64,000 bases of DNA, taken from positions 95,807 through 159,806 of the forward strand of contig DUMU01000005.1 of assembly GCA_012839805.1 (NCBI GenBank), read 5' to 3'. Source of the DNA: Bacillota bacterium (GTDB lineage Bacteria; Bacillota; Limnochordia; Limnochordales; DUMU01). Positions 1-64,000 of the stretch are shown here, piece after piece (positions within the stretch are counted from its first letter, which is position 1; the number at the start of each line of letters is the position of its first letter). The notes beneath the pieces were generated by a model. That model was not told the origin of the DNA, did no database searches, and worked only from the letters and a program-made list of their open reading frames with translations. The translations under genes and the position numbers were made by a program.

Positions 1-743
1 TGTCGGCCACCACCCGGCGGCCGCGGCCCGGCGAGGTCCACGGGGTCGACTACTACTTTCTGAGCGACGAGGAGTTCACTCGTTGGATCGAGGAGCACCG
101 GTTCCTCGAGTGGGCGGAATACTGTGGCCGCCGCTATGGCACGCCCCTGCCGTTCATCCAGGAGGCACTGGCCCGGGGTGAAACCGTAGCTTTGGACGTA
201 GAGACGAAAGGAGCCCAAAACATCCGGGCTCGTGTGCCGGAAGCGGTCTTGGTATTCGTGATCCCGCCCTCCTTAGCCGAGTTGCACCACCGGTTGAGAG
301 GAAGGGGAACCGACCCCGAAGATATCATCCGTGAGCGCCTGAAGGGCGCCCTCGAGGAACTACAAAAGATGAAGGATTATGATTATGTGATTCTGAACGA
401 CTCGCTGGAGACGGCGGCCTCCGCCCTGGAGGCGATCGTGCGGGCCGAGCGGTGCCGAGTCGAACGTAGTGACTACCACACGTGGCTCGAGACCATCCGC
501 GGTGAAGCAGAGGAGTTGGAAGCCAACGCGAGTTCAAGGGGGGATGATAGCCGTGTCCATCATCGATCAGCCGCCCATCGAGGTGTTACGGGAAAAGGTG
601 GACAGCCGTTACACGCTGGTGGTGGCGGCGGCCAAACGAGCTCGCCAGCTGGTGAACCAGGCTCAGCCCCTGGTCAACCCGGTCGGGAAGAAGCCGGTGA
701 GCATTGCGCTGGAGGAGATCGCGAACGATCTCATCAAGTATGA
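1..743 (+). CDS. gmk: guanylate kinase (5' partial; frame stays open through most of rpoZ)
   Basis: Frame from base 3 reads SATTRRPRPGEVHGVDYYFLSDEEF...; LDVETKGAQNIR; typical Gmk motifs. Stop only at 741-743, real C-terminus uncertain. Confidence 0.9.
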   Translation, partial: SATTRRPRPGEVHGVDYYFLSDEEFTRWIEEHRFLEWAEYCGRRYGTPLPFIQEALARGETVALDVETKGAQNIRARVPEAVLVFVIPPSLAELHHRLRGRGTDPEDIIRERLKGALEELQKMKDYDYVILNDSLETAASALEAIVRAERCRVERSDYHTWLETIRGEAEELEANASSRGDDSRVHHRSAAHRGVTGKGGQPLHAGGGGGQTSSPAGEPGSAPGQPGREEAGEHCAGGDRERSHQV

Positions 744-768
744 GCGGACCAGGACGGGGATCAAATGA
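544..768 (+). CDS. rpoZ: RNA polymerase omega subunit
   Basis: MIAVSIIDQPPIEVLREKVDSRYTLVVAAAKRARQL...KPVSIALEEIANDLI; start may instead be GTG 553. Confidence 0.9.
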   Translation: MIAVSIIDQPPIEVLREKVDSRYTLVVAAAKRARQLVNQAQPLVNPVGKKPVSIALEEIANDLIKYERTRTGIK

Positions 769-2939
769 ACCCCACCCGTATTGCACGTGTAGTTTTAGAT
801 CGGGCCGGCCCACCTGGGGAACGGCCCTTTGATTACTTGATCCCCGCCGATTGGCCCCAAGAACTGGTCGGCAGCCGGGTGAGGGCTCCTCTCGGCAGGC
901 AAACCGCACCGGGATGGATCATCGAGGTGACCGGAGAGAGCGTGATCCCTTTTAACCAGCTAAAACCGCTCTCCCGGCTGATCGACCCCTTTCCCGCCCT
1001 CAATGAGGACCTTCTGGCCACCGCCCGGCATGTTTCGGCGATCACGCTTGTGCCCTTCTACCTGGCGCTCAAGCTGGTTTCACCACCCGACCGGGGCCGC
1101 GGCTTGGCCACCGGCGGGCGGAGCCGGCGTGGTCGCGAGCCTGGGCCCCCACCGGAGGCGGGACTGGCCCCAGAACTCCTCGAGGTCGCGGCCGCCGGGG
1201 AGGAGCTTGCCGCCGAGGATAGCTTGGAGCTGGCGCCCGCCTCGCCCTTCGTCACCCCCCGGCCGCTCAACCTCACCCCGGCGCAGGAACGGGTGCTGCG
1301 CCGCTTGACGGCCGCGCTGGAGGCCGGAGAGGGGGGCGAGTTCCTGCTTTACGGGGTGACGGGAAGCGGGAAGACCGAAGTCTACCTCCAGCTGATCGAG
1401 CGAGCGGTTGAGAAGGGGCTGGGGGCCATTATCCTGGTCCCCGAGATAGCCCTCACTCCGCAAACAGTAGCTCGTTTCCAGGCCCGTTTCGGCCCGGAGA
1501 AGGTTGCCCTCCTGCATCACCGGCTGCCGGTATCGGAGCGAGCCGACGCCTGGTGGCGGGTGAGAAGGGGAGAGGTCCCCATTGTAATCGGCCCCCGTTC
1601 GGCGGTCTTCGCCCCCGTCCCTCGCCTTGGATTGGTAGTAGTGGATGAGGAACATGAGCCCTCGTACAAACAGGATGAAGCCCCTCGCTACCATGCCCGG
1701 GAGGTAGCCCGGTTTCGGGCCCGATTTCATCGCGGGCTGCTAGTGCTGGGTTCGGCTACGCCTTCCCTGGAAAGTTTCTACGAAGCCAGGACCGGGAGAA
1801 TGCACCTGCTGGAGCTTCCCGAGCGGGTAGGGGCGATGACGATGCCCCGGGTTACCCTGGTAGACTTGCGTCAAGAAGTGTCGACTAGAATGGGAAGCCC
1901 TTTTAGCCGGACGCTCCGGGAGCGGCTGCAAGAGGAAGTCTCCCGTGGCAACCAGGCCATTTTGTTCTTGAACCGGCGGGGAACGGCGTCTTTCCTGCTT
2001 TGCCGCCGCTGCGGGGAGGTGGTGGAGTGTCCCAACTGCCGGGTTTCCCTCACCTACCATGCCCGCCCGGCCTCGTTGCGCTGCCATTACTGCGGGATCA
2101 TCCGGGAGGTGCCCGAGGTGTGCCCGCGTTGCGGAGAGCCAGGCGCCCTGCATCTCCTGGGCATGGGAACCGAGCGGGTGGAGGCCGCGGTGAGAGAACT
2201 GCTTCCCAACGTGCGGGTGGGGCGGCTGGATACCGACTCGGTTCGCCACCGGGGTGCCTACGAGGAGATTCTGGGAAAGTTTGCCCGGCGGGAGTTGGAG
2301 ATACTGGTGGGGACGCAGATGGTGGCCAAGGGGCTCGACTTTCCGGGCGTAACCCTGGTGGGGGTGATCCTGGCCGATACCAGCCTGGGCTTTCCGGATC
2401 TGCGGTGCACGGAACGTACTTTCCAGCTACTAACCCAGGTAGCGGGCAGAGCGGGGAGGATGAGGAGCGGAGGCGAAAACGGCGCAAGGGGAGAAGTAAT
2501 AGTTCAAACCTATAACCCGGAACAGTACAGCATCCTGCTGGCGAGCCGGTTTGACTACCCGGGATTCTACCGGCAGGAGATCACGTTACGCCGTCTGCTC
2601 CGCTACCCCCCCTTCACTTCCCTCGCTCGCCTCGTCTTTTCGGGCCCTCAGGAGGCGGAGGTACAGGACAAGAGCCGGCAGGTCGCCCAAGAACTGTTGC
2701 GACTGGGGGCGACGACCGTCAAGGAGTGGGAGGGGGAGGCGGAAGTGGAGTTGATCGGGCCGGCCCCGGCCCCTCTTTCTCGCCTGCAGCGACGGTACCG
2801 GTGGCATTTGCTCCTCAAGGCGCTGACGCGCGATCGTCTTCTGGAATTCTTGTGGGAATGGCAAAAAAGCCACCCCTCTCGGGAGCGGGGAGGGAAAGTA
2901 AGAATCAGTATCGACATCGATCCCGCTTCAATGTTATGA
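765..2939 (+). CDS. priA: primosomal protein N' (PriA helicase)
   Basis: GVTGSGKTEVYLQ Walker A, DEEH box, paired Cys zinc motifs; follows gmk-rpoZ. Confidence 0.95.
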   Translation: MNPTRIARVVLDRAGPPGERPFDYLIPADWPQELVGSRVRAPLGRQTAPGWIIEVTGESVIPFNQLKPLSRLIDPFPALNEDLLATARHVSAITLVPFYLALKLVSPPDRGRGLATGGRSRRGREPGPPPEAGLAPELLEVAAAGEELAAEDSLELAPASPFVTPRPLNLTPAQERVLRRLTAALEAGEGGEFLLYGVTGSGKTEVYLQLIERAVEKGLGAIILVPEIALTPQTVARFQARFGPEKVALLHHRLPVSERADAWWRVRRGEVPIVIGPRSAVFAPVPRLGLVVVDEEHEPSYKQDEAPRYHAREVARFRARFHRGLLVLGSATPSLESFYEARTGRMHLLELPERVGAMTMPRVTLVDLRQEVSTRMGSPFSRTLRERLQEEVSRGNQAILFLNRRGTASFLLCRRCGEVVECPNCRVSLTYHARPASLRCHYCGIIREVPEVCPRCGEPGALHLLGMGTERVEAAVRELLPNVRVGRLDTDSVRHRGAYEEILGKFARRELEILVGTQMVAKGLDFPGVTLVGVILADTSLGFPDLRCTERTFQLLTQVAGRAGRMRSGGENGARGEVIVQTYNPEQYSILLASRFDYPGFYRQEITLRRLLRYPPFTSLARLVFSGPQEAEVQDKSRQVAQELLRLGATTVKEWEGEAEVELIGPAPAPLSRLQRRYRWHLLLKALTRDRLLEFLWEWQKSHPSRERGGKVRISIDIDPASML

Positions 2940-2974
2940 TCGCGTGTCGGAGGCGGGGAGGGAGAGGCAGGAGA

Positions 2975-3544
2975 ATGGCAATTCTGAATATTCGACGAGA
3001 AGGTGACCCGGTACTGCGCCAGGTGGCACGACCGGTGCCGAAGGTCACCCGGCGGATCAAGAAGCTCATCAAGGACATGGGCGAGACCATGTATCATGCT
3101 AACGGCATCGGCCTGGCCGCTCCTCAGGTGGGAGTGGGAGAACGGGTCATAGTGGTCGACGCGGGGGACGGTTTGTACGCCCTGGTTAACCCGCGCTTAG
3201 AAAAAGAAGAAGGTAGGGAAGTGGACGTGGAGGGTTGCTTGAGCCTGCCCGGGGTGCTGGGTTACGTGGAACGGGCGGCCCGGGTGGTGGTAAGCGGCCT
3301 GGACGAAGATGGCCGTCCAAGGAGGCTGGAAGCGGAAGGCCTGCTCGCCCGGGTTTTCCAGCACGAGATAGACCACCTCGACGGCGTTCTTTTCACGGAC
3401 AAGGCCACCATGGTTTGGAAAGAAGCTGACGAGAAGATCCACGGGGAAGCCGGCGCGCCCGGTTCTCCGTACGGTCCGGATCAGGAGGAGCAGGGATGCG
3501 TCTCGTCTTCATGGGAACCCCCCGGTTCGCGGTGCCGAGCCTGA
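2975..3544 (+). CDS. def: peptide deformylase
   Basis: GIGLAAPQVG, EGCLSLPG, HEIDHLDG motifs; ATG at 2975 inside longer ORF. Confidence 0.93.
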   Translation: MAILNIRREGDPVLRQVARPVPKVTRRIKKLIKDMGETMYHANGIGLAAPQVGVGERVIVVDAGDGLYALVNPRLEKEEGREVDVEGCLSLPGVLGYVERAARVVVSGLDEDGRPRRLEAEGLLARVFQHEIDHLDGVLFTDKATMVWKEADEKIHGEAGAPGSPYGPDQEEQGCVSSSWEPPGSRCRA

Positions 3545-4449
3545 AGCGTTTGGTAGACTCCGGCCACCAGGTAGGGTTGGTAGTCACCCAACCCGATCGC
3601 CCGGCCGGGCGAGGGCGTCATCCGACGCCACCGCCGGTGAAAGAGGCGGCAAGGGTCCTGGGGCTTTCCGTGTTACAGCCTGAAAAGCTCTCCCAGCCCG
3701 AGGTGAAAGAAGCCGTCCGGTCGTTAGGCCCGGAGGCGATCTGCGTGGTCGCTTTCGGGCAGAAGATACCCAAGTGGCTCCTGGCTTTACCCAGGTTCGG
3801 TTGTATAAACGTTCATCCTTCGCTCCTGCCCCGCTGGCGGGGGGCAGCTCCCATCACCGCGGCCCTGCTCGCCGGCGACCGGGAGACCGGGGTCTCCACC
3901 ATGCTTCTTGATGAGGGTTGGGATACCGGTCCTGTTTTGCTTCAACGGCCGACTCCGATCGGCCCCGAGGAGAATGCCGGTGAACTGGAGGCACGCTTGG
4001 CCGAAATGGGAGCAGATCTCCTGGTGGAGACCCTGGCAGAGCTGGCAGCAGGCCGGCTGCGGCCCAAGCCCCAGCCCGAAGAGGGGGCGTGTTACGCACC
4101 GCGGTTCACCGGTACCGATGGCTTGCTTTCTTTCGATCGGCCCGCGGAGGAGCTGGTACGGCGAGTACGGGCGTTTACTCCGGAACCGGGGGCTTATACC
4201 TTCCACAAAGGGACCCGGCTACGGGTCTGGCGAGCCCGGCTGGCGTCACCGGCCGCAGTCGAACCCGCCGCCGCCCTCCCCGGTGAGGTGGTGGCTACCG
4301 AACCCGGCCTGATCGTGCAAGCCAGCCCGGGGCGGCTGGTACTGGAGATTCTCCAGCCGGCGGGCAAGCGTCCCATGACCGCGGCGGAGTACCTGCGGGG
4401 GCACCCTTTACACCCGGGCGACCGTCTGGGTAGGGAGGCAGAGGGCTAA
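3496..4449 (+). CDS. fmt: methionyl-tRNA formyltransferase
   Basis: MRLVFMGTPRFAVPSL; NVHPSLLPRWRGAAPI; overlaps def end. Confidence 0.95.
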   Translation: MRLVFMGTPRFAVPSLKRLVDSGHQVGLVVTQPDRPAGRGRHPTPPPVKEAARVLGLSVLQPEKLSQPEVKEAVRSLGPEAICVVAFGQKIPKWLLALPRFGCINVHPSLLPRWRGAAPITAALLAGDRETGVSTMLLDEGWDTGPVLLQRPTPIGPEENAGELEARLAEMGADLLVETLAELAAGRLRPKPQPEEGACYAPRFTGTDGLLSFDRPAEELVRRVRAFTPEPGAYTFHKGTRLRVWRARLASPAAVEPAAALPGEVVATEPGLIVQASPGRLVLEILQPAGKRPMTAAEYLRGHPLHPGDRLGREAEG

Positions 4450-5870
4450 TGTCTTCGCGCGGCCGCTGCTCCCGAGCGGCAACCGGTGCCCTCGGGGCGC
4501 GCGACGTGGCCCTGGAGGTCCTGGAGGCGGTGGACGAGAAGGGCGCGTTTACGGCCCTCAGCCTCCGGTCCAGGCTGGACCGGTCGGGTTTCGACCCGCG
4601 CGAGAGCGCGTTTGCCACCCAACTGGTATACGGCACGCTCCGGTGGCTTTTGCGGCTGGATTGGCATTTGCAGCTGGTGCTGGACCGCCCCCTCGCCTCC
4701 GTTGACCCGCGGGTGCGCAATGTGCTCCGGCTCGGTCTCTACCAGGCCCTCTTTCTGCAGAGTGTACCGGGGCCGGTGGCGGTGAACGAAAGCGTGGAGC
4801 TGGCCCGGCGCTGGGGGGAAGGCCGGGCGGCCGGCCTCGTGAACGCCGTTCTCCGCCGTGCCCTCAGTCTGGACGCCAAAAGGCTTCTGCCTTCTTTTCG
4901 GGAACATCCCGTCGACCATCTTTCTCTTCGTTACTCCCATCCACGCTGGCTGGTGAAACGGTGGTGGGACCGGCTGGGCTATCCGGAGGTGGTGCGGCTC
5001 CTGTGGGCCAACAACCGCTGGCCACCCATGGTCTTGCGGGCCAATCGCTTGCGCACCACCGGATCCGAGCTGGTCGCCCGGCTTAGGGCCGCCGGCCTCG
5101 ACGCGCGGCCGGGACGCTGGGTCCCGGAGGCGGTGCGGGTCAGCCGCTTCCCGGCGCCGGAACGGTCGGAGTTATATCGGGAGGGGCTTTTCCAGGTACA
5201 GGACGAAAGCTCCATGCTGGTAGCCTACGCAGTGGCTCCCCGGCCGGGCGATCTGGTACTGGACCTCTGTAGTGCTCCGGGCGGGAAGAGTACCCATCTG
5301 GCGGAGCATATGGGAAACGTGGGCCGGGTGATCGCCTTTGACCCCCATCCGGGGAAGCTCCGGCTGGTGGCCGGCGCCGCCGCCCGTCTCGGGCTTTCCA
5401 TCGTGGAGACGCAGGTGGCCGACGCCCGGACCGTCACGGGCTGGCAGGCCGACCGGGTGCTGGTCGATGCCCCCTGTAGTGGCCTCGGGGTCATCCGGCG
5501 ACGTCCCGAGTTGCGCTGGCGGCAATCCCCCGAGCGCATCGCCGAACTCGTGAAGCTGCAACGGGAAATCCTGGCCAACGCCGCCCGGCTGGTCAAGCCC
5601 GGAGGAATCCTCGTCTACAGCACGTGCACCACCGAGCCGGAGGAGAACGAGGGTAACCTTCGTTGGTTCATCCAGAATCATCCTTCCTTTCACGCCGACT
5701 CGCTCTTACCCTACCTACCCCCGGATGCCGCCAGGGTGCTGCTAGAGGGAGTTCCCCGCGAGGAAGGTCGAGCCCGGGGTGAAGAAGGGGCCATGATTCA
5801 GCTTTGGCCCCACCGGCACGGCACCGATGGGTTTTTCCTGGCCCGGCTCCGCCGCCGGGAAAGCGGCTAA
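4449..5870 (+). CDS. rsmB: 16S rRNA m5C methyltransferase RsmB/Sun
   Basis: NusB-like N-terminus, LDLCSAPGGKSTHLAE, DAPCSGLGVIRRRPELRW, STCTTEPEENE. Confidence 0.95.
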   Translation: MSSRGRCSRAATGALGARDVALEVLEAVDEKGAFTALSLRSRLDRSGFDPRESAFATQLVYGTLRWLLRLDWHLQLVLDRPLASVDPRVRNVLRLGLYQALFLQSVPGPVAVNESVELARRWGEGRAAGLVNAVLRRALSLDAKRLLPSFREHPVDHLSLRYSHPRWLVKRWWDRLGYPEVVRLLWANNRWPPMVLRANRLRTTGSELVARLRAAGLDARPGRWVPEAVRVSRFPAPERSELYREGLFQVQDESSMLVAYAVAPRPGDLVLDLCSAPGGKSTHLAEHMGNVGRVIAFDPHPGKLRLVAGAAARLGLSIVETQVADARTVTGWQADRVLVDAPCSGLGVIRRRPELRWRQSPERIAELVKLQREILANAARLVKPGGILVYSTCTTEPEENEGNLRWFIQNHPSFHADSLLPYLPPDAARVLLEGVPREEGRARGEEGAMIQLWPHRHGTDGFFLARLRRRESG

Positions 5871-5916
5871 AAGGGTCACCGTTTTGCCACTTTTTGATTC
5901 ACTCTGTCCAGGTTTG

Positions 5917-5946
5917 GCAGGGTATTCCGGTGCGGAAGGCGAATCT
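5917..5946 (+). promoter_or_regulatory. candidate sigma-H-type promoter for spo0A (gcAGGGTAT-N12-ggcGAATct)
   Basis: One mismatch to RnAGGAwWW-N11/12-RnnGAATww, directly upstream of spo0A. Confidence 0.3.
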
Positions 5947-5981
5947 CTCTTTTTGGAAACACTCTTTGCCGACCAGTTGAG

Positions 5982-6905
5982 GTGGAACAGGTGGGAAACA
6001 TTCGCATTTTGCTGGCCGACAACAACGCCGAACTTTGCGAGTTACTATCCCAGTACCTCAACGAACGGGAAGGCCTGGAGGTAGTGGGGATCGCGTACGA
6101 CGGGGTTCAGGCGCTGGAGCGTATCGAGGAGCTCGATCCGGATGTAGTCCTTCTCGACATCACCATGCCCCAGCTGGATGGGATTGCCGTAATGGAAAGG
6201 ATCCCCTCCCTCAACCTGACGACACTGCCTCATGTCATTGTAGTTACGGCCTTTGGCCGGGAGGACATCCTGCAGCGCTTTACCGAGCTGGGCGCCGATT
6301 ACTTTGTCATCAAACCTTTCGATCTGGAATTGCTCGCCCGGCGGATCCTGGAGTTCGGGCGCTTGCCCCGCCGGCCCAATCCGGCGAGGGGCGAGGGTGC
6401 CCAGGAAGCCGCGTCGACGGCCTTGCCGGCCATGCCCCATTCTGCCCCGAGCGGAATGGCGACCGGCGCCGGCAGCCGGCAGTTGCGGGGGCGGCGGGAG
6501 GAGCCGGAGGACCTCTCCAGGGAAGCCCGCCTCACTTTGCTGCTGCATGAGATGGGTGTTCCGCCCCATTTCAAAGGTTATGCGTGCCTGCGGGATGCGG
6601 TCTTGATGGTACTGGAGAACCCAAGCCTGATGGGCGGCGGCTTGACCAAGGAGCTATACCCGCGCCTCGGGGAAAAACACCGGGCCAGTGCCGGCGCGGT
6701 GGAGGCGGCCATCCGGAATGCCATCGTAACCGCCTGGGAAAGGGGCAACCGGGAGTTCTTGCGGGAACTTATAAACCCGACCAGGAGCGCGAATGGCGAT
6801 TCCCTTCCCACCAACTCGCTGGTTATCGCGAAACTCGCGGAACGGCTTCGCCTGGGAGACGCCTGGAACGCCCGGTCCCGTCCCGAGGCCGGCCGGAGAC
6901 AGTAA
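5982..6905 (+). CDS. spo0A: sporulation master response regulator Spo0A
   Basis: Receiver domain (DITMPQLDG, KPFD) plus Spo0A effector domain: LLHEMGVPPHFKGYACLRDAVLMV...LTKELYPRLGEKHRASAGAVEAAIRNAIVTAWERGN...PTNSLVIAKLAERLRL. Confidence 0.93.
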   Translation: MEQVGNIRILLADNNAELCELLSQYLNEREGLEVVGIAYDGVQALERIEELDPDVVLLDITMPQLDGIAVMERIPSLNLTTLPHVIVVTAFGREDILQRFTELGADYFVIKPFDLELLARRILEFGRLPRRPNPARGEGAQEAASTALPAMPHSAPSGMATGAGSRQLRGRREEPEDLSREARLTLLLHEMGVPPHFKGYACLRDAVLMVLENPSLMGGGLTKELYPRLGEKHRASAGAVEAAIRNAIVTAWERGNREFLRELINPTRSANGDSLPTNSLVIAKLAERLRLGDAWNARSRPEAGRRQ

Positions 6906-6923
6906 TGAGGCGATAGCAAAAAA

Positions 6924-7001
6924 TGGTCGGGGCGACTGGATTTGAACCAGCGACCTCACGGTCCCGAACCGTGCGCTCTGGCCAAGCTGAGCTACGCCCC
7001 G
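6924..7001 (-). tRNA. tRNA-Pro (anticodon CGG), CCA encoded
   Basis: Reverse complement CGGGGCGTAGCTCAGCTTGGCCAGAGCGCACGGTTCGGGACCGTGAGGTCGCTGGTTCAAATCCAGTCGCCCCGACCA; acceptor, anticodon and T arms pair. Confidence 0.95.
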
Positions 7002-7013
7002 ACTTACCCTGTC

Positions 7014-7042
7014 ATTCTACGTTCACGATTGGCCATTGTCAA
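7014..7042 (-). promoter_or_regulatory. sigma-A-like promoter for tRNA-Pro (TTGACA-N17-TAGAAT)
   Basis: Minus-strand TTGACA at 7037-7042, TAGAAT at 7014-7019, 17-nt spacer, just upstream of tRNA. Confidence 0.75.
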
Positions 7043-7292
7043 GGCGGATCGGCAGACCCAGTTCGTCGCGGGCAAAGCGAAGAAAACGCAAGAGCGAGCG
7101 ACGGAGGCGGCGCCGGTATTCCGGGCACCGGCCCGAACCCGCCACGAACTCGTCTACGTCCGTGAGCGTGCTTTTAGCCAGCAGGTGGCGCAGGAAACGA
7201 CTGGCGTCTCCCACGGCCGCCTCCTCCGACCGGAAGCCATTCTCCAACAAGTAGTCGAGGTAGCCGGTAAGCAAGTAGATGCGGGTCCGCAC
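7023..7292 (-). CDS. small protein resembling the N-terminal core-binding (SAM-like) domain of tyrosine recombinases
   Basis: GTG at 7292 preceded by AGGAGGTGTGAT; VRTRIYLLTGYLDYLLENGFRSEEAAVGDASRFLRHLL...RRLRRSLLRFLRFARDEL. Confidence 0.6.
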   Translation of the reverse strand: MRTRIYLLTGYLDYLLENGFRSEEAAVGDASRFLRHLLAKSTLTDVDEFVAGSGRCPEYRRRLRRSLLRFLRFARDELGLPIRLDNGQS

Positions 7293-7343
7293 GGGGATCA
7301 CACCTCCTGCCCGTGTTATCATGGGTAAGGAGAGAGGGGACGT

Positions 7344-8453
7344 ATGATACAAAACTTTGACTATGCAGAGGGTCCCGGTTCAGCGCCAGGGTCGGGCCCG
7401 CGGCCGGCCCGTCCTGGCTTGAGCGGGCTTTCCCCGGACGAACTGGAAACCCTGGTCGCTGCCTGGGGCGAGCCGGCCTACCGGGCCCGCCAGTTGTTCA
7501 GCTGGGTCCATGGCGGCCGGGCCCGGAGTTTCGCAGAGATGAGCAACCTCCCCCTGGGCTTGCGCGAAACCCTGGCGGTGCGCGCGGTCCTGGACACCCT
7601 TACCATCCTGGAACGTCGAAAAGCCCGGGACGGCACGACTAAGTATCTTTTCCGCCTCTCTGACGGGGAAACCGTGGAGGCGGTATGGATTCCGGCTCCG
7701 GGACGGCGGACGGTCTGTCTTTCCTCGCAAGTTGGCTGCGCGATCGGGTGCCGCTTTTGTGCGACCGGTTGGGGCGGCCTGGTGCGGAACCTGACGGCCG
7801 CGGAAATCGTGGACCAGGTGCGCCTGATCGCCCGCGATACCGGCCAGCGACCCACCAACCTGGTCTTCATGGGGATGGGGGAACCGCTCGCCAATTACGG
7901 GAACGTCCGCCGGGCGATGGAGTTGCTGCACGCGCCCGCCGGGTTTGGAATCGGCTGGCGCCACCACACTCTTTCCACCAGCGGGATTGTTCCGGGAATC
8001 CGGCGTCTGGCCGGGGAGCGGCTCCCAATTACGCTTGCCGTCTCCCTGCACGCGGCCGACGACGAGACGAGGAGTATGCTCGTACCCGTGAATCGCCGGT
8101 GGCCCATCTCTGAACTGCTCAAGGCCTGCCGGGAGTACGTTGCTTGCACCGGCCGGCGAATTAGTTTTGAATATGTGCTGATACGGGGGGTAAACGACAC
8201 CCGGCGGGATGCCCGGCGCCTGGCCGGGTTGCTCGCCGGGATTCTCAGCCACGTTAATCTGATCCCCTTGAACCGGGTACCCGAGGTCGGCTGGGAGGCC
8301 CCTCCTCCCGCCCGGCAGAGAGAGTTCGCCCGTCTCCTGGAAGAAGCAGGCCTTTCGGTAACGTTGAGGCAGGAGCGAGGCGGGGAGATCGAGGCGGCCT
8401 GCGGACAGCTAAGACGGCGATACGCTCCCGCACCGTCCGGGGTAGGGGTGTGA
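7344..8453 (+). CDS. rlmN: 23S rRNA/tRNA adenine C2 methyltransferase, radical SAM
   Basis: CAIGCRFCATG radical SAM motif, NLVFMGMGEPLANY; rlmN synteny. Confidence 0.95.
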   Translation: MIQNFDYAEGPGSAPGSGPRPARPGLSGLSPDELETLVAAWGEPAYRARQLFSWVHGGRARSFAEMSNLPLGLRETLAVRAVLDTLTILERRKARDGTTKYLFRLSDGETVEAVWIPAPGRRTVCLSSQVGCAIGCRFCATGWGGLVRNLTAAEIVDQVRLIARDTGQRPTNLVFMGMGEPLANYGNVRRAMELLHAPAGFGIGWRHHTLSTSGIVPGIRRLAGERLPITLAVSLHAADDETRSMLVPVNRRWPISELLKACREYVACTGRRISFEYVLIRGVNDTRRDARRLAGLLAGILSHVNLIPLNRVPEVGWEAPPPARQREFARLLEEAGLSVTLRQERGGEIEAACGQLRRRYAPAPSGVGV

Positions 8454-8454
8454 G

Positions 8455-8979
8455 ATGCCCTCCTGGGAGTGGGTATGGCATTTCGCCTGGCTGGCCGCCT
8501 CGTATGCTTTTTTGGGGTGGGTACTGCGGGCGGCCCGTGACTGGTTGGAGGGGGGTGAGCCGGCCGGGCTTGCCGCCGGCCAGCCCCCGGCCGGGATCGA
8601 GCGGGTTACTCCGCCCGTCGCCGGAGAGGTTAAGGAGGAAGCAGTCTCTCTGGTTTTCCGGATCGTACGAGGGCAGCTGGAACTACCGGAGGCGGAGACG
8701 ACCGGGAAGTCCGGCGAAACGGTGGTAGTGCCGGTACATCACGGTGAGGCGCTGGTGGGGCGGGGTTCCGGTAACGATGTTCGCGTCTTCGATCCTTACG
8801 TGAGTGCTCGCCATCTACGATTGCTGGTGACCACGGGGAGGGTTACGGTGGAGGATCTCGGGAGTCGTAACGGAACCTGGATAAATGGACGACGGCTCGG
8901 CGAGCCGGCCGTTCTCGAGCCCGGGGACGAGATCCGGCTGGGCGAGACGCGACTGCGGTGGTTGGGATGGTCCGACTGA
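8455..8979 (+). CDS. membrane-anchored FHA-domain protein
   Basis: N-terminal hydrophobic helix; LVGRGSGNDVRVFDPYVSARHLRL...VEDLGSRNGTWINGRRL FHA core. Confidence 0.9.
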   Translation: MPSWEWVWHFAWLAASYAFLGWVLRAARDWLEGGEPAGLAAGQPPAGIERVTPPVAGEVKEEAVSLVFRIVRGQLELPEAETTGKSGETVVVPVHHGEALVGRGSGNDVRVFDPYVSARHLRLLVTTGRVTVEDLGSRNGTWINGRRLGEPAVLEPGDEIRLGETRLRWLGWSD

Positions 8980-9689
8980 TTGCGGCCGGACGCACCGAGA
9001 AAGGGCACGCTCGTCCCAATAACGAGGACGGGCTGTTGATCAGGCCCCCGCTTTATGCCGTGGCCGACGGCATGGGTGGTCACCAAGCGGGTGAGGTCGC
9101 CTCCCGAATGGCGCTGGAGGCACTGGTGATTCACGAGCCCGATCCCCGGTTCGCACCGGCCAGCCTGGTTCAGGCCGTCGGTGCCGCCAACGAGAGGGTG
9201 TACACCCGGTCTCGGGAGCATCCCGAATGGAGCGGGATGGGAACCACCCTCACCGCCGCCCTCTGGGACGGGCAGAGGTTGCACCTCGCCCACGTCGGGG
9301 ACAGCCGTGCTTATCTGCTGGAGCCCGGGTCGGCCCTGCGCCAGCTCACCCGGGATCACTCGGTCACCAGCGAGCTTTTGGAAAGCGGTCTGATTTCACC
9401 CGAGGCAGCCCGGCTCCATCCCCAGCGGCACGTGCTCACCCGGGCGGTGGGAGTAGCACCGTCAGTAGAAGTGGATGTAATCACGGTCGACGTGGTCCCC
9501 AACGCGCGCATACTCCTTTGTACCGATGGGCTTTCCGGGGTAATCACCCCGGACGAGATGGCCCAAGTCCTCGCGCGCCCTCTGCCGCCGGAACGACAGG
9601 TGAGCCTCCTGGTTCGCTGGGCCAATCTGAGGGGCGGGCCCGACAACATCACGGTCCTTCTCCTCACCGCCGAGGAGGTCCGGCCGTGA
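8958..9689 (+). CDS. PP2C-family Ser/Thr phosphatase
   Basis: NEDGLL, VADGMGGHQAGEVAS, LAHVGDSRAYL, LCTDGLSGVI, GGPDNITVLLL. Confidence 0.93.
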   Translation: MVGMVRLIAAGRTEKGHARPNNEDGLLIRPPLYAVADGMGGHQAGEVASRMALEALVIHEPDPRFAPASLVQAVGAANERVYTRSREHPEWSGMGTTLTAALWDGQRLHLAHVGDSRAYLLEPGSALRQLTRDHSVTSELLESGLISPEAARLHPQRHVLTRAVGVAPSVEVDVITVDVVPNARILLCTDGLSGVITPDEMAQVLARPLPPERQVSLLVRWANLRGGPDNITVLLLTAEEVRP

Positions 9690-12418
9690 GCGGTGTGCAG
9701 GTGAAGCGGTCGAGCATGCCGGCTGCGTATCTTATGGCCCGCCGGCGCGAACTCCGGCTCCTTCTCCTGTCGTTCGTCCCCGTCACCCTGGCGGGCCTCA
9801 CCGGCTTTCTGGCCGGCAAGAGCGGGAAACCCGATCTTTTCCTGCTCTTGGTCCACGCGGGCCTTTTCCTCCTGGCAAGTCTCGTTCTGCGCCTGGCCCG
9901 GAGCGACGCGGATCCGGTCTTGCTTCCGCTCCTTTCGTTCCTGACCGGGATCAGCCTCCTAGTCCTGGCCCGGCTCGATCCGTTCCTTGCGCACCGCCAG
10001 TCGATCTGGCTCGCGGTCTCTCTCGGCACCATGACCATAGTCTCTCTGTGGGACGGCTACCCCAAGCTGGAGCGATGGTGGCCGCTGGCTCTCCTGGCCA
10101 GCCTGGCACTGGCCGGAATCACCCTGGTCGCGGGAGTGCGGGTAGGAGGGGCACGAGCGTGGCTCCGGTGGGGAGGATTCCAGTTCCAGCCGGTTGAACC
10201 CATCAAGCTGCTTTTCGTCCTCTTCTTCGCCGGGCTGGTTTCCGACCGGGAGGAGCTGGATCGCGGGTCACGGTGGGTGGCCATCCTCGGGGTGTTACTA
10301 CTACTCGGGCTCGTCGTACTCCAGCGGGACCTGGGCAGTGCCTTCCTTTTGGTCGCCCTCTTCGTTCTGCTCGCGGCCACCGTCCGGGATGGGGTACGGC
10401 TCGTGTGGCCCATCGCTGCCTTCGCGGGGGCGGTGCTTACCGCTGCCTACCTGGTTTTGCCTTACGTAACGATGAGGATCGAAGCATGGCTGGATCCCTG
10501 GCGCGCTCCCCATAGCTCGGGATATCAGACCCTGCAAGCCCTCTACGCACTGGGCAGCGGCGGCCTTTTCGGGAGCGGGGTGGGTCTCGGTAGCCCCGAA
10601 CGCATCCCCGCCGCCGCCACCGATTATCTGCTGGCGGCCTGGGGAGAGGAGGGGGGGTTCCTCGGGCTTTTGCCGGTGCTGGTGGCCTTGCTGCTTCTGG
10701 TAGTCCGAGGGCTGGCCATCGCCCGGCAAAGGACCGGGCAACCGTTCCTCGCTCGGCTCACGGCGGGGGGGGCGCTGCTTTTTGCCGCGCAGGGGTTTAT
10801 TATCGCCGGGGGCATCGTACGGCTCCTACCTCTCACCGGTCTCCCCTTCCCGTTTTTCGGTTACGGAGGCAGTTCACTATTGGTGAACAGCCTGGTAGCA
10901 GGAATACTACTTGCTCATAGTCGCGGCCGCGGGTGGGACATAGCCTCCTCGAACCGCCCGGACGAACCCGCGGGGCCGGAGCCGGCTTCCACGGGTTTGC
11001 TCCGCCACCGCCTCCTCTGGCTCGGGCGAGGCGTGATGGCGGCCTATGTGATCCTCATCGCCGGCTTCTCCTACTGGCAGGTGGTACAGGGTCCTTCGCT
11101 GGCCGCGCGCCCGGACAACCCCCGGCTGGTCGCCCGCACGCTGGGCGTTCCCCGGGGGGGAATCTACGACCGGCGGGACCGTCCGCTGGCGGAACCGATC
11201 ATCGCGGTAAAACCGGGGGATAAAGAGCAGTTCACCAGGCGGTATGACGTCGACCCCACCTTCGGCCCGCATCTCGGCTACCTTGACCCCCGTCTTGGCC
11301 TGGCGGGCCTGGAGGCGAGCTACTCCAGCTGGTTGGTGGGGGAAGAACGATCTTTGCTCACCGCCCTGGGGGTTCCTCACGCTCCGGCCGGGGCGCCGGC
11401 CGACCTCTTCCTCACGCTAGACGGAGACCTGCAGCGCCTGGCGGGTCGGCTCCTGCGCGGCAGGCCGGGGGCGGCGGTCGTACTCGACCCGCGGGCGGGG
11501 GCGATCCGGGTGCTGGCGAGCAGCCCGGGGTTCAACCCCGAGACGGTGGGGGACGACTGGGACGAGCTACGGCAAGATCCCCTCCAGCCTTTGTTTCCGC
11601 GGGCGGTGAGCGGGCGGTACGCGCCTGGTTCCGCCTGGAAGCCGCTGGTTTTGGCTGCCGCGCTGGATCGCGGGGTGTTGAACGGGGACGAAACCTTCGA
11701 CGATCAGGGTGCGGTGGTGATCGACGGCAACCGGATCGCCAATGCCGATGAGCGAGCCTGGGGACGGCTCGACCTCGATTCGGCCCTGGCCGTCTCGTCC
11801 AACGTGGTCTTTGCCCAGATCGGTGCGGCCCTGCCGCCGGCGGCGTGGATGGAGTTGCTGGGTCCCATCGTGACCTGGAATGGAATCGAAGTAGACCGGC
11901 GCCAGCTCCCGGTAACGCCGGGAAGCCTTCCGCCGCCGGGGGAACGGTGGAGCCGGGTGGCCCGAGCCGAGATGGGGATCGGGCAGGGGCCGCTCGCGCT
12001 GAGCCCCCTGGCTTTGGCCGTCGGTACGGCGGCGATTGCCAACGGCGGCTGGTTGGTCACCCCTTACCTGGTGGAAGAAGGAGTGGGGCGGGGGGGGACG
12101 GGGTGGCGTGAGCCGGTGAGAGAGCCGAAGCGTCTTTTCTCCGCAGAAGCGACCGCCCGGGTTCGCCGCGCCATGCGGGCGGTGGTAGTACGGGGGACCG
12201 GCCGCACGGCAGAGGTATACGGAGAGAAGGTCGCCGGCAAGACCGGAACGGCCAACGGACCCGGGGGACGGGAGGATGCCTGGTTCGTCGGTTTTGCCCC
12301 GTATGATGAGCCGCGAGTAGTCGTGGTCGTGGTGATCGAAGGAGGCGGAGCGGGGGGGCGGACTGCCGCTCCGGTGGCTCGTGAACTGATTTCGGCCGCA
12401 CTCGCAAGCCTCCGGTAG
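9686..12418 (+). CDS. SEDS glycosyltransferase (FtsW/RodA/SpoVE family) fused to class B PBP transpeptidase
   Basis: Single uninterrupted frame; GTG at 9686 with GGAGG. SEDS: RWGGFQFQPVEPIKL, AAATDYLLAAWGEEGGFLG, LPLTGLPFPFFGYGGSSLL. PBP: PRGGIYDRRDRPLA, SAWK, SSN, KTGT. Confidence 0.93.
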   Translation: MSGVQVKRSSMPAAYLMARRRELRLLLLSFVPVTLAGLTGFLAGKSGKPDLFLLLVHAGLFLLASLVLRLARSDADPVLLPLLSFLTGISLLVLARLDPFLAHRQSIWLAVSLGTMTIVSLWDGYPKLERWWPLALLASLALAGITLVAGVRVGGARAWLRWGGFQFQPVEPIKLLFVLFFAGLVSDREELDRGSRWVAILGVLLLLGLVVLQRDLGSAFLLVALFVLLAATVRDGVRLVWPIAAFAGAVLTAAYLVLPYVTMRIEAWLDPWRAPHSSGYQTLQALYALGSGGLFGSGVGLGSPERIPAAATDYLLAAWGEEGGFLGLLPVLVALLLLVVRGLAIARQRTGQPFLARLTAGGALLFAAQGFIIAGGIVRLLPLTGLPFPFFGYGGSSLLVNSLVAGILLAHSRGRGWDIASSNRPDEPAGPEPASTGLLRHRLLWLGRGVMAAYVILIAGFSYWQVVQGPSLAARPDNPRLVARTLGVPRGGIYDRRDRPLAEPIIAVKPGDKEQFTRRYDVDPTFGPHLGYLDPRLGLAGLEASYSSWLVGEERSLLTALGVPHAPAGAPADLFLTLDGDLQRLAGRLLRGRPGAAVVLDPRAGAIRVLASSPGFNPETVGDDWDELRQDPLQPLFPRAVSGRYAPGSAWKPLVLAAALDRGVLNGDETFDDQGAVVIDGNRIANADERAWGRLDLDSALAVSSNVVFAQIGAALPPAAWMELLGPIVTWNGIEVDRRQLPVTPGSLPPPGERWSRVARAEMGIGQGPLALSPLALAVGTAAIANGGWLVTPYLVEEGVGRGGTGWREPVREPKRLFSAEATARVRRAMRAVVVRGTGRTAEVYGEKVAGKTGTANGPGGREDAWFVGFAPYDEPRVVVVVVIEGGGAGGRTAAPVARELISAALASLR

Positions 12419-12441
12419 GAGATGTCAGTGGGGGTGATCGG

Positions 12442-14232
12442 GTGATCGGAAGGTTGCTGGCCCAGCGGTACCGCCTGGAAGAAAAAGTCGGAGCGGGCGG
12501 CATGGCGGAGGTGTACAAGGCGACGGACACCCTCCTCGGCCGTACCGTGGCGGTGAAGATACTCCGATCTCAGTACGCGAGCGATGCCGAGTTCGTCCGT
12601 CGCTTCCGCCGGGAGGCGCGGGCCGCGGCCAGTCTCACCCACCCCAATGTTGTCAACGTCTACGATGTGGGATCCGATGGCGATGTGCACTACATCGTGA
12701 TGGAGTATGTCGAGGGCATCACGTTGAAAGAGCTCATCCGCAAGACCGCGCCCCTGCCTCCTGCGGCTGCGGCCCTGATCGCCAGGGAAGTGGCGGAGGC
12801 CCTCGGGCACGCGCACCGGCGAGGGCTGGTCCACCGGGACATCAAACCGCACAACATTCTCCTGACCGCGGATGGCCGGGTGAAGGTGACCGACTTCGGC
12901 ATCGCCCGGGCGGCCGCTTCGGCCACCCTGACCGAGACCGGCATCGTGCTGGGTTCGGTTCACTACTTCTCCCCGGAGCAGGCGCGGGGCGAGCCGGCGG
13001 TAGCGGTCTCGGACATATACTCCCTCGGAGTTATTCTATATGAGATGGTTACCGGCCGTTTACCCTTCACCGGGGAAAGCCCGGTGGCGGTAGCCCTCCA
13101 GCACATCCAGCAGGAACCCACCCCGGTGCGGTATTGGAACCATCGGGTGCCCCGGGGCCTCGAACAGATCATCGAGCGCTGTTTGGCCAAGGACCCCGGG
13201 CGACGCTACCATGATGCCGGCGAATTGCTGGCCGACCTGGAACCCCTGGCCGAAGGGGCTACCCTCACGGAGCTGATCGAAGCTTGCCGCGAGGGACAGG
13301 ATCTCGACCAAAAGGAGGCGGCGAACGGGCGCGGGGAGGACGGCCCGCAGGCGACGCGCCGTTACGAAGGTGACGAAGAGTTATGGACCGCGCCGGGCCA
13401 GAGCGAGGTGGCCGGTGACGGGCAGGAGACCCTGGAGGCCCCGCCGGCCGGTCGTCGCCGGCGCCTCGGCATCGGGGTGGCGATCCTGGTCGGCCTGGCC
13501 GCGTTGGTGGCTTTTGGTTCCCAATTCGTCTGGCCGCAGCTTTTCCCGGCCCGGGTGCGGGTACCGGACGTAGTGGGACTGACCCGGGAGGACGCACAGC
13601 GCGTGCTTCAAGAGCGGCGGCTTCGTTTGGGAGTGGACGACGTGGAGGTGTACTCCAACGAGTATCCGGCCGGGACCGTGATCAGCCAGGATCCGCCCGC
13701 CAATACCCCCGTCCGGGAGAACCGGACCGTCTGGGTCCGCCTCAGCAAGGGCCCGGAGATGGTGGAGGTCCCAGACGTTATCGGCATGACCCGGCGCCAG
13801 GCCGAGGCATACCTCGCCGAGAACGGGTTGAAGGGAGAGGTCAGGGGGTACCAGTTCAGCGACCGGATTCCGCAGGAGGCAGTGGTTGAACAGGCTCCTG
13901 CCGCCGGGGGGTTCCTGCAAAGGGGGGCCACGGTGGACCTCATCATAAGCCAGGGGCCGCCGCCACCGGCCCAGCTTACCGTGCCCGACGTAAGGGGTAA
14001 GACCCTGGACGAGGCGCGGACGCTGCTGGAAGGGCAAGGGTTAAAGGCAGGAAACGTCTGGACCGACTTCCGCCCGGAGCTACCCGATGGGGTAGTAATC
14101 GAGCAGACGCCCCCCCCGGAAGAACAGGTCGAGGCCGGGTCATCGGTCGACCTGGTGGTCAACCAGCTGGGAGGTGAGTCCCCGCCGCCTTCTTCCGACG
14201 CTTCGCCGGGGTGGGGAGCGATCTACCCGTGA
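12442..14232 (+). CDS. prkC: PrkC/PknB-type Ser/Thr kinase with three PASTA repeats
   Basis: HRDIKPHNILL, DFGIARA, TM helix, three VPDV.G PASTA units. Confidence 0.95.
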   Translation: MIGRLLAQRYRLEEKVGAGGMAEVYKATDTLLGRTVAVKILRSQYASDAEFVRRFRREARAAASLTHPNVVNVYDVGSDGDVHYIVMEYVEGITLKELIRKTAPLPPAAAALIAREVAEALGHAHRRGLVHRDIKPHNILLTADGRVKVTDFGIARAAASATLTETGIVLGSVHYFSPEQARGEPAVAVSDIYSLGVILYEMVTGRLPFTGESPVAVALQHIQQEPTPVRYWNHRVPRGLEQIIERCLAKDPGRRYHDAGELLADLEPLAEGATLTELIEACREGQDLDQKEAANGRGEDGPQATRRYEGDEELWTAPGQSEVAGDGQETLEAPPAGRRRRLGIGVAILVGLAALVAFGSQFVWPQLFPARVRVPDVVGLTREDAQRVLQERRLRLGVDDVEVYSNEYPAGTVISQDPPANTPVRENRTVWVRLSKGPEMVEVPDVIGMTRRQAEAYLAENGLKGEVRGYQFSDRIPQEAVVEQAPAAGGFLQRGATVDLIISQGPPPPAQLTVPDVRGKTLDEARTLLEGQGLKAGNVWTDFRPELPDGVVIEQTPPPEEQVEAGSSVDLVVNQLGGESPPPSSDASPGWGAIYP

Positions 14233-15140
14233 CCTCCGGTGCGGGTGAGGCCGGGACCGCCGTGGTGCTCGGCTGCGTGGGGGGATCGTGCCAGGTTCTG
14301 CTGCCCGACGGGCGAGAAGTGATCGCCTGGCCGCGCGGGCGCCTGCGACGAGAAGGTGCCATCGTGGCGGGCGATCGGGTGATGGTGTCCGTTGCCGGCG
14401 AGCCGCCGGTGTACGCCGTCGTAAAGGTGGTTCCCCGGCGCACTTTCCTCCCCAGGCCTCCCGTGGCCAACGTAGATCAGGTCCTGCTGGTGATGGCGCT
14501 GGCCCAACCCGATCCCTCGCTGGAGCTGCTGGACCGGCTCACCGTGGTGGCTGCCCTGGCCGGAGTAGAGCCGATCATTATCTTCAACAAGGTGGATCTG
14601 GTCGCCCCGGCCCATGCCCGTGGCCTGGCCGAGGGCTACTGCCGGTTGGGCTACCGGGTTGCCTTGACGAATGCCCGGACCGGGGAGGGAGCGGCGCAGG
14701 TGCGGGCGTGGCTGGCGGGAAAGATTACGGCGCTGGCGGGGCCCTCGGGCGTGGGCAAGAGCACCCTGGCCAACCAGCTCTTGCCCGGGGTTCGGCTACA
14801 AACGGGGGAGGTGAGCCCGAAGACGGGACGGGGGCGTCACGTGACGCGGGCGGCTCGGCTCCTGCCCCTCCCGGAGGGAGGCCTGGTGTGTGATGCCCCA
14901 GGTTTTGGCCGGCTCGACTTCCCGGTCATAGAACCGGCGCTTCTTGCCACCTGCTTTCCGGAGATGGGCGAACGTGTCGCAAGGTGCCGTTTCCGGACCT
15001 GTCTCCACAAAGAGGAACCCGGCTGCGAGGTGCGCGAGAGCATGCTGGGCGAGGGAGGCGTTTTCGCCGAGCGATACCGGCACTACCGCCTCTTCCTGGA
15101 GGAGGTGGAAGAGAGTTGGCGGAGGCGATACCAGGAATGA
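14211..15140 (+). CDS. rsgA: ribosome small-subunit-dependent GTPase A
   Basis: Circularly permuted GTPase; FNKVDL, GPSGVGKSTLANQL, CDAPGFG, C-terminal Cys/His zinc motif. Confidence 0.93.
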   Translation: MGSDLPVTSGAGEAGTAVVLGCVGGSCQVLLPDGREVIAWPRGRLRREGAIVAGDRVMVSVAGEPPVYAVVKVVPRRTFLPRPPVANVDQVLLVMALAQPDPSLELLDRLTVVAALAGVEPIIIFNKVDLVAPAHARGLAEGYCRLGYRVALTNARTGEGAAQVRAWLAGKITALAGPSGVGKSTLANQLLPGVRLQTGEVSPKTGRGRHVTRAARLLPLPEGGLVCDAPGFGRLDFPVIEPALLATCFPEMGERVARCRFRTCLHKEEPGCEVRESMLGEGGVFAERYRHYRLFLEEVEESWRRRYQE

Positions 15141-15841
15141 AATCTTCGGAAACGGGCCCAGCGCAAGTGATCATCGCACCGTCGCTCCTTGCGGCCGATT
15201 TCGGGTGCCTGCGGGAGGAGATCGCCCGGGTGGAGTCGGGGGGAGCGGACCGCCTTCACCTGGACGTGATGGACGGCCGTTTCGTGCCCAACCTGAGCAT
15301 CGGATTGCCGGTGGTGGAGGCAGTACGGCGGCTTTCCCGGCTGCCGCTGGAAGTTCACCTGATGATTGCCGAACCGGAACGTTTCATCGAGGCTTTTCGG
15401 AAGGCGGGGGCGGATACGATTCTGGTTCACGCGGAAGCAAGCCCCCATTTGCATCGCCTCTTGTCACAGATCAGGTCGATGGGGGCCCGGGCCGGGGTGG
15501 TTTACAACCCGGCGACCCCTCTGGCGGGGCTGGAATATATTGCCGACCTCGTGGACCAGGTACTGCTAATGACGGTGAACCCGGGGTTCGGGGGACAAGC
15601 CTTCCTATCTGAAGTATTAGGGAAGGTGCGGCGGTGCGCGACCCGGCTACGCACCTTCGGCCGCCCCGTCGACCTGGAGGTAGACGGCGGGATCGACGAA
15701 AAGAGTGCTCCTTTGGTCACGAAGGCCGGTGCTAACGTGCTGGTGGCCGGTTCGGCCATCTTCGGGGATCCCGACCCGGGAGCGGCGATAAGACGGCTCC
15801 GGCAAGCCGCCCGGTTGGGACGCGTGAGCCGGGAAGCTTAA
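15137..15841 (+). CDS. rpe: ribulose-phosphate 3-epimerase
   Basis: IAPSLLAADF, HLDVMDGRFVPNLSIG, MTVNPGFGGQAF, VDGGI; ATGA overlap with rsgA. Confidence 0.95.
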   Translation: MKSSETGPAQVIIAPSLLAADFGCLREEIARVESGGADRLHLDVMDGRFVPNLSIGLPVVEAVRRLSRLPLEVHLMIAEPERFIEAFRKAGADTILVHAEASPHLHRLLSQIRSMGARAGVVYNPATPLAGLEYIADLVDQVLLMTVNPGFGGQAFLSEVLGKVRRCATRLRTFGRPVDLEVDGGIDEKSAPLVTKAGANVLVAGSAIFGDPDPGAAIRRLRQAARLGRVSREA

Positions 15842-15873
15842 AAAAGTCGTGCCTCCGAGGAAGTTCGAGACGC

Positions 15874-15902
15874 TTCGACATACCTCCAGGAAGATGTATG
15901 CT
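15874..15902 (+). promoter_or_regulatory. candidate promoter with embedded 0A-box-like heptamer TTCGACA
   Basis: TTCGACA 15874-15880; TCGACA-N16-TATGCT spacing; intergenic, upstream of ParA-like gene. Confidence 0.3.
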
Positions 15903-16199
15903 ACACTACCAATGTATCCCACCGGCGCGGTTCAGACGGTGGGAAGGGGGGAGAGCTATGAAACAGGGGGGCTCCCGGGGTCGAAGAGGAGGGTGGGCGC
16001 TCGCGCTGGCAGTCGGGGGCCTCGAGGAAGCCGCCGTCTCCCGCTGCCTCGGTGCCCCCAAGCTGGAGCCAGTCCGTGAAACGATAGGAAACCGGTACAG
16101 ACTTTAGGCAAGTCGTGCTCCATGCGGTGGGTGTTCGTGCATTCGGCGAAGGGCGGACCGTCCCGGTGGGATACGCATATCTGCAACGGAGGGTCACAG

Positions 16200-17174
16200 G
16201 TGCAGATCTCGGCCGATGTGGGAAAGAAATCCGTGGCGATTTTCAGTATCCACGGGGGCGTGGGCAAATCCCTCCTCGCCGCGAATCTCGGCGTGTTCAT
16301 GGCCCGGCAGACGCGGCTCAAGGTAGGTTTGGTGGATCTGAACCTGGGCGGCGGCGCTATCCTCGCCGAGCGACTTCGAGTGGGATCCGAGCTCAATGTT
16401 CTCGACTGGTTTACCCGTGCGGTGGCGGATCGCAAGCATTGTAACGAATACCTGGTCCGTCACTCTTCGGGTCTTTTCCTCCTCTCCGGCACGCTGGACG
16501 CCGGCCGGGCGCGCTGCCTCGACTGGCGCACTTTTCAGGCCGGTCTCGAGGCGCTCGGCGGCCTGTTCGACCTCCTCATCGCGGATCTACATCCGGCCAT
16601 GGACATGCCTGCCGTCTCCACTTTGCGGCGGGCCGATCTGATCTTGCTTTTGACACGCCCGGAGCGTTCGGCCCGGGTAGGGCTGGAGCGAGCTTGCGAG
16701 ACACTGGACATGCTGAAAGTGCCCAGAGACCGGGTCCGGCTGGTCTTCAACCCCTCGGGCTGCTCCCGTTCCCTGTCAACCTCTTTGGCCGCGGCCCTGG
16801 GCGCGGGCCTGAAGGTTTATCCCACCCTGGTCTGGGATCCAAAAACGGTGGCGGAAGCGGAAGCCAGGGAGTGTTTGCCGGTGGATCTCCCCCGGCGCCC
16901 GTTGGGAAGGTCGCTGCGCTCCATCGCGGAGCGGGTACGGCAAGACCTCTGCTCCAGCAGTTCGCCACGACCGGCCAATCATGAGGCCGTGGCCGAGGAG
17001 AGGCAACCCTGGCGAGCCCCGCTCACGGCGGGAGAAGCCCTGCGGGCCCGGTGGGAACGCTGCCGGGAAGCGGCCTTCCCGCCGGTCTACCGGCCTTCAT
17101 CCCGGCGAACACGACCCGGCGGCGGTAACCACCGGCCCGGCCCACCAGGTAGGGGAGCGGGCGACCGGCTTTGA
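16200..17174 (+). CDS. ParA/MinD-family ATPase with atypical P-loop
   Basis: GTG with GGAGGG upstream; VAIFSIHGGVGKSLLAANLGVFMA, VGLVDLNLGGGA, DLLIADLHPAMD. Confidence 0.8.
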   Translation: MQISADVGKKSVAIFSIHGGVGKSLLAANLGVFMARQTRLKVGLVDLNLGGGAILAERLRVGSELNVLDWFTRAVADRKHCNEYLVRHSSGLFLLSGTLDAGRARCLDWRTFQAGLEALGGLFDLLIADLHPAMDMPAVSTLRRADLILLLTRPERSARVGLERACETLDMLKVPRDRVRLVFNPSGCSRSLSTSLAAALGAGLKVYPTLVWDPKTVAEAEARECLPVDLPRRPLGRSLRSIAERVRQDLCSSSSPRPANHEAVAEERQPWRAPLTAGEALRARWERCREAAFPPVYRPSSRRTRPGGGNHRPGPPGRGAGDRL

Positions 17175-17184
17175 GCCAGGGGAT

Positions 17185-17376
17185 TTAGACCGCACGCACG
17201 ACCTTTCCGGAGCGGAGGCATCGAGTGCAGACCCGGAGTCGCCGGGCCGTGCCACCGTGCTGGACGTGCACGGTTTGCAGGTTGACAAGCCACCGGCGCA
17301 GCGTCTTGCGGTTAGAGTGGCTCACGTTGTGCCCGGTGGCCGGACCTCGACCACAAATCGCGCATCGACGGGACAT
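17185..17376 (-). CDS. rpmB: 50S ribosomal protein L28
   Basis: [36 protein letters not shown]...[14 protein letters not shown]. Confidence 0.95.
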
Positions 17377-17414
17377 GGGCTTTTGCCTACCTTTCCACGA
17401 TGGGTCCGGGGGCA

Positions 17415-17443
17415 AGTTTAGCATGCCCGGCCCGGGCAGGCAA
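17415..17443 (-). promoter_or_regulatory. candidate extended -10 promoter for rpmB (TTGCCT-N17-TAAACT with TGc)
   Basis: Minus-strand motif 39 nt upstream of rpmB start. Confidence 0.5.
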
Positions 17444-17644
17444 GAGGGATGCCGTCGCCGCCCTCCTCCCCTATCCTCCCGGTCGTTGCTAAGCGCGATC
17501 CTTCCCCAGGAAGGAAGCAAGGTGGAAAAGGCGAAAAGAATACATCCAGGTTGCCCGGCAGGAGGCGACAAGACGGTACGATGGCGCCGGGAATTGGAAG
17601 GACGGGGTCGCCTCCGGGGGACGAGGGACGGGGAGGGCGAGTTC

Positions 17645-18037
17645 GTGGAGGAGATCAGCGCTCAGCTCGGGCGCATCCAGATAGCGAATGAAGTCATTGC
17701 GCAGATCGCGGGGGCGGCGGCCATGGGAGTTTACGGCCTGGTAGGCATGGCGGCCCGCAACGTGCAAGAGGGACTGAGCGAGTTGTTGGGCCGGGAACAG
17801 ATGAGTCGTGGCGTCGAGGTCCAGGGCGGCTCCGACGGGGTGATTCTGAACCTGCACGTCATCGTAGAATATGGTGTCAAGATCTCGGAAGTGGCCCACA
17901 ACATCATGGAGCAGGTGCGTTACCAGGTGGAAAACCAGGTCGGGCTCCCGGTTCGCCGCGTGAACGTTCACGTGGAGGGCGTACGGGTCAATCTCGCGAC
18001 CGGTCCCGCACCTGCCGGTCAACGCGGGGTCCGATGA
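17645..18037 (+). CDS. Asp23/Gls24 family (YloU-like) envelope stress protein
   Basis: [25 protein letters not shown]...[30 protein letters not shown]; position before fakA. Confidence 0.9.
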
Positions 18038-19764
18038 GGATGAGCCGTTTCACCGCCTCTCACTTTCGGGCTGCCCTGGCCCTGGGAGTTCAGCACCTGG
18101 CCGACCATCGTGAGGAAGTGGACGCCCTCAATGTTTTTCCCGTCCCGGATGGCGATACCGGTACCAACATGCTCCTGACCGCCTCTCGAGCTCTCGATGA
18201 GGTTAACCGGACGGCCGGAGATGACGTGGGAGCCCTGGCCCAGGCGGCTGCGAGGGGAGCACTCGTAGGCGCCCGGGGCAATTCCGGGGTCATCCTGTCC
18301 CAGTTTTTCCGGGGGTTTGCTTTAGCAGCCGGGAAGCTCTGCGATCTTACCCCGGTTCAGCTGGCCCGCGCTCTACGCCAGGCGGCGGAAACCGCCTACC
18401 AGGCAGTGATGAAACCGGTGGAGGGAACCATGCTTTCGGTTGGCCGGGCCCTGGCCCAGGCAGCCGAAAGAGCGGCGCGCGAAACTGCCGACTGGCAGGA
18501 GGTGGCGCGGGCGGCCATGTCCGCGGCTTTGGCATCGCTGGCGCGAACACCAGAACAGCTTCCCCTCCTTCGCCAGGCGGGCGTGGTAGATGCCGGTGCC
18601 CAGGGGCTCGTCTACCTTTTAGAAGGCCTGGTACTCGTGGCCCAGGCGGCAACGGTAACCGATCCCGGTGCTCTGGTCGCCGCGGCCGCCCCGGCACAAG
18701 CCAGCTCTGCGGTCGTCGCTGAGAGCGAGGCAAAAAGCGGGTTGCCTGTCCCGCGACGGCAGGAACATATGGTGACGGGAATCACGGAGAGCCCCATAGC
18801 TTACGGCTATTGCACCGAGTTCCTCCTCTTTGGTCCCCGGGTCTCGGAGGAGACAGTGCGGCAGCAACTCTCTCGCTGGGGCGACTCGGTCCTGGTGGTT
18901 GGAGGAGGGGATCTTTTCAAGATCCACGTGCACACCAATCATCCAGGCGAAGTGCTGGAATTCGCCCTGCGGTCGGGCCGGGAGATCGGCGAAGTACACG
19001 TCAACAACATGCGCGCGCAGAATCGAGAGGCGGCGGCCCGCAACTCTACCGGTACCGATGGGCAGCTCCGGGCAGGCACGAAGCCAGACCGGGAGCAGGT
19101 CGGGCAACGGGCTTGCTCGGTAGTGGCAGTGGCCGCCGGGGAAGGTATTGCCCGGATCCTCACGAGCCTTGGCGTCGATCAGGTTGTCTCGGGAGGCCAG
19201 ACGATGAACCCGTCGGCCCAGGATTTACTGGAGGCCATCGAACGGTCCCCGCAGCACCAGGTCGTGTTGCTCCCCAATAACGGGAACGTTATCATGACGG
19301 CGAAACAAGCGGCCGAACTCAGTTCCAAAGAGGTGTTCGTCGTACCTACCCGCTCAGTTCCCGAGGGAATCGGTGCCTTGCTTGCCTTCCGACCCGACTT
19401 GCCGGGGGGCGAAAACGCCCGGCTCCTCACCAGCGCCGCGGGTAGGGTACGCACGGGCGAGGTTACCTATGCGGTGCGGGATGCCGCCAACGGTTCCCAG
19501 GCCATCCGGCAGGGCGACTACCTGGGGATTGCCGACGGTGAACTGGTTTCCAACGGACCCGAGCTCGTTTCCGTGGTCACCCGGCTCTTGGAGCGGTTGG
19601 TCCGTTCGGCCAGCGACTGCATCACCCTGTACTACGGGGAAGGCGTCGACGCCGAGACGGTAAAACGGATTGAGGAGGAGGCCCGGCGGCTGGTGCCCAA
19701 AGGAGAGGTCGACGTCTACTACGGTGGCCAGCCTCTTTATTTCTTCTACATCGCGGTGGAGTGA
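18034..19764 (+). CDS. fakA: DhaL/DAK-domain protein, FakA-like (YloV)
   Basis: NVFPVPDGDTGTNM, ARGNSGVILSQFFRGF, IHVHTNHPGEVLEFA, VVLLPNNGNVIMTAKQA. Confidence 0.9.
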   Translation: MRMSRFTASHFRAALALGVQHLADHREEVDALNVFPVPDGDTGTNMLLTASRALDEVNRTAGDDVGALAQAAARGALVGARGNSGVILSQFFRGFALAAGKLCDLTPVQLARALRQAAETAYQAVMKPVEGTMLSVGRALAQAAERAARETADWQEVARAAMSAALASLARTPEQLPLLRQAGVVDAGAQGLVYLLEGLVLVAQAATVTDPGALVAAAAPAQASSAVVAESEAKSGLPVPRRQEHMVTGITESPIAYGYCTEFLLFGPRVSEETVRQQLSRWGDSVLVVGGGDLFKIHVHTNHPGEVLEFALRSGREIGEVHVNNMRAQNREAAARNSTGTDGQLRAGTKPDREQVGQRACSVVAVAAGEGIARILTSLGVDQVVSGGQTMNPSAQDLLEAIERSPQHQVVLLPNNGNVIMTAKQAAELSSKEVFVVPTRSVPEGIGALLAFRPDLPGGENARLLTSAAGRVRTGEVTYAVRDAANGSQAIRQGDYLGIADGELVSNGPELVSVVTRLLERLVRSASDCITLYYGEGVDAETVKRIEEEARRLVPKGEVDVYYGGQPLYFFYIAVE

Positions 19765-19774
19765 GGATCTCGAG

Positions 19775-20629
19775 GTGAACGGAAAGCAACGACGGTTTGC
19801 CGTGGTAACCGATAGTTCCGCCGATCTGCCCCCGGCTCTCCGGGCCAAGCACGGAATCACCGTCGTGCCGCTCACGGTCACCTTGGGGGCGGAGGAATTC
19901 GCGGACGGGGTCGATTTGGGCCCGCAGGAGTTCTGGCAGCGGGTTGCCCGGGGCGGTGATCTGCCCCGTACGACCCAACCGGGTCCTGCCGATTTTGCCC
20001 GCGTCTACCAGCGGCTGTACGCGGATGGTATGGGTATTCTCTCTGTTCATCTTTCGGGTGAGATGAGCGGGACGGTACAATCCGCGCGCCTTGCGGCCGG
20101 CGATTTTCCCGCCGGGGCCATCCGGGTGGTGGACAGCCGGTCCGCCTCCATGGGGGTGGGTTTCCTGGCGCTCGCGGCCGCCCGGATGGCAGAGGAAGGC
20201 GTTGCGCTGGAGGAGGCCGAGGCCGCGGTCCGGGCGCTCGCAGGTAAGCTTGAGATCTTCTTCACGGTCGATTCGCTGGAATGGCTTCGCCGCAACGGCC
20301 GTATCGGTCGAGCCCAAGCTTTTCTCGGCACTTTGCTCAACGTAAAGCCAGTGCTGACCATCGAAGACGGGGTGGTCTCCCCGGTGGAGCAAGTGCGCTC
20401 CCGGGAACGCTCGTTGCACCGGCTGGTGGAGCTGGCCCGCGAGGCAGCGGCCGGGCGTACCGTGGACGTGGCCGTGGTTCACGGGGACTGCCCGGAGGAC
20501 GGGGAGAGGGTCATGGCTGAGCTCGTGGCGAGCATCGACGCCCGGGAGAGAGTGCTGGTGTGGTTGGGTTCGACGATCGGGGCGCACACCGGGCCGGGTA
20601 CGCTGGGCATCGTCATGCTTCCGGTTTGA
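19775..20629 (+). CDS. DegV family fatty-acid-binding protein
   Basis: AVVTDSSADLP, TTQPGPADF, VDSRSASMGVG, GTLLNVKPVLTI. Confidence 0.92.
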   Translation: MNGKQRRFAVVTDSSADLPPALRAKHGITVVPLTVTLGAEEFADGVDLGPQEFWQRVARGGDLPRTTQPGPADFARVYQRLYADGMGILSVHLSGEMSGTVQSARLAAGDFPAGAIRVVDSRSASMGVGFLALAAARMAEEGVALEEAEAAVRALAGKLEIFFTVDSLEWLRRNGRIGRAQAFLGTLLNVKPVLTIEDGVVSPVEQVRSRERSLHRLVELAREAAAGRTVDVAVVHGDCPEDGERVMAELVASIDARERVLVWLGSTIGAHTGPGTLGIVMLPV

Positions 20630-20645
20630 GAGGTGGGGCCCGGCG

Positions 20646-21242
20646 GTGCGGGTGATCGCAGGGAGCCTGCGAGGTCGAGCACTGATCACCCCTCCCGGGA
20701 TGCGAACCCGTCCCACCACGGCGCGAGTGCGCCGTTCTCTCTTCGATATGCTGGCGTCCGTGCTGCCCGGCGCGGCCTGCCTGGACCTTTTTGCCGGCAG
20801 CGGTGCGCTGGGTATCGAAGCGTTGAGCCGGGGAGCGGGGGGCTGCTGGTTTGTGGAGCGGGACAGGCAGGCCCTTCGTGTCCTCGAGGCCAATCTCGAA
20901 CGGCTCGGGCTCAAGGAGCGAAGCCGGGTGGTGGCCGGAGACGTCCTGCAGGTCCTGGGCCGGGTTCTGGTAGCCCACGGGCGTCCGTTCGATCTGGTAC
21001 TGGCAGATCCTCCCTACGGCCAGAACCTGGCGGGGCGAAGCCTGGAGATGGCGGGCTCCCTCGGATTGGTGGGACGGGGCGGATACTTCGTCATCCAGCA
21101 CGGCTCGCGGGAGGAGTTGCCCGAAAGGGTGCCGAACCTGGCTTTGTTCCGGCGGAGCGATTTTGGCGAGACCCTGGTCAGTGTATACGAGGTGTGTGAC
21201 CGTCAGGGCGGAGACGATGCCACCGGCGGAGGGAACCCCTGA
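20646..21242 (+). CDS. rsmD: 16S rRNA m2G966 methyltransferase
   Basis: MRVIAGSLRGRAL, RPTTARVRRSLFDML, LDLFAGSGALGIEALSRGA, LADPPYG. Confidence 0.93.
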   Translation: MRVIAGSLRGRALITPPGMRTRPTTARVRRSLFDMLASVLPGAACLDLFAGSGALGIEALSRGAGGCWFVERDRQALRVLEANLERLGLKERSRVVAGDVLQVLGRVLVAHGRPFDLVLADPPYGQNLAGRSLEMAGSLGLVGRGGYFVIQHGSREELPERVPNLALFRRSDFGETLVSVYEVCDRQGGDDATGGGNP

Positions 21243-21244
21243 GG

Positions 21245-21721
21245 ATGAACCGGATGAGTATGCTGTTGCTCCTCGACCGCCTGGAAGACCTTATTGCCGG
21301 CAGCCCCCGCTTGCCGCTGACCGAGAAGGCTCTGGTAAACGCGGAAGAGGCGCTGGAGTTATTGCAAAAGATCCGGGAGGTCCTGCCCGAGGAGATTAAA
21401 CAGGCGGAGTGGCTTTCGGCCGAGCAGGAGCGTCTCCTCGAGCGCACGCGTTTGGAGGCGGACCAATTGTTGAGCCAGGCCCAGCAGCGGGCTGCTCAAC
21501 TCCTGAGCGAACACGAGATCGTCAAAGCGGCCCGCCAGCATGCGCAACGAATATCGGAGGAGGCTGCCGCTCAGGCGGCCGCCGTGGAACAGGGGGCAAA
21601 CCAGTATGCCGAAGAGGTGTTGGGGCAGCTAGAGGTCCGTCTCGAACGCCTGGTCGCCGATCTCAGCCGCAGCCTCCAGCAGGTGCGCAATGGCCGTCAA
21701 GAGCTCCGGCGGAGTCAGTGA
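21245..21721 (+). CDS. coiled-coil protein of unknown function
   Basis: Acidic/Gln/Ala-rich helical heptads, good coding character, tight spacing to rsmD. Confidence 0.75.
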   Translation: MNRMSMLLLLDRLEDLIAGSPRLPLTEKALVNAEEALELLQKIREVLPEEIKQAEWLSAEQERLLERTRLEADQLLSQAQQRAAQLLSEHEIVKAARQHAQRISEEAAAQAAAVEQGANQYAEEVLGQLEVRLERLVADLSRSLQQVRNGRQELRRSQ

Positions 21722-22526
21722 ACCCGGTGGAGCGGCGCCCGGCGGCCACCCGCGGGTAGGGTTGGCCCTCAGCGGGGGTGCGGCCCGGGGGCTCGCCCAC
21801 CTGGGCGTGCTTCAAGTTCTGAGCCAGGAAAGGTTCCCCATAGACCTGGTAGTCGGAACCAGCATCGGCGCGATCGTCGGAGCTCTTTTCGCCGCGGGGC
21901 TCGATCTCAATCTGCTGGCCGGGCTGGTCACTCGCCTCAACTGGCGCCACCTCGTCCGGGTGGTGGTCCCCAGGCGAGCGCTGCTGGATCCGATCGGCCT
22001 CGAACGGCTGCTCGAGCTTCTCCTGCGGGAGAAGAGCTTTCAGGACCTGTCACCGCCTCTGGTGGTGACCGCGGTCGACCTGCGTTCCGGGCGGCCGGTG
22101 CTGATTCGGGAAGGACCACTGGTTTCGGCGGTGATGGCGTCGGCAGCCATCCCGGCCATCTTCCCCCCGGTAGAGCGGGACGGCCTCCTGCTTGCCGACG
22201 GAGGGGTGCTGCTCCGGTTGCCGGTGCGGGTGACCCGGTCGCTGGGTTGTGATTACGTGGTGGCGGTGGACGTGGGCACGGACGGGCGCGATACGAAGGT
22301 GGCGACGGTTTGGGATTCGCTCATGACCGCACTGGACATAATGGGGCGTGAAATCAGCCGGGGAGAGGCGCAGGCGGCCGATCTGCTCATTCGCCCCGAC
22401 CTGGGGCGAGTCACCGGATCCCAACTCCAGTGGGCGGGCTGGTTGATCAAGCGCGGGCGGGAGGCGGCCGAAAGGGCACTGCCGGCCCTGCGCCGGGACC
22501 TGGCACGCCTGGGCCGCTTGCGTTGA
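21690..22526 (+). CDS. patatin-like phospholipase (RssA/YlbK-like)
   Basis: ALSGGAARGLAHLG, VVGTSIGAIVGALFAAG, LADGGV. Confidence 0.9.
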   Translation: MAVKSSGGVSEPGGAAPGGHPRVGLALSGGAARGLAHLGVLQVLSQERFPIDLVVGTSIGAIVGALFAAGLDLNLLAGLVTRLNWRHLVRVVVPRRALLDPIGLERLLELLLREKSFQDLSPPLVVTAVDLRSGRPVLIREGPLVSAVMASAAIPAIFPPVERDGLLLADGGVLLRLPVRVTRSLGCDYVVAVDVGTDGRDTKVATVWDSLMTALDIMGREISRGEAQAADLLIRPDLGRVTGSQLQWAGWLIKRGREAAERALPALRRDLARLGRLR

Positions 22527-22551
22527 CAGTGAATAGGGGCGTGACTATAAT
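22523..22551 (+). promoter_or_regulatory. perfect consensus sigma-A promoter TTGACA-N17-TATAAT overlapping the yceD start
   Basis: TTGACA 22523-22528, TATAAT 22546-22551. Confidence 0.85.
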
Positions 22552-23146
22552 GGGCAGGGCTTCGCCGCTCGTCATCGACGTGAGCGGGCTCTCGGACCAG
22601 AACCCGCTTCTCAAAGTAACCACGGCTTTCTCCCCGCGAGGATGGGTGGAGTTGCCTCCTGGGGTAAGCTGGCCGGGGGACTCGGCGCTCAGGGTCGAAG
22701 CCACGGTAGTGCGCGAGCCGGCCGGGTTCCACGTCGAGGGAGAAGTGCATGGAGAGGCCGAGGCGGAGTGTACCCGGTGTCTTGCACCGTTCCCGTGGAA
22801 GCTCGCTCTCCCTTTGATTGCCGAGTTTCGTCCCCGCAAGGGCGGTTCCGCTCCTCGGGACGCCCCGGACGAGGAAGGGGTTTATCCGGTTCAAGACGAA
22901 GAGATCGATCTCTTACCGGCAGTCAACGAGGCCGTTTTGCTTGCGTTTCCCATGCAACTGCTTTGCCGTGAGGAGTGTGCGGGTCTCTGCCCGGAGTGCG
23001 GGCAGAACCTGAACGAAGGCCGGTGCCGGTGTTCGGTGGAAATGCCGTCCGATCCCCGCTGGTCGGGGTTGGCGGAGGCTTGGCGGCGCAAGCAGGCGGG
23101 AGAGCGACGAGCGGGAGAGCGGGCGGAGACGAAGAGCAGGGGGTGA
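22550..23146 (+). CDS. YceD/DUF177 family protein
   Basis: ECTRCLAPFPWKLALPL...CREECAGLCPECGQNLNEGRC; precedes rpmF. Start could be 22541, 22550 or 22580. Confidence 0.9.
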   Translation: MGRASPLVIDVSGLSDQNPLLKVTTAFSPRGWVELPPGVSWPGDSALRVEATVVREPAGFHVEGEVHGEAEAECTRCLAPFPWKLALPLIAEFRPRKGGSAPRDAPDEEGVYPVQDEEIDLLPAVNEAVLLAFPMQLLCREECAGLCPECGQNLNEGRCRCSVEMPSDPRWSGLAEAWRRKQAGERRAGERAETKSRG

Positions 23147-23150
23147 GAAC

Positions 23151-23345
23151 GTGGGCAACCCGAAGAAGCGACATTCCCGCTGGCAGCGGGACAAGCGCCG
23201 CGCCAATTGGCGCCTTTCGCTCCCGGCCATGGTCGAGTGTCCCCAGTGCCATGAGCAGAAACTGGCCCATGTGGCCTGCCCGCACTGCGGGTGGTACAAG
23301 GGTCGCGTGGCCGTGGTCATCCCGCAAAAGGAAGAAAAGAGATGA
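23151..23345 (+). CDS. rpmF: 50S ribosomal protein L32
   Basis: MGNPKKRHSRWQRDKRRANWRL...CPQCHEQKLAHVACPHCGWYKGR. Confidence 0.95.
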   Translation: MGNPKKRHSRWQRDKRRANWRLSLPAMVECPQCHEQKLAHVACPHCGWYKGRVAVVIPQKEEKR

Positions 23346-23363
23346 GTTCACCGGGGGAGCGCG

Positions 23364-23400
23364 GGGGACCGGCGGCCGGCCGGCGGCGTTCCCTTTTTTT
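23364..23400 (+). terminator. intrinsic terminator after rpmF
   Basis: GGGGAC ... GTTCCC outer stem with GC-rich interior followed by TTTTTTT. Confidence 0.6.
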
Positions 23401-23462
23401 GGTGCGGTTTCGCACCTGGTCATAACGTCAACTGATACGGTGCGGGGGCAGGGCGAAAGCGA

Positions 23463-24092
23463 ATGCGGCGACGGGTGAGCACTGAACGCTCCGGGGAGGA
23501 ACGGCGTCAGGAACTGCTGCGCCTGGTACGGGAGAACCCCCTGCTCACCGATGAGGAGCTGGGGCGGGCCCTGGGCGTAAGCGTCCCCACCGTGCGCCTC
23601 GACCGGCTGCGTTTGGGGGTTCCCCCCCAGCCGGAGCGGGCCCGGCAGCTGGCCGGGGTCGCCTTGGGTGACCTGCGCTCTCTCTCCGAGGCCGACGTGG
23701 TGGGGGACCTTGTGGAGGTGGAACGGGGGCGAAGAGCTCGTTCCCTCTTGCGAACCTCCCCGCGCCTTGCGTTTTTGAACCGCAATCTTATCCGGGGGCA
23801 CCATCTGTTCGGGCAGGCCAACTCCCTGGCCGTGGCGGTGGTGGACGCAGACGAAGTGGTGACGGCCAGCGCCCGGGTCCGCTTCTTGCGGCCGGTTTAC
23901 GTGGGCGCGGTGGTGGAGGCGGAGGCGAAGGTACGCCAGGTACGGCGCGGTCCGCGGGAAAAATGGTGGGTCGACGTGGAATCGCGGGTCGGCTCGGAAC
24001 CCGTACTGCGGGGAAGCTTCCTCCTGGCCGTCTTGGATCGGGCAAGGGGAACGGATACCGGCGCGGGAGTCGACCCGAAGACCCGGGGGTGA
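23463..24092 (+). CDS. fapR: fatty acid biosynthesis repressor FapR
   Basis: HTH LTDEELGRALGVSVPTVRLDRLRLGVPE-like region plus hotdog domain; precedes plsX. Confidence 0.9.
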   Translation: MRRRVSTERSGEERRQELLRLVRENPLLTDEELGRALGVSVPTVRLDRLRLGVPPQPERARQLAGVALGDLRSLSEADVVGDLVEVERGRRARSLLRTSPRLAFLNRNLIRGHHLFGQANSLAVAVVDADEVVTASARVRFLRPVYVGAVVEAEAKVRQVRRGPREKWWVDVESRVGSEPVLRGSFLLAVLDRARGTDTGAGVDPKTRG

Positions 24093-24099
24093 ACTCGTC

Positions 24100-25209
24100 A
24101 TGGAAGATGGTAATACTCTGATAACAGTAGCATTGGACACCATGGGGGACTTCGGACCGGCCCCCGTCGCCGAAGGGGCCTGGCGAGCGGTGGCGTCCGA
24201 CCCGTCCCTGAAAGTGGAATTGGTAGGTCCACCGGAGTTGCTGGAGCAGACCGTTGCCGAACTGGCTTCCCGCCCGGAGCTGGCCTCCCTTGATCCCGAA
24301 GGGACCGTACGCTCCCGGATCGCGGTCGTGCCGGCCACCCAAGTGATCGGTATGGGAGAGCATCCCGTAGAGGCAGTGCGGGGTAAACCGGACTCTTCGC
24401 TCATGGTGGCCGTGGGCCGGGTCGAATCGGGAAAGGCCGACGCGCTGGTCTCCCCGGGCAACACCGGTGCGGTTATGGCCGGCGCTACCTTCCGTTGGGG
24501 TCGTTTTCCCGGGATCGAACGGCCTGCCTTAGGAGTTGCTCTTCCCAACCGGCGCGGGAGTCAGACGCTCCTCGTGGATGCGGGGGCGAACGTAGACTGT
24601 CGACCGCTCCATCTTCTCCAGTTCGCGGTCATGGGGTACGCCTACGCGGTGGCGGTACTGGGGGTTCCCGAGCCCCGGGTCGGCTTGCTCAACGTTGGCG
24701 CGGAACCGGGTAAAGGCAACGAGGTGAGCCGGAAAGCGTGGGCGCTGCTCTCCCACGCGGGTATTCCTTCCCGGGGTAACGTAGAGGGGATGGACATCTG
24801 GTCGGGAGAGGTCGAGGTCGTGGTCTGCGACGGCTTCGTCGGGAACGTGGTGCTCAAGTCGGCAGAAGGGCTGGCGGAAACGCTCTCGAGCTTGCTGCAA
24901 GACCTTTCCCGGCGTCCCTGGCCCGGGACTCCGGGCGGGCGGGGTGACTTGGAGCCGGGGGCGATGAGTGCACTGGGGCAATTGGTTCGGGACGCCTTCC
25001 GGCCCTTTGATTGGGCAGAGCACGGCGCCGCGCCGCTCCTCGGCCTGAACGGTATCGGTTTCATCGCCCACGGCCGTTCCAATGCCCGTGCCATCAAGCA
25101 GGCGTTGCACCAGGCGGTCCGGGCGGTGCGGGGTCGAGTTCTGGAGCACCTGGCCGCCGTGCTGCCCCGGGCCATTTCGGCGAACCACGAGGGAGTTCAG
25201 AACCAATGA
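24100..25209 (+). CDS. plsX: phosphate acyltransferase PlsX
   Basis: VALDTMGDFGPAP, SPGNTGAVMAGA, LLNVGAEPGKGNE, VCDGFVGNVVLKSAEG. Confidence 0.95.
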   Translation: MEDGNTLITVALDTMGDFGPAPVAEGAWRAVASDPSLKVELVGPPELLEQTVAELASRPELASLDPEGTVRSRIAVVPATQVIGMGEHPVEAVRGKPDSSLMVAVGRVESGKADALVSPGNTGAVMAGATFRWGRFPGIERPALGVALPNRRGSQTLLVDAGANVDCRPLHLLQFAVMGYAYAVAVLGVPEPRVGLLNVGAEPGKGNEVSRKAWALLSHAGIPSRGNVEGMDIWSGEVEVVVCDGFVGNVVLKSAEGLAETLSSLLQDLSRRPWPGTPGGRGDLEPGAMSALGQLVRDAFRPFDWAEHGAAPLLGLNGIGFIAHGRSNARAIKQALHQAVRAVRGRVLEHLAAVLPRAISANHEGVQNQ

Positions 25210-26297
25210 CCATTACCACCCAGGCACTCTTCGAAACGGAGGCGGCCGTCGCCAGGAATGGCGTGGGAAAGCCGGGCCTGCTCCATCCGGTCCGGGTGAC
25301 CGGCCTGGGAGTCGCGGTACCGCCCGCCCGGCTGACCAATGCCGATCTCGAGCAGATGGTGGATACCAGCGATGAGTGGATCGTTACCCGTACCGGCATT
25401 CGGGAACGGCGTATTGCTGCCCCGGAGGTGGCCACCTCCGACCTGGCCCTGGCGGCCGCCCGGGCGGCCATAGCCGACGCCGGGATACCGGTTTCCGAGA
25501 TCGATCTCTTGATCGTGGCGACCATCACCCCCGATCACCTGTTTCCGGCCACTGCCTGTCTGGTGCAGGCCGGCCTGGGCCTACCCGGCATACCGGCCTT
25601 CGATCTTTCCGCGGGCTGTTCAGGATTGGCTTACGCCCTCGACCAGGCCTGGCACGGGCTCGCGGCGGGGGCGTACCGTAATGCGCTGGTCATCGGCGCC
25701 GATACCCTCTCCCGGATCGTGGACTTTTCCGACCGGCGGACTGCGGTCCTGTTCGGGGACGGGGCAGCGGCGCTGGTGTTACACCGGGGCGAGCCGGGGG
25801 AAGATGCCGGTATCCTTGCGTCGCATCTAGGTGCGGATGGGCGAGGAGGTTCCTTGCTGATACTGCCGGCCGGCGGTTCCCGCAAACCGGCAAGTCACGC
25901 CACCGTAGCGGCGAGGGAGCACTTTCTCCGGATGAACGGCCAGGAAGTCTTCAAATTCGCCGTCCGCATTCTGGAGGAAAGCACCCGGCAGGTACTGGCC
26001 AAGGCCGGCTACAGCCCTGCTGACCTCGACCTCTTCGTGCCCCACCAGGCCAACATACGTATCATCGAAGCCGCCCGGGAGCGGCTCGGTCTTCCCCCCG
26101 AACGGGTGGTGGTGAACGTCGACCGGTTCGGCAACACTTCGGCCGCTTCCATAGGGCTTGCCCTGGCCGAGGCCAGGGAGAGAGGGCGCTTGCGCCCCGG
26201 CGCCCTCGTCGCTCTCACCGGCTTCGGGACGGGTCTTACCTGGGGGTCGATCCTGCTGCGTTGGACCAAGACTGAGAACGACGGAGGGCAAAAGTAG
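25206..26297 (+). CDS. fabH: 3-oxoacyl-ACP synthase III
   Basis: DTSDEWIVTRTGIRERRIA, DLSAGCSGLAYAL, VPHQANIRIIEAARERLG, NTSAASIGLAL. Confidence 0.95.
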   Translation: MTITTQALFETEAAVARNGVGKPGLLHPVRVTGLGVAVPPARLTNADLEQMVDTSDEWIVTRTGIRERRIAAPEVATSDLALAAARAAIADAGIPVSEIDLLIVATITPDHLFPATACLVQAGLGLPGIPAFDLSAGCSGLAYALDQAWHGLAAGAYRNALVIGADTLSRIVDFSDRRTAVLFGDGAAALVLHRGEPGEDAGILASHLGADGRGGSLLILPAGGSRKPASHATVAAREHFLRMNGQEVFKFAVRILEESTRQVLAKAGYSPADLDLFVPHQANIRIIEAARERLGLPPERVVVNVDRFGNTSAASIGLALAEARERGRLRPGALVALTGFGTGLTWGSILLRWTKTENDGGQK

Positions 26298-27244
26298 TGG
26301 CGGGCTGGGTGTTCCTTTTCCCCGGGCAGGGCTCGCAGGTCTTGGGCATGGGCCGCAGGCTCGCCGGCCGTTTTGTGTCCGCCTCTCGCTTCCTCGAGGC
26401 GATGGAGGTGGAAAGCCGCCTGCCGCTACGCCAGTGGATGTGGGGAGAGGACGAAGCGGCGCTGCTTCCTACTTCCCATACCCAACCGGCGCTCCTCGCG
26501 GTGGAACTCGCGTACTTGCGGGTATTGGAGGAAGCCGGCATTCATCCGCAGGCCAGTGCGGGACACAGCCTGGGGGAACTGGCGGCGCTGGTGGCGGCCC
26601 GGGTCCTCACGCCGGAGGCGGCCGTTCGCCTGGCCGTGGAGCGGGGGCGGTGCATGGAAGCGGCAGCTCCTCCGGGGACGGGCGGCATGGCGGCGGTGAT
26701 AGGACTCGGCGACGCCGAGGTCGAGGCGCTCTGTGCCGAAGTGAGGGAAGAGTCCGGTGAGCCGGTGGAGCCGGTCAACTATAACTGTCCCGGCCAGGTG
26801 GTGGTGGCCGGCCGGCCGGCCGCACTCGATCTTTTGGTGGCCAAGGCGCGCGCCAAAGGCGCGAAGCTGGTCCGGCCCCTTTCCGTCAGCGGTCCCTTTC
26901 ACTCGCGGCTGATGCAGCCGGCAGCGGAGGAGTTCGCCCGGGCACTCTCCCGGGAAACCTTCTCGGACCCGAGTCCGGGCTGCCTCCTCGTAAGTAGCGT
27001 GACCGGGGAGCCCGTAGAGAATGGTGAAATGGCCAGGTCCCTCCTGGCTCGCCAGGTGGCCGCTCCGGTTCGCTGGACTCGCACCCTGGAGACGTTGGCG
27101 GCGCGAGGCTTTCGGCAGTTCGTCGAAGTAGGCCCCGGTCGCGTCCTGGCCGGCCTGGTGCGGCGAACCCTACCTGGGGCTCTGGTGATTTGCATGGAGG
27201 AAATCGAAGCGGACGCGAGGGACTTGCAGGCGGTCTTCGGCTGA
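26297..27244 (+). CDS. fabD: malonyl-CoA:ACP transacylase
   Basis: FPGQGSQVLGMG, SAGHSLGELAAL, VSGPFHSRLM. Confidence 0.95.
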   Translation: MAGWVFLFPGQGSQVLGMGRRLAGRFVSASRFLEAMEVESRLPLRQWMWGEDEAALLPTSHTQPALLAVELAYLRVLEEAGIHPQASAGHSLGELAALVAARVLTPEAAVRLAVERGRCMEAAAPPGTGGMAAVIGLGDAEVEALCAEVREESGEPVEPVNYNCPGQVVVAGRPAALDLLVAKARAKGAKLVRPLSVSGPFHSRLMQPAAEEFARALSRETFSDPSPGCLLVSSVTGEPVENGEMARSLLARQVAAPVRWTRTLETLAARGFRQFVEVGPGRVLAGLVRRTLPGALVICMEEIEADARDLQAVFG

Positions 27245-27259
27245 AGAAGGGGTGGTGGG

Positions 27260-28009
27260 ATGGCAGAGCTCACGGGACAGGTGGCCATCGTAACCGGGGC
27301 GACCGGCGGACTGGGGGGGGCGATCAGCCGGCGACTTGCGGCGGCCGGAGCTACTGTGGTCTTGAGCGGCCGCCGGCAGGCGGAGCTGGCACGGCTGGAG
27401 CAGGCGATCCGGGAAGCCGGCGGCAAGGCAGTCTGCGTGCCGGCGGACCTGACCGTCCCGGGAGAGGCGGAACGGCTGGTGGAGACGGCACTCGAGCGTG
27501 AGGGCCGGCTGGACGTGGTAGTGCACAATGCCGGGATCACCCGGGACAACCTGTTGATTCGCATGAAGGACGAAGAATGGCAGGCGGTCATGGAGCTCAA
27601 CCTAAATGTCCCCTTCCGGCTGAGCAGGGCTGCTCTGAAACCCCTGTTGCGCCAACGCCGCGGCCGGCTTATCTTTATTTCGTCCGTGGTAGGACTGCTC
27701 GGAAACCCCGGGCAGACGAACTATGCAGCGTCGAAAGCGGGGGTGATCGGTTTTGCCCGGAGCCTGGCCCGGGAGGTGGCGGGACGGGGAATAACCGTCA
27801 ACGTGGTGGCGCCGGGTTTCATCGGTGCAGGGATGACCGAAGCGCTCTCTCCGGAGCGGCGCCAGGCAATGGTGAGCGCCATACCCATGCAGCGGGAAGG
27901 GACTCCGGAAGAAGTGGCCGAAGTGGTCTTCTTCCTGGCGAGTCCCTTGGCCGGCTATATAACCGGGCAGGTCCTAGCGGTCGATGGAGGTCTCGCGATC
28001 GGAACTTGA
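27260..28009 (+). CDS. fabG: 3-oxoacyl-ACP reductase
   Basis: [44 protein letters not shown]. Confidence 0.95.
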
Positions 28010-28055
28010 GCAAGGAGAGTACCCAAGACATCCAGGGGAAAGGGTGGAGACAGAA

Positions 28056-28289
28056 GTGGATTTGGAAGAGCGGGTCAAGAAGATCGTTCAGGAGCAGCTT
28101 CAGGTGGAACCGGAGAAGATCACTCTTGACGCGTCCTTCGTGGACGACTTGGGCGCAGATTCGCTCGACATCGTAGAGCTCGTCATGGCTTTCGAAGAGG
28201 AGTTCGGCATGGAGATCTCCGACGAGGAGGCAGAGCGGATTCAGACCGTTGGGGACGCCATTCAGTACATAAAGGCGCACGTTCAGTAG
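28056..28289 (+). CDS. acpP: acyl carrier protein
   Basis: [33 protein letters not shown]; exact start uncertain. Confidence 0.95.
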
Positions 28290-28363
28290 GCGGCCGTCTA
28301 GCAGTGCACGGGGTCGGAGGGCGACCGGCTCCGGGAAAGTGGCGGTCGACGAAAGGAGACGTG

Positions 28364-29638
28364 GTGGTGGAACGCAAGGTGGTCGTCACCGGGCTGGGGG
28401 CTATTACCCCCCTCGGGGTAGGCGTCGAACCCTTCTGGGAAGGACTGGTGCAAGGCCGATCGGGCATCGGCCCGATCTCCTCCTTTGACGCCTCCGCCTT
28501 TCCCGCTCGTATTGCGGGCGAAGTGCGGGACTTCGATCCCTCCCTTTTCATCGATCGGAAAGATGCCCGGCGAATGGATCGCTTTGCCCAGTTCGCGGTG
28601 GCGGCGGCCCGTATGGCGCTGGAAGACGCAGGGCTCGTCATTACCGGGGAGCTGGCGGAGCGCACGGGGGTGTTGATCGGGTCGGGCATCGGCGGCATCC
28701 ATACCCTGGAGGAACAGGCCCGGATCTTCTTCGAAAAGGGCCCGGACCGGGTAAGCCCTTTCCTCGTACCCATGATGATCTCGGACATGGCCTCCGGTCA
28801 GGTATCCATAGTCTTGGGAGTCAAGGGATACAACGCCGCCGCCGTATCGGCTTGTGCCAGCGGTGCCCATGCGTTGGGGGAGGCGCTTCGCCTGCTACAG
28901 CATGGTGATGTGGACGTGATGATCGCCGGGGGGTCGGAGGCGGGTATCACCCCGCTGGCCCTGGCGGGTTTCTGCGCCGCGCGGGCTCTCTCCACCCGTA
29001 ATCACGAACCGGAGCGGGCGAGCCGCCCCTTCGACCGGGATCGCGACGGTTTCGTCATGGCCGAGGGGGCAGGAATCCTGATCCTGGAAACCGAGGAGCA
29101 CGCCCGGCGGCGGGGGGCCCGGATCTACGCGGAGTTCGCCGGTTTCGGCGCCACCGGGGATGCCTACCACGTCACCCAGCCTCCTCCGGGTGGGGAGGGG
29201 GCGGCCCGGGCGATGCGGGCGGCGCTCCGGGATGCCGGCCTGACTCCGGAAGAGGTCGGTTACATTAATGCCCATGGTACTTCGACTCCGGCCAACGACC
29301 GGACCGAGACCCAGGCCATCAAGGCGGTCTTCGGCCCGCGGGCCTATGAAATCCCGGTCTCCTCGACTAAGTCGATGACCGGCCATCTGCTGGGGGCGGC
29401 CGGGGCGGTAGAGGCGATAGTCTCGGTCCTTTCCATCGACCGCGGGGTGATACCGCCCACCATCAACCTGGAGAACCCCGACCCGGAGTGCGACCTGGAT
29501 TACGTTCCGGGGAAGGCCCGGGTGGCCCGCGTGGATGCTGTTCTCTCCAACAGCCTCGGCTTTGGTGGTCACAATGCGACCCTCGTCTTCCGGCGTTACC
29601 GGGGGGGCGAAGCGGGGGGCGAAGCTGGTGAGCGGTAA
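28364..29638 (+). CDS. fabF: 3-oxoacyl-ACP synthase II
   Basis: [54 protein letters not shown]. Confidence 0.95.
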
Positions 29639-30437
29639 CCGGGACCCCAAACCCGGTTGTAGTCGCATGCGCCGCGGGACCGGCTGCCGGCCCCGCCGGG
29701 AGCAGGAGCTCGTGGCCTGGTGCCAGCGTACGGGAGTTCCGCCTGGCGTCTCGCTTCCCCTTCTGGATCAGGCCCTGTGCCATGCATCGGCGGTTAGCGA
29801 GGGTCTGGCCGCCGCCGACAACGAGCGGCTGGAATTCCTGGGGGATGCCGTAATCAACCTGCTGGCGGCCGAGTATTTCTACCGGAACGATCCCGACCTG
29901 AAAGAGGGCGGGCTTGCCCGCCGCCGCGCGGCGGCCGTCCGCACCGAGACGCTCGCCCGGTTAGGCCGGGACCTGGGCCTCGGCCCGCTTCTCCTTTTGG
30001 GTAAGGGCGGATTGCAGAGCGGGGTTGGCGAGCTCGACTCGGTCTTGGCCAGCACGTTCGAGGCCGTGGTGGGCGCCGTTTACTTAAGCCTTCCTCCCGG
30101 CGAGGCGTTTAAGTGGCTTTTTGAACTGCTCACACCGGTTTTTCACGAGGTAGAGGCCGCTTTTGCCCGGGGAGCCGAAGGTAATTTCAAGAGTGAACTG
30201 CAGGAGGAAGTTCAGCAGGTGCTGGCCGAGCCTCCTTGTTACCGGGTAGTGGGTACCAGTGGCCCGCCCCACGACCCGTACTTCGAGGTGGAGGTTACGA
30301 TCCGGGGGGAGCCGGTCGCGCGGGGCTCTGGCCGTAGCAAGAAAGAAGCAGAGCAAGCGGCGGCCAGGGCGGCACTGGCGAGCGAAGGCTTGCAGAGACT
30401 ATTGACCGGCCAAACCGGACCCGGCGGCCCGTTGTAG
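29628..30437 (+). CDS. rnc: ribonuclease III
   Basis: [35 protein letters not shown]-terminal dsRBD; start uncertain (29628 or 29667). Confidence 0.93.
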
Positions 30438-30458
30438 AATCGAACGCTCCAGTATAGG

Positions 30459-31157
30459 ATGGAATTGGTGGGCCCGCCGTCGGAGGTGGTCGCAGTGCCC
30501 CAGGAGAAAGCACCTCCCGCCATGGACTGGGGGAAGGTCGAGGCGAGCTTGCTCCAGCTAGAGTCGGTGGAGGGAGCCCGGATCGTTCCCGACCCGGCCG
30601 GGGGAATTGCCGAGGTTCACATCCTTGCCAAGAGCTCCCGGTCGCCGAAGATGATCGCCCGTGATGTACAAAGTTTCCTGATCACCCGCTGGGGCATCCG
30701 GGTCGACCATCGCAAAGTGAGTGTTGCCCGTTTTGAGGATGAGGCCGTGGTGGCGAGCGAAGTCCCCCGGCTCGCCCTGCAGTCGGTGCGTCTGACGGTC
30801 ACTGCAGAGCTGGCGGCGGTCGAGGTGGAGCTGGCCGGGCGGGAGACCCTCTTCGTCGGCCGGGCGAAGGGGCCGCTTACACCCGATCACGTACTGCGCC
30901 TGGCGGCCGAAGCCACACTGGAGGCGCTCAAGAACGATCTGGCCCGGGTTCATCTACGCGCCATACTGCGGAGTATCCGCATTCACCCGGTCGCCGGCAG
31001 GCGCGCCATTTTAGTCCTGGTCAACCTGGTGAGTCCCTACGGTGAGCTTCTCGTCGTGGGGAGTGCTTACATCCGCCGTAACGAATTGTGGTCTACGAGC
31101 CAGGCAGTGTTGGACGCGGTTAACCGTCGCCTCACCATGGATACTATGGCCGTATGA
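30459..31157 (+). CDS. protein of unknown function
   Basis: Good coding character; GARIVPDPAGGIAEVHILAKSSRSPKMIARDVQSFLITRWGIRVDHRKVSVARF; start uncertain. Confidence 0.75.
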   Translation: MELVGPPSEVVAVPQEKAPPAMDWGKVEASLLQLESVEGARIVPDPAGGIAEVHILAKSSRSPKMIARDVQSFLITRWGIRVDHRKVSVARFEDEAVVASEVPRLALQSVRLTVTAELAAVEVELAGRETLFVGRAKGPLTPDHVLRLAAEATLEALKNDLARVHLRAILRSIRIHPVAGRRAILVLVNLVSPYGELLVVGSAYIRRNELWSTSQAVLDAVNRRLTMDTMAV

Positions 31158-31171
31158 CGGAGGAACACACC

Positions 31172-31432
31172 GTGGACGTACTTAAGGTTTCTGCCAACTC
31201 CAAGCCGAAAGCGGTCGCAGGAGCACTCGCTGCCGTGTTGAGAGAGAAGGGGTCCGCGGAAGTGCAAGCGGTCGGTGCCGGCGCGGTCAACCAGGCGGTC
31301 AAGGCCATTGCCATCACCCGCGGTTTCGTCGCGCCGAACGGCATCGATCTCGTCTGCATCCCCGCCTTCGCAGAGATCAACATCAACGGAGAAGAGCGGA
31401 CGGCGATCCGCTTCATCGTCGAGCCGCGCTAG
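31172..31432 (+). CDS. spoVS: stage V sporulation protein S
   Basis: MDVLKVSANSKPKAVAGALAAVLREKGSAEVQAVGAGAVNQAVKAIAITRGFVAPNGIDLVCIPAF; GGAGG before GTG 31172. Confidence 0.95.
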   Translation: MDVLKVSANSKPKAVAGALAAVLREKGSAEVQAVGAGAVNQAVKAIAITRGFVAPNGIDLVCIPAFAEININGEERTAIRFIVEPR

Positions 31433-31618
31433 CGTACCCGGCGGGCAGGCACCGGCGACCAGCGATCCAAGACCGGCCGCCGGTTATGCCGGCGACCGAG
31501 GACCGGCCAGGGCCTAAGGCGGCCTTCATCATGGCCGGGACGACCAGTGGTTTCCAGTCCACGTGCGAGGGAAGTCCCTTGGCATGCGCCACCACGGGAT
31601 TCTCAGGAGGCATTTCGT

Positions 31619-34600
31619 TTGCCGCTCTACCTCAAACGTCTCGAGATCTACGGGTTCAAGTCGTTCGCCGAACGAACCGTCCTTCTTTTCGATCCCGGTC
31701 TGACGGCCTTCGTGGGACCGAACGGCAGCGGGAAGAGCAACTTAGCCGACGCGCTGCGCTGGGCCCTGGGTGAACAGAGCGCCCGGAGCCTCCGTTCTAC
31801 TCGCATGGAGGATGTGATCTTCGCGGGCTCACTGCGAGAGCGTCCTCTGGGGTATGCCGAGGTGGCGGTCACCCTGGACAATGAAGACGGCCGTCTCCCT
31901 CTGCCCGCGAGTGAGGTCGTGCTGAGCCGCCGGCTCTATCGTTCGGGTGAATCGGAGTACATGATCAACCGCACTCCCTGCCGCCTGCGCGATATCCAGG
32001 AACTCCTCTTCGACCAGGGGCTCGGAGGTGGGGCTTTCCTGGTGGGCCAGGGGGAGATCGCGGCGGTGGTTGCCGCCCGGCCCGAAGAGCGGCGCTTGAT
32101 TCTGGAAGACATAGCGGGAACCAGTCGCTTCCGCCGCCGCCGGGAGGAGGTATTGGCCCGCCTCGACCAGGTAGAGAGAGATCGCCGGCGTCTTGCGGAT
32201 CTGGTGGCGGCCCAAAAAGAGGAGCTGGAGCGAAAGCGGCCGGAAGTGGAGCGGATCATCCGGGAAGAGATACGAGAATACGCTCTCTGCCGGGCGGAAG
32301 AGGAGCTATACCGGTACCGGCTCGAGGCCCTGCTGACGGCCAGGCGACGCCTGCGGGCGAAAGAAGAGGCCGAGGCGGAGGCGGCAAGACGGCTGGCCGA
32401 AGAACTGGCCGCAACCGATGCCTGCCTGGTGGAGCTGGCCGGACGGGAGGAAGCCGCTCGTACCAGCGCCGAGGAGAAGGAGGCGATCCGGTCCGAGTGG
32501 GAAAGGAAGCGGGAATCGGCCAGGTCGACCCTGACGGAGGTGGAGCGTGCTGCCGAAACGGTCCGTACTGAGCTCGAAAGCGCGGGGCGGGCTTTGACCG
32601 AGGCCCGGCACGAGCTGGACGCGCTCATCCAAAGGGTCGCTCGGGCGGTAGAAGAAGAGCAGGCGGCGCAGGAAGCGTACGAACGGGCCCGCGCCGAGTG
32701 GGAGGCATGCCAGCAAGAAGGCGAGGCCCTGGCGAGCCGCTGGCAGGCAGATCTGGTGCGGGCCGGCGAATGGCAGAGAAAAGCCGACCAGATCAGGGAG
32801 CATATAGCCGCGCGCCTTCGTGAGCGGGAAGTCGTCGACGCCCGGCTGGCAGCCAAGCGGGCCGAGGAGGAGCAAGCAGTCCAAAACCTAGCGCAAGCCG
32901 AAGAGTTGCGGCAGGAAGCGGAAAGCGTCGTCGCGATGCTCTGCGATGAAGAGAAAGCGTTGCAGGACCGGCTGCGCCTGGCCGAGGCTGCCCTCAAAGC
33001 GAGCAGAGCGGAGCTGGCCGGAGCGGCGCAGGTGCGGGAGCGCTGCCGCCAGGAGACCGCCGAGCTCGAGAAACGTCACCAGGAGCAAGAGGCACGTCTG
33101 CGGGCACTGGCCGAGCTCCAGGATCAAGGCGAAGGGCTACCGCCAGCGGTACGCAGGCTTCTCCGGGAACGCCCGGCCCCGATCGTGGGGGTGCTGGCCG
33201 ACTTGCTGGTGGTTCCGCCGGAGCTCTCCCGGGCGGTGGATGCCGCCCTGGGAGCGGCTCAGGTGCAGGTCGTAGTCCCCGGAGCCGAGGAGGCCCGGCG
33301 GGCCATTGCCTTCCTGCGGCAGGAGTCGGCCGGGCGGGCGACCTTCCTGCCCCTGGCCGAACTGCGACCTCGTCCACCGGGGCAGGAGGACCGGGAGGCC
33401 CTGGAACGGTTCCGAGGGCATGGTTTCCAGGGGTTTTTGTCCGATCTCGTGGCCATACGCCCCGAGGCGCAAAAAGCGCTCTGCTATACACTGGGAAGGG
33501 TCGCGCTCTTCGACGACCTGGGGGCTGCCATCGCCTGTGCCCGTGCTTTGAGCCCGGCCGTGCGCTGCGTGACTCTGGCGGGGGACGTGGTGATACCCGG
33601 CGGGCCGATCAGCGGTGGAGGAGAAGAGAGAGAACGCGGATCGAGCCGGCTCTCGCGCCAGAGTGCTATCGCCCGCCTCCAAAAGGAGGTCGAAGAGTCC
33701 GGCCGCGCGTACGTCGAGGCAAGTGCCCGTTGGCAGGAGGCCGAGCAACGCTACCGCCACTTGCAAGTCAGGGTCCATGAGGCCGAAAAAGAATACGCCC
33801 TGCTTGAGCAGCGCCTATCACAGGTCCGGCAAAACCTGGAGGCGGCCCTCCGGCGAGCAGCCAATGCTCGCCAGAAGGCGGAGGCGGCTCGGGCGGCCCG
33901 TAAACAACTGGCGCGCGAGCGGGAGGAGCTCGCCGCCCGCAAGGAACGTTTGCTCGCCGGGACGCCGGGGAGCGCTCCCGGTGAGGAGGATTGGGAGCGA
34001 ATCGCTGCTCGGGCCGAAAGTCTGCGGGACCGGGTACGAGGGGAAGAGAAAAGCTACCTGGAGCGACAGCGGGCCCTGGAAGTGGCTTTGGCGACCCGCC
34101 GGGCCGAGTGGGAGCGAGCCCGGGACCGCCGCCAGTTCCTGGAAAGCTCGGTCACGGCCGCCCGGGAGCGAGTGGTGGAAGCAGAAGAGGAGTTTCGCCG
34201 GCAAGCCGAGCGCGGCCAGGTTCTTGCCCGGGCGAAGGAAGAGGCCACGACCGCGTGGCAGATGACCGAGGAGAGATGGCAACAAGCGGTCTCGGAGGCC
34301 GGGCAGGCGCGCCGCCGCTATCAAGAGGTCCGTCGCGACCGGCAAAAGGCCGAGAGCCGTCGCCGGGAGCTGGAGCAGGCCAGGAACCGAGCCGAGGCGA
34401 GCCTGGCCAGGATCCGCTTAGCTCTGGCCCGCCTCGAGGGCGAGATCCGGCTGGCGGGAGAACGCCACCAGCACGCCTCCCGTCGCCGGGTTGAACTCGA
34501 GAAGCGGGGACTTGAACCTGCCGGTCCTTTCCCGTGGGCAGAGGTGACAGGCTATCGCCGGCGACTCCTGGCGCTGCGTCGGGAGAGAGAGGCCATGATC

Positions 34601-35251
34601 GCCCAAGGGCCCCGGCCCACCGGGCTGGTGGAAGAGTACGAGCAAGAAATGCGCCGGCTTGAGGAAACAGTAAAAGAGATGGAAGACGTGGAGGCCGCCC
34701 GAGAGGAACTCCTGGCCTGGCTCGAAAAGGAGGAGGCGGTGGCCCGCCGCCAGCTCGAGGAAAGCTTTCGGGAGGCCCAGGGGCTTTTCGGCCAGACTTT
34801 TGTTCGCCTGTTCGGTGGGGGTAGCGCCCGGCTGATCTGGGTAGGGGATGATCCCCTCAGCGGGGGAATCGAGATCGAGGCTTCGCCGCCGGGCAAGCGA
34901 CCCCAGGCCCTCTCTCTCCTTTCCGGAGGTGAACGGGCGTTGACCGCCCTGGCCTTCCTCCTGGGGCTCGCCCAGATGAAGCCGCCCCCCTTTTGCGTGC
35001 TGGACGAGGCCGACGGGTCCCTGGATGAGTCCAACTTGGGGCGGTTCTTACTCCTTCTCGAGGAGTTGTCGTCTCGGATACAATTCCTGGTCATCACCCA
35101 CCGGCGGCAGACCATGGAGAGGGCCGGGATGCTCTACGGGGTCACCATGGACCGGCGGGGCGTCTCCCGGGTGTATGCCTACCACCTGGAGGGGCGGGGC
35201 GAAGTGGCCGCGGTGGGAAGCGGCGCGGCCGGGAACGAAAGAAGGATCTAG
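31619..35251 (+). CDS. smc: chromosome segregation ATPase SMC
   Basis: LKRLEIYGFKSFAERT, GPNGSGKSNLADALRWALGE, long coiled coils with hinge, LLSGGERALTALAFL; TTG start with GGAGG. Confidence 0.95.
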   Translation: MPLYLKRLEIYGFKSFAERTVLLFDPGLTAFVGPNGSGKSNLADALRWALGEQSARSLRSTRMEDVIFAGSLRERPLGYAEVAVTLDNEDGRLPLPASEVVLSRRLYRSGESEYMINRTPCRLRDIQELLFDQGLGGGAFLVGQGEIAAVVAARPEERRLILEDIAGTSRFRRRREEVLARLDQVERDRRRLADLVAAQKEELERKRPEVERIIREEIREYALCRAEEELYRYRLEALLTARRRLRAKEEAEAEAARRLAEELAATDACLVELAGREEAARTSAEEKEAIRSEWERKRESARSTLTEVERAAETVRTELESAGRALTEARHELDALIQRVARAVEEEQAAQEAYERARAEWEACQQEGEALASRWQADLVRAGEWQRKADQIREHIAARLREREVVDARLAAKRAEEEQAVQNLAQAEELRQEAESVVAMLCDEEKALQDRLRLAEAALKASRAELAGAAQVRERCRQETAELEKRHQEQEARLRALAELQDQGEGLPPAVRRLLRERPAPIVGVLADLLVVPPELSRAVDAALGAAQVQVVVPGAEEARRAIAFLRQESAGRATFLPLAELRPRPPGQEDREALERFRGHGFQGFLSDLVAIRPEAQKALCYTLGRVALFDDLGAAIACARALSPAVRCVTLAGDVVIPGGPISGGGEERERGSSRLSRQSAIARLQKEVEESGRAYVEASARWQEAEQRYRHLQVRVHEAEKEYALLEQRLSQVRQNLEAALRRAANARQKAEAARAARKQLAREREELAARKERLLAGTPGSAPGEEDWERIAARAESLRDRVRGEEKSYLERQRALEVALATRRAEWERARDRRQFLESSVTAARERVVEAEEEFRRQAERGQVLARAKEEATTAWQMTEERWQQAVSEAGQARRRYQEVRRDRQKAESRRRELEQARNRAEASLARIRLALARLEGEIRLAGERHQHASRRRVELEKRGLEPAGPFPWAEVTGYRRRLLALRREREAMIAQGPRPTGLVEEYEQEMRRLEETVKEMEDVEAAREELLAWLEKEEAVARRQLEESFREAQGLFGQTFVRLFGGGSARLIWVGDDPLSGGIEIEASPPGKRPQALSLLSGGERALTALAFLLGLAQMKPPPFCVLDEADGSLDESNLGRFLLLLEELSSRIQFLVITHRRQTMERAGMLYGVTMDRRGVSRVYAYHLEGRGEVAAVGSGAAGNERRI

Positions 35252-35254
35252 GCA

Positions 35255-36238
35255 ATGGTCTGGCGAGGTCATGCTCAGTCCTGGTTGGTGCGGCTGAAAG
35301 AGGGTTTGGGGCGGACGCGTGAGGCTTTGACCCAGCCCCTCACCGAGCTTATTCGCCGCGGCGGGCGGATCGATCAGGAGTTCTATGAAGAGATGGAGGC
35401 CGCGTTGCTCGCTGCCGACGTCGGGCTTCCCACCACCGAGAGGCTCATCGCGCGACTGCAGGAGGAGGTGCGCCGCCGGCCGGTGACCGACCGGGCGGGC
35501 CTTGCCGGGCTGCTCCGGCAGTTGATCGAGGAGCAGCTGGACAGCCCGGGGGCGGAGAGGCTAACGCCGGTCCTCCGGCAGGGACCCGAGGCCCCCACCG
35601 TCTACCTTTTCGTGGGCGTCAACGGCGCCGGTAAGACCAGTACCATCGGAAAACTCGCCGGGGCGCTCCGCCGGGAAGGGGCGAGCGTGCTTGTGGCCGC
35701 GGCCGATACTTTCCGGGCGGCCGCCGCCGAACAGCTCGCCGTCTGGGCCGAGCGCAGCGGGGCGGATATCGTTCGACACCAGGAGGGATCCGATCCGGCC
35801 GCGGTTGCCTACGATGCCATACAGGCGGCCCGGGCCCGCAAGATCGAGTACGTGTTGATCGATACCGCCGGGCGCCTGCAGACCCGCACCAATCTCATGG
35901 AAGAGTTGAAGAAGATCGGCCGGGTAGTCCAACGGGAGCTGGGACGACCGGCGGATGAGGTTTTGCTGGTGCTGGATGCCACCATCGGGCAAAACGGTAT
36001 TTCCCAGGCCCGGCTCTTTGGCCAGGCGGTCGGCGTCACCGGGATCGTGTTGACCAAGCTGGACGGTACGGCCAAAGGGGGCGTGGTCCTCGCAATCGCC
36101 GGTGAGCTGGGAATCCCGGTGAAGCTGGTGGGAACTGGGGAAGGGGAGGACGATCTCCAGCCTTTCGATCCCCAGGACTTTGCGCGAGCCCTCCTCCCCG
36201 ACGAGGTAGGCGAGAGTCGTGGGGGGGTGAACGGGTGA
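35255..36238 (+). CDS. ftsY: signal recognition particle receptor
   Basis: GVNGAGKTSTIGKLA, DTFRAAAAEQL, DTAGRLQT, TKLDGTAKGG. Confidence 0.95.
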   Translation: MVWRGHAQSWLVRLKEGLGRTREALTQPLTELIRRGGRIDQEFYEEMEAALLAADVGLPTTERLIARLQEEVRRRPVTDRAGLAGLLRQLIEEQLDSPGAERLTPVLRQGPEAPTVYLFVGVNGAGKTSTIGKLAGALRREGASVLVAAADTFRAAAAEQLAVWAERSGADIVRHQEGSDPAAVAYDAIQAARARKIEYVLIDTAGRLQTRTNLMEELKKIGRVVQRELGRPADEVLLVLDATIGQNGISQARLFGQAVGVTGIVLTKLDGTAKGGVVLAIAGELGIPVKLVGTGEGEDDLQPFDPQDFARALLPDEVGESRGGVNG

Positions 36239-36249
36239 GTACGGCCGCC

Positions 36250-36279
36250 TTGACGGGTGGTGATACGTCTGCGTATAAT
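36250..36279 (+). promoter_or_regulatory. sigma-A promoter TTGACG-N18-TATAAT upstream of ylxM-ffh-rpsP
   Basis: TTGACG 36250-36255, TATAAT 36274-36279; ATG at 36286 lies at predicted +1. Confidence 0.7.
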
Positions 36280-36285
36280 CGCACC

Positions 36286-36810
36286 ATGGCGACGGTGTCA
36301 AGGAAGCTGCCTTTACATGGCTCGCAAGCAACTGCTACGGCTGGCCAACGAGACGCTACGGGCTCACGGGCTGGCGGTGCTGGTGAGGTTTCCCCTGACC
36401 CCGTCCGAGCAGCGTTGCTTTTCGATTTCTACGGAGGACTCCTCACCCCGCGGCAGCAGGAGGTCTTCCGCCTCTATCACCACGAAAACCTTTCCCTGGG
36501 GGAGATCGCGGCACTCGGGGGAGTCTCCCGGCAGGCCGTTCACGATCTTCTGCGGCGCAGCTGGCAGGAGCTTGCCCGGATGGAGAAGACCCTCGGGGTG
36601 GTAGCGCGGTATCAGGAATACCGGCGGTGGCGGGTCCGCTGGCGGCAAAGCTGGGAAGACTGGCAGAAAGAGATACCGCCCCTGCGCGAGAAAAAGCCGG
36701 CATGGGAGGCGCTGCTGGCCGAATTAGATGAACTGCAAAGCCCCGGGTTTGATAGCCGGCCGCCGGGCCGAGGGGAGACCGGGCCGGACGCCGGATGGGT
36801 GTCGAGATAG
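36286..36810 (+). CDS. ylxM: YlxM-family HTH protein
   Basis: LLFDFYGGLLTPRQQEVFRLYHHENLSLGEIAALGGVSRQAVHDLLRRS; precedes ffh. Start uncertain (GTG 36235 also possible). Confidence 0.85.
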   Translation: MATVSRKLPLHGSQATATAGQRDATGSRAGGAGEVSPDPVRAALLFDFYGGLLTPRQQEVFRLYHHENLSLGEIAALGGVSRQAVHDLLRRSWQELARMEKTLGVVARYQEYRRWRVRWRQSWEDWQKEIPPLREKKPAWEALLAELDELQSPGFDSRPPGRGETGPDAGWVSR

Positions 36811-36821
36811 GAGTGTAAAGC

Positions 36822-38171
<1,350 letters not shown>

Positions 38172-38189
38172 GAGAAAGGAGGTGCACGA

Positions 38190-38534
38190 GTGGCCGTTCG
38201 TATTCGTCTGAAGCGGTTCGGGGCCAAGAAGCAGCCCTCTTACCGGTTCGTGGTGGCCGATTCGCGGGAGGCTAGGAACGGGAAGTACATCGAGGCGTTG
38301 GGGTATTACAACCCGATGACTGAGCCCGCCACCATCGTCGTCGACGCCGAGAAGACCCGGGAGTGGATCAAGAACGGGGCACTGCCCACGGAGTCGGTAC
38401 GCATGCTCCTGGTTCGGGCGGGGATATGGGACCAGGTCAAGGGGGGTCGCCGCGAGGGTTCGCCGGCGAAAGCGGCCGAGATGGCAGCCCCGAACGCCAC
38501 CGCGACCGAGGCGGGCCGCCCGCCCGAAGCTTGA
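38190..38534 (+). CDS. rpsP: 30S ribosomal protein S16
   Basis: [40 protein letters not shown]. Confidence 0.95.
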
Positions 38535-38596
38535 GCGGCGGTTACTGCCCGGAACGAGCCCCCGTAAGGCAGCGCTCCCGCATGAGGGGGTAGGGT

Positions 38597-39163
38597 ATGA
38601 AGGAGCTCTTGGAACTGATCGCACGGGCTCTCGTGGACGAACCAGAAGCGGTCCGGGTAGAAGAAGAGCGCTCTGGTGATTTCGCCCACCTGCGCCTGCA
38701 CGTCGCCCCCGCGGACATGGGAAAAGTCATCGGGCGCGGGGGTCAGATTGCGCGGGCGATCCGGCAGGTGTGCCGGGCGGCGGCGGTAAACGAGGGCGTG
38801 GAGGTACGGGTTGACATCGGCGACGAGCCGTCGGAGCCGGGGGTAGCCCATCGACCACCTCGACTACGACCGTCGAGGGAAGGCGAGCGGAAGGAAGAGC
38901 GTCCTGCACCGGTAAGGGGCGAGGCTTCGCCCGGCAGCGAGGCACCCGGGGAGGGGCGCTCCCCGACGCCGGGGCTTCCTCCGGGGTGGCCGCGTCGACG
39001 CCCGGGGACCCGAGGGGTACATCGACGCCGCCGGCCCCGACCCCTGGCGTTGCCCGCCCGCGGGGCGACCGGGCCGGCGGGGGCAACCGGGGTTGGCCCA
39101 AGCGAGCAGGGAACGGAAGCTGGTGACGATGGAACGCGCGGATACGACCAGCCCGGAGAGTGA
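38597..39163 (+). CDS. KH-domain RNA-binding protein (YlqC-like) with long low-complexity tail
   Basis: MKELLELIARALVDEPEAVRVEEE...MGKVIGRGGQIARAIRQVCRAAA; C-terminal extent uncertain. Confidence 0.8.
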   Translation: MKELLELIARALVDEPEAVRVEEERSGDFAHLRLHVAPADMGKVIGRGGQIARAIRQVCRAAAVNEGVEVRVDIGDEPSEPGVAHRPPRLRPSREGERKEERPAPVRGEASPGSEAPGEGRSPTPGLPPGWPRRRPGTRGVHRRRRPRPLALPARGATGPAGATGVGPSEQGTEAGDDGTRGYDQPGE

Positions 39164-39701
39164 CGCCGGACGGTCATCCCGGGAATGGGTGGACGTGGCT
39201 TTCATCCGGGCGCCCCACGGGATCAAAGGTGAAGTCCGGGTGGAGCTCCTGACCGACTTCCCGGAGCGGTACACTCGAGGGTGGACGGTCCGTTTGTCAC
39301 CGGGGCGGGGAGGTGGCGACGGCCGGATGGCAAGGGTTCGGCTCCGTGCGATTCGCGGAGGGGAGGGGATCATGCAGATAGAAGGAGTTCTCTCCCGGGA
39401 TCAAGCTGAATCCTTGCGCTCCTGGCGGGTACAGATACCCGTGGACCAGGTCCACCCCCTTCCGGAAGGGCAGTATTATCCTTTCCAGCTGGTGGGGATG
39501 CGGGTGACCACCGTGGGGGGCAGGGAGTTGGGAGAGCTGGTGGAAGTGCTGCGGCTTCCGGCCAACGACGTGTATGTCATCCGCGGGCAGTCCGGGGGTG
39601 AGCTTCTCCTCCCAGCTTTGCGCAGTGTAGTCCGGGAAGTCGAACTGGCGTCCCGGAGGATGCTGGTGGAGTTGCCTCCGGGCCTCCTGGAGGAAGGATG
39701 A
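39129..39701 (+). CDS. rimM: ribosome maturation factor RimM
   Basis: VAFIRAPHGIKGEVRVELLTDFPERY, PEGQYYPFQLVGMRV, NDVYVI, LLLPALRSVVREVEL. Confidence 0.93.
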   Translation: MERADTTSPESDAGRSSREWVDVAFIRAPHGIKGEVRVELLTDFPERYTRGWTVRLSPGRGGGDGRMARVRLRAIRGGEGIMQIEGVLSRDQAESLRSWRVQIPVDQVHPLPEGQYYPFQLVGMRVTTVGGRELGELVEVLRLPANDVYVIRGQSGGELLLPALRSVVREVELASRRMLVELPPGLLEEG

Positions 39702-39704
39702 GGC

Positions 39705-40604
39705 ATGGGCCGGCCCCGTATCGACGTGGTGACGCTCTTTCCCGAGATGCTGGCTCCGGCTCTCGGAACGAGCATCCTTGGCCGGGCCACGGCTTGCGGC
39801 AAGCTCACCTGCCGGTTGTGGGACCTCCGGGAGTTCGGGGTGGGCCGCCACCGGATCACCGACGACCTGTCTTACGGCGGCGGGATCGGCATGGTCATGA
39901 GGCCCGAACCGTTTTTCGCCGCCGTGACGGCCATCCGAGCCGACTGGGAGCACGGGGGCGGGGCGGCCGGCGAGGAGAGTGCCGGCGCGGCCGGTGACGA
40001 AAGGGTGATCCTCTTCGGGCCGGCCGGCCGCCGCCTGGACCAGGCACTGGTGGAGGAGTTATCCCGGGCCGATCGTCTGATCCTCCTATGTGGCCACTAT
40101 GAGGGGGTAGATGAGCGAGTCCGGCAGGTACTGGCCACCGACGAGGTCTCCCTGGGGGACTTCGTACTGACCGGAGGGGAGATTGCGGCACTTGCCCTCA
40201 TCGATGCACTGGCTCGTCTCCTTCCGGGCGTGCTGCCGGAAGGCGCGACGGTGGAGGAGTCGTTCAGTTGGGGGCTACTGGAGTATCCTCAGTATACCCG
40301 GCCTGAACGCTGGAGCGGGCTCGAAGTTCCCTGCGTCTTACGGCGGGGTAACCGGCGGGGCATCGAGCGCTGGCGGCGTAAGGAGGCCTTGCGGCGCACT
40401 CTCCGCCATCGTCCCGACTTGCTTGCCCGTTTCCGGGCGAGTGAGACGTGGCTCCGGGACCCGACGTGGGAAGAACTGTGGCAGGAGTTGATATCCGAGG
40501 AGAGACCGGATCAGTCCGAAAAGCACACCAGACAGAAGACGGAAAGCGGGGTGAACCAGGATGGATGTGATGCGGGCACTGGAGGTCGCAGAAGTGAAGA
40601 CTGA
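39705..40604 (+). CDS. trmD: tRNA (guanine37-N1)-methyltransferase
   Basis: [44 protein letters not shown]. Confidence 0.95.
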
Positions 40605-40902
40605 CCGCGGGCAGTTCCGGCCCGGGGATACCGTGCGAGTCCACTTGCAGGTGAAGGAGGGTGGCCGGCAGCGGATCCAGGTGTTCGAGGGGGTCGTGAT
40701 CGCCCGGTCCGGCAGCGGCCCCCGGGAAACCTTCACGGTTCGCAAGATCTCCCAGGGGGTCGGAGTGGAACGGGTTTTCCCCCTGCACTCGCCGGCCATC
40801 GAGAAGATCGAGCTGGTGCGTCCCGGGAAGGTACGCCGGGCGAAACTGTACTACCTGCGGCAGCTGGCCGGTAAAGCCGCCCGGATCGAAGAGCGCCGGT
40901 GA
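40561..40902 (+). CDS. rplS: 50S ribosomal protein L19
   Basis: [30 protein letters not shown]...[13 protein letters not shown]. Confidence 0.95.
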
Positions 40903-40905
40903 GAA

Positions 40906-40933
40906 CGGCCCGGAGGGCCGGGCGGGGGCCCGG
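40906..40933 (+). repeat. two overlapping GC-rich inverted repeats between rplS and lepB
   Basis: CGGCCC-GGA-GGGCCG (40906-40920) and CCGGGC-GGGG-GCCCGG (40918-40933). Confidence 0.7.
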
Positions 40934-40969
40934 CCCCACTCCGGTGACCGAAAGGGAGGGTGCTGTACG

Positions 40970-41512
40970 TTGACCCGTTCCGAACTTGTCGAGTACGTCC
41001 AGGCGCTGGTCATAGCGCTGGGACTCGCCCTTTTCATCATCGTTTTCATCGCTCAGGCCTTTGTGGTGCAGGGAAGCTCCATGGAGCCGACTCTCCACGA
41101 TGGTGAGCGGCTCTTGGTCGATAAGCTCACCTACCGTTTCCGGGAGCCGGCCCGCGGGGAGATAGTGGTCTTCAAGTACCCGGCCGATCCATCCCATCGC
41201 TATATCAAGCGGATCGTGGGGCTGCCCGGAGATAAGATCTATCTCAGCCATGGGGTTCTTTACATCAACGACATCCCGATCGAAGAAAACTACACGAAAG
41301 AGCCGGCCGCGAACGATTTCTGGCCGGTTACCGTTCCCGAGGGCCACTATTTCCTCCTGGGGGACAACCGGAACAACAGTGAGGACAGCCGGTATCCGGA
41401 TGTCGGCTTCGTACCCCGCCAATACCTGATCGGCCGGGCCATCTTCGTCTTCTGGCCGTTGCCGAAACTGGGTATCGTCCGGGTGCCGGATCTCGCGGCC
41501 CAACTAAGGTAG
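40970..41512 (+). CDS. lepB: signal peptidase I
   Basis: VQGSSMEPTL, YIKRIVGLPGD, LLGDNRNNSEDSR. Confidence 0.93.
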   Translation: MTRSELVEYVQALVIALGLALFIIVFIAQAFVVQGSSMEPTLHDGERLLVDKLTYRFREPARGEIVVFKYPADPSHRYIKRIVGLPGDKIYLSHGVLYINDIPIEENYTKEPAANDFWPVTVPEGHYFLLGDNRNNSEDSRYPDVGFVPRQYLIGRAIFVFWPLPKLGIVRVPDLAAQLR

Positions 41513-41638
41513 GGACGGAGCGGAAAGGGAACGGAGACGGGGCAGAGACCGAGTGCAGACGCAGCCTCTTATGGGGTAGGCGCGGGCCGTGGGGATGAAA
41601 CCAAGACCGCCTTCCAGCGCTGGCTGGAGCGGGCGCAG

Positions 41639-42442
41639 GTGGTGGTGGAGGTTGCCGATGCCCGCCTCCCGTTCACCTCGCGGCATGCACGACTGCCTGA
41701 TCTGGTGAAGGAAAAGCCGCGAGTCCTCGTGCTCAGCCGGAGGGACCTCGCGGACCCTGCCCTCACCGGCGACTGGGAAGCCTATTACCGCTCCCAGGGC
41801 GAGAGAGTCTTTGCTACCTCTTTGCGGCGACGGGGGGAGGCCAGGCGAATCCTAACCGCGATCGAATCCTGGTGGTCTCATTCCCCGTCATCCCCGCTGC
41901 TATTCGTGGTTGTGGCCGGTCTTCCCAACGTCGGCAAGAGCTTCCTTATCAACCAATGGATAGGACAAGCCCGGCTTCCGGTCGGGAACCGGCCCGGGGT
42001 TACCCGTGCCCCGCGGTGGGTGCGGGTGGGCCAGCACCTGGCCGTGCTAGACACCCCGGGAGTATTCGAGCCCAGGCCGCGCCGGTCGGAGGAGCGCCTG
42101 GCCCTCGCCTGTACGGGGATACTGCCCGAGGGTAAATACGACCCGGAGGAAGCGGCGACCTGGCTGGTCGGCCGGCTCGCCGCCCACCCGGCCGGACGCC
42201 GGGCGTTGGCGGAGCGATGGCATCAACAGGAGTCCTCCCCGTCGTCCCGCACTCCTTGCACCTCGGAGGTCCTCGGCGAGCTGGCCCGGGCCCGGGGTTT
42301 CTGGCGCCCGGGTGGGGTTGCCGACCTTCGCCGCACGGCCGAGGTTTTGCTCGCCGAGTTCCGCCGGGGAGAGCTGGGGCGCATAACGTTGGAACTGCCT
42401 CCTTCGATGTCTTCCCCGGTTGTGCGGAATAGTGTGGAATAG
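41639..42442 (+). CDS. YlqF/RbgA-like circularly permuted GTPase, divergent
   Basis: VEVADARLPFTSR, GLPNVGKSFLINQWIG, DTPGVFEPR; no canonical start upstream, G4 reads SRRD. Confidence 0.8.
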   Translation: MVVEVADARLPFTSRHARLPDLVKEKPRVLVLSRRDLADPALTGDWEAYYRSQGERVFATSLRRRGEARRILTAIESWWSHSPSSPLLFVVVAGLPNVGKSFLINQWIGQARLPVGNRPGVTRAPRWVRVGQHLAVLDTPGVFEPRPRRSEERLALACTGILPEGKYDPEEAATWLVGRLAAHPAGRRALAERWHQQESSPSSRTPCTSEVLGELARARGFWRPGGVADLRRTAEVLLAEFRRGELGRITLELPPSMSSPVVRNSVE

Positions 42443-42561
42443 ATTTCCTAGTGTGGCAGGTGAAGGAATGCCGGCTCCCCCGTCGAAAGCTCTGGGGATC
42501 GGTACCGCTGCCGCGGGACTTGATCGGGGAAAGACTTTGAAGCCAAACAGGAGGGGGACGG

Positions 42562-43380
42562 TTGGTGTTCTCAGACTGGCCCATGGAGCAGGTGGAGGCG
42601 TGGGTGCAGGCGGTGGGGGCAACCGAAGCGGAGATCGAAGATCTCCTCGCCGACGGCCGGGAAGAGGTGCGGCGTTGGGGGACTTGGGTGCTCGAGCAGC
42701 GGGAGCGCCTGGCCTGCGAAGAGGCAAGAATGGTGCGATTGTGCCAAAAAGAGCGGACCCTCGTTAGGCAGGGCTTCCGGCTGGTCGCCGGGGTGGACGA
42801 GGCGGGCCGCGGGCCACTGGCCGGGCCGGTGGTGGCCGCAGCCGTGGTCTTCCCGCCCGGGCTGGTCGTGCCGGGGGTCCGGGATTCGAAAACGCTCACG
42901 CCGGCTCGGCGGCAGTTGCTCTACGACCTGATCCGGCGCAAGGCGCTGGCCGTCGGGGTGGGAGTAGTGCCGAGCCAGATCATCGATGAACAGAACATCC
43001 TGCAGGCGAGTCTCATGGCCATGCGGCGGGCTGTGGACTCGCTGCCGGTCGTGCCCAATTATTGCCTGGTAGACGGCAACCGGTTGCCGGAGCTCCCCTG
43101 TCCTGCGGAAGCGGTGGTAGACGGAGATGCGACTTGTTTCGTCATCGCCGCCGCCAGCATCGTTGCCAAAGTGTACCGGGACCGGCTCATGGCCGAGCTG
43201 GATCGCCAATACCCCGGTTACGGGTTGGCGGCCCACAAAGGGTATCCGACCCGGGCCCATCTCGAGGCCATCCGGCGACTCGGACCGTCACCCGTTCACC
43301 GTCAGACCTTCAAAGGGGTTCGCGATTGGGAGGCGGGCACGGCGGGGGTGGCCGGGGGGTCGCCGGACCTCGCGGAATGA
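42562..43380 (+). CDS. rnhB: ribonuclease HII
   Basis: VAGVDEAGRGPLAGPVVAAAV, RDSKTLTPARRQ, AAASIVAKVYRDRLM. Confidence 0.95.
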   Translation: MVFSDWPMEQVEAWVQAVGATEAEIEDLLADGREEVRRWGTWVLEQRERLACEEARMVRLCQKERTLVRQGFRLVAGVDEAGRGPLAGPVVAAAVVFPPGLVVPGVRDSKTLTPARRQLLYDLIRRKALAVGVGVVPSQIIDEQNILQASLMAMRRAVDSLPVVPNYCLVDGNRLPELPCPAEAVVDGDATCFVIAAASIVAKVYRDRLMAELDRQYPGYGLAAHKGYPTRAHLEAIRRLGPSPVHRQTFKGVRDWEAGTAGVAGGSPDLAE

Positions 43381-43799
43381 TTGAAGATAGGATCACGCCC
43401 CGGGTGCTGGGCCGGGAGGCAGAAGAGCTGGCGGCGGCGGAGGCGGCGCGGCGCGGGCTGCGGGTTCTTGACCGTAATTGGCGCACCCCTTTCGGGGAAT
43501 TGGACCTGGTGGCCGTGGATATCCCCGCCACCGGCGAGCCGGTACTCATCGTAGTCGAGGTGAAATGCCGCCGTTCGCCCCGTCCTGAACTGGGACCGGC
43601 CCTGGCCGTAGGCGGGCTGAAACAGCGGCGGCTTGTACGCGCCGCCCGGGCATACCTGCAGCGTCGAGCCGCCCAACACGGCCTCGACCCGGGCCGGGTG
43701 ACGGTACGATTTGATGTATGCGCCATCGTCTGGACTGCCGACGGTCCGGCTATGACCTGGCTGTCGGACGCCTTCCGCCCCTCCGGCCAGCTCTATTGA
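43377..43799 (+). CDS. YraN/UPF0102 family nuclease-fold protein
   Basis: LGREAEELAAAEAARRGLRVLDRNWRTPFGELDLVAVD...VVEVKCRRS. Confidence 0.9.
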   Translation: MIEDRITPRVLGREAEELAAAEAARRGLRVLDRNWRTPFGELDLVAVDIPATGEPVLIVVEVKCRRSPRPELGPALAVGGLKQRRLVRAARAYLQRRAAQHGLDPGRVTVRFDVCAIVWTADGPAMTWLSDAFRPSGQLY

Positions 43800-43844
43800 A
43801 GGCACGCCGGCCGGCCGGGGCCGCGGAGGAGCCGGTTGGACGTG

Positions 43845-45449
43845 TCACCTGTATCCGGGCTCCATCGGGTTCCAAGGGCGACACAGTTGTATGGCTTCGG
43901 CGGCGTCGTCCGGCTCGATGAGCTCGTGCCCGTTGAGATCGGCGATGGTCCGGGCCACCGTAAGGCGACGGAAGCGGGCCCGGCGGGAAAGTCCGAGATG
44001 CCGGGAGGCTTCTTCCAATAGCTCGAGGGCGGGGCCGCTGCAGGCCAGGAAAGAGCTGGCCTCGGCCGGCCGCAAGTCCCGGTTGAGCCGGTCATCGCCG
44101 AAGCGTTGCCGTTGCCGGGCGCGGGCCGCGATTACCGCCTGCCGGGCGCAGGCGCTCTCACTCTGGGTAGTGTGGCCGCCATGGGGGTCAGACGGGTTGG
44201 CAGTAGCCAGGCCCGGAGGGCTGGCCACAGAGTTCCTGGCGGGACTCAGGTCCCGGTCGCGGATCCCCATCGACACCCGCAGATCGATGCGATCGAGCAG
44301 CGGGCCGGAGAGACGAGCCAGGTACTGGCGTATCTCCTGCTCGCGGCAGCGGCACTCCCGGTGCGGATGGCCAAAAAACCCGCAGGGGCAGGGATTCATG
44401 GCCGCAATCAAAACGAACCGGGCCGGGAAGACGATGAATGTACCGGCTCTGGCCAACCTGGCTTTCCCGTCTTCCAGGGGGAGGCGTAAAGCCTCCAGCA
44501 CCTCGGCTCGGAAGTGGGGCAATTCGTCGAGGAAGAGGACCCCCCGGTGGGCCAGGCTGGCTTCACCCGGGCGCGGCGGAGTACCGCCCCCGATCATTCC
44601 GGCCAGGGTACAGGAAGGGTGGGGGGAGCGAAACGGTCGTTCGGAGCAGAGCCCGGTGACGAACTCTCCCGCCGCGCTGCGGATTTTCGTTATTTCCAGG
44701 GCTTCCTCTTCCGACGGAGGAGGAAGTATAGAAACCGCCCGCTCGGCCAGCATGGTCTTGCCGCACCCAGGGGGGCCGGTGAGCAACAGATGATGGCCCC
44801 CGGCCACTGCCACCTGGAGAGCTCGCTTTGCCTCCCAGGCATCTTCGAGGTCGCTCAAGTCACCTGCCTCCAGCCGGTGATGGCCGGACGCCGGCCCCGC
44901 CGGGGTTGCCCCGCGGAAAGTCTCGGCCGGGCGCGATAGCCCTCCCCGATTGAGCTCTTCGACGGCTTCGGCCAAAGAACCGACCGGCAAGACCGGCAGC
45001 CCGGTGACGGCAACCACCTGGTCGAGCCCTGCTCGGGGAACCAAGAGAGCGCGGCCGGCGGCCCGAGCCGCCAGGGCGAAGGAGAGAAGGCCCGGAACCG
45101 GGCGGAGCAGTCCGTCGAGACCCAGTTCCCCCACGGCCACCCAGCGGTCCGTCATGGGCACCTGCAATACTCGTTCGGCGGCCAGAATGCCCAGGGCGAT
45201 GGGCAGGTCCAGGGCTGCTCCGTTCTTGGGCAAGCGGGCCGGAGCAAGGTTGACCGTGATCCGCCGTAACGGGAAGGGCAAGCCGCTATTCTGGATCGCG
45301 GCCCGCACCCGGTCGCGGCTCTCCCGCACGGCGGCGTCGGGGAGACCTACGACCGTGAACGCGGGCAAACCCGGGCCGACGTCCACCTCCACCTGGATAA
45401 ACTCCCCTTCGACCCCAAGGAGCATGCAGCCGAATATACGGGCAATCAT
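43845..45449 (-). CDS. comM: ComM/YifB family Mg-chelatase-like AAA+ ATPase
   Basis: LLLTGPPGCGKTMLAERAVSILP, RPFRSPHPSCTLAGMIGGG; GGGAGGT RBS before ATG 45449. Confidence 0.93.
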   Translation of the reverse strand: MIARIFGCMLLGVEGEFIQVEVDVGPGLPAFTVVGLPDAAVRESRDRVRAAIQNSGLPFPLRRITVNLAPARLPKNGAALDLPIALGILAAERVLQVPMTDRWVAVGELGLDGLLRPVPGLLSFALAARAAGRALLVPRAGLDQVVAVTGLPVLPVGSLAEAVEELNRGGLSRPAETFRGATPAGPASGHHRLEAGDLSDLEDAWEAKRALQVAVAGGHHLLLTGPPGCGKTMLAERAVSILPPPSEEEALEITKIRSAAGEFVTGLCSERPFRSPHPSCTLAGMIGGGTPPRPGEASLAHRGVLFLDELPHFRAEVLEALRLPLEDGKARLARAGTFIVFPARFVLIAAMNPCPCGFFGHPHRECRCREQEIRQYLARLSGPLLDRIDLRVSMGIRDRDLSPARNSVASPPGLATANPSDPHGGHTTQSESACARQAVIAARARQRQRFGDDRLNRDLRPAEASSFLACSGPALELLEEASRHLGLSRRARFRRLTVARTIADLNGHELIEPDDAAEAIQLCRPWNPMEPGYR

Positions 45450-45476
45450 CAGCCTACCTCCCGGACGGCAGACGGC

Positions 45477-45505
45477 TTGACAGAAGCTGTGTGGTAGAGT
45501 ATACC
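45477..45505 (+). promoter_or_regulatory. sigma-A-like promoter TTGACA-N17-TATACC for Zn-ribbon ORF/dprA
   Basis: Motif at 45477-45482 and 45500-45505. Confidence 0.7.
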
Positions 45506-45527
45506 ATAGTTGGTAGACGCTGTGCAA
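45498..45527 (-). promoter_or_regulatory. sigma-A-like promoter TTGCAC-N18-TATACT for comM
   Basis: Minus strand; -10 shares the GTATAC core with the + promoter. Confidence 0.6.
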
Positions 45528-45608
45528 ACGGTCGGTTAGCAGCATAGGGCCGGCTCTGGCCAGACAAGCTAGGAGGTGAAGTGAGGGGGAGAGGAGCGGG
45601 CCGGTCCC

Positions 45609-45860
45609 ATGGAAAGACGTGATTTGACCCGAGTCTACGTTTGCCCGTCCTGCCAGTCCCATACGCCGCATACGGTTCGGGCCCAGAATGGCAACGTGTA
45701 TGCGATCGTCTGCAACCAGTGCCGCATGGGTTCGCTGGTCAAGGGAGAAGCATTACGGCAGCACCATGTTCAGTGGGAGGAGGAACTACGGCAAATCCTG
45801 GATAGCCTTCATGATTGGCCCCGTCAGGGCGGCGGGGGAGACGGCAAGTCACCCCCGTAA
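45609..45860 (+). CDS. small zinc-ribbon-like protein
   Basis: VYVCPSCQSHTPHTVRAQNGNVYAIVCNQCRMGSLVKGEALRQHH. Confidence 0.8.
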   Translation: MERRDLTRVYVCPSCQSHTPHTVRAQNGNVYAIVCNQCRMGSLVKGEALRQHHVQWEEELRQILDSLHDWPRQGGGGDGKSPP

Positions 45861-45882
45861 GGAGAAAAGCGGGGGTGGGCGG

Positions 45883-47070
45883 TTGGACGAGGAAGAGCGG
45901 GCATACTGGGCGGCATGGAATCGAATACCGGGGATGGGGTCAAGGCGGTTCCAGTCCCTGCTTTGCCACTTCGGCACGGCCAAACGGGCCTGGGAGGCCG
46001 GCGGGCACGAACTCGAAGAAGTACTGGCCAAAGCATGGGTGGAGAAGGTCAAGAAGTGGCGTCCCAGGATCGATCCGGAAAGAGAACTCGTTCTCGCCAG
46101 CCGCCTGGGGGCCAGGCTCCTTACCTGGCCAGACCGTGACTATCCATGGCTGTTGCGAGAGGTGGCCGATCCGCCGCCGGTTCTCTACGTAAAGGGTACG
46201 ATCGAGCCCCGCGACCTCCTGGCCGTCGCCATCGTGGGCACCCGCAACGCGAGCCGCCGTGGCCGGGAGATGGCACACCTTATCGCCCGGGGTCTGGCGG
46301 AGACCGGGGTTACCGTGGTGAGCGGCCTTGCTCGCGGCATCGACGGGGTGGCCCACGACAGTGCCCTGAGAGCGGGCGGGAGGTCTTTGGCCGTGCTCGG
46401 CTGCGGTATCGATCGCATCTATCCTCCCGAACACGAAGAATTGAGCAAGGCACTTACCCGGCAGGGTGCGCTGCTGTCTCCTTATGCGCCGGGGACGCCT
46501 CCCCTGCCCACCAACTTCCCGGCCCGAAACCGGATAATCAGCGGGCTCACCTGGGGCACCGTGGTGATAGAGGCCGGTCGTAGTAGCGGCGCGCTGGTGA
46601 CGGCAGCCTTCGCCTGCCAGCAAAACCGGGACGTATGCGCCGTTCCTGGTGACACGGCGAACTACAGCGGTTGCCTTCGCCTGATCAGCGAAGGAGCGGC
46701 TCCGGTCTGCTGCGCCGACGATGTCCTTCGTCACCTCAACCTGGCGCGCCTGTTTCGCCGGTGGCAGTCACACGAATACCATGAGGCAGCAGGGCGCGGG
46801 GAGAAAGCGGTTCACCCGCAAAGGGTACTGGAATCTCCTTCTCGCCGGCCGGCCCCGGCGGCCGAGGGGGCCTCGGAAGGATTACCTCCCGGGGCCGCCG
46901 GCCTGTGGGGGCGGTTGCAGCAGGGGAGTGCCACCTTCGACGAACTGCTCCACCTGGGGGAGCTGCCTGCGGGAGAGCTGCAGATACTGCTGCTCCGCCT
47001 CGAGCTGGCCGGGCTCGTTGTCAGGGAGGAAGGAGGACGATACCGGGCGGCTGCCCGGGCCGGCGGGTGA
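45883..47070 (+). CDS. dprA: DNA processing protein DprA/Smf
   Basis: AIVGTRNASRRGREMAHLIARGLAETGVTVVSGLARGIDGVAHDSAL; NFPARNRIISGLTWGTVVIEAG; TTG start uncertain. Confidence 0.93.
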   Translation: MDEEERAYWAAWNRIPGMGSRRFQSLLCHFGTAKRAWEAGGHELEEVLAKAWVEKVKKWRPRIDPERELVLASRLGARLLTWPDRDYPWLLREVADPPPVLYVKGTIEPRDLLAVAIVGTRNASRRGREMAHLIARGLAETGVTVVSGLARGIDGVAHDSALRAGGRSLAVLGCGIDRIYPPEHEELSKALTRQGALLSPYAPGTPPLPTNFPARNRIISGLTWGTVVIEAGRSSGALVTAAFACQQNRDVCAVPGDTANYSGCLRLISEGAAPVCCADDVLRHLNLARLFRRWQSHEYHEAAGRGEKAVHPQRVLESPSRRPAPAAEGASEGLPPGAAGLWGRLQQGSATFDELLHLGELPAGELQILLLRLELAGLVVREEGGRYRAAARAGG

Positions 47071-47171
47071 GATTTACAGCGGTAGAGACCTACCCATATA
47101 ATTGACGCGATCTGCCGGCGGCAAGTGGGGGAGGACCCGGCGGTCCGCGCGGCAGGAAGAGGGGTGGCAAT

Positions 47172-49445
47172 GTGCCGAAGCTCGTCATCGTGGAGTCACC
47201 GGCTAAAGCAAAGACGATCGGGAAGGTTCTCGGGCGCGGCTTTCGAGTGAAGGCTTCGCTCGGTCACGTCCGTGACTTGCCGAAGAGCCAGTTCGGAGTG
47301 GACGTGGCTCGGGGCTTCGAACCGAAGTACATCACCATCCGGGGAAAAGGCCCCATCCTCGAGGAACTGCGGGAGGCGGCGCGGGAGGCGGACCGGGTAT
47401 ACCTGGCCACCGACCCCGACCGGGAAGGGGAGGCCATCTCGTGGCATCTTGCCCAGGTACTGGGCCTTCCCCTGGATGAGCCGAGCCGGATCGAGTTCCA
47501 CGAGATAACTCCTCGCGCGGTCAAGGCGGCTCTCGCCCATCCCCGGCCGGTGGACATGCGGCGAGTCGATGCCCAGCAAGCCCGGCGGATTCTCGACCGC
47601 CTGGTCGGGTATGAGCTGAGCCCGCTTCTTTGGGAGAAGGTGAAGCCGGGCTTGAGTGCGGGTCGGGTGCAATCCGTCGCCTTGCGTCTGATCGTGGATC
47701 GGGAGCGGGAGATCGAAGCCTTCCAACCGGAAGAATACTGGACCATCAGCGTGGAGCTGTCGGAGGGCACGAAGAGCTTCCCGGCGGAAGTAGTAAAGCG
47801 CGAGGGCAAGAAGCTGTCGTTGCACACCGAGGAAGAGGTCAAACCGGTGGTGGCCGAACTCCAAGGAGTTTCCTACCGGGTGGCCAGGGTGGAACAGCGG
47901 GAACGGCTTCGGTACCCGGCTCCCCCTTTTACCACCAGCACGCTGCAACAAGAGGCTTCCCGCCGGCTGGGTTTCTCGGCACGGCGCACCATGGACGTCG
48001 CCCAGCAGCTCTATGAGGGATTGTCCTTAGGAGAGTTGGGTCCCGTCGGTCTTATCACTTATATGCGCACGGATTCGGTACGGATCGCACCCGAAGCCCA
48101 GGCCGAAGCAGCGGAGTATGTGAAAGAAAAGATGGGGTCGGAGTACGTACCCGTAAAGCCTCCGCAATATCGCAATCGCCCCGGAGCGCAGGCAGCTCAC
48201 GAGGCCATCCGTCCTACTTCGGTCAGGCGTACCCCGGAGGCGGTCAAGCCGTACCTTAAGCGAGACCAATACCGCCTTTACCGGCTGATTTGGGAGCGGT
48301 TCCTGGCCAGCCAGATGAGCCCGGCGGTGTACGATCAGGTTACGGCCGAGATCGTGGCCGGGCCCTACACCTTGCGAGCCAGCGGCATGGTGATGAAGTT
48401 TCCCGGGTTCACCGCCGTGTATACGCAGGCGCGCGGTGAAAGCTTGGAAGAGGGGGGCGGAGACGAAGGCGGCGAGGGCAACGGGAGGGCGGAGCTCGGC
48501 CCTGGGGGGCTCGAGCCACTGGGGTCAGATGGGGGCGACCGGGACGCGGAGGGCGCGGACGGTTCGACCGAACGGCCTCTGGCCCCTGATGAGCTGGCCG
48601 CCGAGGGCAGGCGACTCCCTCCCCTCGTGGAGAATCAGGAACTCACTTTGCTTAAGATCAACCCGGAACAACATTTCACCCAGCCGCCGCCTCGCTACAG
48701 CGAAGCCACTCTCATCAAGGCCTTGGAGGAGAAGGGCATCGGACGGCCGAGTACTTATGCGCCCATCCTCGAAACGATCCGGCAACGGGACTACGTCGAA
48801 CTGGTCGAACGGCGTTTCCGCCCGACCCGGCTCGGGATCATCGTGGTCGACCTTCTGAAAGAATACTTTCCTAATGTGGTCGACATCGGTTTTACGGCCC
48901 AGATGGAAAGCGAGCTGGACCGGATCGAGGAAGGCCAGGAGGATTGGCGTACGGTAGTTGAACGTTTCTACGAGCCCTTCTCTCGCGAGCTCACCCAGGC
49001 CCGAGCTAAGCTGCAGGCAGTTCAGGTACCGGAAGAGGTCACCGATGCTCGTTGCCAGGTTTGCGGCCGGCCCATGGTGGTCCGGCGCGGCCGCTTCGGC
49101 AAGTTCCTCGCCTGCTCGGGTTATCCCGAGTGCCGGTACACGCAGCCCCTGCGTAAAGAGGTCGGGGTGACCTGCCCCCGGTGTGGGAGGCCCCTGGTGG
49201 AACGGCGTTCCCGCAAGGGCCGGGTGTTCTACGGCTGCTCCGGATACCCGGAGTGCGATTTCACGGTTTGGGACCGGCCGGTTCGCCTTTGTCCCCGGTG
49301 CGGGCAGGTGATGGTCCGCCGGGGGCGTCAAGCGGTGGCCGTTTGCAGCAATAGAGATTGTGGCTACCATGAACCGTTGACCGGCCGGCCGGAGGAGGCG
49401 GTATCGGTTGCAGGCAGGCAAGAGAGCCCCGGCCCGCAGACCTGA
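47172..49445 (+). CDS. topA: DNA topoisomerase I
   Basis: LVIVESPAKAKTIGKVLG, TDPDREGEAISWHLA, GLITYMRTDSVRI, three C-terminal Cys4 ribbons. Confidence 0.95.
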   Translation: MPKLVIVESPAKAKTIGKVLGRGFRVKASLGHVRDLPKSQFGVDVARGFEPKYITIRGKGPILEELREAAREADRVYLATDPDREGEAISWHLAQVLGLPLDEPSRIEFHEITPRAVKAALAHPRPVDMRRVDAQQARRILDRLVGYELSPLLWEKVKPGLSAGRVQSVALRLIVDREREIEAFQPEEYWTISVELSEGTKSFPAEVVKREGKKLSLHTEEEVKPVVAELQGVSYRVARVEQRERLRYPAPPFTTSTLQQEASRRLGFSARRTMDVAQQLYEGLSLGELGPVGLITYMRTDSVRIAPEAQAEAAEYVKEKMGSEYVPVKPPQYRNRPGAQAAHEAIRPTSVRRTPEAVKPYLKRDQYRLYRLIWERFLASQMSPAVYDQVTAEIVAGPYTLRASGMVMKFPGFTAVYTQARGESLEEGGGDEGGEGNGRAELGPGGLEPLGSDGGDRDAEGADGSTERPLAPDELAAEGRRLPPLVENQELTLLKINPEQHFTQPPPRYSEATLIKALEEKGIGRPSTYAPILETIRQRDYVELVERRFRPTRLGIIVVDLLKEYFPNVVDIGFTAQMESELDRIEEGQEDWRTVVERFYEPFSRELTQARAKLQAVQVPEEVTDARCQVCGRPMVVRRGRFGKFLACSGYPECRYTQPLRKEVGVTCPRCGRPLVERRSRKGRVFYGCSGYPECDFTVWDRPVRLCPRCGQVMVRRGRQAVAVCSNRDCGYHEPLTGRPEEAVSVAGRQESPGPQT

Positions 49446-50457
49446 GGCCGCGGCGGATAGGTTCTGGCGGGAGCAACTGGAGCGCTTCCTCACCAGCCTG
49501 GCGGCGAGAAGCTACGCGCCGGGAACGATAGCCGGATACCGGCGGGATCTATGCGAATACCTGGATTTCGTGGCGGAGCTTCCCGGCCAAGCCTCCCCGG
49601 CCGAGCGGGAAGCTTGCCGCTCCTTCCTCGCTTCCCTTTACGAACGGGGGTTGTCGCCCGCTTCGGCGGCCCGGAAACTGGCGGCGATCCGATCGTTCCT
49701 TTCGTACCTCGAAGGCCGGGGTGTCATTGGAACGGCGCCGGCCCGAAACGTGGCCAGCCCCCGGAAAGAGCGCCCGCTGCCCCGTGTCCTTTCCCGTTCT
49801 CGCGTGCAACAGGTGCTCGAGGTGGGAGCGGGAGGTGACTCACCGTTGCTGCTGCGGGACCAGGCCATGCTGGAGCTCCTCTATAGCTCGGGGCTGCGGG
49901 TGAGTGAACTGGTTTCGCTGCGCCCCAGTGACGTGGATTGGCAGCACGCCCGGCTCCGGGTGGAAGGGAAAGGGAAAAAGGTAAGGGTGGTGCCGGTCGG
50001 GGATCCGGCCCTCGAGGCCCTGGAGCGGTATATGACACGAGGCCGCCCAGCGCTGCTGCCCCACGAGAGGATTAACGCGGCCGAGGGCGCGGGCAAAGCC
50101 GGGGTAGCAGGCGAGCTGCCGCTCTTTCTCAGCCGCCGGGGGGGAAGGCTCAGCCCCCGGCGGGTGGAACAGATCGTGGTGAGACGGGCCGGTCCTGGGG
50201 TCAGTCCCCATATGTTCCGTCACTCCTTTGCCACGCATCTCCTGGACGGCGGTGCCGATCTGCGGGCGGTCCAAGAGATGCTGGGACATGCGAGCCTCGG
50301 AACGACCCAGGTCTATACCCATCTCTCGCGCGCCCGGCTTCTTGAGGTCTACCGCCGTTCCCATCCGCGGGCGCGGGGGGCCGGCCCGGGAGACGTGCGG
50401 GGCCGCGATGGGACCGGTCATGGCCGGCAGGGCGACGGAGAGGAGGACCCCGAGTGA
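49408..50457 (+). CDS. xerC: tyrosine recombinase XerC-like
   Basis: [51 protein letters not shown]. Confidence 0.93.
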
Positions 50458-50996
50458 GCAGGGATCGGTGGCAGGGAACGACGGTGCTGGCCGTACGCCG
50501 GGACGGCCACGGCGCCATGGGGGGCGACGGCCAGGTCACGCAGAATAACCAATGGATAGTGAAGGGAACGGCGCGTAAGGTGCGCCGGATCTTCCGGGGT
50601 CAGGTGCTGGTGGGCTTTGCGGGCGCCGTAGCCGACGCGTTCGCACTGCTGGAACGCCTGGAAGACCGGCTCGAGCAGCACCATGGGCAATTGGACCGGG
50701 CCGCCATCGAACTGGCCAAGGAGTGGCGGACCGATCGGGTACTGCGCCGTCTGGAGGCACTGCTGGTCGCCATGGATCGGGAGCGACTCTTGCTGATCTC
50801 GGGTAGTGGCGAGATCATCGAACCGGATGACGGGGTGGTGGCTATTGGTTCGGGAGGACCTTACGCTTTAGCGGCTGCTCGGGCCCTCCTGGCCCATACC
50901 TCGTTGCCGGCGAGAACCATCGTGGAACACTCTCTTCGGATAGCCGCCGATATCTGCGTGTTCACCAACCATAACCTGACGGTTGAGGAAGTATGA
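50454..50996 (+). CDS. hslV: ATP-dependent protease peptidase subunit
   Basis: [25 protein letters not shown]...[27 protein letters not shown]. Confidence 0.95.
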
Positions 50997-52429
50997 AGGC
51001 CATGGAGGAGCTCACCCCTTCCAGGATCGTAGCGGAGCTGGACCGTTACATCGTCGGGCAGGCCGAGGCCAAGCGGGCGGTAGCCATTGCCTTGCGAAAC
51101 CGGAGCCGTCGCCAAAAACTCCCGGAACAACTACGAGACGAGGTCATGCCCAAAAATATCCTTATGATCGGACCTACCGGGGTGGGCAAAACGGAGATCG
51201 CCCGGCGGCTCGCTCGTTTGATCGGGGCACCGTTCATAAAGGTGGAGGCCACCAAGTTTACCGAAGTGGGATACGTGGGCCGGGACGTGGACTCAATCAT
51301 ACGTGATCTGGTGGAACGGGCAGTCCGTGAGCTTCGGGAGGCACGAATCGAGCAGGTGGCAGCACAGACCGTGCCGGTGGTGGAGGAACGCCTTTTGGAC
51401 GCTTTGCTCCCGTCCCCTCGGCCCAAGGTGAATTTCCCGGCCCTGGGAGCTCTTTTCGGTATTCCCGGTGCCGGTTACCCGGCGACGCCCGGGGGTGAGC
51501 CGGGCCCGGCGACAGGGAGAGGGACGGAGGTTTCCGGGGAACGGGGTGCCGTCGAACGGCGGGAGGCGCTCCGGGCCCGGCTGCGGGCCGGTGAACTGGA
51601 GAAGGAAATGGTGGAGATCGAGACTAGCGAGAGTTCGCCTCCTTTCTTGCACTTCTTTAGCGGGGCAGGATTAGAGGAAGTTGGTATGGGGCTCCAGGAC
51701 CTTTTTGGCGGGCTCCTTCCCCCGCGGCGCCGGCGCCACCGCGTCAGCGTGGAGCAAGCCCGGCGTCTCCTCACCCGGGAGGAGGCACAGAAGCTGATCA
51801 ACGAGGAGGAGGTAACGGCCGAAGCCATCCGCTGGGTGGAGCAGTCCGGCATTGTCTTCATCGATGAGATCGACAAGGTGGCCGGCCGGGAGGCGACGCA
51901 TGGCCCGGACGTCTCGCGGGAAGGAGTGCAAAGGGACCTCTTGCCGATCGTTGAGGGAACCACGGTGGTAACCAAGTACGGCCCGGTTCGAACCGATCAC
52001 ATCCTCTTCGTAGCTGCGGGGGCCTTCCACGTGAGCAAGCCTTCGGACCTCATACCCGAACTGCAGGGACGGTTTCCGATCCGCGTGGAGCTTCGTGCCC
52101 TCACCCGGGAGGACTTCCGCCGGATCCTCACCGAGCCGGAGAATGCTCTTACCCGGCAGTACCAGGCTCTCCTGGGAGCGGATGGGGTGGAGCTGGAGTT
52201 TACCCCCGACGGTATAGATGCCATTGCCGAAATTGCCTACACCCTCAACGAGCAGACAGAGAACATCGGGGCAAGAAGGCTCTATACCGTTATGGAGAAG
52301 CTCCTCGAAGCGCCTTCTTTCCTTGCTCCGGATCAGCTCAGCGGCAAAGTGGTGGTGGACGCGGCCTACGTTCGCTCTCATCTGGGTGAGCTGGTGGTCA
52401 ACCGTGACCTTGCCCGGTATATCCTTTGA
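50993..52429 (+). CDS. hslU: ATP-dependent protease ATPase subunit
   Basis: [60 protein letters not shown]. Confidence 0.95.
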
Positions 52430-52439
52430 GCCGGTTTGC

Positions 52440-52469
52440 CTCGATTTTTCTCGATTTTCCTCGAACGCG
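52440..52469 (+). repeat. 10-bp-period direct repeat CTCGATTTTT/CTCGATTTTC/CTCGAACGCG
   Basis: Read directly; immediately after hslU stop. Confidence 0.7.
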
Positions 52470-52542
52470 GCCTCGCGGCTTTAGCCCCAGCGTATGGCCC
52501 TTTTTGCCCCCGGGGAACAATGCATAAAAACCTACCTGGCCC

Positions 52543-52570
52543 TTGAAACCGGCAGGAAAATGTCGATAAT
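52543..52570 (+). promoter_or_regulatory. candidate motility-operon promoter (TTGAAA-N16-GATAAT; also GTCGATAA, sigma-D/FliA-like -10)
   Basis: AT-rich island in GC-rich sequence upstream of riboswitch. Confidence 0.55.
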
Positions 52571-52679
52571 GTTTTAATAGGGTAGTTGGTAATGAGTGGG
52601 GCTGGAGAACCGTCCCTGGTAACAGCGGGAGATGCCGCCTTTCCGGGACCGGTTACCGGCCCGGCAAAGAGAAGAAAGT

Positions 52680-52797
52680 CATTACGGTCGGCTTCGTCAA
52701 GGGCAAATCTGCCGAAAGGCAGAGACGCAAAGCCACGGGCCTAAGATCCGCGGAGACTAGATGAGACTGCGGGTTATGGCAGCCGGGTTGCCGGGGT
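52680..52797 (+). ncRNA. cyclic di-GMP-I (GEMM-I) riboswitch aptamer upstream of flgB
   Basis: AAGGGCAAA-TCTGCC-GAAA-GGCAGA-GACGCAAAGCCACGGGCCTAAG...TATGGCAGCCGGGTTGCCGGGG; GAAA tetraloop and CCTAAG/TATGG receptor halves. Confidence 0.93.
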
Positions 52798-52808
52798 CGG
52801 CGCGTTCG

Positions 52809-52841
52809 CACCCGAGCGGCGTCGCCGGCTCGGGTGTTTTT
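52809..52841 (+). terminator. intrinsic terminator = riboswitch expression platform
   Basis: CACCCGAGC-GGCGTCGCCG-GCTCGGGTG-TTTTT. Confidence 0.9.
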
Positions 52842-53016
52842 CACCCTCGTCCGAAGGGCTGCACCTATCCTTATCTGCCCAGTGGGTGTACCCTTCGACC
52901 CCTGCACCCGCTTCCTTAAACCGCACGGTTTCTGCCTTCCGTAAGAGCCTGCTGGCCTGCCGCATAAGCCCGGACGGTCGACCGCCGATCCCAGATAGGG
53001 AAGGGGGCTGGCGGAC

Positions 53017-53448
53017 GTGTCGACATCCTTTGCTGCCACCAACCGCGTACTGGCCGACACCCTGGATCGGCTGTGGCTGCGCGAGCAGATCCTCTCGGCG
53101 AACCTCGCCAATGCCGAGACTCCCGGCTATAAGCGCCTGGACCTCGAGTGGACCGCCCCGGCGGCCGAAAGCGAGGGGGAGTCACCTTTCCGGCTGGCTC
53201 TGGCCCGAACCCATGCGCTTCATTTTGGCACGGGCGGTTCGACCGGCCTTGCCGGGACCTCAGCCGGCCGGTCCGTGGCGCGCCTCGTTCGTGACCGGGA
53301 GACGGCGGTACGAAACGACGGTAACAACGTCGACCTCGAACGGGAGATGGTCCTGCTCACCGAGACCAGCCTCTGGTATCAGACCACTTTGGCGATGCTG
53401 GGACGGCGACTGGGCATGCTCCGGAACGTGATCAGAGAAGGGAGGTAA
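53017..53448 (+). CDS. flgB: flagellar basal-body rod protein FlgB
   Basis: REQILSANLANAETPGYKRLDLEW; NNVDLEREMVLLTETSLWYQ. Confidence 0.93.
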   Translation: MSTSFAATNRVLADTLDRLWLREQILSANLANAETPGYKRLDLEWTAPAAESEGESPFRLALARTHALHFGTGGSTGLAGTSAGRSVARLVRDRETAVRNDGNNVDLEREMVLLTETSLWYQTTLAMLGRRLGMLRNVIREGR

Positions 53449-53452
53449 TATC

Positions 53453-53917
53453 ATGGGCCTTTTCGATGCTCTAGCCATCAGCGGTTCTGCGCTCACCGCG
53501 GAGCGACTACGCATGGACGTCATTGCCGACAATCTGGCTAACGCGGAGACTACCCGAAGCGAGACGGGGGGGCCGTACCAGCGGCGTCTCGTCGTCTTCG
53601 CCAGCCGTTCCTTCCCAGCTTTGCTGGATGGTGGCCGGGCGACACCCGGGATGAACCCGGCCGGTAGGCGCCAGGTCGCCGGGCTTGGCGGCGTCCGGGT
53701 CGCCGCCATCGTCAACGATCCGGCTCCGCCCCGCCTGGTTTACAATCCGGGCCACCCGGACGCGGGGCCCGACGGGTACGTGCGGATGCCCAACATCAAC
53801 CCGGTGAGCGAAATGGTGGACCTGCTGGCCGCGAGCCGTGCCTACGAGGCCAACCTGGCGGCCCTGGAAACCACCAAGCAACTGGCCTTGCGTACCCTGG
53901 ACCTTCTGCGCGGATAG
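53453..53917 (+). CDS. flgC: flagellar basal-body rod protein FlgC
   Basis: FDALAISGSALTAERLRMDVIADNLANAETT; YVRMPNINPVSEMVDLLAASRAYEANLAA. Confidence 0.95.
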   Translation: MGLFDALAISGSALTAERLRMDVIADNLANAETTRSETGGPYQRRLVVFASRSFPALLDGGRATPGMNPAGRRQVAGLGGVRVAAIVNDPAPPRLVYNPGHPDAGPDGYVRMPNINPVSEMVDLLAASRAYEANLAALETTKQLALRTLDLLRG

Positions 53918-53939
53918 GGCGCATAGGAGGTAGATCGCC

Positions 53940-54305
53940 GTGTTGACCAAAGAAGCGGTCTCCAATTACCTGGGATTCGTACCGCGTCTATGGCCAGCGG
54001 CCGGATCCGGACCGGAGGAGACGGTGAGCCGGTTGACCGGGGAGGTAGCATCGTTGGCCGGGGCCGGCAGTTCACCAGCTCTTCCTTTCTCCAACGTGCT
54101 TCAGCAGGCCTGGCAACAGTTGAACTCCCTCCATCAGCAGGCCGACGAAGCCGCCCGGAAGGTAGCAACCGGTGACCCGACCGGCCCTACTCTCGCCCAG
54201 GCGGTCCAGCTCACCGAGGAGGCGGCCCTGGCGCTGTCACTCTTCGTAGCCGTCCGTAACCGGGCCCTCGAGGCTTACCAGGAGATTATGCGCATGCCGG
54301 TATGA
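53940..54305 (+). CDS. fliE: flagellar hook-basal body protein FliE
   Basis: Position flgC-fliE-fliF; C-terminal ALSLFVAVRNRALEAYQEIMRMPV. Confidence 0.9.
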   Translation: MLTKEAVSNYLGFVPRLWPAAGSGPEETVSRLTGEVASLAGAGSSPALPFSNVLQQAWQQLNSLHQQADEAARKVATGDPTGPTLAQAVQLTEEAALALSLFVAVRNRALEAYQEIMRMPV

Positions 54306-54414
54306 AAGGTCCGGGGGTGAACCGCCACCGGTGAGCGGGAAACGGGGGCAGAAGTGCTAACCCGCAAGCAACGGCGGGCGAACGGTAGTTAGCAGGAAAG
54401 GGGGGGCGGAGGAC

Positions 54415-56142
54415 GTGGCAGCAAGATGGCGAACCATCATCGAACAGCTGGGCAGAATATGGGGAAGTTTGCCCAAGGCGGCGCGCCTTGCCATTCCCGG
54501 CGTGGTTGGTTTGGTCTTCCTTGCCTTGCTGGTTCTCCCTCGCCTCCTTTCGCCGCCGTTCGAGCCGCTCTTCACCGGTTTATCGGTGGAAGAGGCCGCG
54601 CAAATCGTCTCCTTCCTCCAGGGGAAGAAGGTTCCTTACCGCCTGGCGGCCGGCGGGACCGCCATCCTCGTTCCCGCCGATCAGGTCTACGAGCTCCGGC
54701 TGGAGGTGGCGGGGGCGGGACTGCCGGGTGACAGCGTGGTGGGTTTCGAGCTGCTCAACCAGACCAACCTCGGGCTCACCGATTTCGAGCGCCGTGCCCG
54801 CTACAATTGGGCCTTGCAGGGCGAACTAACGCGTACCATCGAGAAGATGGAGGGGGTCGAGGAAGCCCGGGTCCACCTGGTCATACCCGAGCCCTCGGTC
54901 TTCGTACGTGAGAAAGAACCCCCTTCCGCCTCGGTGTTCGTACGGCTCCGCCCGGGACGTACTCTCAGCCCGGTTCAAGTACGGGCCATCACCACCCTCG
55001 TCTCCCGGAGCGTGGCCGGGCTCAAGGAGAAGGACGTTGCCGTTGTGGACCAGGACGGGCGGCTCCTCACGGCCGGGCTCGATTCGGAAACGGCCGGAGT
55101 GGCCGGTGGGGGGCTTTCCACGGCCGCGGCCAGCGAGCGGCTCGCCCTCACGCGCGAGTTCGAGCGACACGTGGAAGAACGAGTTCGCTCCATGCTCGAG
55201 CAGGTATTCGGCCTGGGCCAGGCAGTGGTGCGAGCCAGCGCCACCCTGGATTTTGACGTCCGAGAGGAGCGCCAGGAGCAGTATGCTCCCCTTCCGGGCA
55301 GTGACCGGGGAGTCCTCCGCTCAGAGCAGGTAGAAAGCGAGTCGTCCAGCAGCACTAACGAACCGGGGGCGGCTGGGGTGCCCGGGGTGAGCAGCAACAT
55401 ACCGGGCTACGCCGCGTTGGCCGCCGAAGCGCTCCCCTCCGCCACCGGTGACCGGAGCCTGGCCATCCGGAATTACGAAGTCAACCGCACCGAATCCTAC
55501 TATGCCCCTGCTCCCGGGCAGATCCGGCGGCTTTCCGTAGCCGTGGTGCTCAATCAGACTCTGGCGCCTCAACTCAGGGCCCAGGTGGAGCAGGCGGTCG
55601 CTTCCGCCGCCGGTATCGATCCCGATCGGGGGGACCAGCTTACCATTGCTACGGTGCCCTTCAGCACCGGGGCTGAACCGGGCGTCGAGACCCAGGCCCC
55701 GCCGGCCCGCCGCTGGGGAACCCTGGAGACGATGGCCCTGCTGCTTTTGGCCGGCATTCTCTTCTTCGTGGCCGGCCTGCTCTTTGCCTGGCGCCGGGCA
55801 AGGCGCCGGGCTCTCGAGCCGGGCGAGGCCTTCAGCGAAGCCCTGGCCCAGGCCAGGGCCACCGGGGAGACGGGAGGGCCCGCGCCGGGAGTGCCTGCCG
55901 GGACGGCGGCGGCTACGCCCGCCGAGGAGGCACGGGTCCCGGCGGGCGTGGTGCCCGGCATCGACCTGTTGGTCGACACCGGGATAGCCCTCGACGAGCA
56001 GGAGCTGAGGCGCCGGCAGCTCCAGGAGCAGGTGGCCCGGTTGGCTCGAGAAGACCCCGAGGGGTTCCTCCGCACGCTGCGCAACTGGCTGGTGGATGAG
56101 GGTACGGCCCGGGGGCGAGGACGTCAGGGCAGTATGCGTTGA
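54415..56142 (+). CDS. fliF: flagellar MS-ring protein FliF
   Basis: LFTGLSVEEAAQIVSFLQGKKVPYRL, ALQGELTRTIEKMEGVEEARVHLVIPE, NYEVNRTESYYAPAPGQIRRLSVAVVLN. Confidence 0.95.
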   Translation: MAARWRTIIEQLGRIWGSLPKAARLAIPGVVGLVFLALLVLPRLLSPPFEPLFTGLSVEEAAQIVSFLQGKKVPYRLAAGGTAILVPADQVYELRLEVAGAGLPGDSVVGFELLNQTNLGLTDFERRARYNWALQGELTRTIEKMEGVEEARVHLVIPEPSVFVREKEPPSASVFVRLRPGRTLSPVQVRAITTLVSRSVAGLKEKDVAVVDQDGRLLTAGLDSETAGVAGGGLSTAAASERLALTREFERHVEERVRSMLEQVFGLGQAVVRASATLDFDVREERQEQYAPLPGSDRGVLRSEQVESESSSSTNEPGAAGVPGVSSNIPGYAALAAEALPSATGDRSLAIRNYEVNRTESYYAPAPGQIRRLSVAVVLNQTLAPQLRAQVEQAVASAAGIDPDRGDQLTIATVPFSTGAEPGVETQAPPARRWGTLETMALLLLAGILFFVAGLLFAWRRARRRALEPGEAFSEALAQARATGETGGPAPGVPAGTAAATPAEEARVPAGVVPGIDLLVDTGIALDEQELRRRQLQEQVARLAREDPEGFLRTLRNWLVDEGTARGRGRQGSMR

Positions 56143-56151
56143 GGAGGAGAG

Positions 56152-57192
56152 GTGAGGAGCATGCGATACGGTAGGGCCTCATTGGGCCGGATCGTGGTCT
56201 CGCGCACCCCGCGCCGCAAGGCGGCCATTGTCCTGCTGGCCGTCGGGAATGAGACCTCCCGCCATCTCCTGCAGCAGCTACCCGAGGACGAGATGGAGAC
56301 GCTGGGTCAGGAGATCGCCGCCCTGGGTGAGGTTGGTCCCGAAGAGACGAAGCAGGTCCTGGAGGAGTTCCTCCGCTTGTACCAGGCGCGCAGCGGCACG
56401 CTGCAGGGAGGTCTCGATTACGCCCAGCGGCTGATGCAAGAGGCTTTCGGCCCCGAGCGGGCCGCGGAGCTCCTCGAACGGATGACGGGGGGCACCGGGA
56501 GCCGGCCCTTCTCGTTCATGCGCCAGACCGATCCCGAGCAGCTCGCCAGCTTCTTCCAGCACGAGCACCCCCAGACCATCGCTCTCGTTCTTGCCTACCT
56601 GCGCCCCGAGCAGGCCGGAGCAGTCCTGTCGGCGCTGCCCCCAAATCTCCAGGGCGAGGTGGCCCTGCGCCTGGCACTGCTGGATCGAGCGTCACCGGAG
56701 GTGTTGGCGGAGGTGGAGGAGGCTTTGCGCCTTCGCTTCCGGGAGGTGGCCACCGGGGATTTCCAGGCCGCCGGCGGAGTCGAGGCCACGGCCGCCATTC
56801 TCAACCGGGTCGACGGCAGCACGGAGAAAAACATCCTGGAGGCGCTGGAAAAGGCCGATCCGGCCCTGGCCGAAGAGGTGAAGCGCCGGCTCTTCGTCTT
56901 CGACGATCTGGTCAACCTGGATGACCGCAGCATCCAGCGGGTTATCCGGGAGGTCGATCCTAAAGAGCTCGCCTTGGCTCTCAAGGGAGCCTCCGAAAGC
57001 GTCCGGGCGACTATCCTGCGCAACATGTCCCGCCGGGCCGCCGAGATGGTGAAAGAAGAGATGGAGTACATGGGTCCGGTCCGCCTGCGGGACGTGGAAA
57101 ACGCGCAGGCGCAGATCGTAGCCGTGGTGCGCCGGCTGGAAGAAGCGGGCGAAGTGATCATCACTGCTGGAGAGGATGAGATCGTTGTCTGA
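56152..57192 (+). CDS. fliG: flagellar motor switch protein FliG
   Basis: FFQHEHPQTIALVLAYLRPEQAGAVLSALP; RLFVFDDLVNLDDRSIQRVIREVD. Confidence 0.95.
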   Translation: MRSMRYGRASLGRIVVSRTPRRKAAIVLLAVGNETSRHLLQQLPEDEMETLGQEIAALGEVGPEETKQVLEEFLRLYQARSGTLQGGLDYAQRLMQEAFGPERAAELLERMTGGTGSRPFSFMRQTDPEQLASFFQHEHPQTIALVLAYLRPEQAGAVLSALPPNLQGEVALRLALLDRASPEVLAEVEEALRLRFREVATGDFQAAGGVEATAAILNRVDGSTEKNILEALEKADPALAEEVKRRLFVFDDLVNLDDRSIQRVIREVDPKELALALKGASESVRATILRNMSRRAAEMVKEEMEYMGPVRLRDVENAQAQIVAVVRRLEEAGEVIITAGEDEIVV

Positions 57193-58156
57193 GCCCATGC
57201 CCCTCCCTTCCCGGGTGATCAAGGCCATGGACTACCGTCTCGACCCCGAAAGAGCGGCCTGGACGGTGCAGCGGGACCGCCGCCCCGACCAAGCGCCCGG
57301 GCTGCCCCTCCTCTCCCCTCTTACTCCGCCACGGGGGGCGACACCCGCCGGGCCGGCACCATCCCCCGGGCCGGGGCGGTCGGCGACCGCGACCAGCTCG
57401 GCCTTGCTGCGCGCCGCCTCCCTGCTCAACGCCGCGCAGCGGGAGGCGGAAGAGATCGCCGAGGATGCCCGCCGCGAGCGAGAAACGCTTCTGGCGACCG
57501 CCCGCGCCGAAGCGGAGTCCATCCGGCAGCGGGCCTATGAAGAAGGATTCGCCCTCGGGCGGCAGGAGGGTGAGGCCGCGGCCCGGGCCGAGCTCGAAGC
57601 TCTTTTTGCCAGGGCACATCATATCGTTCAGGAAGCCCTTTCCTTCCAGGAGAGGATGATCAATCAAGCCCGGCAGGAACTCCTCCACCTGGCCATGGCC
57701 ATAGCCACCAAGATCATCGGCGAGGAGATCCAAAAACCCGGCAAGGTGGTAACGAAGGCTCTGCGAGAGGCTCTCCTGCGCTACCGGCCGGCAGGACAGG
57801 TGGTTACGGTCCGCCTGAGCCTGCAAGACCTGAACGCCCTGGAAGGCAAGAAAGAGGAATTCATGCGGCTCTGCCAGGGAACGCGCGAATGGCGTCTCGT
57901 GGCCGATGAGCGGGTGGGACCGGGGGGCTGTCTCATCGAAACCGAGCAGGGAATCATCGATGGGCGGGTGGAGTCGCGGCTGGCGGCAGTTCAAAGTAGC
58001 CTTGAGGAACTGATGGGACAGGAGGATCTGACCGGGTCGGGTGAGCTCCCGTTACCGGAGGCGGAAGACCGCCCAAGCCTTCCGGGCTCGGAAGGGGGGA
58101 AGCCGGATGGCGATGGAGAGAACGACGGTGGTGAGCCCACCGAGAAGCCGGAATGA
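57176..58156 (+). CDS. fliH: flagellar assembly protein FliH
   Basis: AYEEGFALGRQEGEAAARAELEALFARAHHIVQEALSF..., C-terminal VGPGGCLIETEQGIIDGRVESRLAAVQSSL. Confidence 0.92.
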   Translation: MRSLSEPMPLPSRVIKAMDYRLDPERAAWTVQRDRRPDQAPGLPLLSPLTPPRGATPAGPAPSPGPGRSATATSSALLRAASLLNAAQREAEEIAEDARRERETLLATARAEAESIRQRAYEEGFALGRQEGEAAARAELEALFARAHHIVQEALSFQERMINQARQELLHLAMAIATKIIGEEIQKPGKVVTKALREALLRYRPAGQVVTVRLSLQDLNALEGKKEEFMRLCQGTREWRLVADERVGPGGCLIETEQGIIDGRVESRLAAVQSSLEELMGQEDLTGSGELPLPEAEDRPSLPGSEGGKPDGDGENDGGEPTEKPE

Positions 58157-59648
58157 ACGTAGTGAACGAAGCGGTGAACGAAGCAGTGCCGAACTTCGAG
58201 GCCGTCCCGGAAGTCCCCCTCACCCCCGGCAGCTGTTGCCGTGGACGCGCCTTTTGGAGGCAGTTCAACGGGTAGAGGATTTCTCGCTGCAAGGGTCCGT
58301 GGTTCAAATCGTCGGCCTCACCGTGGAGTCGGAGGGGCCCAGTGTCACTCTGGGTGAACTCTGCGCCATCCACCGGGCCGGCCGCCCCCCCGTCCTGGCG
58401 GAAGTGATCGGTTTTCGCCACCGCCGCGTACTCCTCATGCCCCTGGGCGAGCCGGAAGGGATCGGGCCGGGAAGCCTCGTCACCGCCTACCGCCGACCCC
58501 TGACGGTAGCGGTCGGCCCCGGCCTGCTCGGGCGGGTTTTGAACGGGCTCGGCGAACCCATCGACGGTAAAGAGCCCATACGGGCCAGCGCCCGCTATCC
58601 GCTCTCCAGCCGCCCGCCCGATCCCCTGCGGCGACCTCGTATCCGTTCCCCCCTTGCCGTCGGCGTCCGGGCCATCGACGGCCTCATCACGGTGGGGCGA
58701 GGCCAGCGGATGGGGATCTTTGCCGGCAGCGGCGTGGGCAAGTCGACCCTCCTCGGCATGATGGCACGCCACACCGAGGCCGACGTCTGCTGTATTGCCC
58801 TCATCGGGGAGCGGGGGCGGGAGGTCCGTGATTTCCTGGATCGGGATCTGGGGCCGGAAGGTCTTGCCCGCTCGGTGGTGGTGGTCGCCACTTCCGATCA
58901 GCCGGCCCTCGTCCGTCTCAAGGGCGCATTCGTTGCCACTGCCATTGCTGAATACTTCCGCGATCAGGGGGCCCACGTGCTCTTCATGATGGATTCGGTC
59001 ACCCGGTTGGCCATGGCCCAGCGGGAAGTGGGGCTGGCCGCCGGTGAACCGCCTGCTACCCGCGGCTACCCGCCTTCGGTCTTCGCCTTGCTGCCGCGCC
59101 TTCTCGAACGGGCCGGCATGTCGGAGCGGGGTTCGATCACCGGTATCTACACCGTACTGGTGGACGGTGACGATTTCAACGAGCCCATCGCCGACGCCAG
59201 TCGCAGCATCCTCGACGGTCACATCGTCCTTTCCCGGACCCTCGCCGAGCGCGGGCATTATCCTGCCATCGATGTGCTGGCCAGCGTCTCCCGGGTGATG
59301 AACGACATAGTGAGCGAGGAGCAACGGCAGGCGGCGGCGCGCTTTAAGCAGTGGCTCGCGACGTACCGGGACGTGCAGGACTTGATCGACATCGGAGCTT
59401 ACGTGGCGGGGACGAACCCCGAGGTAGACGAGGCGGTAAGGCGACGTCCCGCGCTCGTTCGCTTCTTGATGCAAGACGTCAACGAGGTCGCTCCCTGGGA
59501 AGCCACCCAGCGAGAGCTGCTGGAGGTGACTCGGGCAGGCGAGGCCGGCGAAGACGGGCCGCCCGCCCGCCGGGATGACCAGCACCGAAACCAGCCGGTG
59601 GACCAGGGCCACCGGGGAGCAAGCCGCGAGGAGGCCCGGCGGGCATGA
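58107..59648 (+). CDS. fliI: flagellum-specific ATP synthase FliI
   Basis: GIFAGSGVGKSTLLGMMARHTEADVCCIALIGERGREVRDF; ATG 58107 after GGGGGGAAG. Confidence 0.95.
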   Translation: MAMERTTVVSPPRSRNERSERSGERSSAELRGRPGSPPHPRQLLPWTRLLEAVQRVEDFSLQGSVVQIVGLTVESEGPSVTLGELCAIHRAGRPPVLAEVIGFRHRRVLLMPLGEPEGIGPGSLVTAYRRPLTVAVGPGLLGRVLNGLGEPIDGKEPIRASARYPLSSRPPDPLRRPRIRSPLAVGVRAIDGLITVGRGQRMGIFAGSGVGKSTLLGMMARHTEADVCCIALIGERGREVRDFLDRDLGPEGLARSVVVVATSDQPALVRLKGAFVATAIAEYFRDQGAHVLFMMDSVTRLAMAQREVGLAAGEPPATRGYPPSVFALLPRLLERAGMSERGSITGIYTVLVDGDDFNEPIADASRSILDGHIVLSRTLAERGHYPAIDVLASVSRVMNDIVSEEQRQAAARFKQWLATYRDVQDLIDIGAYVAGTNPEVDEAVRRRPALVRFLMQDVNEVAPWEATQRELLEVTRAGEAGEDGPPARRDDQHRNQPVDQGHRGASREEARRA

Positions 59649-60106
59649 GGCGCTTCAAGTTCCGGCTGGAGCGGGTCCTGAGGCTCCGGGAGCAAGAAGA
59701 AGAGGTCGAGAAGCAGCAGCTGGTGTTGCTTTTCCGGCAGCTGCAGGCGGCCATGGAGTATGCGGCCTCCTGCCGTCGTGCCCTGAACGAGCTGGAACGG
59801 AGATTCAGCGAGACTCTGCGGGGGGAGGGGCGGGAACTCTCCCTTGGTGAACTGGTGGTCTTCCGAGCCCGGCAAGAACAGTTGCGCCGGGAATATCGCC
59901 GGGCGGAAGGGGAGGTGGCTAGCTGGCGGGAGCGCGTGGCGGCGCAGCGAGAACGGCTCCTGGAGGCAGCAAAACGCCGGGAGGTCTTGCGGCGGCTGAG
60001 GTCGCGGGCGCTCGAGGAGTATCGGATGGAGTGGAACCGAGAAGAGCAAAGGGTACTGGATGAGGTGGCTTCCGTATGGCACTTCCGGCAACAGGGTCTA
60101 GGGTGA
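59645..60106 (+). CDS. fliJ: flagellar protein FliJ
   Basis: FKFRLERVLRLREQEEEVEKQQL, coiled coil, follows fliI. Confidence 0.9.
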   Translation: MRRFKFRLERVLRLREQEEEVEKQQLVLLFRQLQAAMEYAASCRRALNELERRFSETLRGEGRELSLGELVVFRARQEQLRREYRRAEGEVASWRERVAAQRERLLEAAKRREVLRRLRSRALEEYRMEWNREEQRVLDEVASVWHFRQQGLG

Positions 60107-60762
60107 AGGTGGCATCTGCTCCCCGCATCGGGGGCCGGGCCCCGGTAGCACGTCACCGGGGAAGGTCACGCCTGGTGCTAATAGCGGCACTGATCCTGTC
60201 GGGGGTGGGCATTACCGGCGGGCTGTGGGCGGGTGTTCGATGGTTCAACCTGGATCTACTGGAATGGGCGGGGCAAGTCCCGTTCTTAGAGGGTGTGGTG
60301 AGAACCTACCGCCTGGGACTGCAGAACGAGGCCCAACTCGTCGAAGCAGAAAGAGGGATAGCAGCTCGGAGGGCGGAGCTAGATCGGGAGTGGCAACGGC
60401 TGGCAGAAGAAAGGGAGGCACTGGCTGCCCGTGCCCTCGAGCTCGACCGGAAGCAGTCGGCATTGGAGGCCGACCAGAAGCGCCTGGTCGAGCGACAGGA
60501 GGAGTTGACCCGGGCGGCAGCGACACTGGACCGCGAACGGAGGGTGGCCCGGCTCTACCAGTCGATGCGGCCCCGGGAGGCGGCGGCCATCCTGAGCCAG
60601 CGCCCGCTGGACGAGGTAGCCCGGGTTCTCCTCGCACTCCCGGCGGAGACCGGGGCGGCCATTCTGGCCGCCATGGATCCGGGCCAGGCCGGCCTGGTCC
60701 TGGAACGGGTGCAGGCGATGCCTGGCGGAGCCGGTCTCCCAGCTGGAATGGAAGGGAGGTGA
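60076..60762 (+). CDS. MotE/YlxF-like protein (TM, coiled coil, MgtE-N-like C-terminus)
   Basis: TM LVLIAALILSGVGITGGLWAG; YQSMRPREAAAILSQRPLDEVARVLLALPAETGAAILAAMDP. Confidence 0.85.
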   Translation: MALPATGSRVKVASAPRIGGRAPVARHRGRSRLVLIAALILSGVGITGGLWAGVRWFNLDLLEWAGQVPFLEGVVRTYRLGLQNEAQLVEAERGIAARRAELDREWQRLAEEREALAARALELDRKQSALEADQKRLVERQEELTRAAATLDRERRVARLYQSMRPREAAAILSQRPLDEVARVLLALPAETGAAILAAMDPGQAGLVLERVQAMPGGAGLPAGMEGR

Positions 60763-60766
60763 TTGC

Positions 60767-63700
60767 GTGCTATTGCAGCTAGGCGTAGTCCTGGACCAGG
60801 CGATGGGAAAGACGCTTCCCGTGCCTGGAGGTGGGGTGTTGGAAACGGGGTTGGAAACCCCGGTTCAGGACGCCGGATCGCCGGGGACGGTTGCCGCCCG
60901 GCCGGCTAAAATCCCCGGAGAGAAGGAGGGAATCTTTACCGGTTGGGCCGGCTTTGCCCGGTTGCTGCTGGATGAACTCGCCCCCGAACTCCGGCGGATG
61001 AGCGGGATGGGGGGTGGTCGTGAGGACGCACCGGCAGAGGAATGGCCCAAGGACCAGCCAGCGGCAGGCCGGTTGGCAGCGGGGGAGTCCCCGGCCGGCG
61101 CGGTTGCCGCCGCGTTCCTGGTGAATCCCTCCCCGCCGGCTGCCGCCCCGGTCCAACCGGGTAGGGGGCGGGAGTCATCGCCGGTGGTTTCCGTTTTGGC
61201 GAGCTCCCGTTCGGAACCGGTAGCCGGAGTCGACGTCGAGCGGCCGGGGGCTGGGAAGAAGCCGCCCCTACCGGTTGCCGGGCCGGGTCCGGTTGGCCGA
61301 GCGGTACCGGCGGGCACGCTGGAACCGGCCTTCCTGCCAGCCTCCGATGGCGAGGCAGCTTTACCGGGCCCGCCAGTGGCCCCGAGCGGGCCCGAGCTGG
61401 TACCTTTGCCGGGCCCAGTGCCCGCGGCCGGATCGTCCCTCTCGCAGAGAAGGCGAGGCCCGGCCGGGGCAGCCGCTAGCGTACCCATGGCGGGGACGGG
61501 CGCGCCGGTGCAGTCCGAGGCACCCTCAGATACGCCTGGTCCGGTACGCAGGCCAATGCCGGCCGCGACGGTCGTATGGCCGGATAGACGGGTAACGTCG
61601 CCGGCGGGCGTGACGACGGAGGGTCGAACGTCGCCGGGGGTGGCCGGGACGGGCCAGGGCGCAGCGATGGTGGGGAGGGATGCGCCGGTGCAGTCCCAGG
61701 CCCCGTCGGCTACGCCCGGTCGGGTACGCGGGCCAACGCCGGCCGCGACGGTCGTATGGCCGGATAGACGGGCAGCGTCGACGGCGGGCGTGACGACGGA
61801 GGGTCGACTGGCGCCAGGCGTGGCCGTACCGCCGGGCGCTCGGGTACCGGTGGAGTTGCTGTCAGATCTACCTGAACCTGCTCGTTCCCCCGTCCCGGCC
61901 GCAGCCACCGTCTTGTCGGGCCCGCCGGTAGCGGAAGACGCGGCAGTGCCGGCTGGGGCTCCGGTGCCGCTGGCGGCGCCCGGCACGGTGGATGGCGAGA
62001 TCGGCGAGACAGCCTCCCTACCGGGCGATTCCGGCGTACCCCTGAGGGGGACCCAGGTTCTACTGGCATGGGAACCGGGGCGATCGGCCGGCCCGCGGGC
62101 GGTGGAGGCCGGCTGGCGATGGGCGGCGGCGAGTTCAGGGCCGGCGCAGGCCGAACCGGAGCCGGGTACGATCGTGCCCGGGCCGTCAGCGACCGCACGG
62201 GAGTCGGCCGTCACCGTATGGGGGTCTGAAGCGACCGTATGGGGGTTGGAAGCGACCGGACGGGGGCCAGAAGCGACCGGGCCGGGGCATGCCATGGCCC
62301 AGCCAGAGCCGGAGACCTGGATGCCATCAACACAGAAGACAGCACCGGAGGTTGTGCTGCGGAGGGAATCCGCCGTCCCGGGTAGGTTGGTACGGCTACC
62401 GGAGATGGTTGGCCAGATGAGACCGTTTACCCTGGACTTGCCCATGAATCCGGGCTCACCCGGCGAAACCGTCGGAATCACCACCCGGGAGGCCGGGCGC
62501 GGGAAGGATAGGCCATCTCTACCCGTGGCCGGGACACGGGCCCGGGCGGATGCTCTCCGGTATGGGCGCGCCGCTGTCCCGATGCTCGGTTACCGGGAGG
62601 GAGGGGAGCGACGTGCGGCCGGGTTCGAGGCGGTAGAGAGCATAGCCCCCGAACAGGAAACGGCCTCCCCGGAGGTCACGGGTACTCGAGCCGCCAGAGA
62701 AACGGTCTTTCCTAACGAACCGCTCCGGGACGAACCACTCGGGGTCCCGAGCCCGGACCGCAGCCCGGCATCGGCAGTCTCCGCCACCACCAGGGAGAAG
62801 CCGGCGGTAGACCCGCTGGGGTGGGTCGAGATGAGGCCGGCAGCCCTGCCGGAGCCGGCGACGCCCGGAGCGGCCGGGCAAACGCCTCCGCCGGCCGAAG
62901 TGCTCAGGCCCGCGGAAAGGCATGCGCCAGTCGAGCGGCCTCCCGCGGCGAAGCTCGAGCCAGGGCCGGAGACACCGGTAGAGTCTGAAAACCGGCCTGC
63001 GTTGGGGGAGCCGGTAAGGGCGATCCCGAAGGCTGATCCTCCGGGGGCGGCAAGGGTCGAGGAGCACCTGGCCGAACGGGCAACGGTCGCCGGGAGCCAA
63101 CCAGCCGGGAGGGTCGCAGAAGTCACCGGGGGCCCAACGCCGTCTTCGAATCCGAACGGGGATCGGTCCTCGGTCGAGGAGCCTGACGGAAGGGGAGCAC
63201 AGCTAGCCGAGCCGCCGGCGGAGCAACGCGGCCTGGTCACGGTGCCCCAACCCGTCTCGTCCTCGGCCCGGGCGCCGGAAAGAGCCGGCACGGCGATGGT
63301 TCCGGCGGCGGCCGGAGGGCCTGCCGAATGGATCGAAGTAGTCGAGCACCACCGGACGGGAGAGCGCGAGGAGCAGCACCGGCCGGCAGTGGAAACGACC
63401 CGTTCCCAGCCCCGGGGCGTGGACGCGCCATCAAGCACGGTGGCAAGCCGGCCCGCCGGCGGGGAGAGCCACGTAGAGCCGGTCTCTCTATCACCGGCAT
63501 CGGAACCGGTGCAGCTCGGGGTCGGGTATAAGAGGCCGGACTCTTCCACCCATGACTCTCCGGTCGCTTTGCCGGTGGCCGGTGGCCTGGTTCGGCAGTT
63601 AGAACGGATCCAGGCTCTGGAAGCTCACCGTCGTCCGGGGACGGTATACCGGGTCAACGTATCGATGGACCCGCCGGACCTTGGCGCGGTGGAGGCCACC

Positions 63701-64000
63701 GTTGCTTTCCGACACGGCGAGATCCACGTCCGCCTGAACGTCGCCTCGGAAAGAGGGGGACAGGCCCTGGAGCAAGAGATACCGCTCCTGCGAGAGGCGT
63801 TGGCTTCTCGGGGCCTGGTGGTGCGGGCAATTGAAGTTGCCAAAGCGGCCGTGCCTTCCCTTCACCCGCGCCCCGAGACGGTTACTCCACCTTCCGCGGC
63901 CTTGCTCGCTTCCGCCGGGGGCGGGCAGGAAGCGACCGGCCACGGGACGGGCTGGTCCACGGCCGGCTGGCTAGACGGGAACCTGAGCGGGCAGGCCCAG
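60767..64000 (+). CDS. fliK: very large flagellar hook-length control protein FliK (3' end beyond window)
   Basis: GTG 60767 after GGAGGTGAT; frame followed at several points; C-terminal VYRVNVSMDPPDLGAVEATVAFRHGEIHVRLNVASERGGQALEQEIPLLREALASRGL matches the FliK C-terminal domain; absent from ORF track because no stop in window. Confidence 0.88.
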   Translation, partial: MLLQLGVVLDQAMGKTLPVPGGGVLETGLETPVQDAGSPGTVAARPAKIPGEKEGIFTGWAGFARLLLDELAPELRRMSGMGGGREDAPAEEWPKDQPAAGRLAAGESPAGAVAAAFLVNPSPPAAAPVQPGRGRESSPVVSVLASSRSEPVAGVDVERPGAGKKPPLPVAGPGPVGRAVPAGTLEPAFLPASDGEAALPGPPVAPSGPELVPLPGPVPAAGSSLSQRRRGPAGAAASVPMAGTGAPVQSEAPSDTPGPVRRPMPAATVVWPDRRVTSPAGVTTEGRTSPGVAGTGQGAAMVGRDAPVQSQAPSATPGRVRGPTPAATVVWPDRRAASTAGVTTEGRLAPGVAVPPGARVPVELLSDLPEPARSPVPAAATVLSGPPVAEDAAVPAGAPVPLAAPGTVDGEIGETASLPGDSGVPLRGTQVLLAWEPGRSAGPRAVEAGWRWAAASSGPAQAEPEPGTIVPGPSATARESAVTVWGSEATVWGLEATGRGPEATGPGHAMAQPEPETWMPSTQKTAPEVVLRRESAVPGRLVRLPEMVGQMRPFTLDLPMNPGSPGETVGITTREAGRGKDRPSLPVAGTRARADALRYGRAAVPMLGYREGGERRAAGFEAVESIAPEQETASPEVTGTRAARETVFPNEPLRDEPLGVPSPDRSPASAVSATTREKPAVDPLGWVEMRPAALPEPATPGAAGQTPPPAEVLRPAERHAPVERPPAAKLEPGPETPVESENRPALGEPVRAIPKADPPGAARVEEHLAERATVAGSQPAGRVAEVTGGPTPSSNPNGDRSSVEEPDGRGAQLAEPPAEQRGLVTVPQPVSSSARAPERAGTAMVPAAAGGPAEWIEVVEHHRTGEREEQHRPAVETTRSQPRGVDAPSSTVASRPAGGESHVEPVSLSPASEPVQLGVGYKRPDSSTHDSPVALPVAGGLVRQLERIQALEAHRRPGTVYRVNVSMDPPDLGAVEATVAFRHGEIHVRLNVASERGGQALEQEIPLLREALASRGLVVRAIEVAKAAVPSLHPRPETVTPPSAALLASAGGGQEATGHGTGWSTAGWLDGNLSGQAQ
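61502..61861 (+). repeat. 180-bp-period tandem duplication (60-aa unit) in fliK
   Basis: GCGCCGGTGCAGTCC...GCCGGCCGCGACGGTCGTATGGCCGGATAGACGGG...GGCGGGCGTGACGACGGAGGGTCGA at 61502 and 61682. Confidence 0.9.
62216..62278 (+). repeat. three 21-bp tandem repeats (WGxEATx) in fliK
   Basis: GTATGGGGGTCTGAAGCGACC / GTATGGGGGTTGGAAGCGACC / GGACGGGGGCCAGAAGCGACC. Confidence 0.9.

Follow-up and report, generated by a model that had tools for sequence, protein, structure and literature searches.

The locus described here lies in a window of 64,000 nucleotides, the whole stretch of DNA that was analysed, from a bacterium of the Limnochordales (Bacillota; contig DUMU01000005.1). Its genes follow one another in the order RsmB, Spo0A, RlmN, FHA, PP2C, SEDS-PBP, PASTA kinase, RsgA and Rpe, and the genes for the PP2C phosphatase and the PASTA kinase adjoin the SEDS-PBP fusion gene in the same direction. 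The order from RlmN to Rpe is kept in relatives irrespective of whether their SEDS and PBP genes are fused or split. The operon genes and the parts of the fusion gene are:

7344..8453, plus strand: RlmN, conserved operon neighbour
8455..8979, plus strand: FHA-domain protein, FhaB-like (Pfam/NCBIfam)
8958..9689, plus strand: PP2C Ser/Thr phosphatase of the Stp1/IreP type (Pfam/NCBIfam)
9686..12418, plus strand: gene of the SEDS::class B PBP fusion (910 aa), whose GTG start codon overlaps the stop of the PP2C gene
9686..10918, plus strand: SEDS polymerase half (Pfam PF01098, AlphaFold model, alignment to Thermus thermophilus RodA)
10622..10624, plus strand: D313 codon; this residue aligns with the RodA/FtsW catalytic Asp (E. 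coli RodA D262, FtsW D297)
10916..10984, plus strand: cytoplasmic linker, residues 411-433 (about 23 residues), of low confidence in the AlphaFold model
10985..11086, plus strand: single PBP membrane helix, residues 434-467 (AlphaFold model)
11120..11395, plus strand: short PbpA-type pedestal with a weak PBP_dimer_2 match at residues 490-558 (Pfam, AlphaFold model)
11468..12391, plus strand: transpeptidase domain with SAWK (11630-11641), SSN (11795-11803) and KTG (12239-12247)
12442..14232, plus strand: PASTA-domain Ser/Thr kinase of the PknB/Stk1 type (Pfam/NCBIfam)
14211..15140, plus strand: RsgA GTPase (Pfam/NCBIfam)
14984..15841, plus strand: ribulose-phosphate 3-epimerase Rpe (Pfam/NCBIfam)

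A 128-codon frame between spo0A and rlmN (6942-7328, plus strand) is without a Pfam or NCBIfam match and may not be a gene.

The fusion gene is a single open frame of 910 codons (9686-12418, plus strand) with a predicted product of 96.7 kDa. Its GTG start overlaps the stop codon of the upstream PP2C gene within the four bases GTGA (9686-9689), and the identical overlap between the two genes is present in the sister genome. In the junction stretch the other two frames contain five stops and one stop, respectively. The domain search proposed in the initial annotation found both FTSW_RODA_SPOVE (PF01098; residues 99-411, E 8.7e-66, 222.8 bits against a curated cut-off of 26.4) and Transpeptidase (residues 595-902, E 3.2e-55, 187.9 bits) within 9686-12418. 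With the frame open and both domains strong, the original claim of one frame of about 910 codons carrying a SEDS core and a class B PBP holds, and the junction it had placed at roughly 10920-11030 agrees with a SEDS core ending near nucleotide 10918 and a PBP helix starting at 10985. Judged from the sequence, the reading of 9686-12418 as a naturally fused SEDS::class B PBP in one polypeptide, with intact active sites in both halves, is supported.

In the AlphaFold model of the fusion protein (mean pLDDT 88.1, pTM 0.74) the SEDS half comprises 12 membrane helices with both ends in the cytoplasm. Two extra N-terminal helices (residues 13-42 and 51-71; 9722-9898) precede the ten that align with RodA. 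D313 aligns with the Asp that is changed to Ala within the pair of T. thermophilus RodA structures; loss of the corresponding residue in E. coli (RodA D262, FtsW D297) kills activity (PMC10449877, PMC8765783). Together with R264 and P308 in the loop 4 region, D313 is invariant in 23 fused proteins, and all three map onto residues on which E. coli RodA and FtsW depend (PMC10449877, PMC8765783); the SEDS half has the HTD-type Asp along with the conserved loop 4 Arg and Pro. A catalytic role had also been considered for the Asp of a 'DPxGxGYQ' stretch of the large loop; the window protein has Ala at that position, which raised the suspicion of a dead polymerase. This suspicion was dropped since, according to both the papers and the Asp-to-Ala structure pair of T. 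thermophilus RodA, it is the Asp of the HTD motif that is catalytic, and this motif is intact. In other Firmicutes, an FHA domain occurs at the N-terminus of the SEDS protein beside such a PBP (L125:2911-4602, minus strand; L011:5293-7080 and L161:3686-5452, both plus strand), and longer SEDS frames are likewise found in L126, L128, L132 and L135. The existence of FHA::SEDS together with SEDS::PBP hints that the FHA protein of the operon docks on its SEDS partner.

In the AlphaFold model the last SEDS helix stops at residue 410, and the SEDS core ends near residue 411 (nucleotide 10918). An SSN at residues 421-423 was rejected as a transpeptidase motif because it lies in the linker, where it occurs by chance. 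The SAWK, SSN and KTGT reported at the outset for the PBP half are found at residues 649-652, 704-706 and 852-855, and S649/K652, S704/N706 and K852-T853-G854 are invariant in the 23 fused proteins. Pfam and the AlphaFold model agree on a class B PBP layout with one N-terminal membrane helix and a pedestal, the latter weakly matched by the dimerisation domain PF21922 (26.8 bits, cut-off 27); a GT51 domain was not found in the fusion protein by the Pfam search. The solved structures nearest to the model are transpeptidase domains from Atopobium parvulum and Eggerthella lenta, with M. tuberculosis PbpA next, in line with the PbpA-like character initially ascribed to this half. Neither half reaches the NCBIfam equivalog cut-offs for the classical systems (ftsW 223.6 against 337.5, rodA_shape 191.4 against 336.7, spoVE 160.7 against 448.8 and, for PBP2 (MrdA), 262.2 against 455). 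PASTA-operon SEDS::PbpA-type PBP is therefore a more apt name than RodA-PBP2.

The same fusion is encoded in a Limnochordales MAG of the same genus (G001, contig JADBKP010000006; 63% identity) and in a genome of the same family (G002; 53% identity). In the class it is present in 13 of 73 genomes, G001, G002 and ten more included, and in the phylum five more species from three families have it among 399 sampled genomes (G349, G386, G342, G367 and G446, with the fusion of G342 cut by the contig end). Among the sampled Actinomycetota, 38 of 397 genomes have a single match that covers both domains within one long frame, counted with no internal stop allowed and with one case containing a terminal stop only; nine of these fusions were inspected gene by gene, and each is a single frame. 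Six genomes listed as spanning matches with at least one internal stop proved to have two genes, in frame and separated by one or two stops, and were left out of the fused count. Long frames in several actinobacteria (e.g. L178-L182) are overlapping open frames and not fusions. One fused gene of the actinobacterial type has an interrupted PBP half (L194:3324-6295, minus strand), due either to an assembly error or to real breakage. The initial annotation had supposed that isolated fusions might be known from other lineages: they are indeed known but they are not isolated, as they occur in several Firmicutes lineages and in about one tenth of the sampled Actinomycetota. Most relatives have two genes, either overlapping, often by 4-20 bases, or in frame with a stop between them. 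At six loci of the class (L064, L065, L066, L069, L070 and L071) the SEDS and PBP genes share a frame and no more than one or two stops separate them, so that one or two base changes would suffice for fusion. The pair is apparently absent from several Limnochordales genomes (G005, G008, G010 and G012, two of them single-contig), which suggests that it is dispensable there.

A tree of 96 SEDS/PBP pairs contains eight changes between the fused and the split state, at least seven of them on well supported branches; the tree, a rapidly computed one under a single-matrix model, is unrooted and includes some rows of odd composition. Trees of the SEDS and PBP parts alone give nine and eight changes, respectively, and removal of three doubtful rows from the concatenated alignment leaves a tree with seven. 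A single clade of all fused rows is rejected (p-AU 1.5e-4), as is one fused clade within the class (p-AU 4e-38). Fusion of the SEDS-PBP pair in the same kinase-linked operon thus seems, as far as the sequences tell, to have arisen at least seven times.

Since most relatives possess two adjacent, briefly overlapping genes, one lost stop or a frameshift would be enough to join them, and a sequencing or assembly error could in principle mimic a fusion. Such an error is exceedingly improbable. The frame is also open in the two nearest species and in more genomes of the class, all separately assembled, and the linker remains in frame in all fused relatives despite its variation in sequence and length. 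The survey of relatives, as suggested in the initial annotation, in this way excludes an assembly artefact. State changes on an unrooted tree, on the other hand, cannot separate gain from loss, and fusion could be the ancestral condition from which the split genes arose by repeated fissions. This is quite unlikely: a single early fusion would require 19 later fissions as opposed to about eight fusions, the linkers of different fused lineages are unlike one another in the alignment and look unrelated, and the split state is that of most rows on either side of the midpoint root. Repeated fusion is therefore the simpler reading, and we infer that the direction of change was fusion rather than fission.

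Two further alternatives concern the product. The fused frame might be translated and two separate proteins might nevertheless act, owing to internal initiation or to cleavage of the linker, which is predicted to be flexible in the AlphaFold model; the candidate start would be an in-frame GTG-ATG near 11033, which is preceded by a purine-rich stretch. The Met in question, however, falls within the membrane helix of the PBP half, and neither of the two sister species conserves it. Furthermore, selection against a stop would not be expected if two proteins were at work, yet the frame remains open throughout each fused clade while the linker changes. We consider this alternative unlikely. A fusion with one degenerate half, capable only of polymerisation or only of cross-linking, would be compatible with the divergence of the SEDS half, which does not reach the equivalog cut-offs for RodA and FtsW, but neither half has lost its catalytic and substrate-site residues, which do not vary among the 23 fused proteins, and degeneration is very unlikely.

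Very probably, the fusion protein, as part of the PASTA-kinase operon, is a RodA-PbpA-type peptidoglycan synthase in a single chain that arose by stop loss. In this single-chain synthase, the SEDS half would polymerise lipid II by means of the HTD-type D313, its cytoplasmic C-terminus would lead via the flexible linker into the N-terminal PBP membrane helix, with normal topology for both halves, and the extracytoplasmic transpeptidase would cross-link the new strand. The same genome encodes a SpoVE/FtsW and SpoVD-like pair next to mur genes and a RodA-PBP2 pair next to MreBCD and MinCD, which makes the fusion the cell's third SEDS/class B PBP system. Its regulation probably lies with the kinase, phosphatase and FHA protein encoded next to it. 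In the family of the window's organism, two adjacent and translationally coupled genes would have been joined by loss of the stop codon, and the same event seems to have happened independently several times. Probably the chain remains intact, with activity in both halves and regulation by the kinase; if the protein does remain intact, it follows that a 1:1 stoichiometry would be hard-wired. Coupling of polymerisation and cross-linking in cis is suggested by analogy with engineered fusions (PMC6207328, PMC10449877). We give an even chance to the more far-reaching proposal that the kinase-linked pair underwent at least seven independent fusions across Firmicutes and Actinomycetota, which would make this synthase an obligate 1:1 unit, permanently joined and controlled by the PASTA kinase. 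Unsystematic inspection of the genomes examined brought up no RodA-PBP2 or FtsW-FtsI fusion.

The prevailing view is that SEDS and class B PBP proteins act as complexes, and structural work had to engineer fusions to keep them together. Natural fusions that have been kept in evolution are ready-made single-chain enzymes for structure determination and kinetics. Repeated fusion of the same pair argues that the partners need not part during the cycle, and the tie to the PASTA-kinase operon offers a direct route to the question of how phosphorylation controls a polymerase-crosslinker unit. An obligate 1:1 kinase-linked synthase would, if true, differ from RodA-PBP2 and FtsW-FtsI.

A survey of natural SEDS-PBP fusions or a report of their recurrence was not found in the open-access literature. 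A precedent, cited in passing, is a natural SEDS-PBP in Rhodococcus sp. RHA1 (Nygaard et al. 2023, PMC10449877, its reference 18), which according to this brief mention combines SEDS and a class B PBP in one open reading frame as in the window gene but belongs to another phylum. The solved structures closest to the window PBP half, from A. parvulum (4jbf, 4n1x, 4qjg, 4r0q and others) and E. lenta (4mnr), share about 31% identity with it at a TM-score of 0.87-0.91 by target length. They carry the name 'peptidoglycan glycosyltransferase' and cover the transpeptidase domain alone, and the fused lineage concerned forms a clade apart from that of the window. They appear to derive from natural fusions as well, given that an actinobacterial fusion of 953 aa (L184) matches 4jbf across nearly its whole PBP half with 794 bits. 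The actinobacterial RodA-PbpA of the FHA-PstP-RodA-PbpA-PknB operon shares the operon logic and the short PbpA-type pedestal with the window protein but consists of two proteins in most species instead of one chain. E. coli RodA-PBP2 unites the same two enzyme types, and engineered versions, in which the SEDS C-terminus is joined to the PBP N-terminus just as in the window, show activity in vitro and for the most part function in vivo (PMC6207328, PMC10449877). The window fusion differs from them in its natural linker, its PbpA-type PBP, the lack of MreCD neighbours and its location in a PASTA-kinase locus. Class A PBPs also combine polymerase and transpeptidase in one chain, but their polymerase is GT51 and not SEDS. 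In view of the Rhodococcus precedent and the functional engineered fusions, a natural SEDS-PBP fusion is of a kind already known, and it is the recurrent, apparently convergent fusion that is the interesting part.
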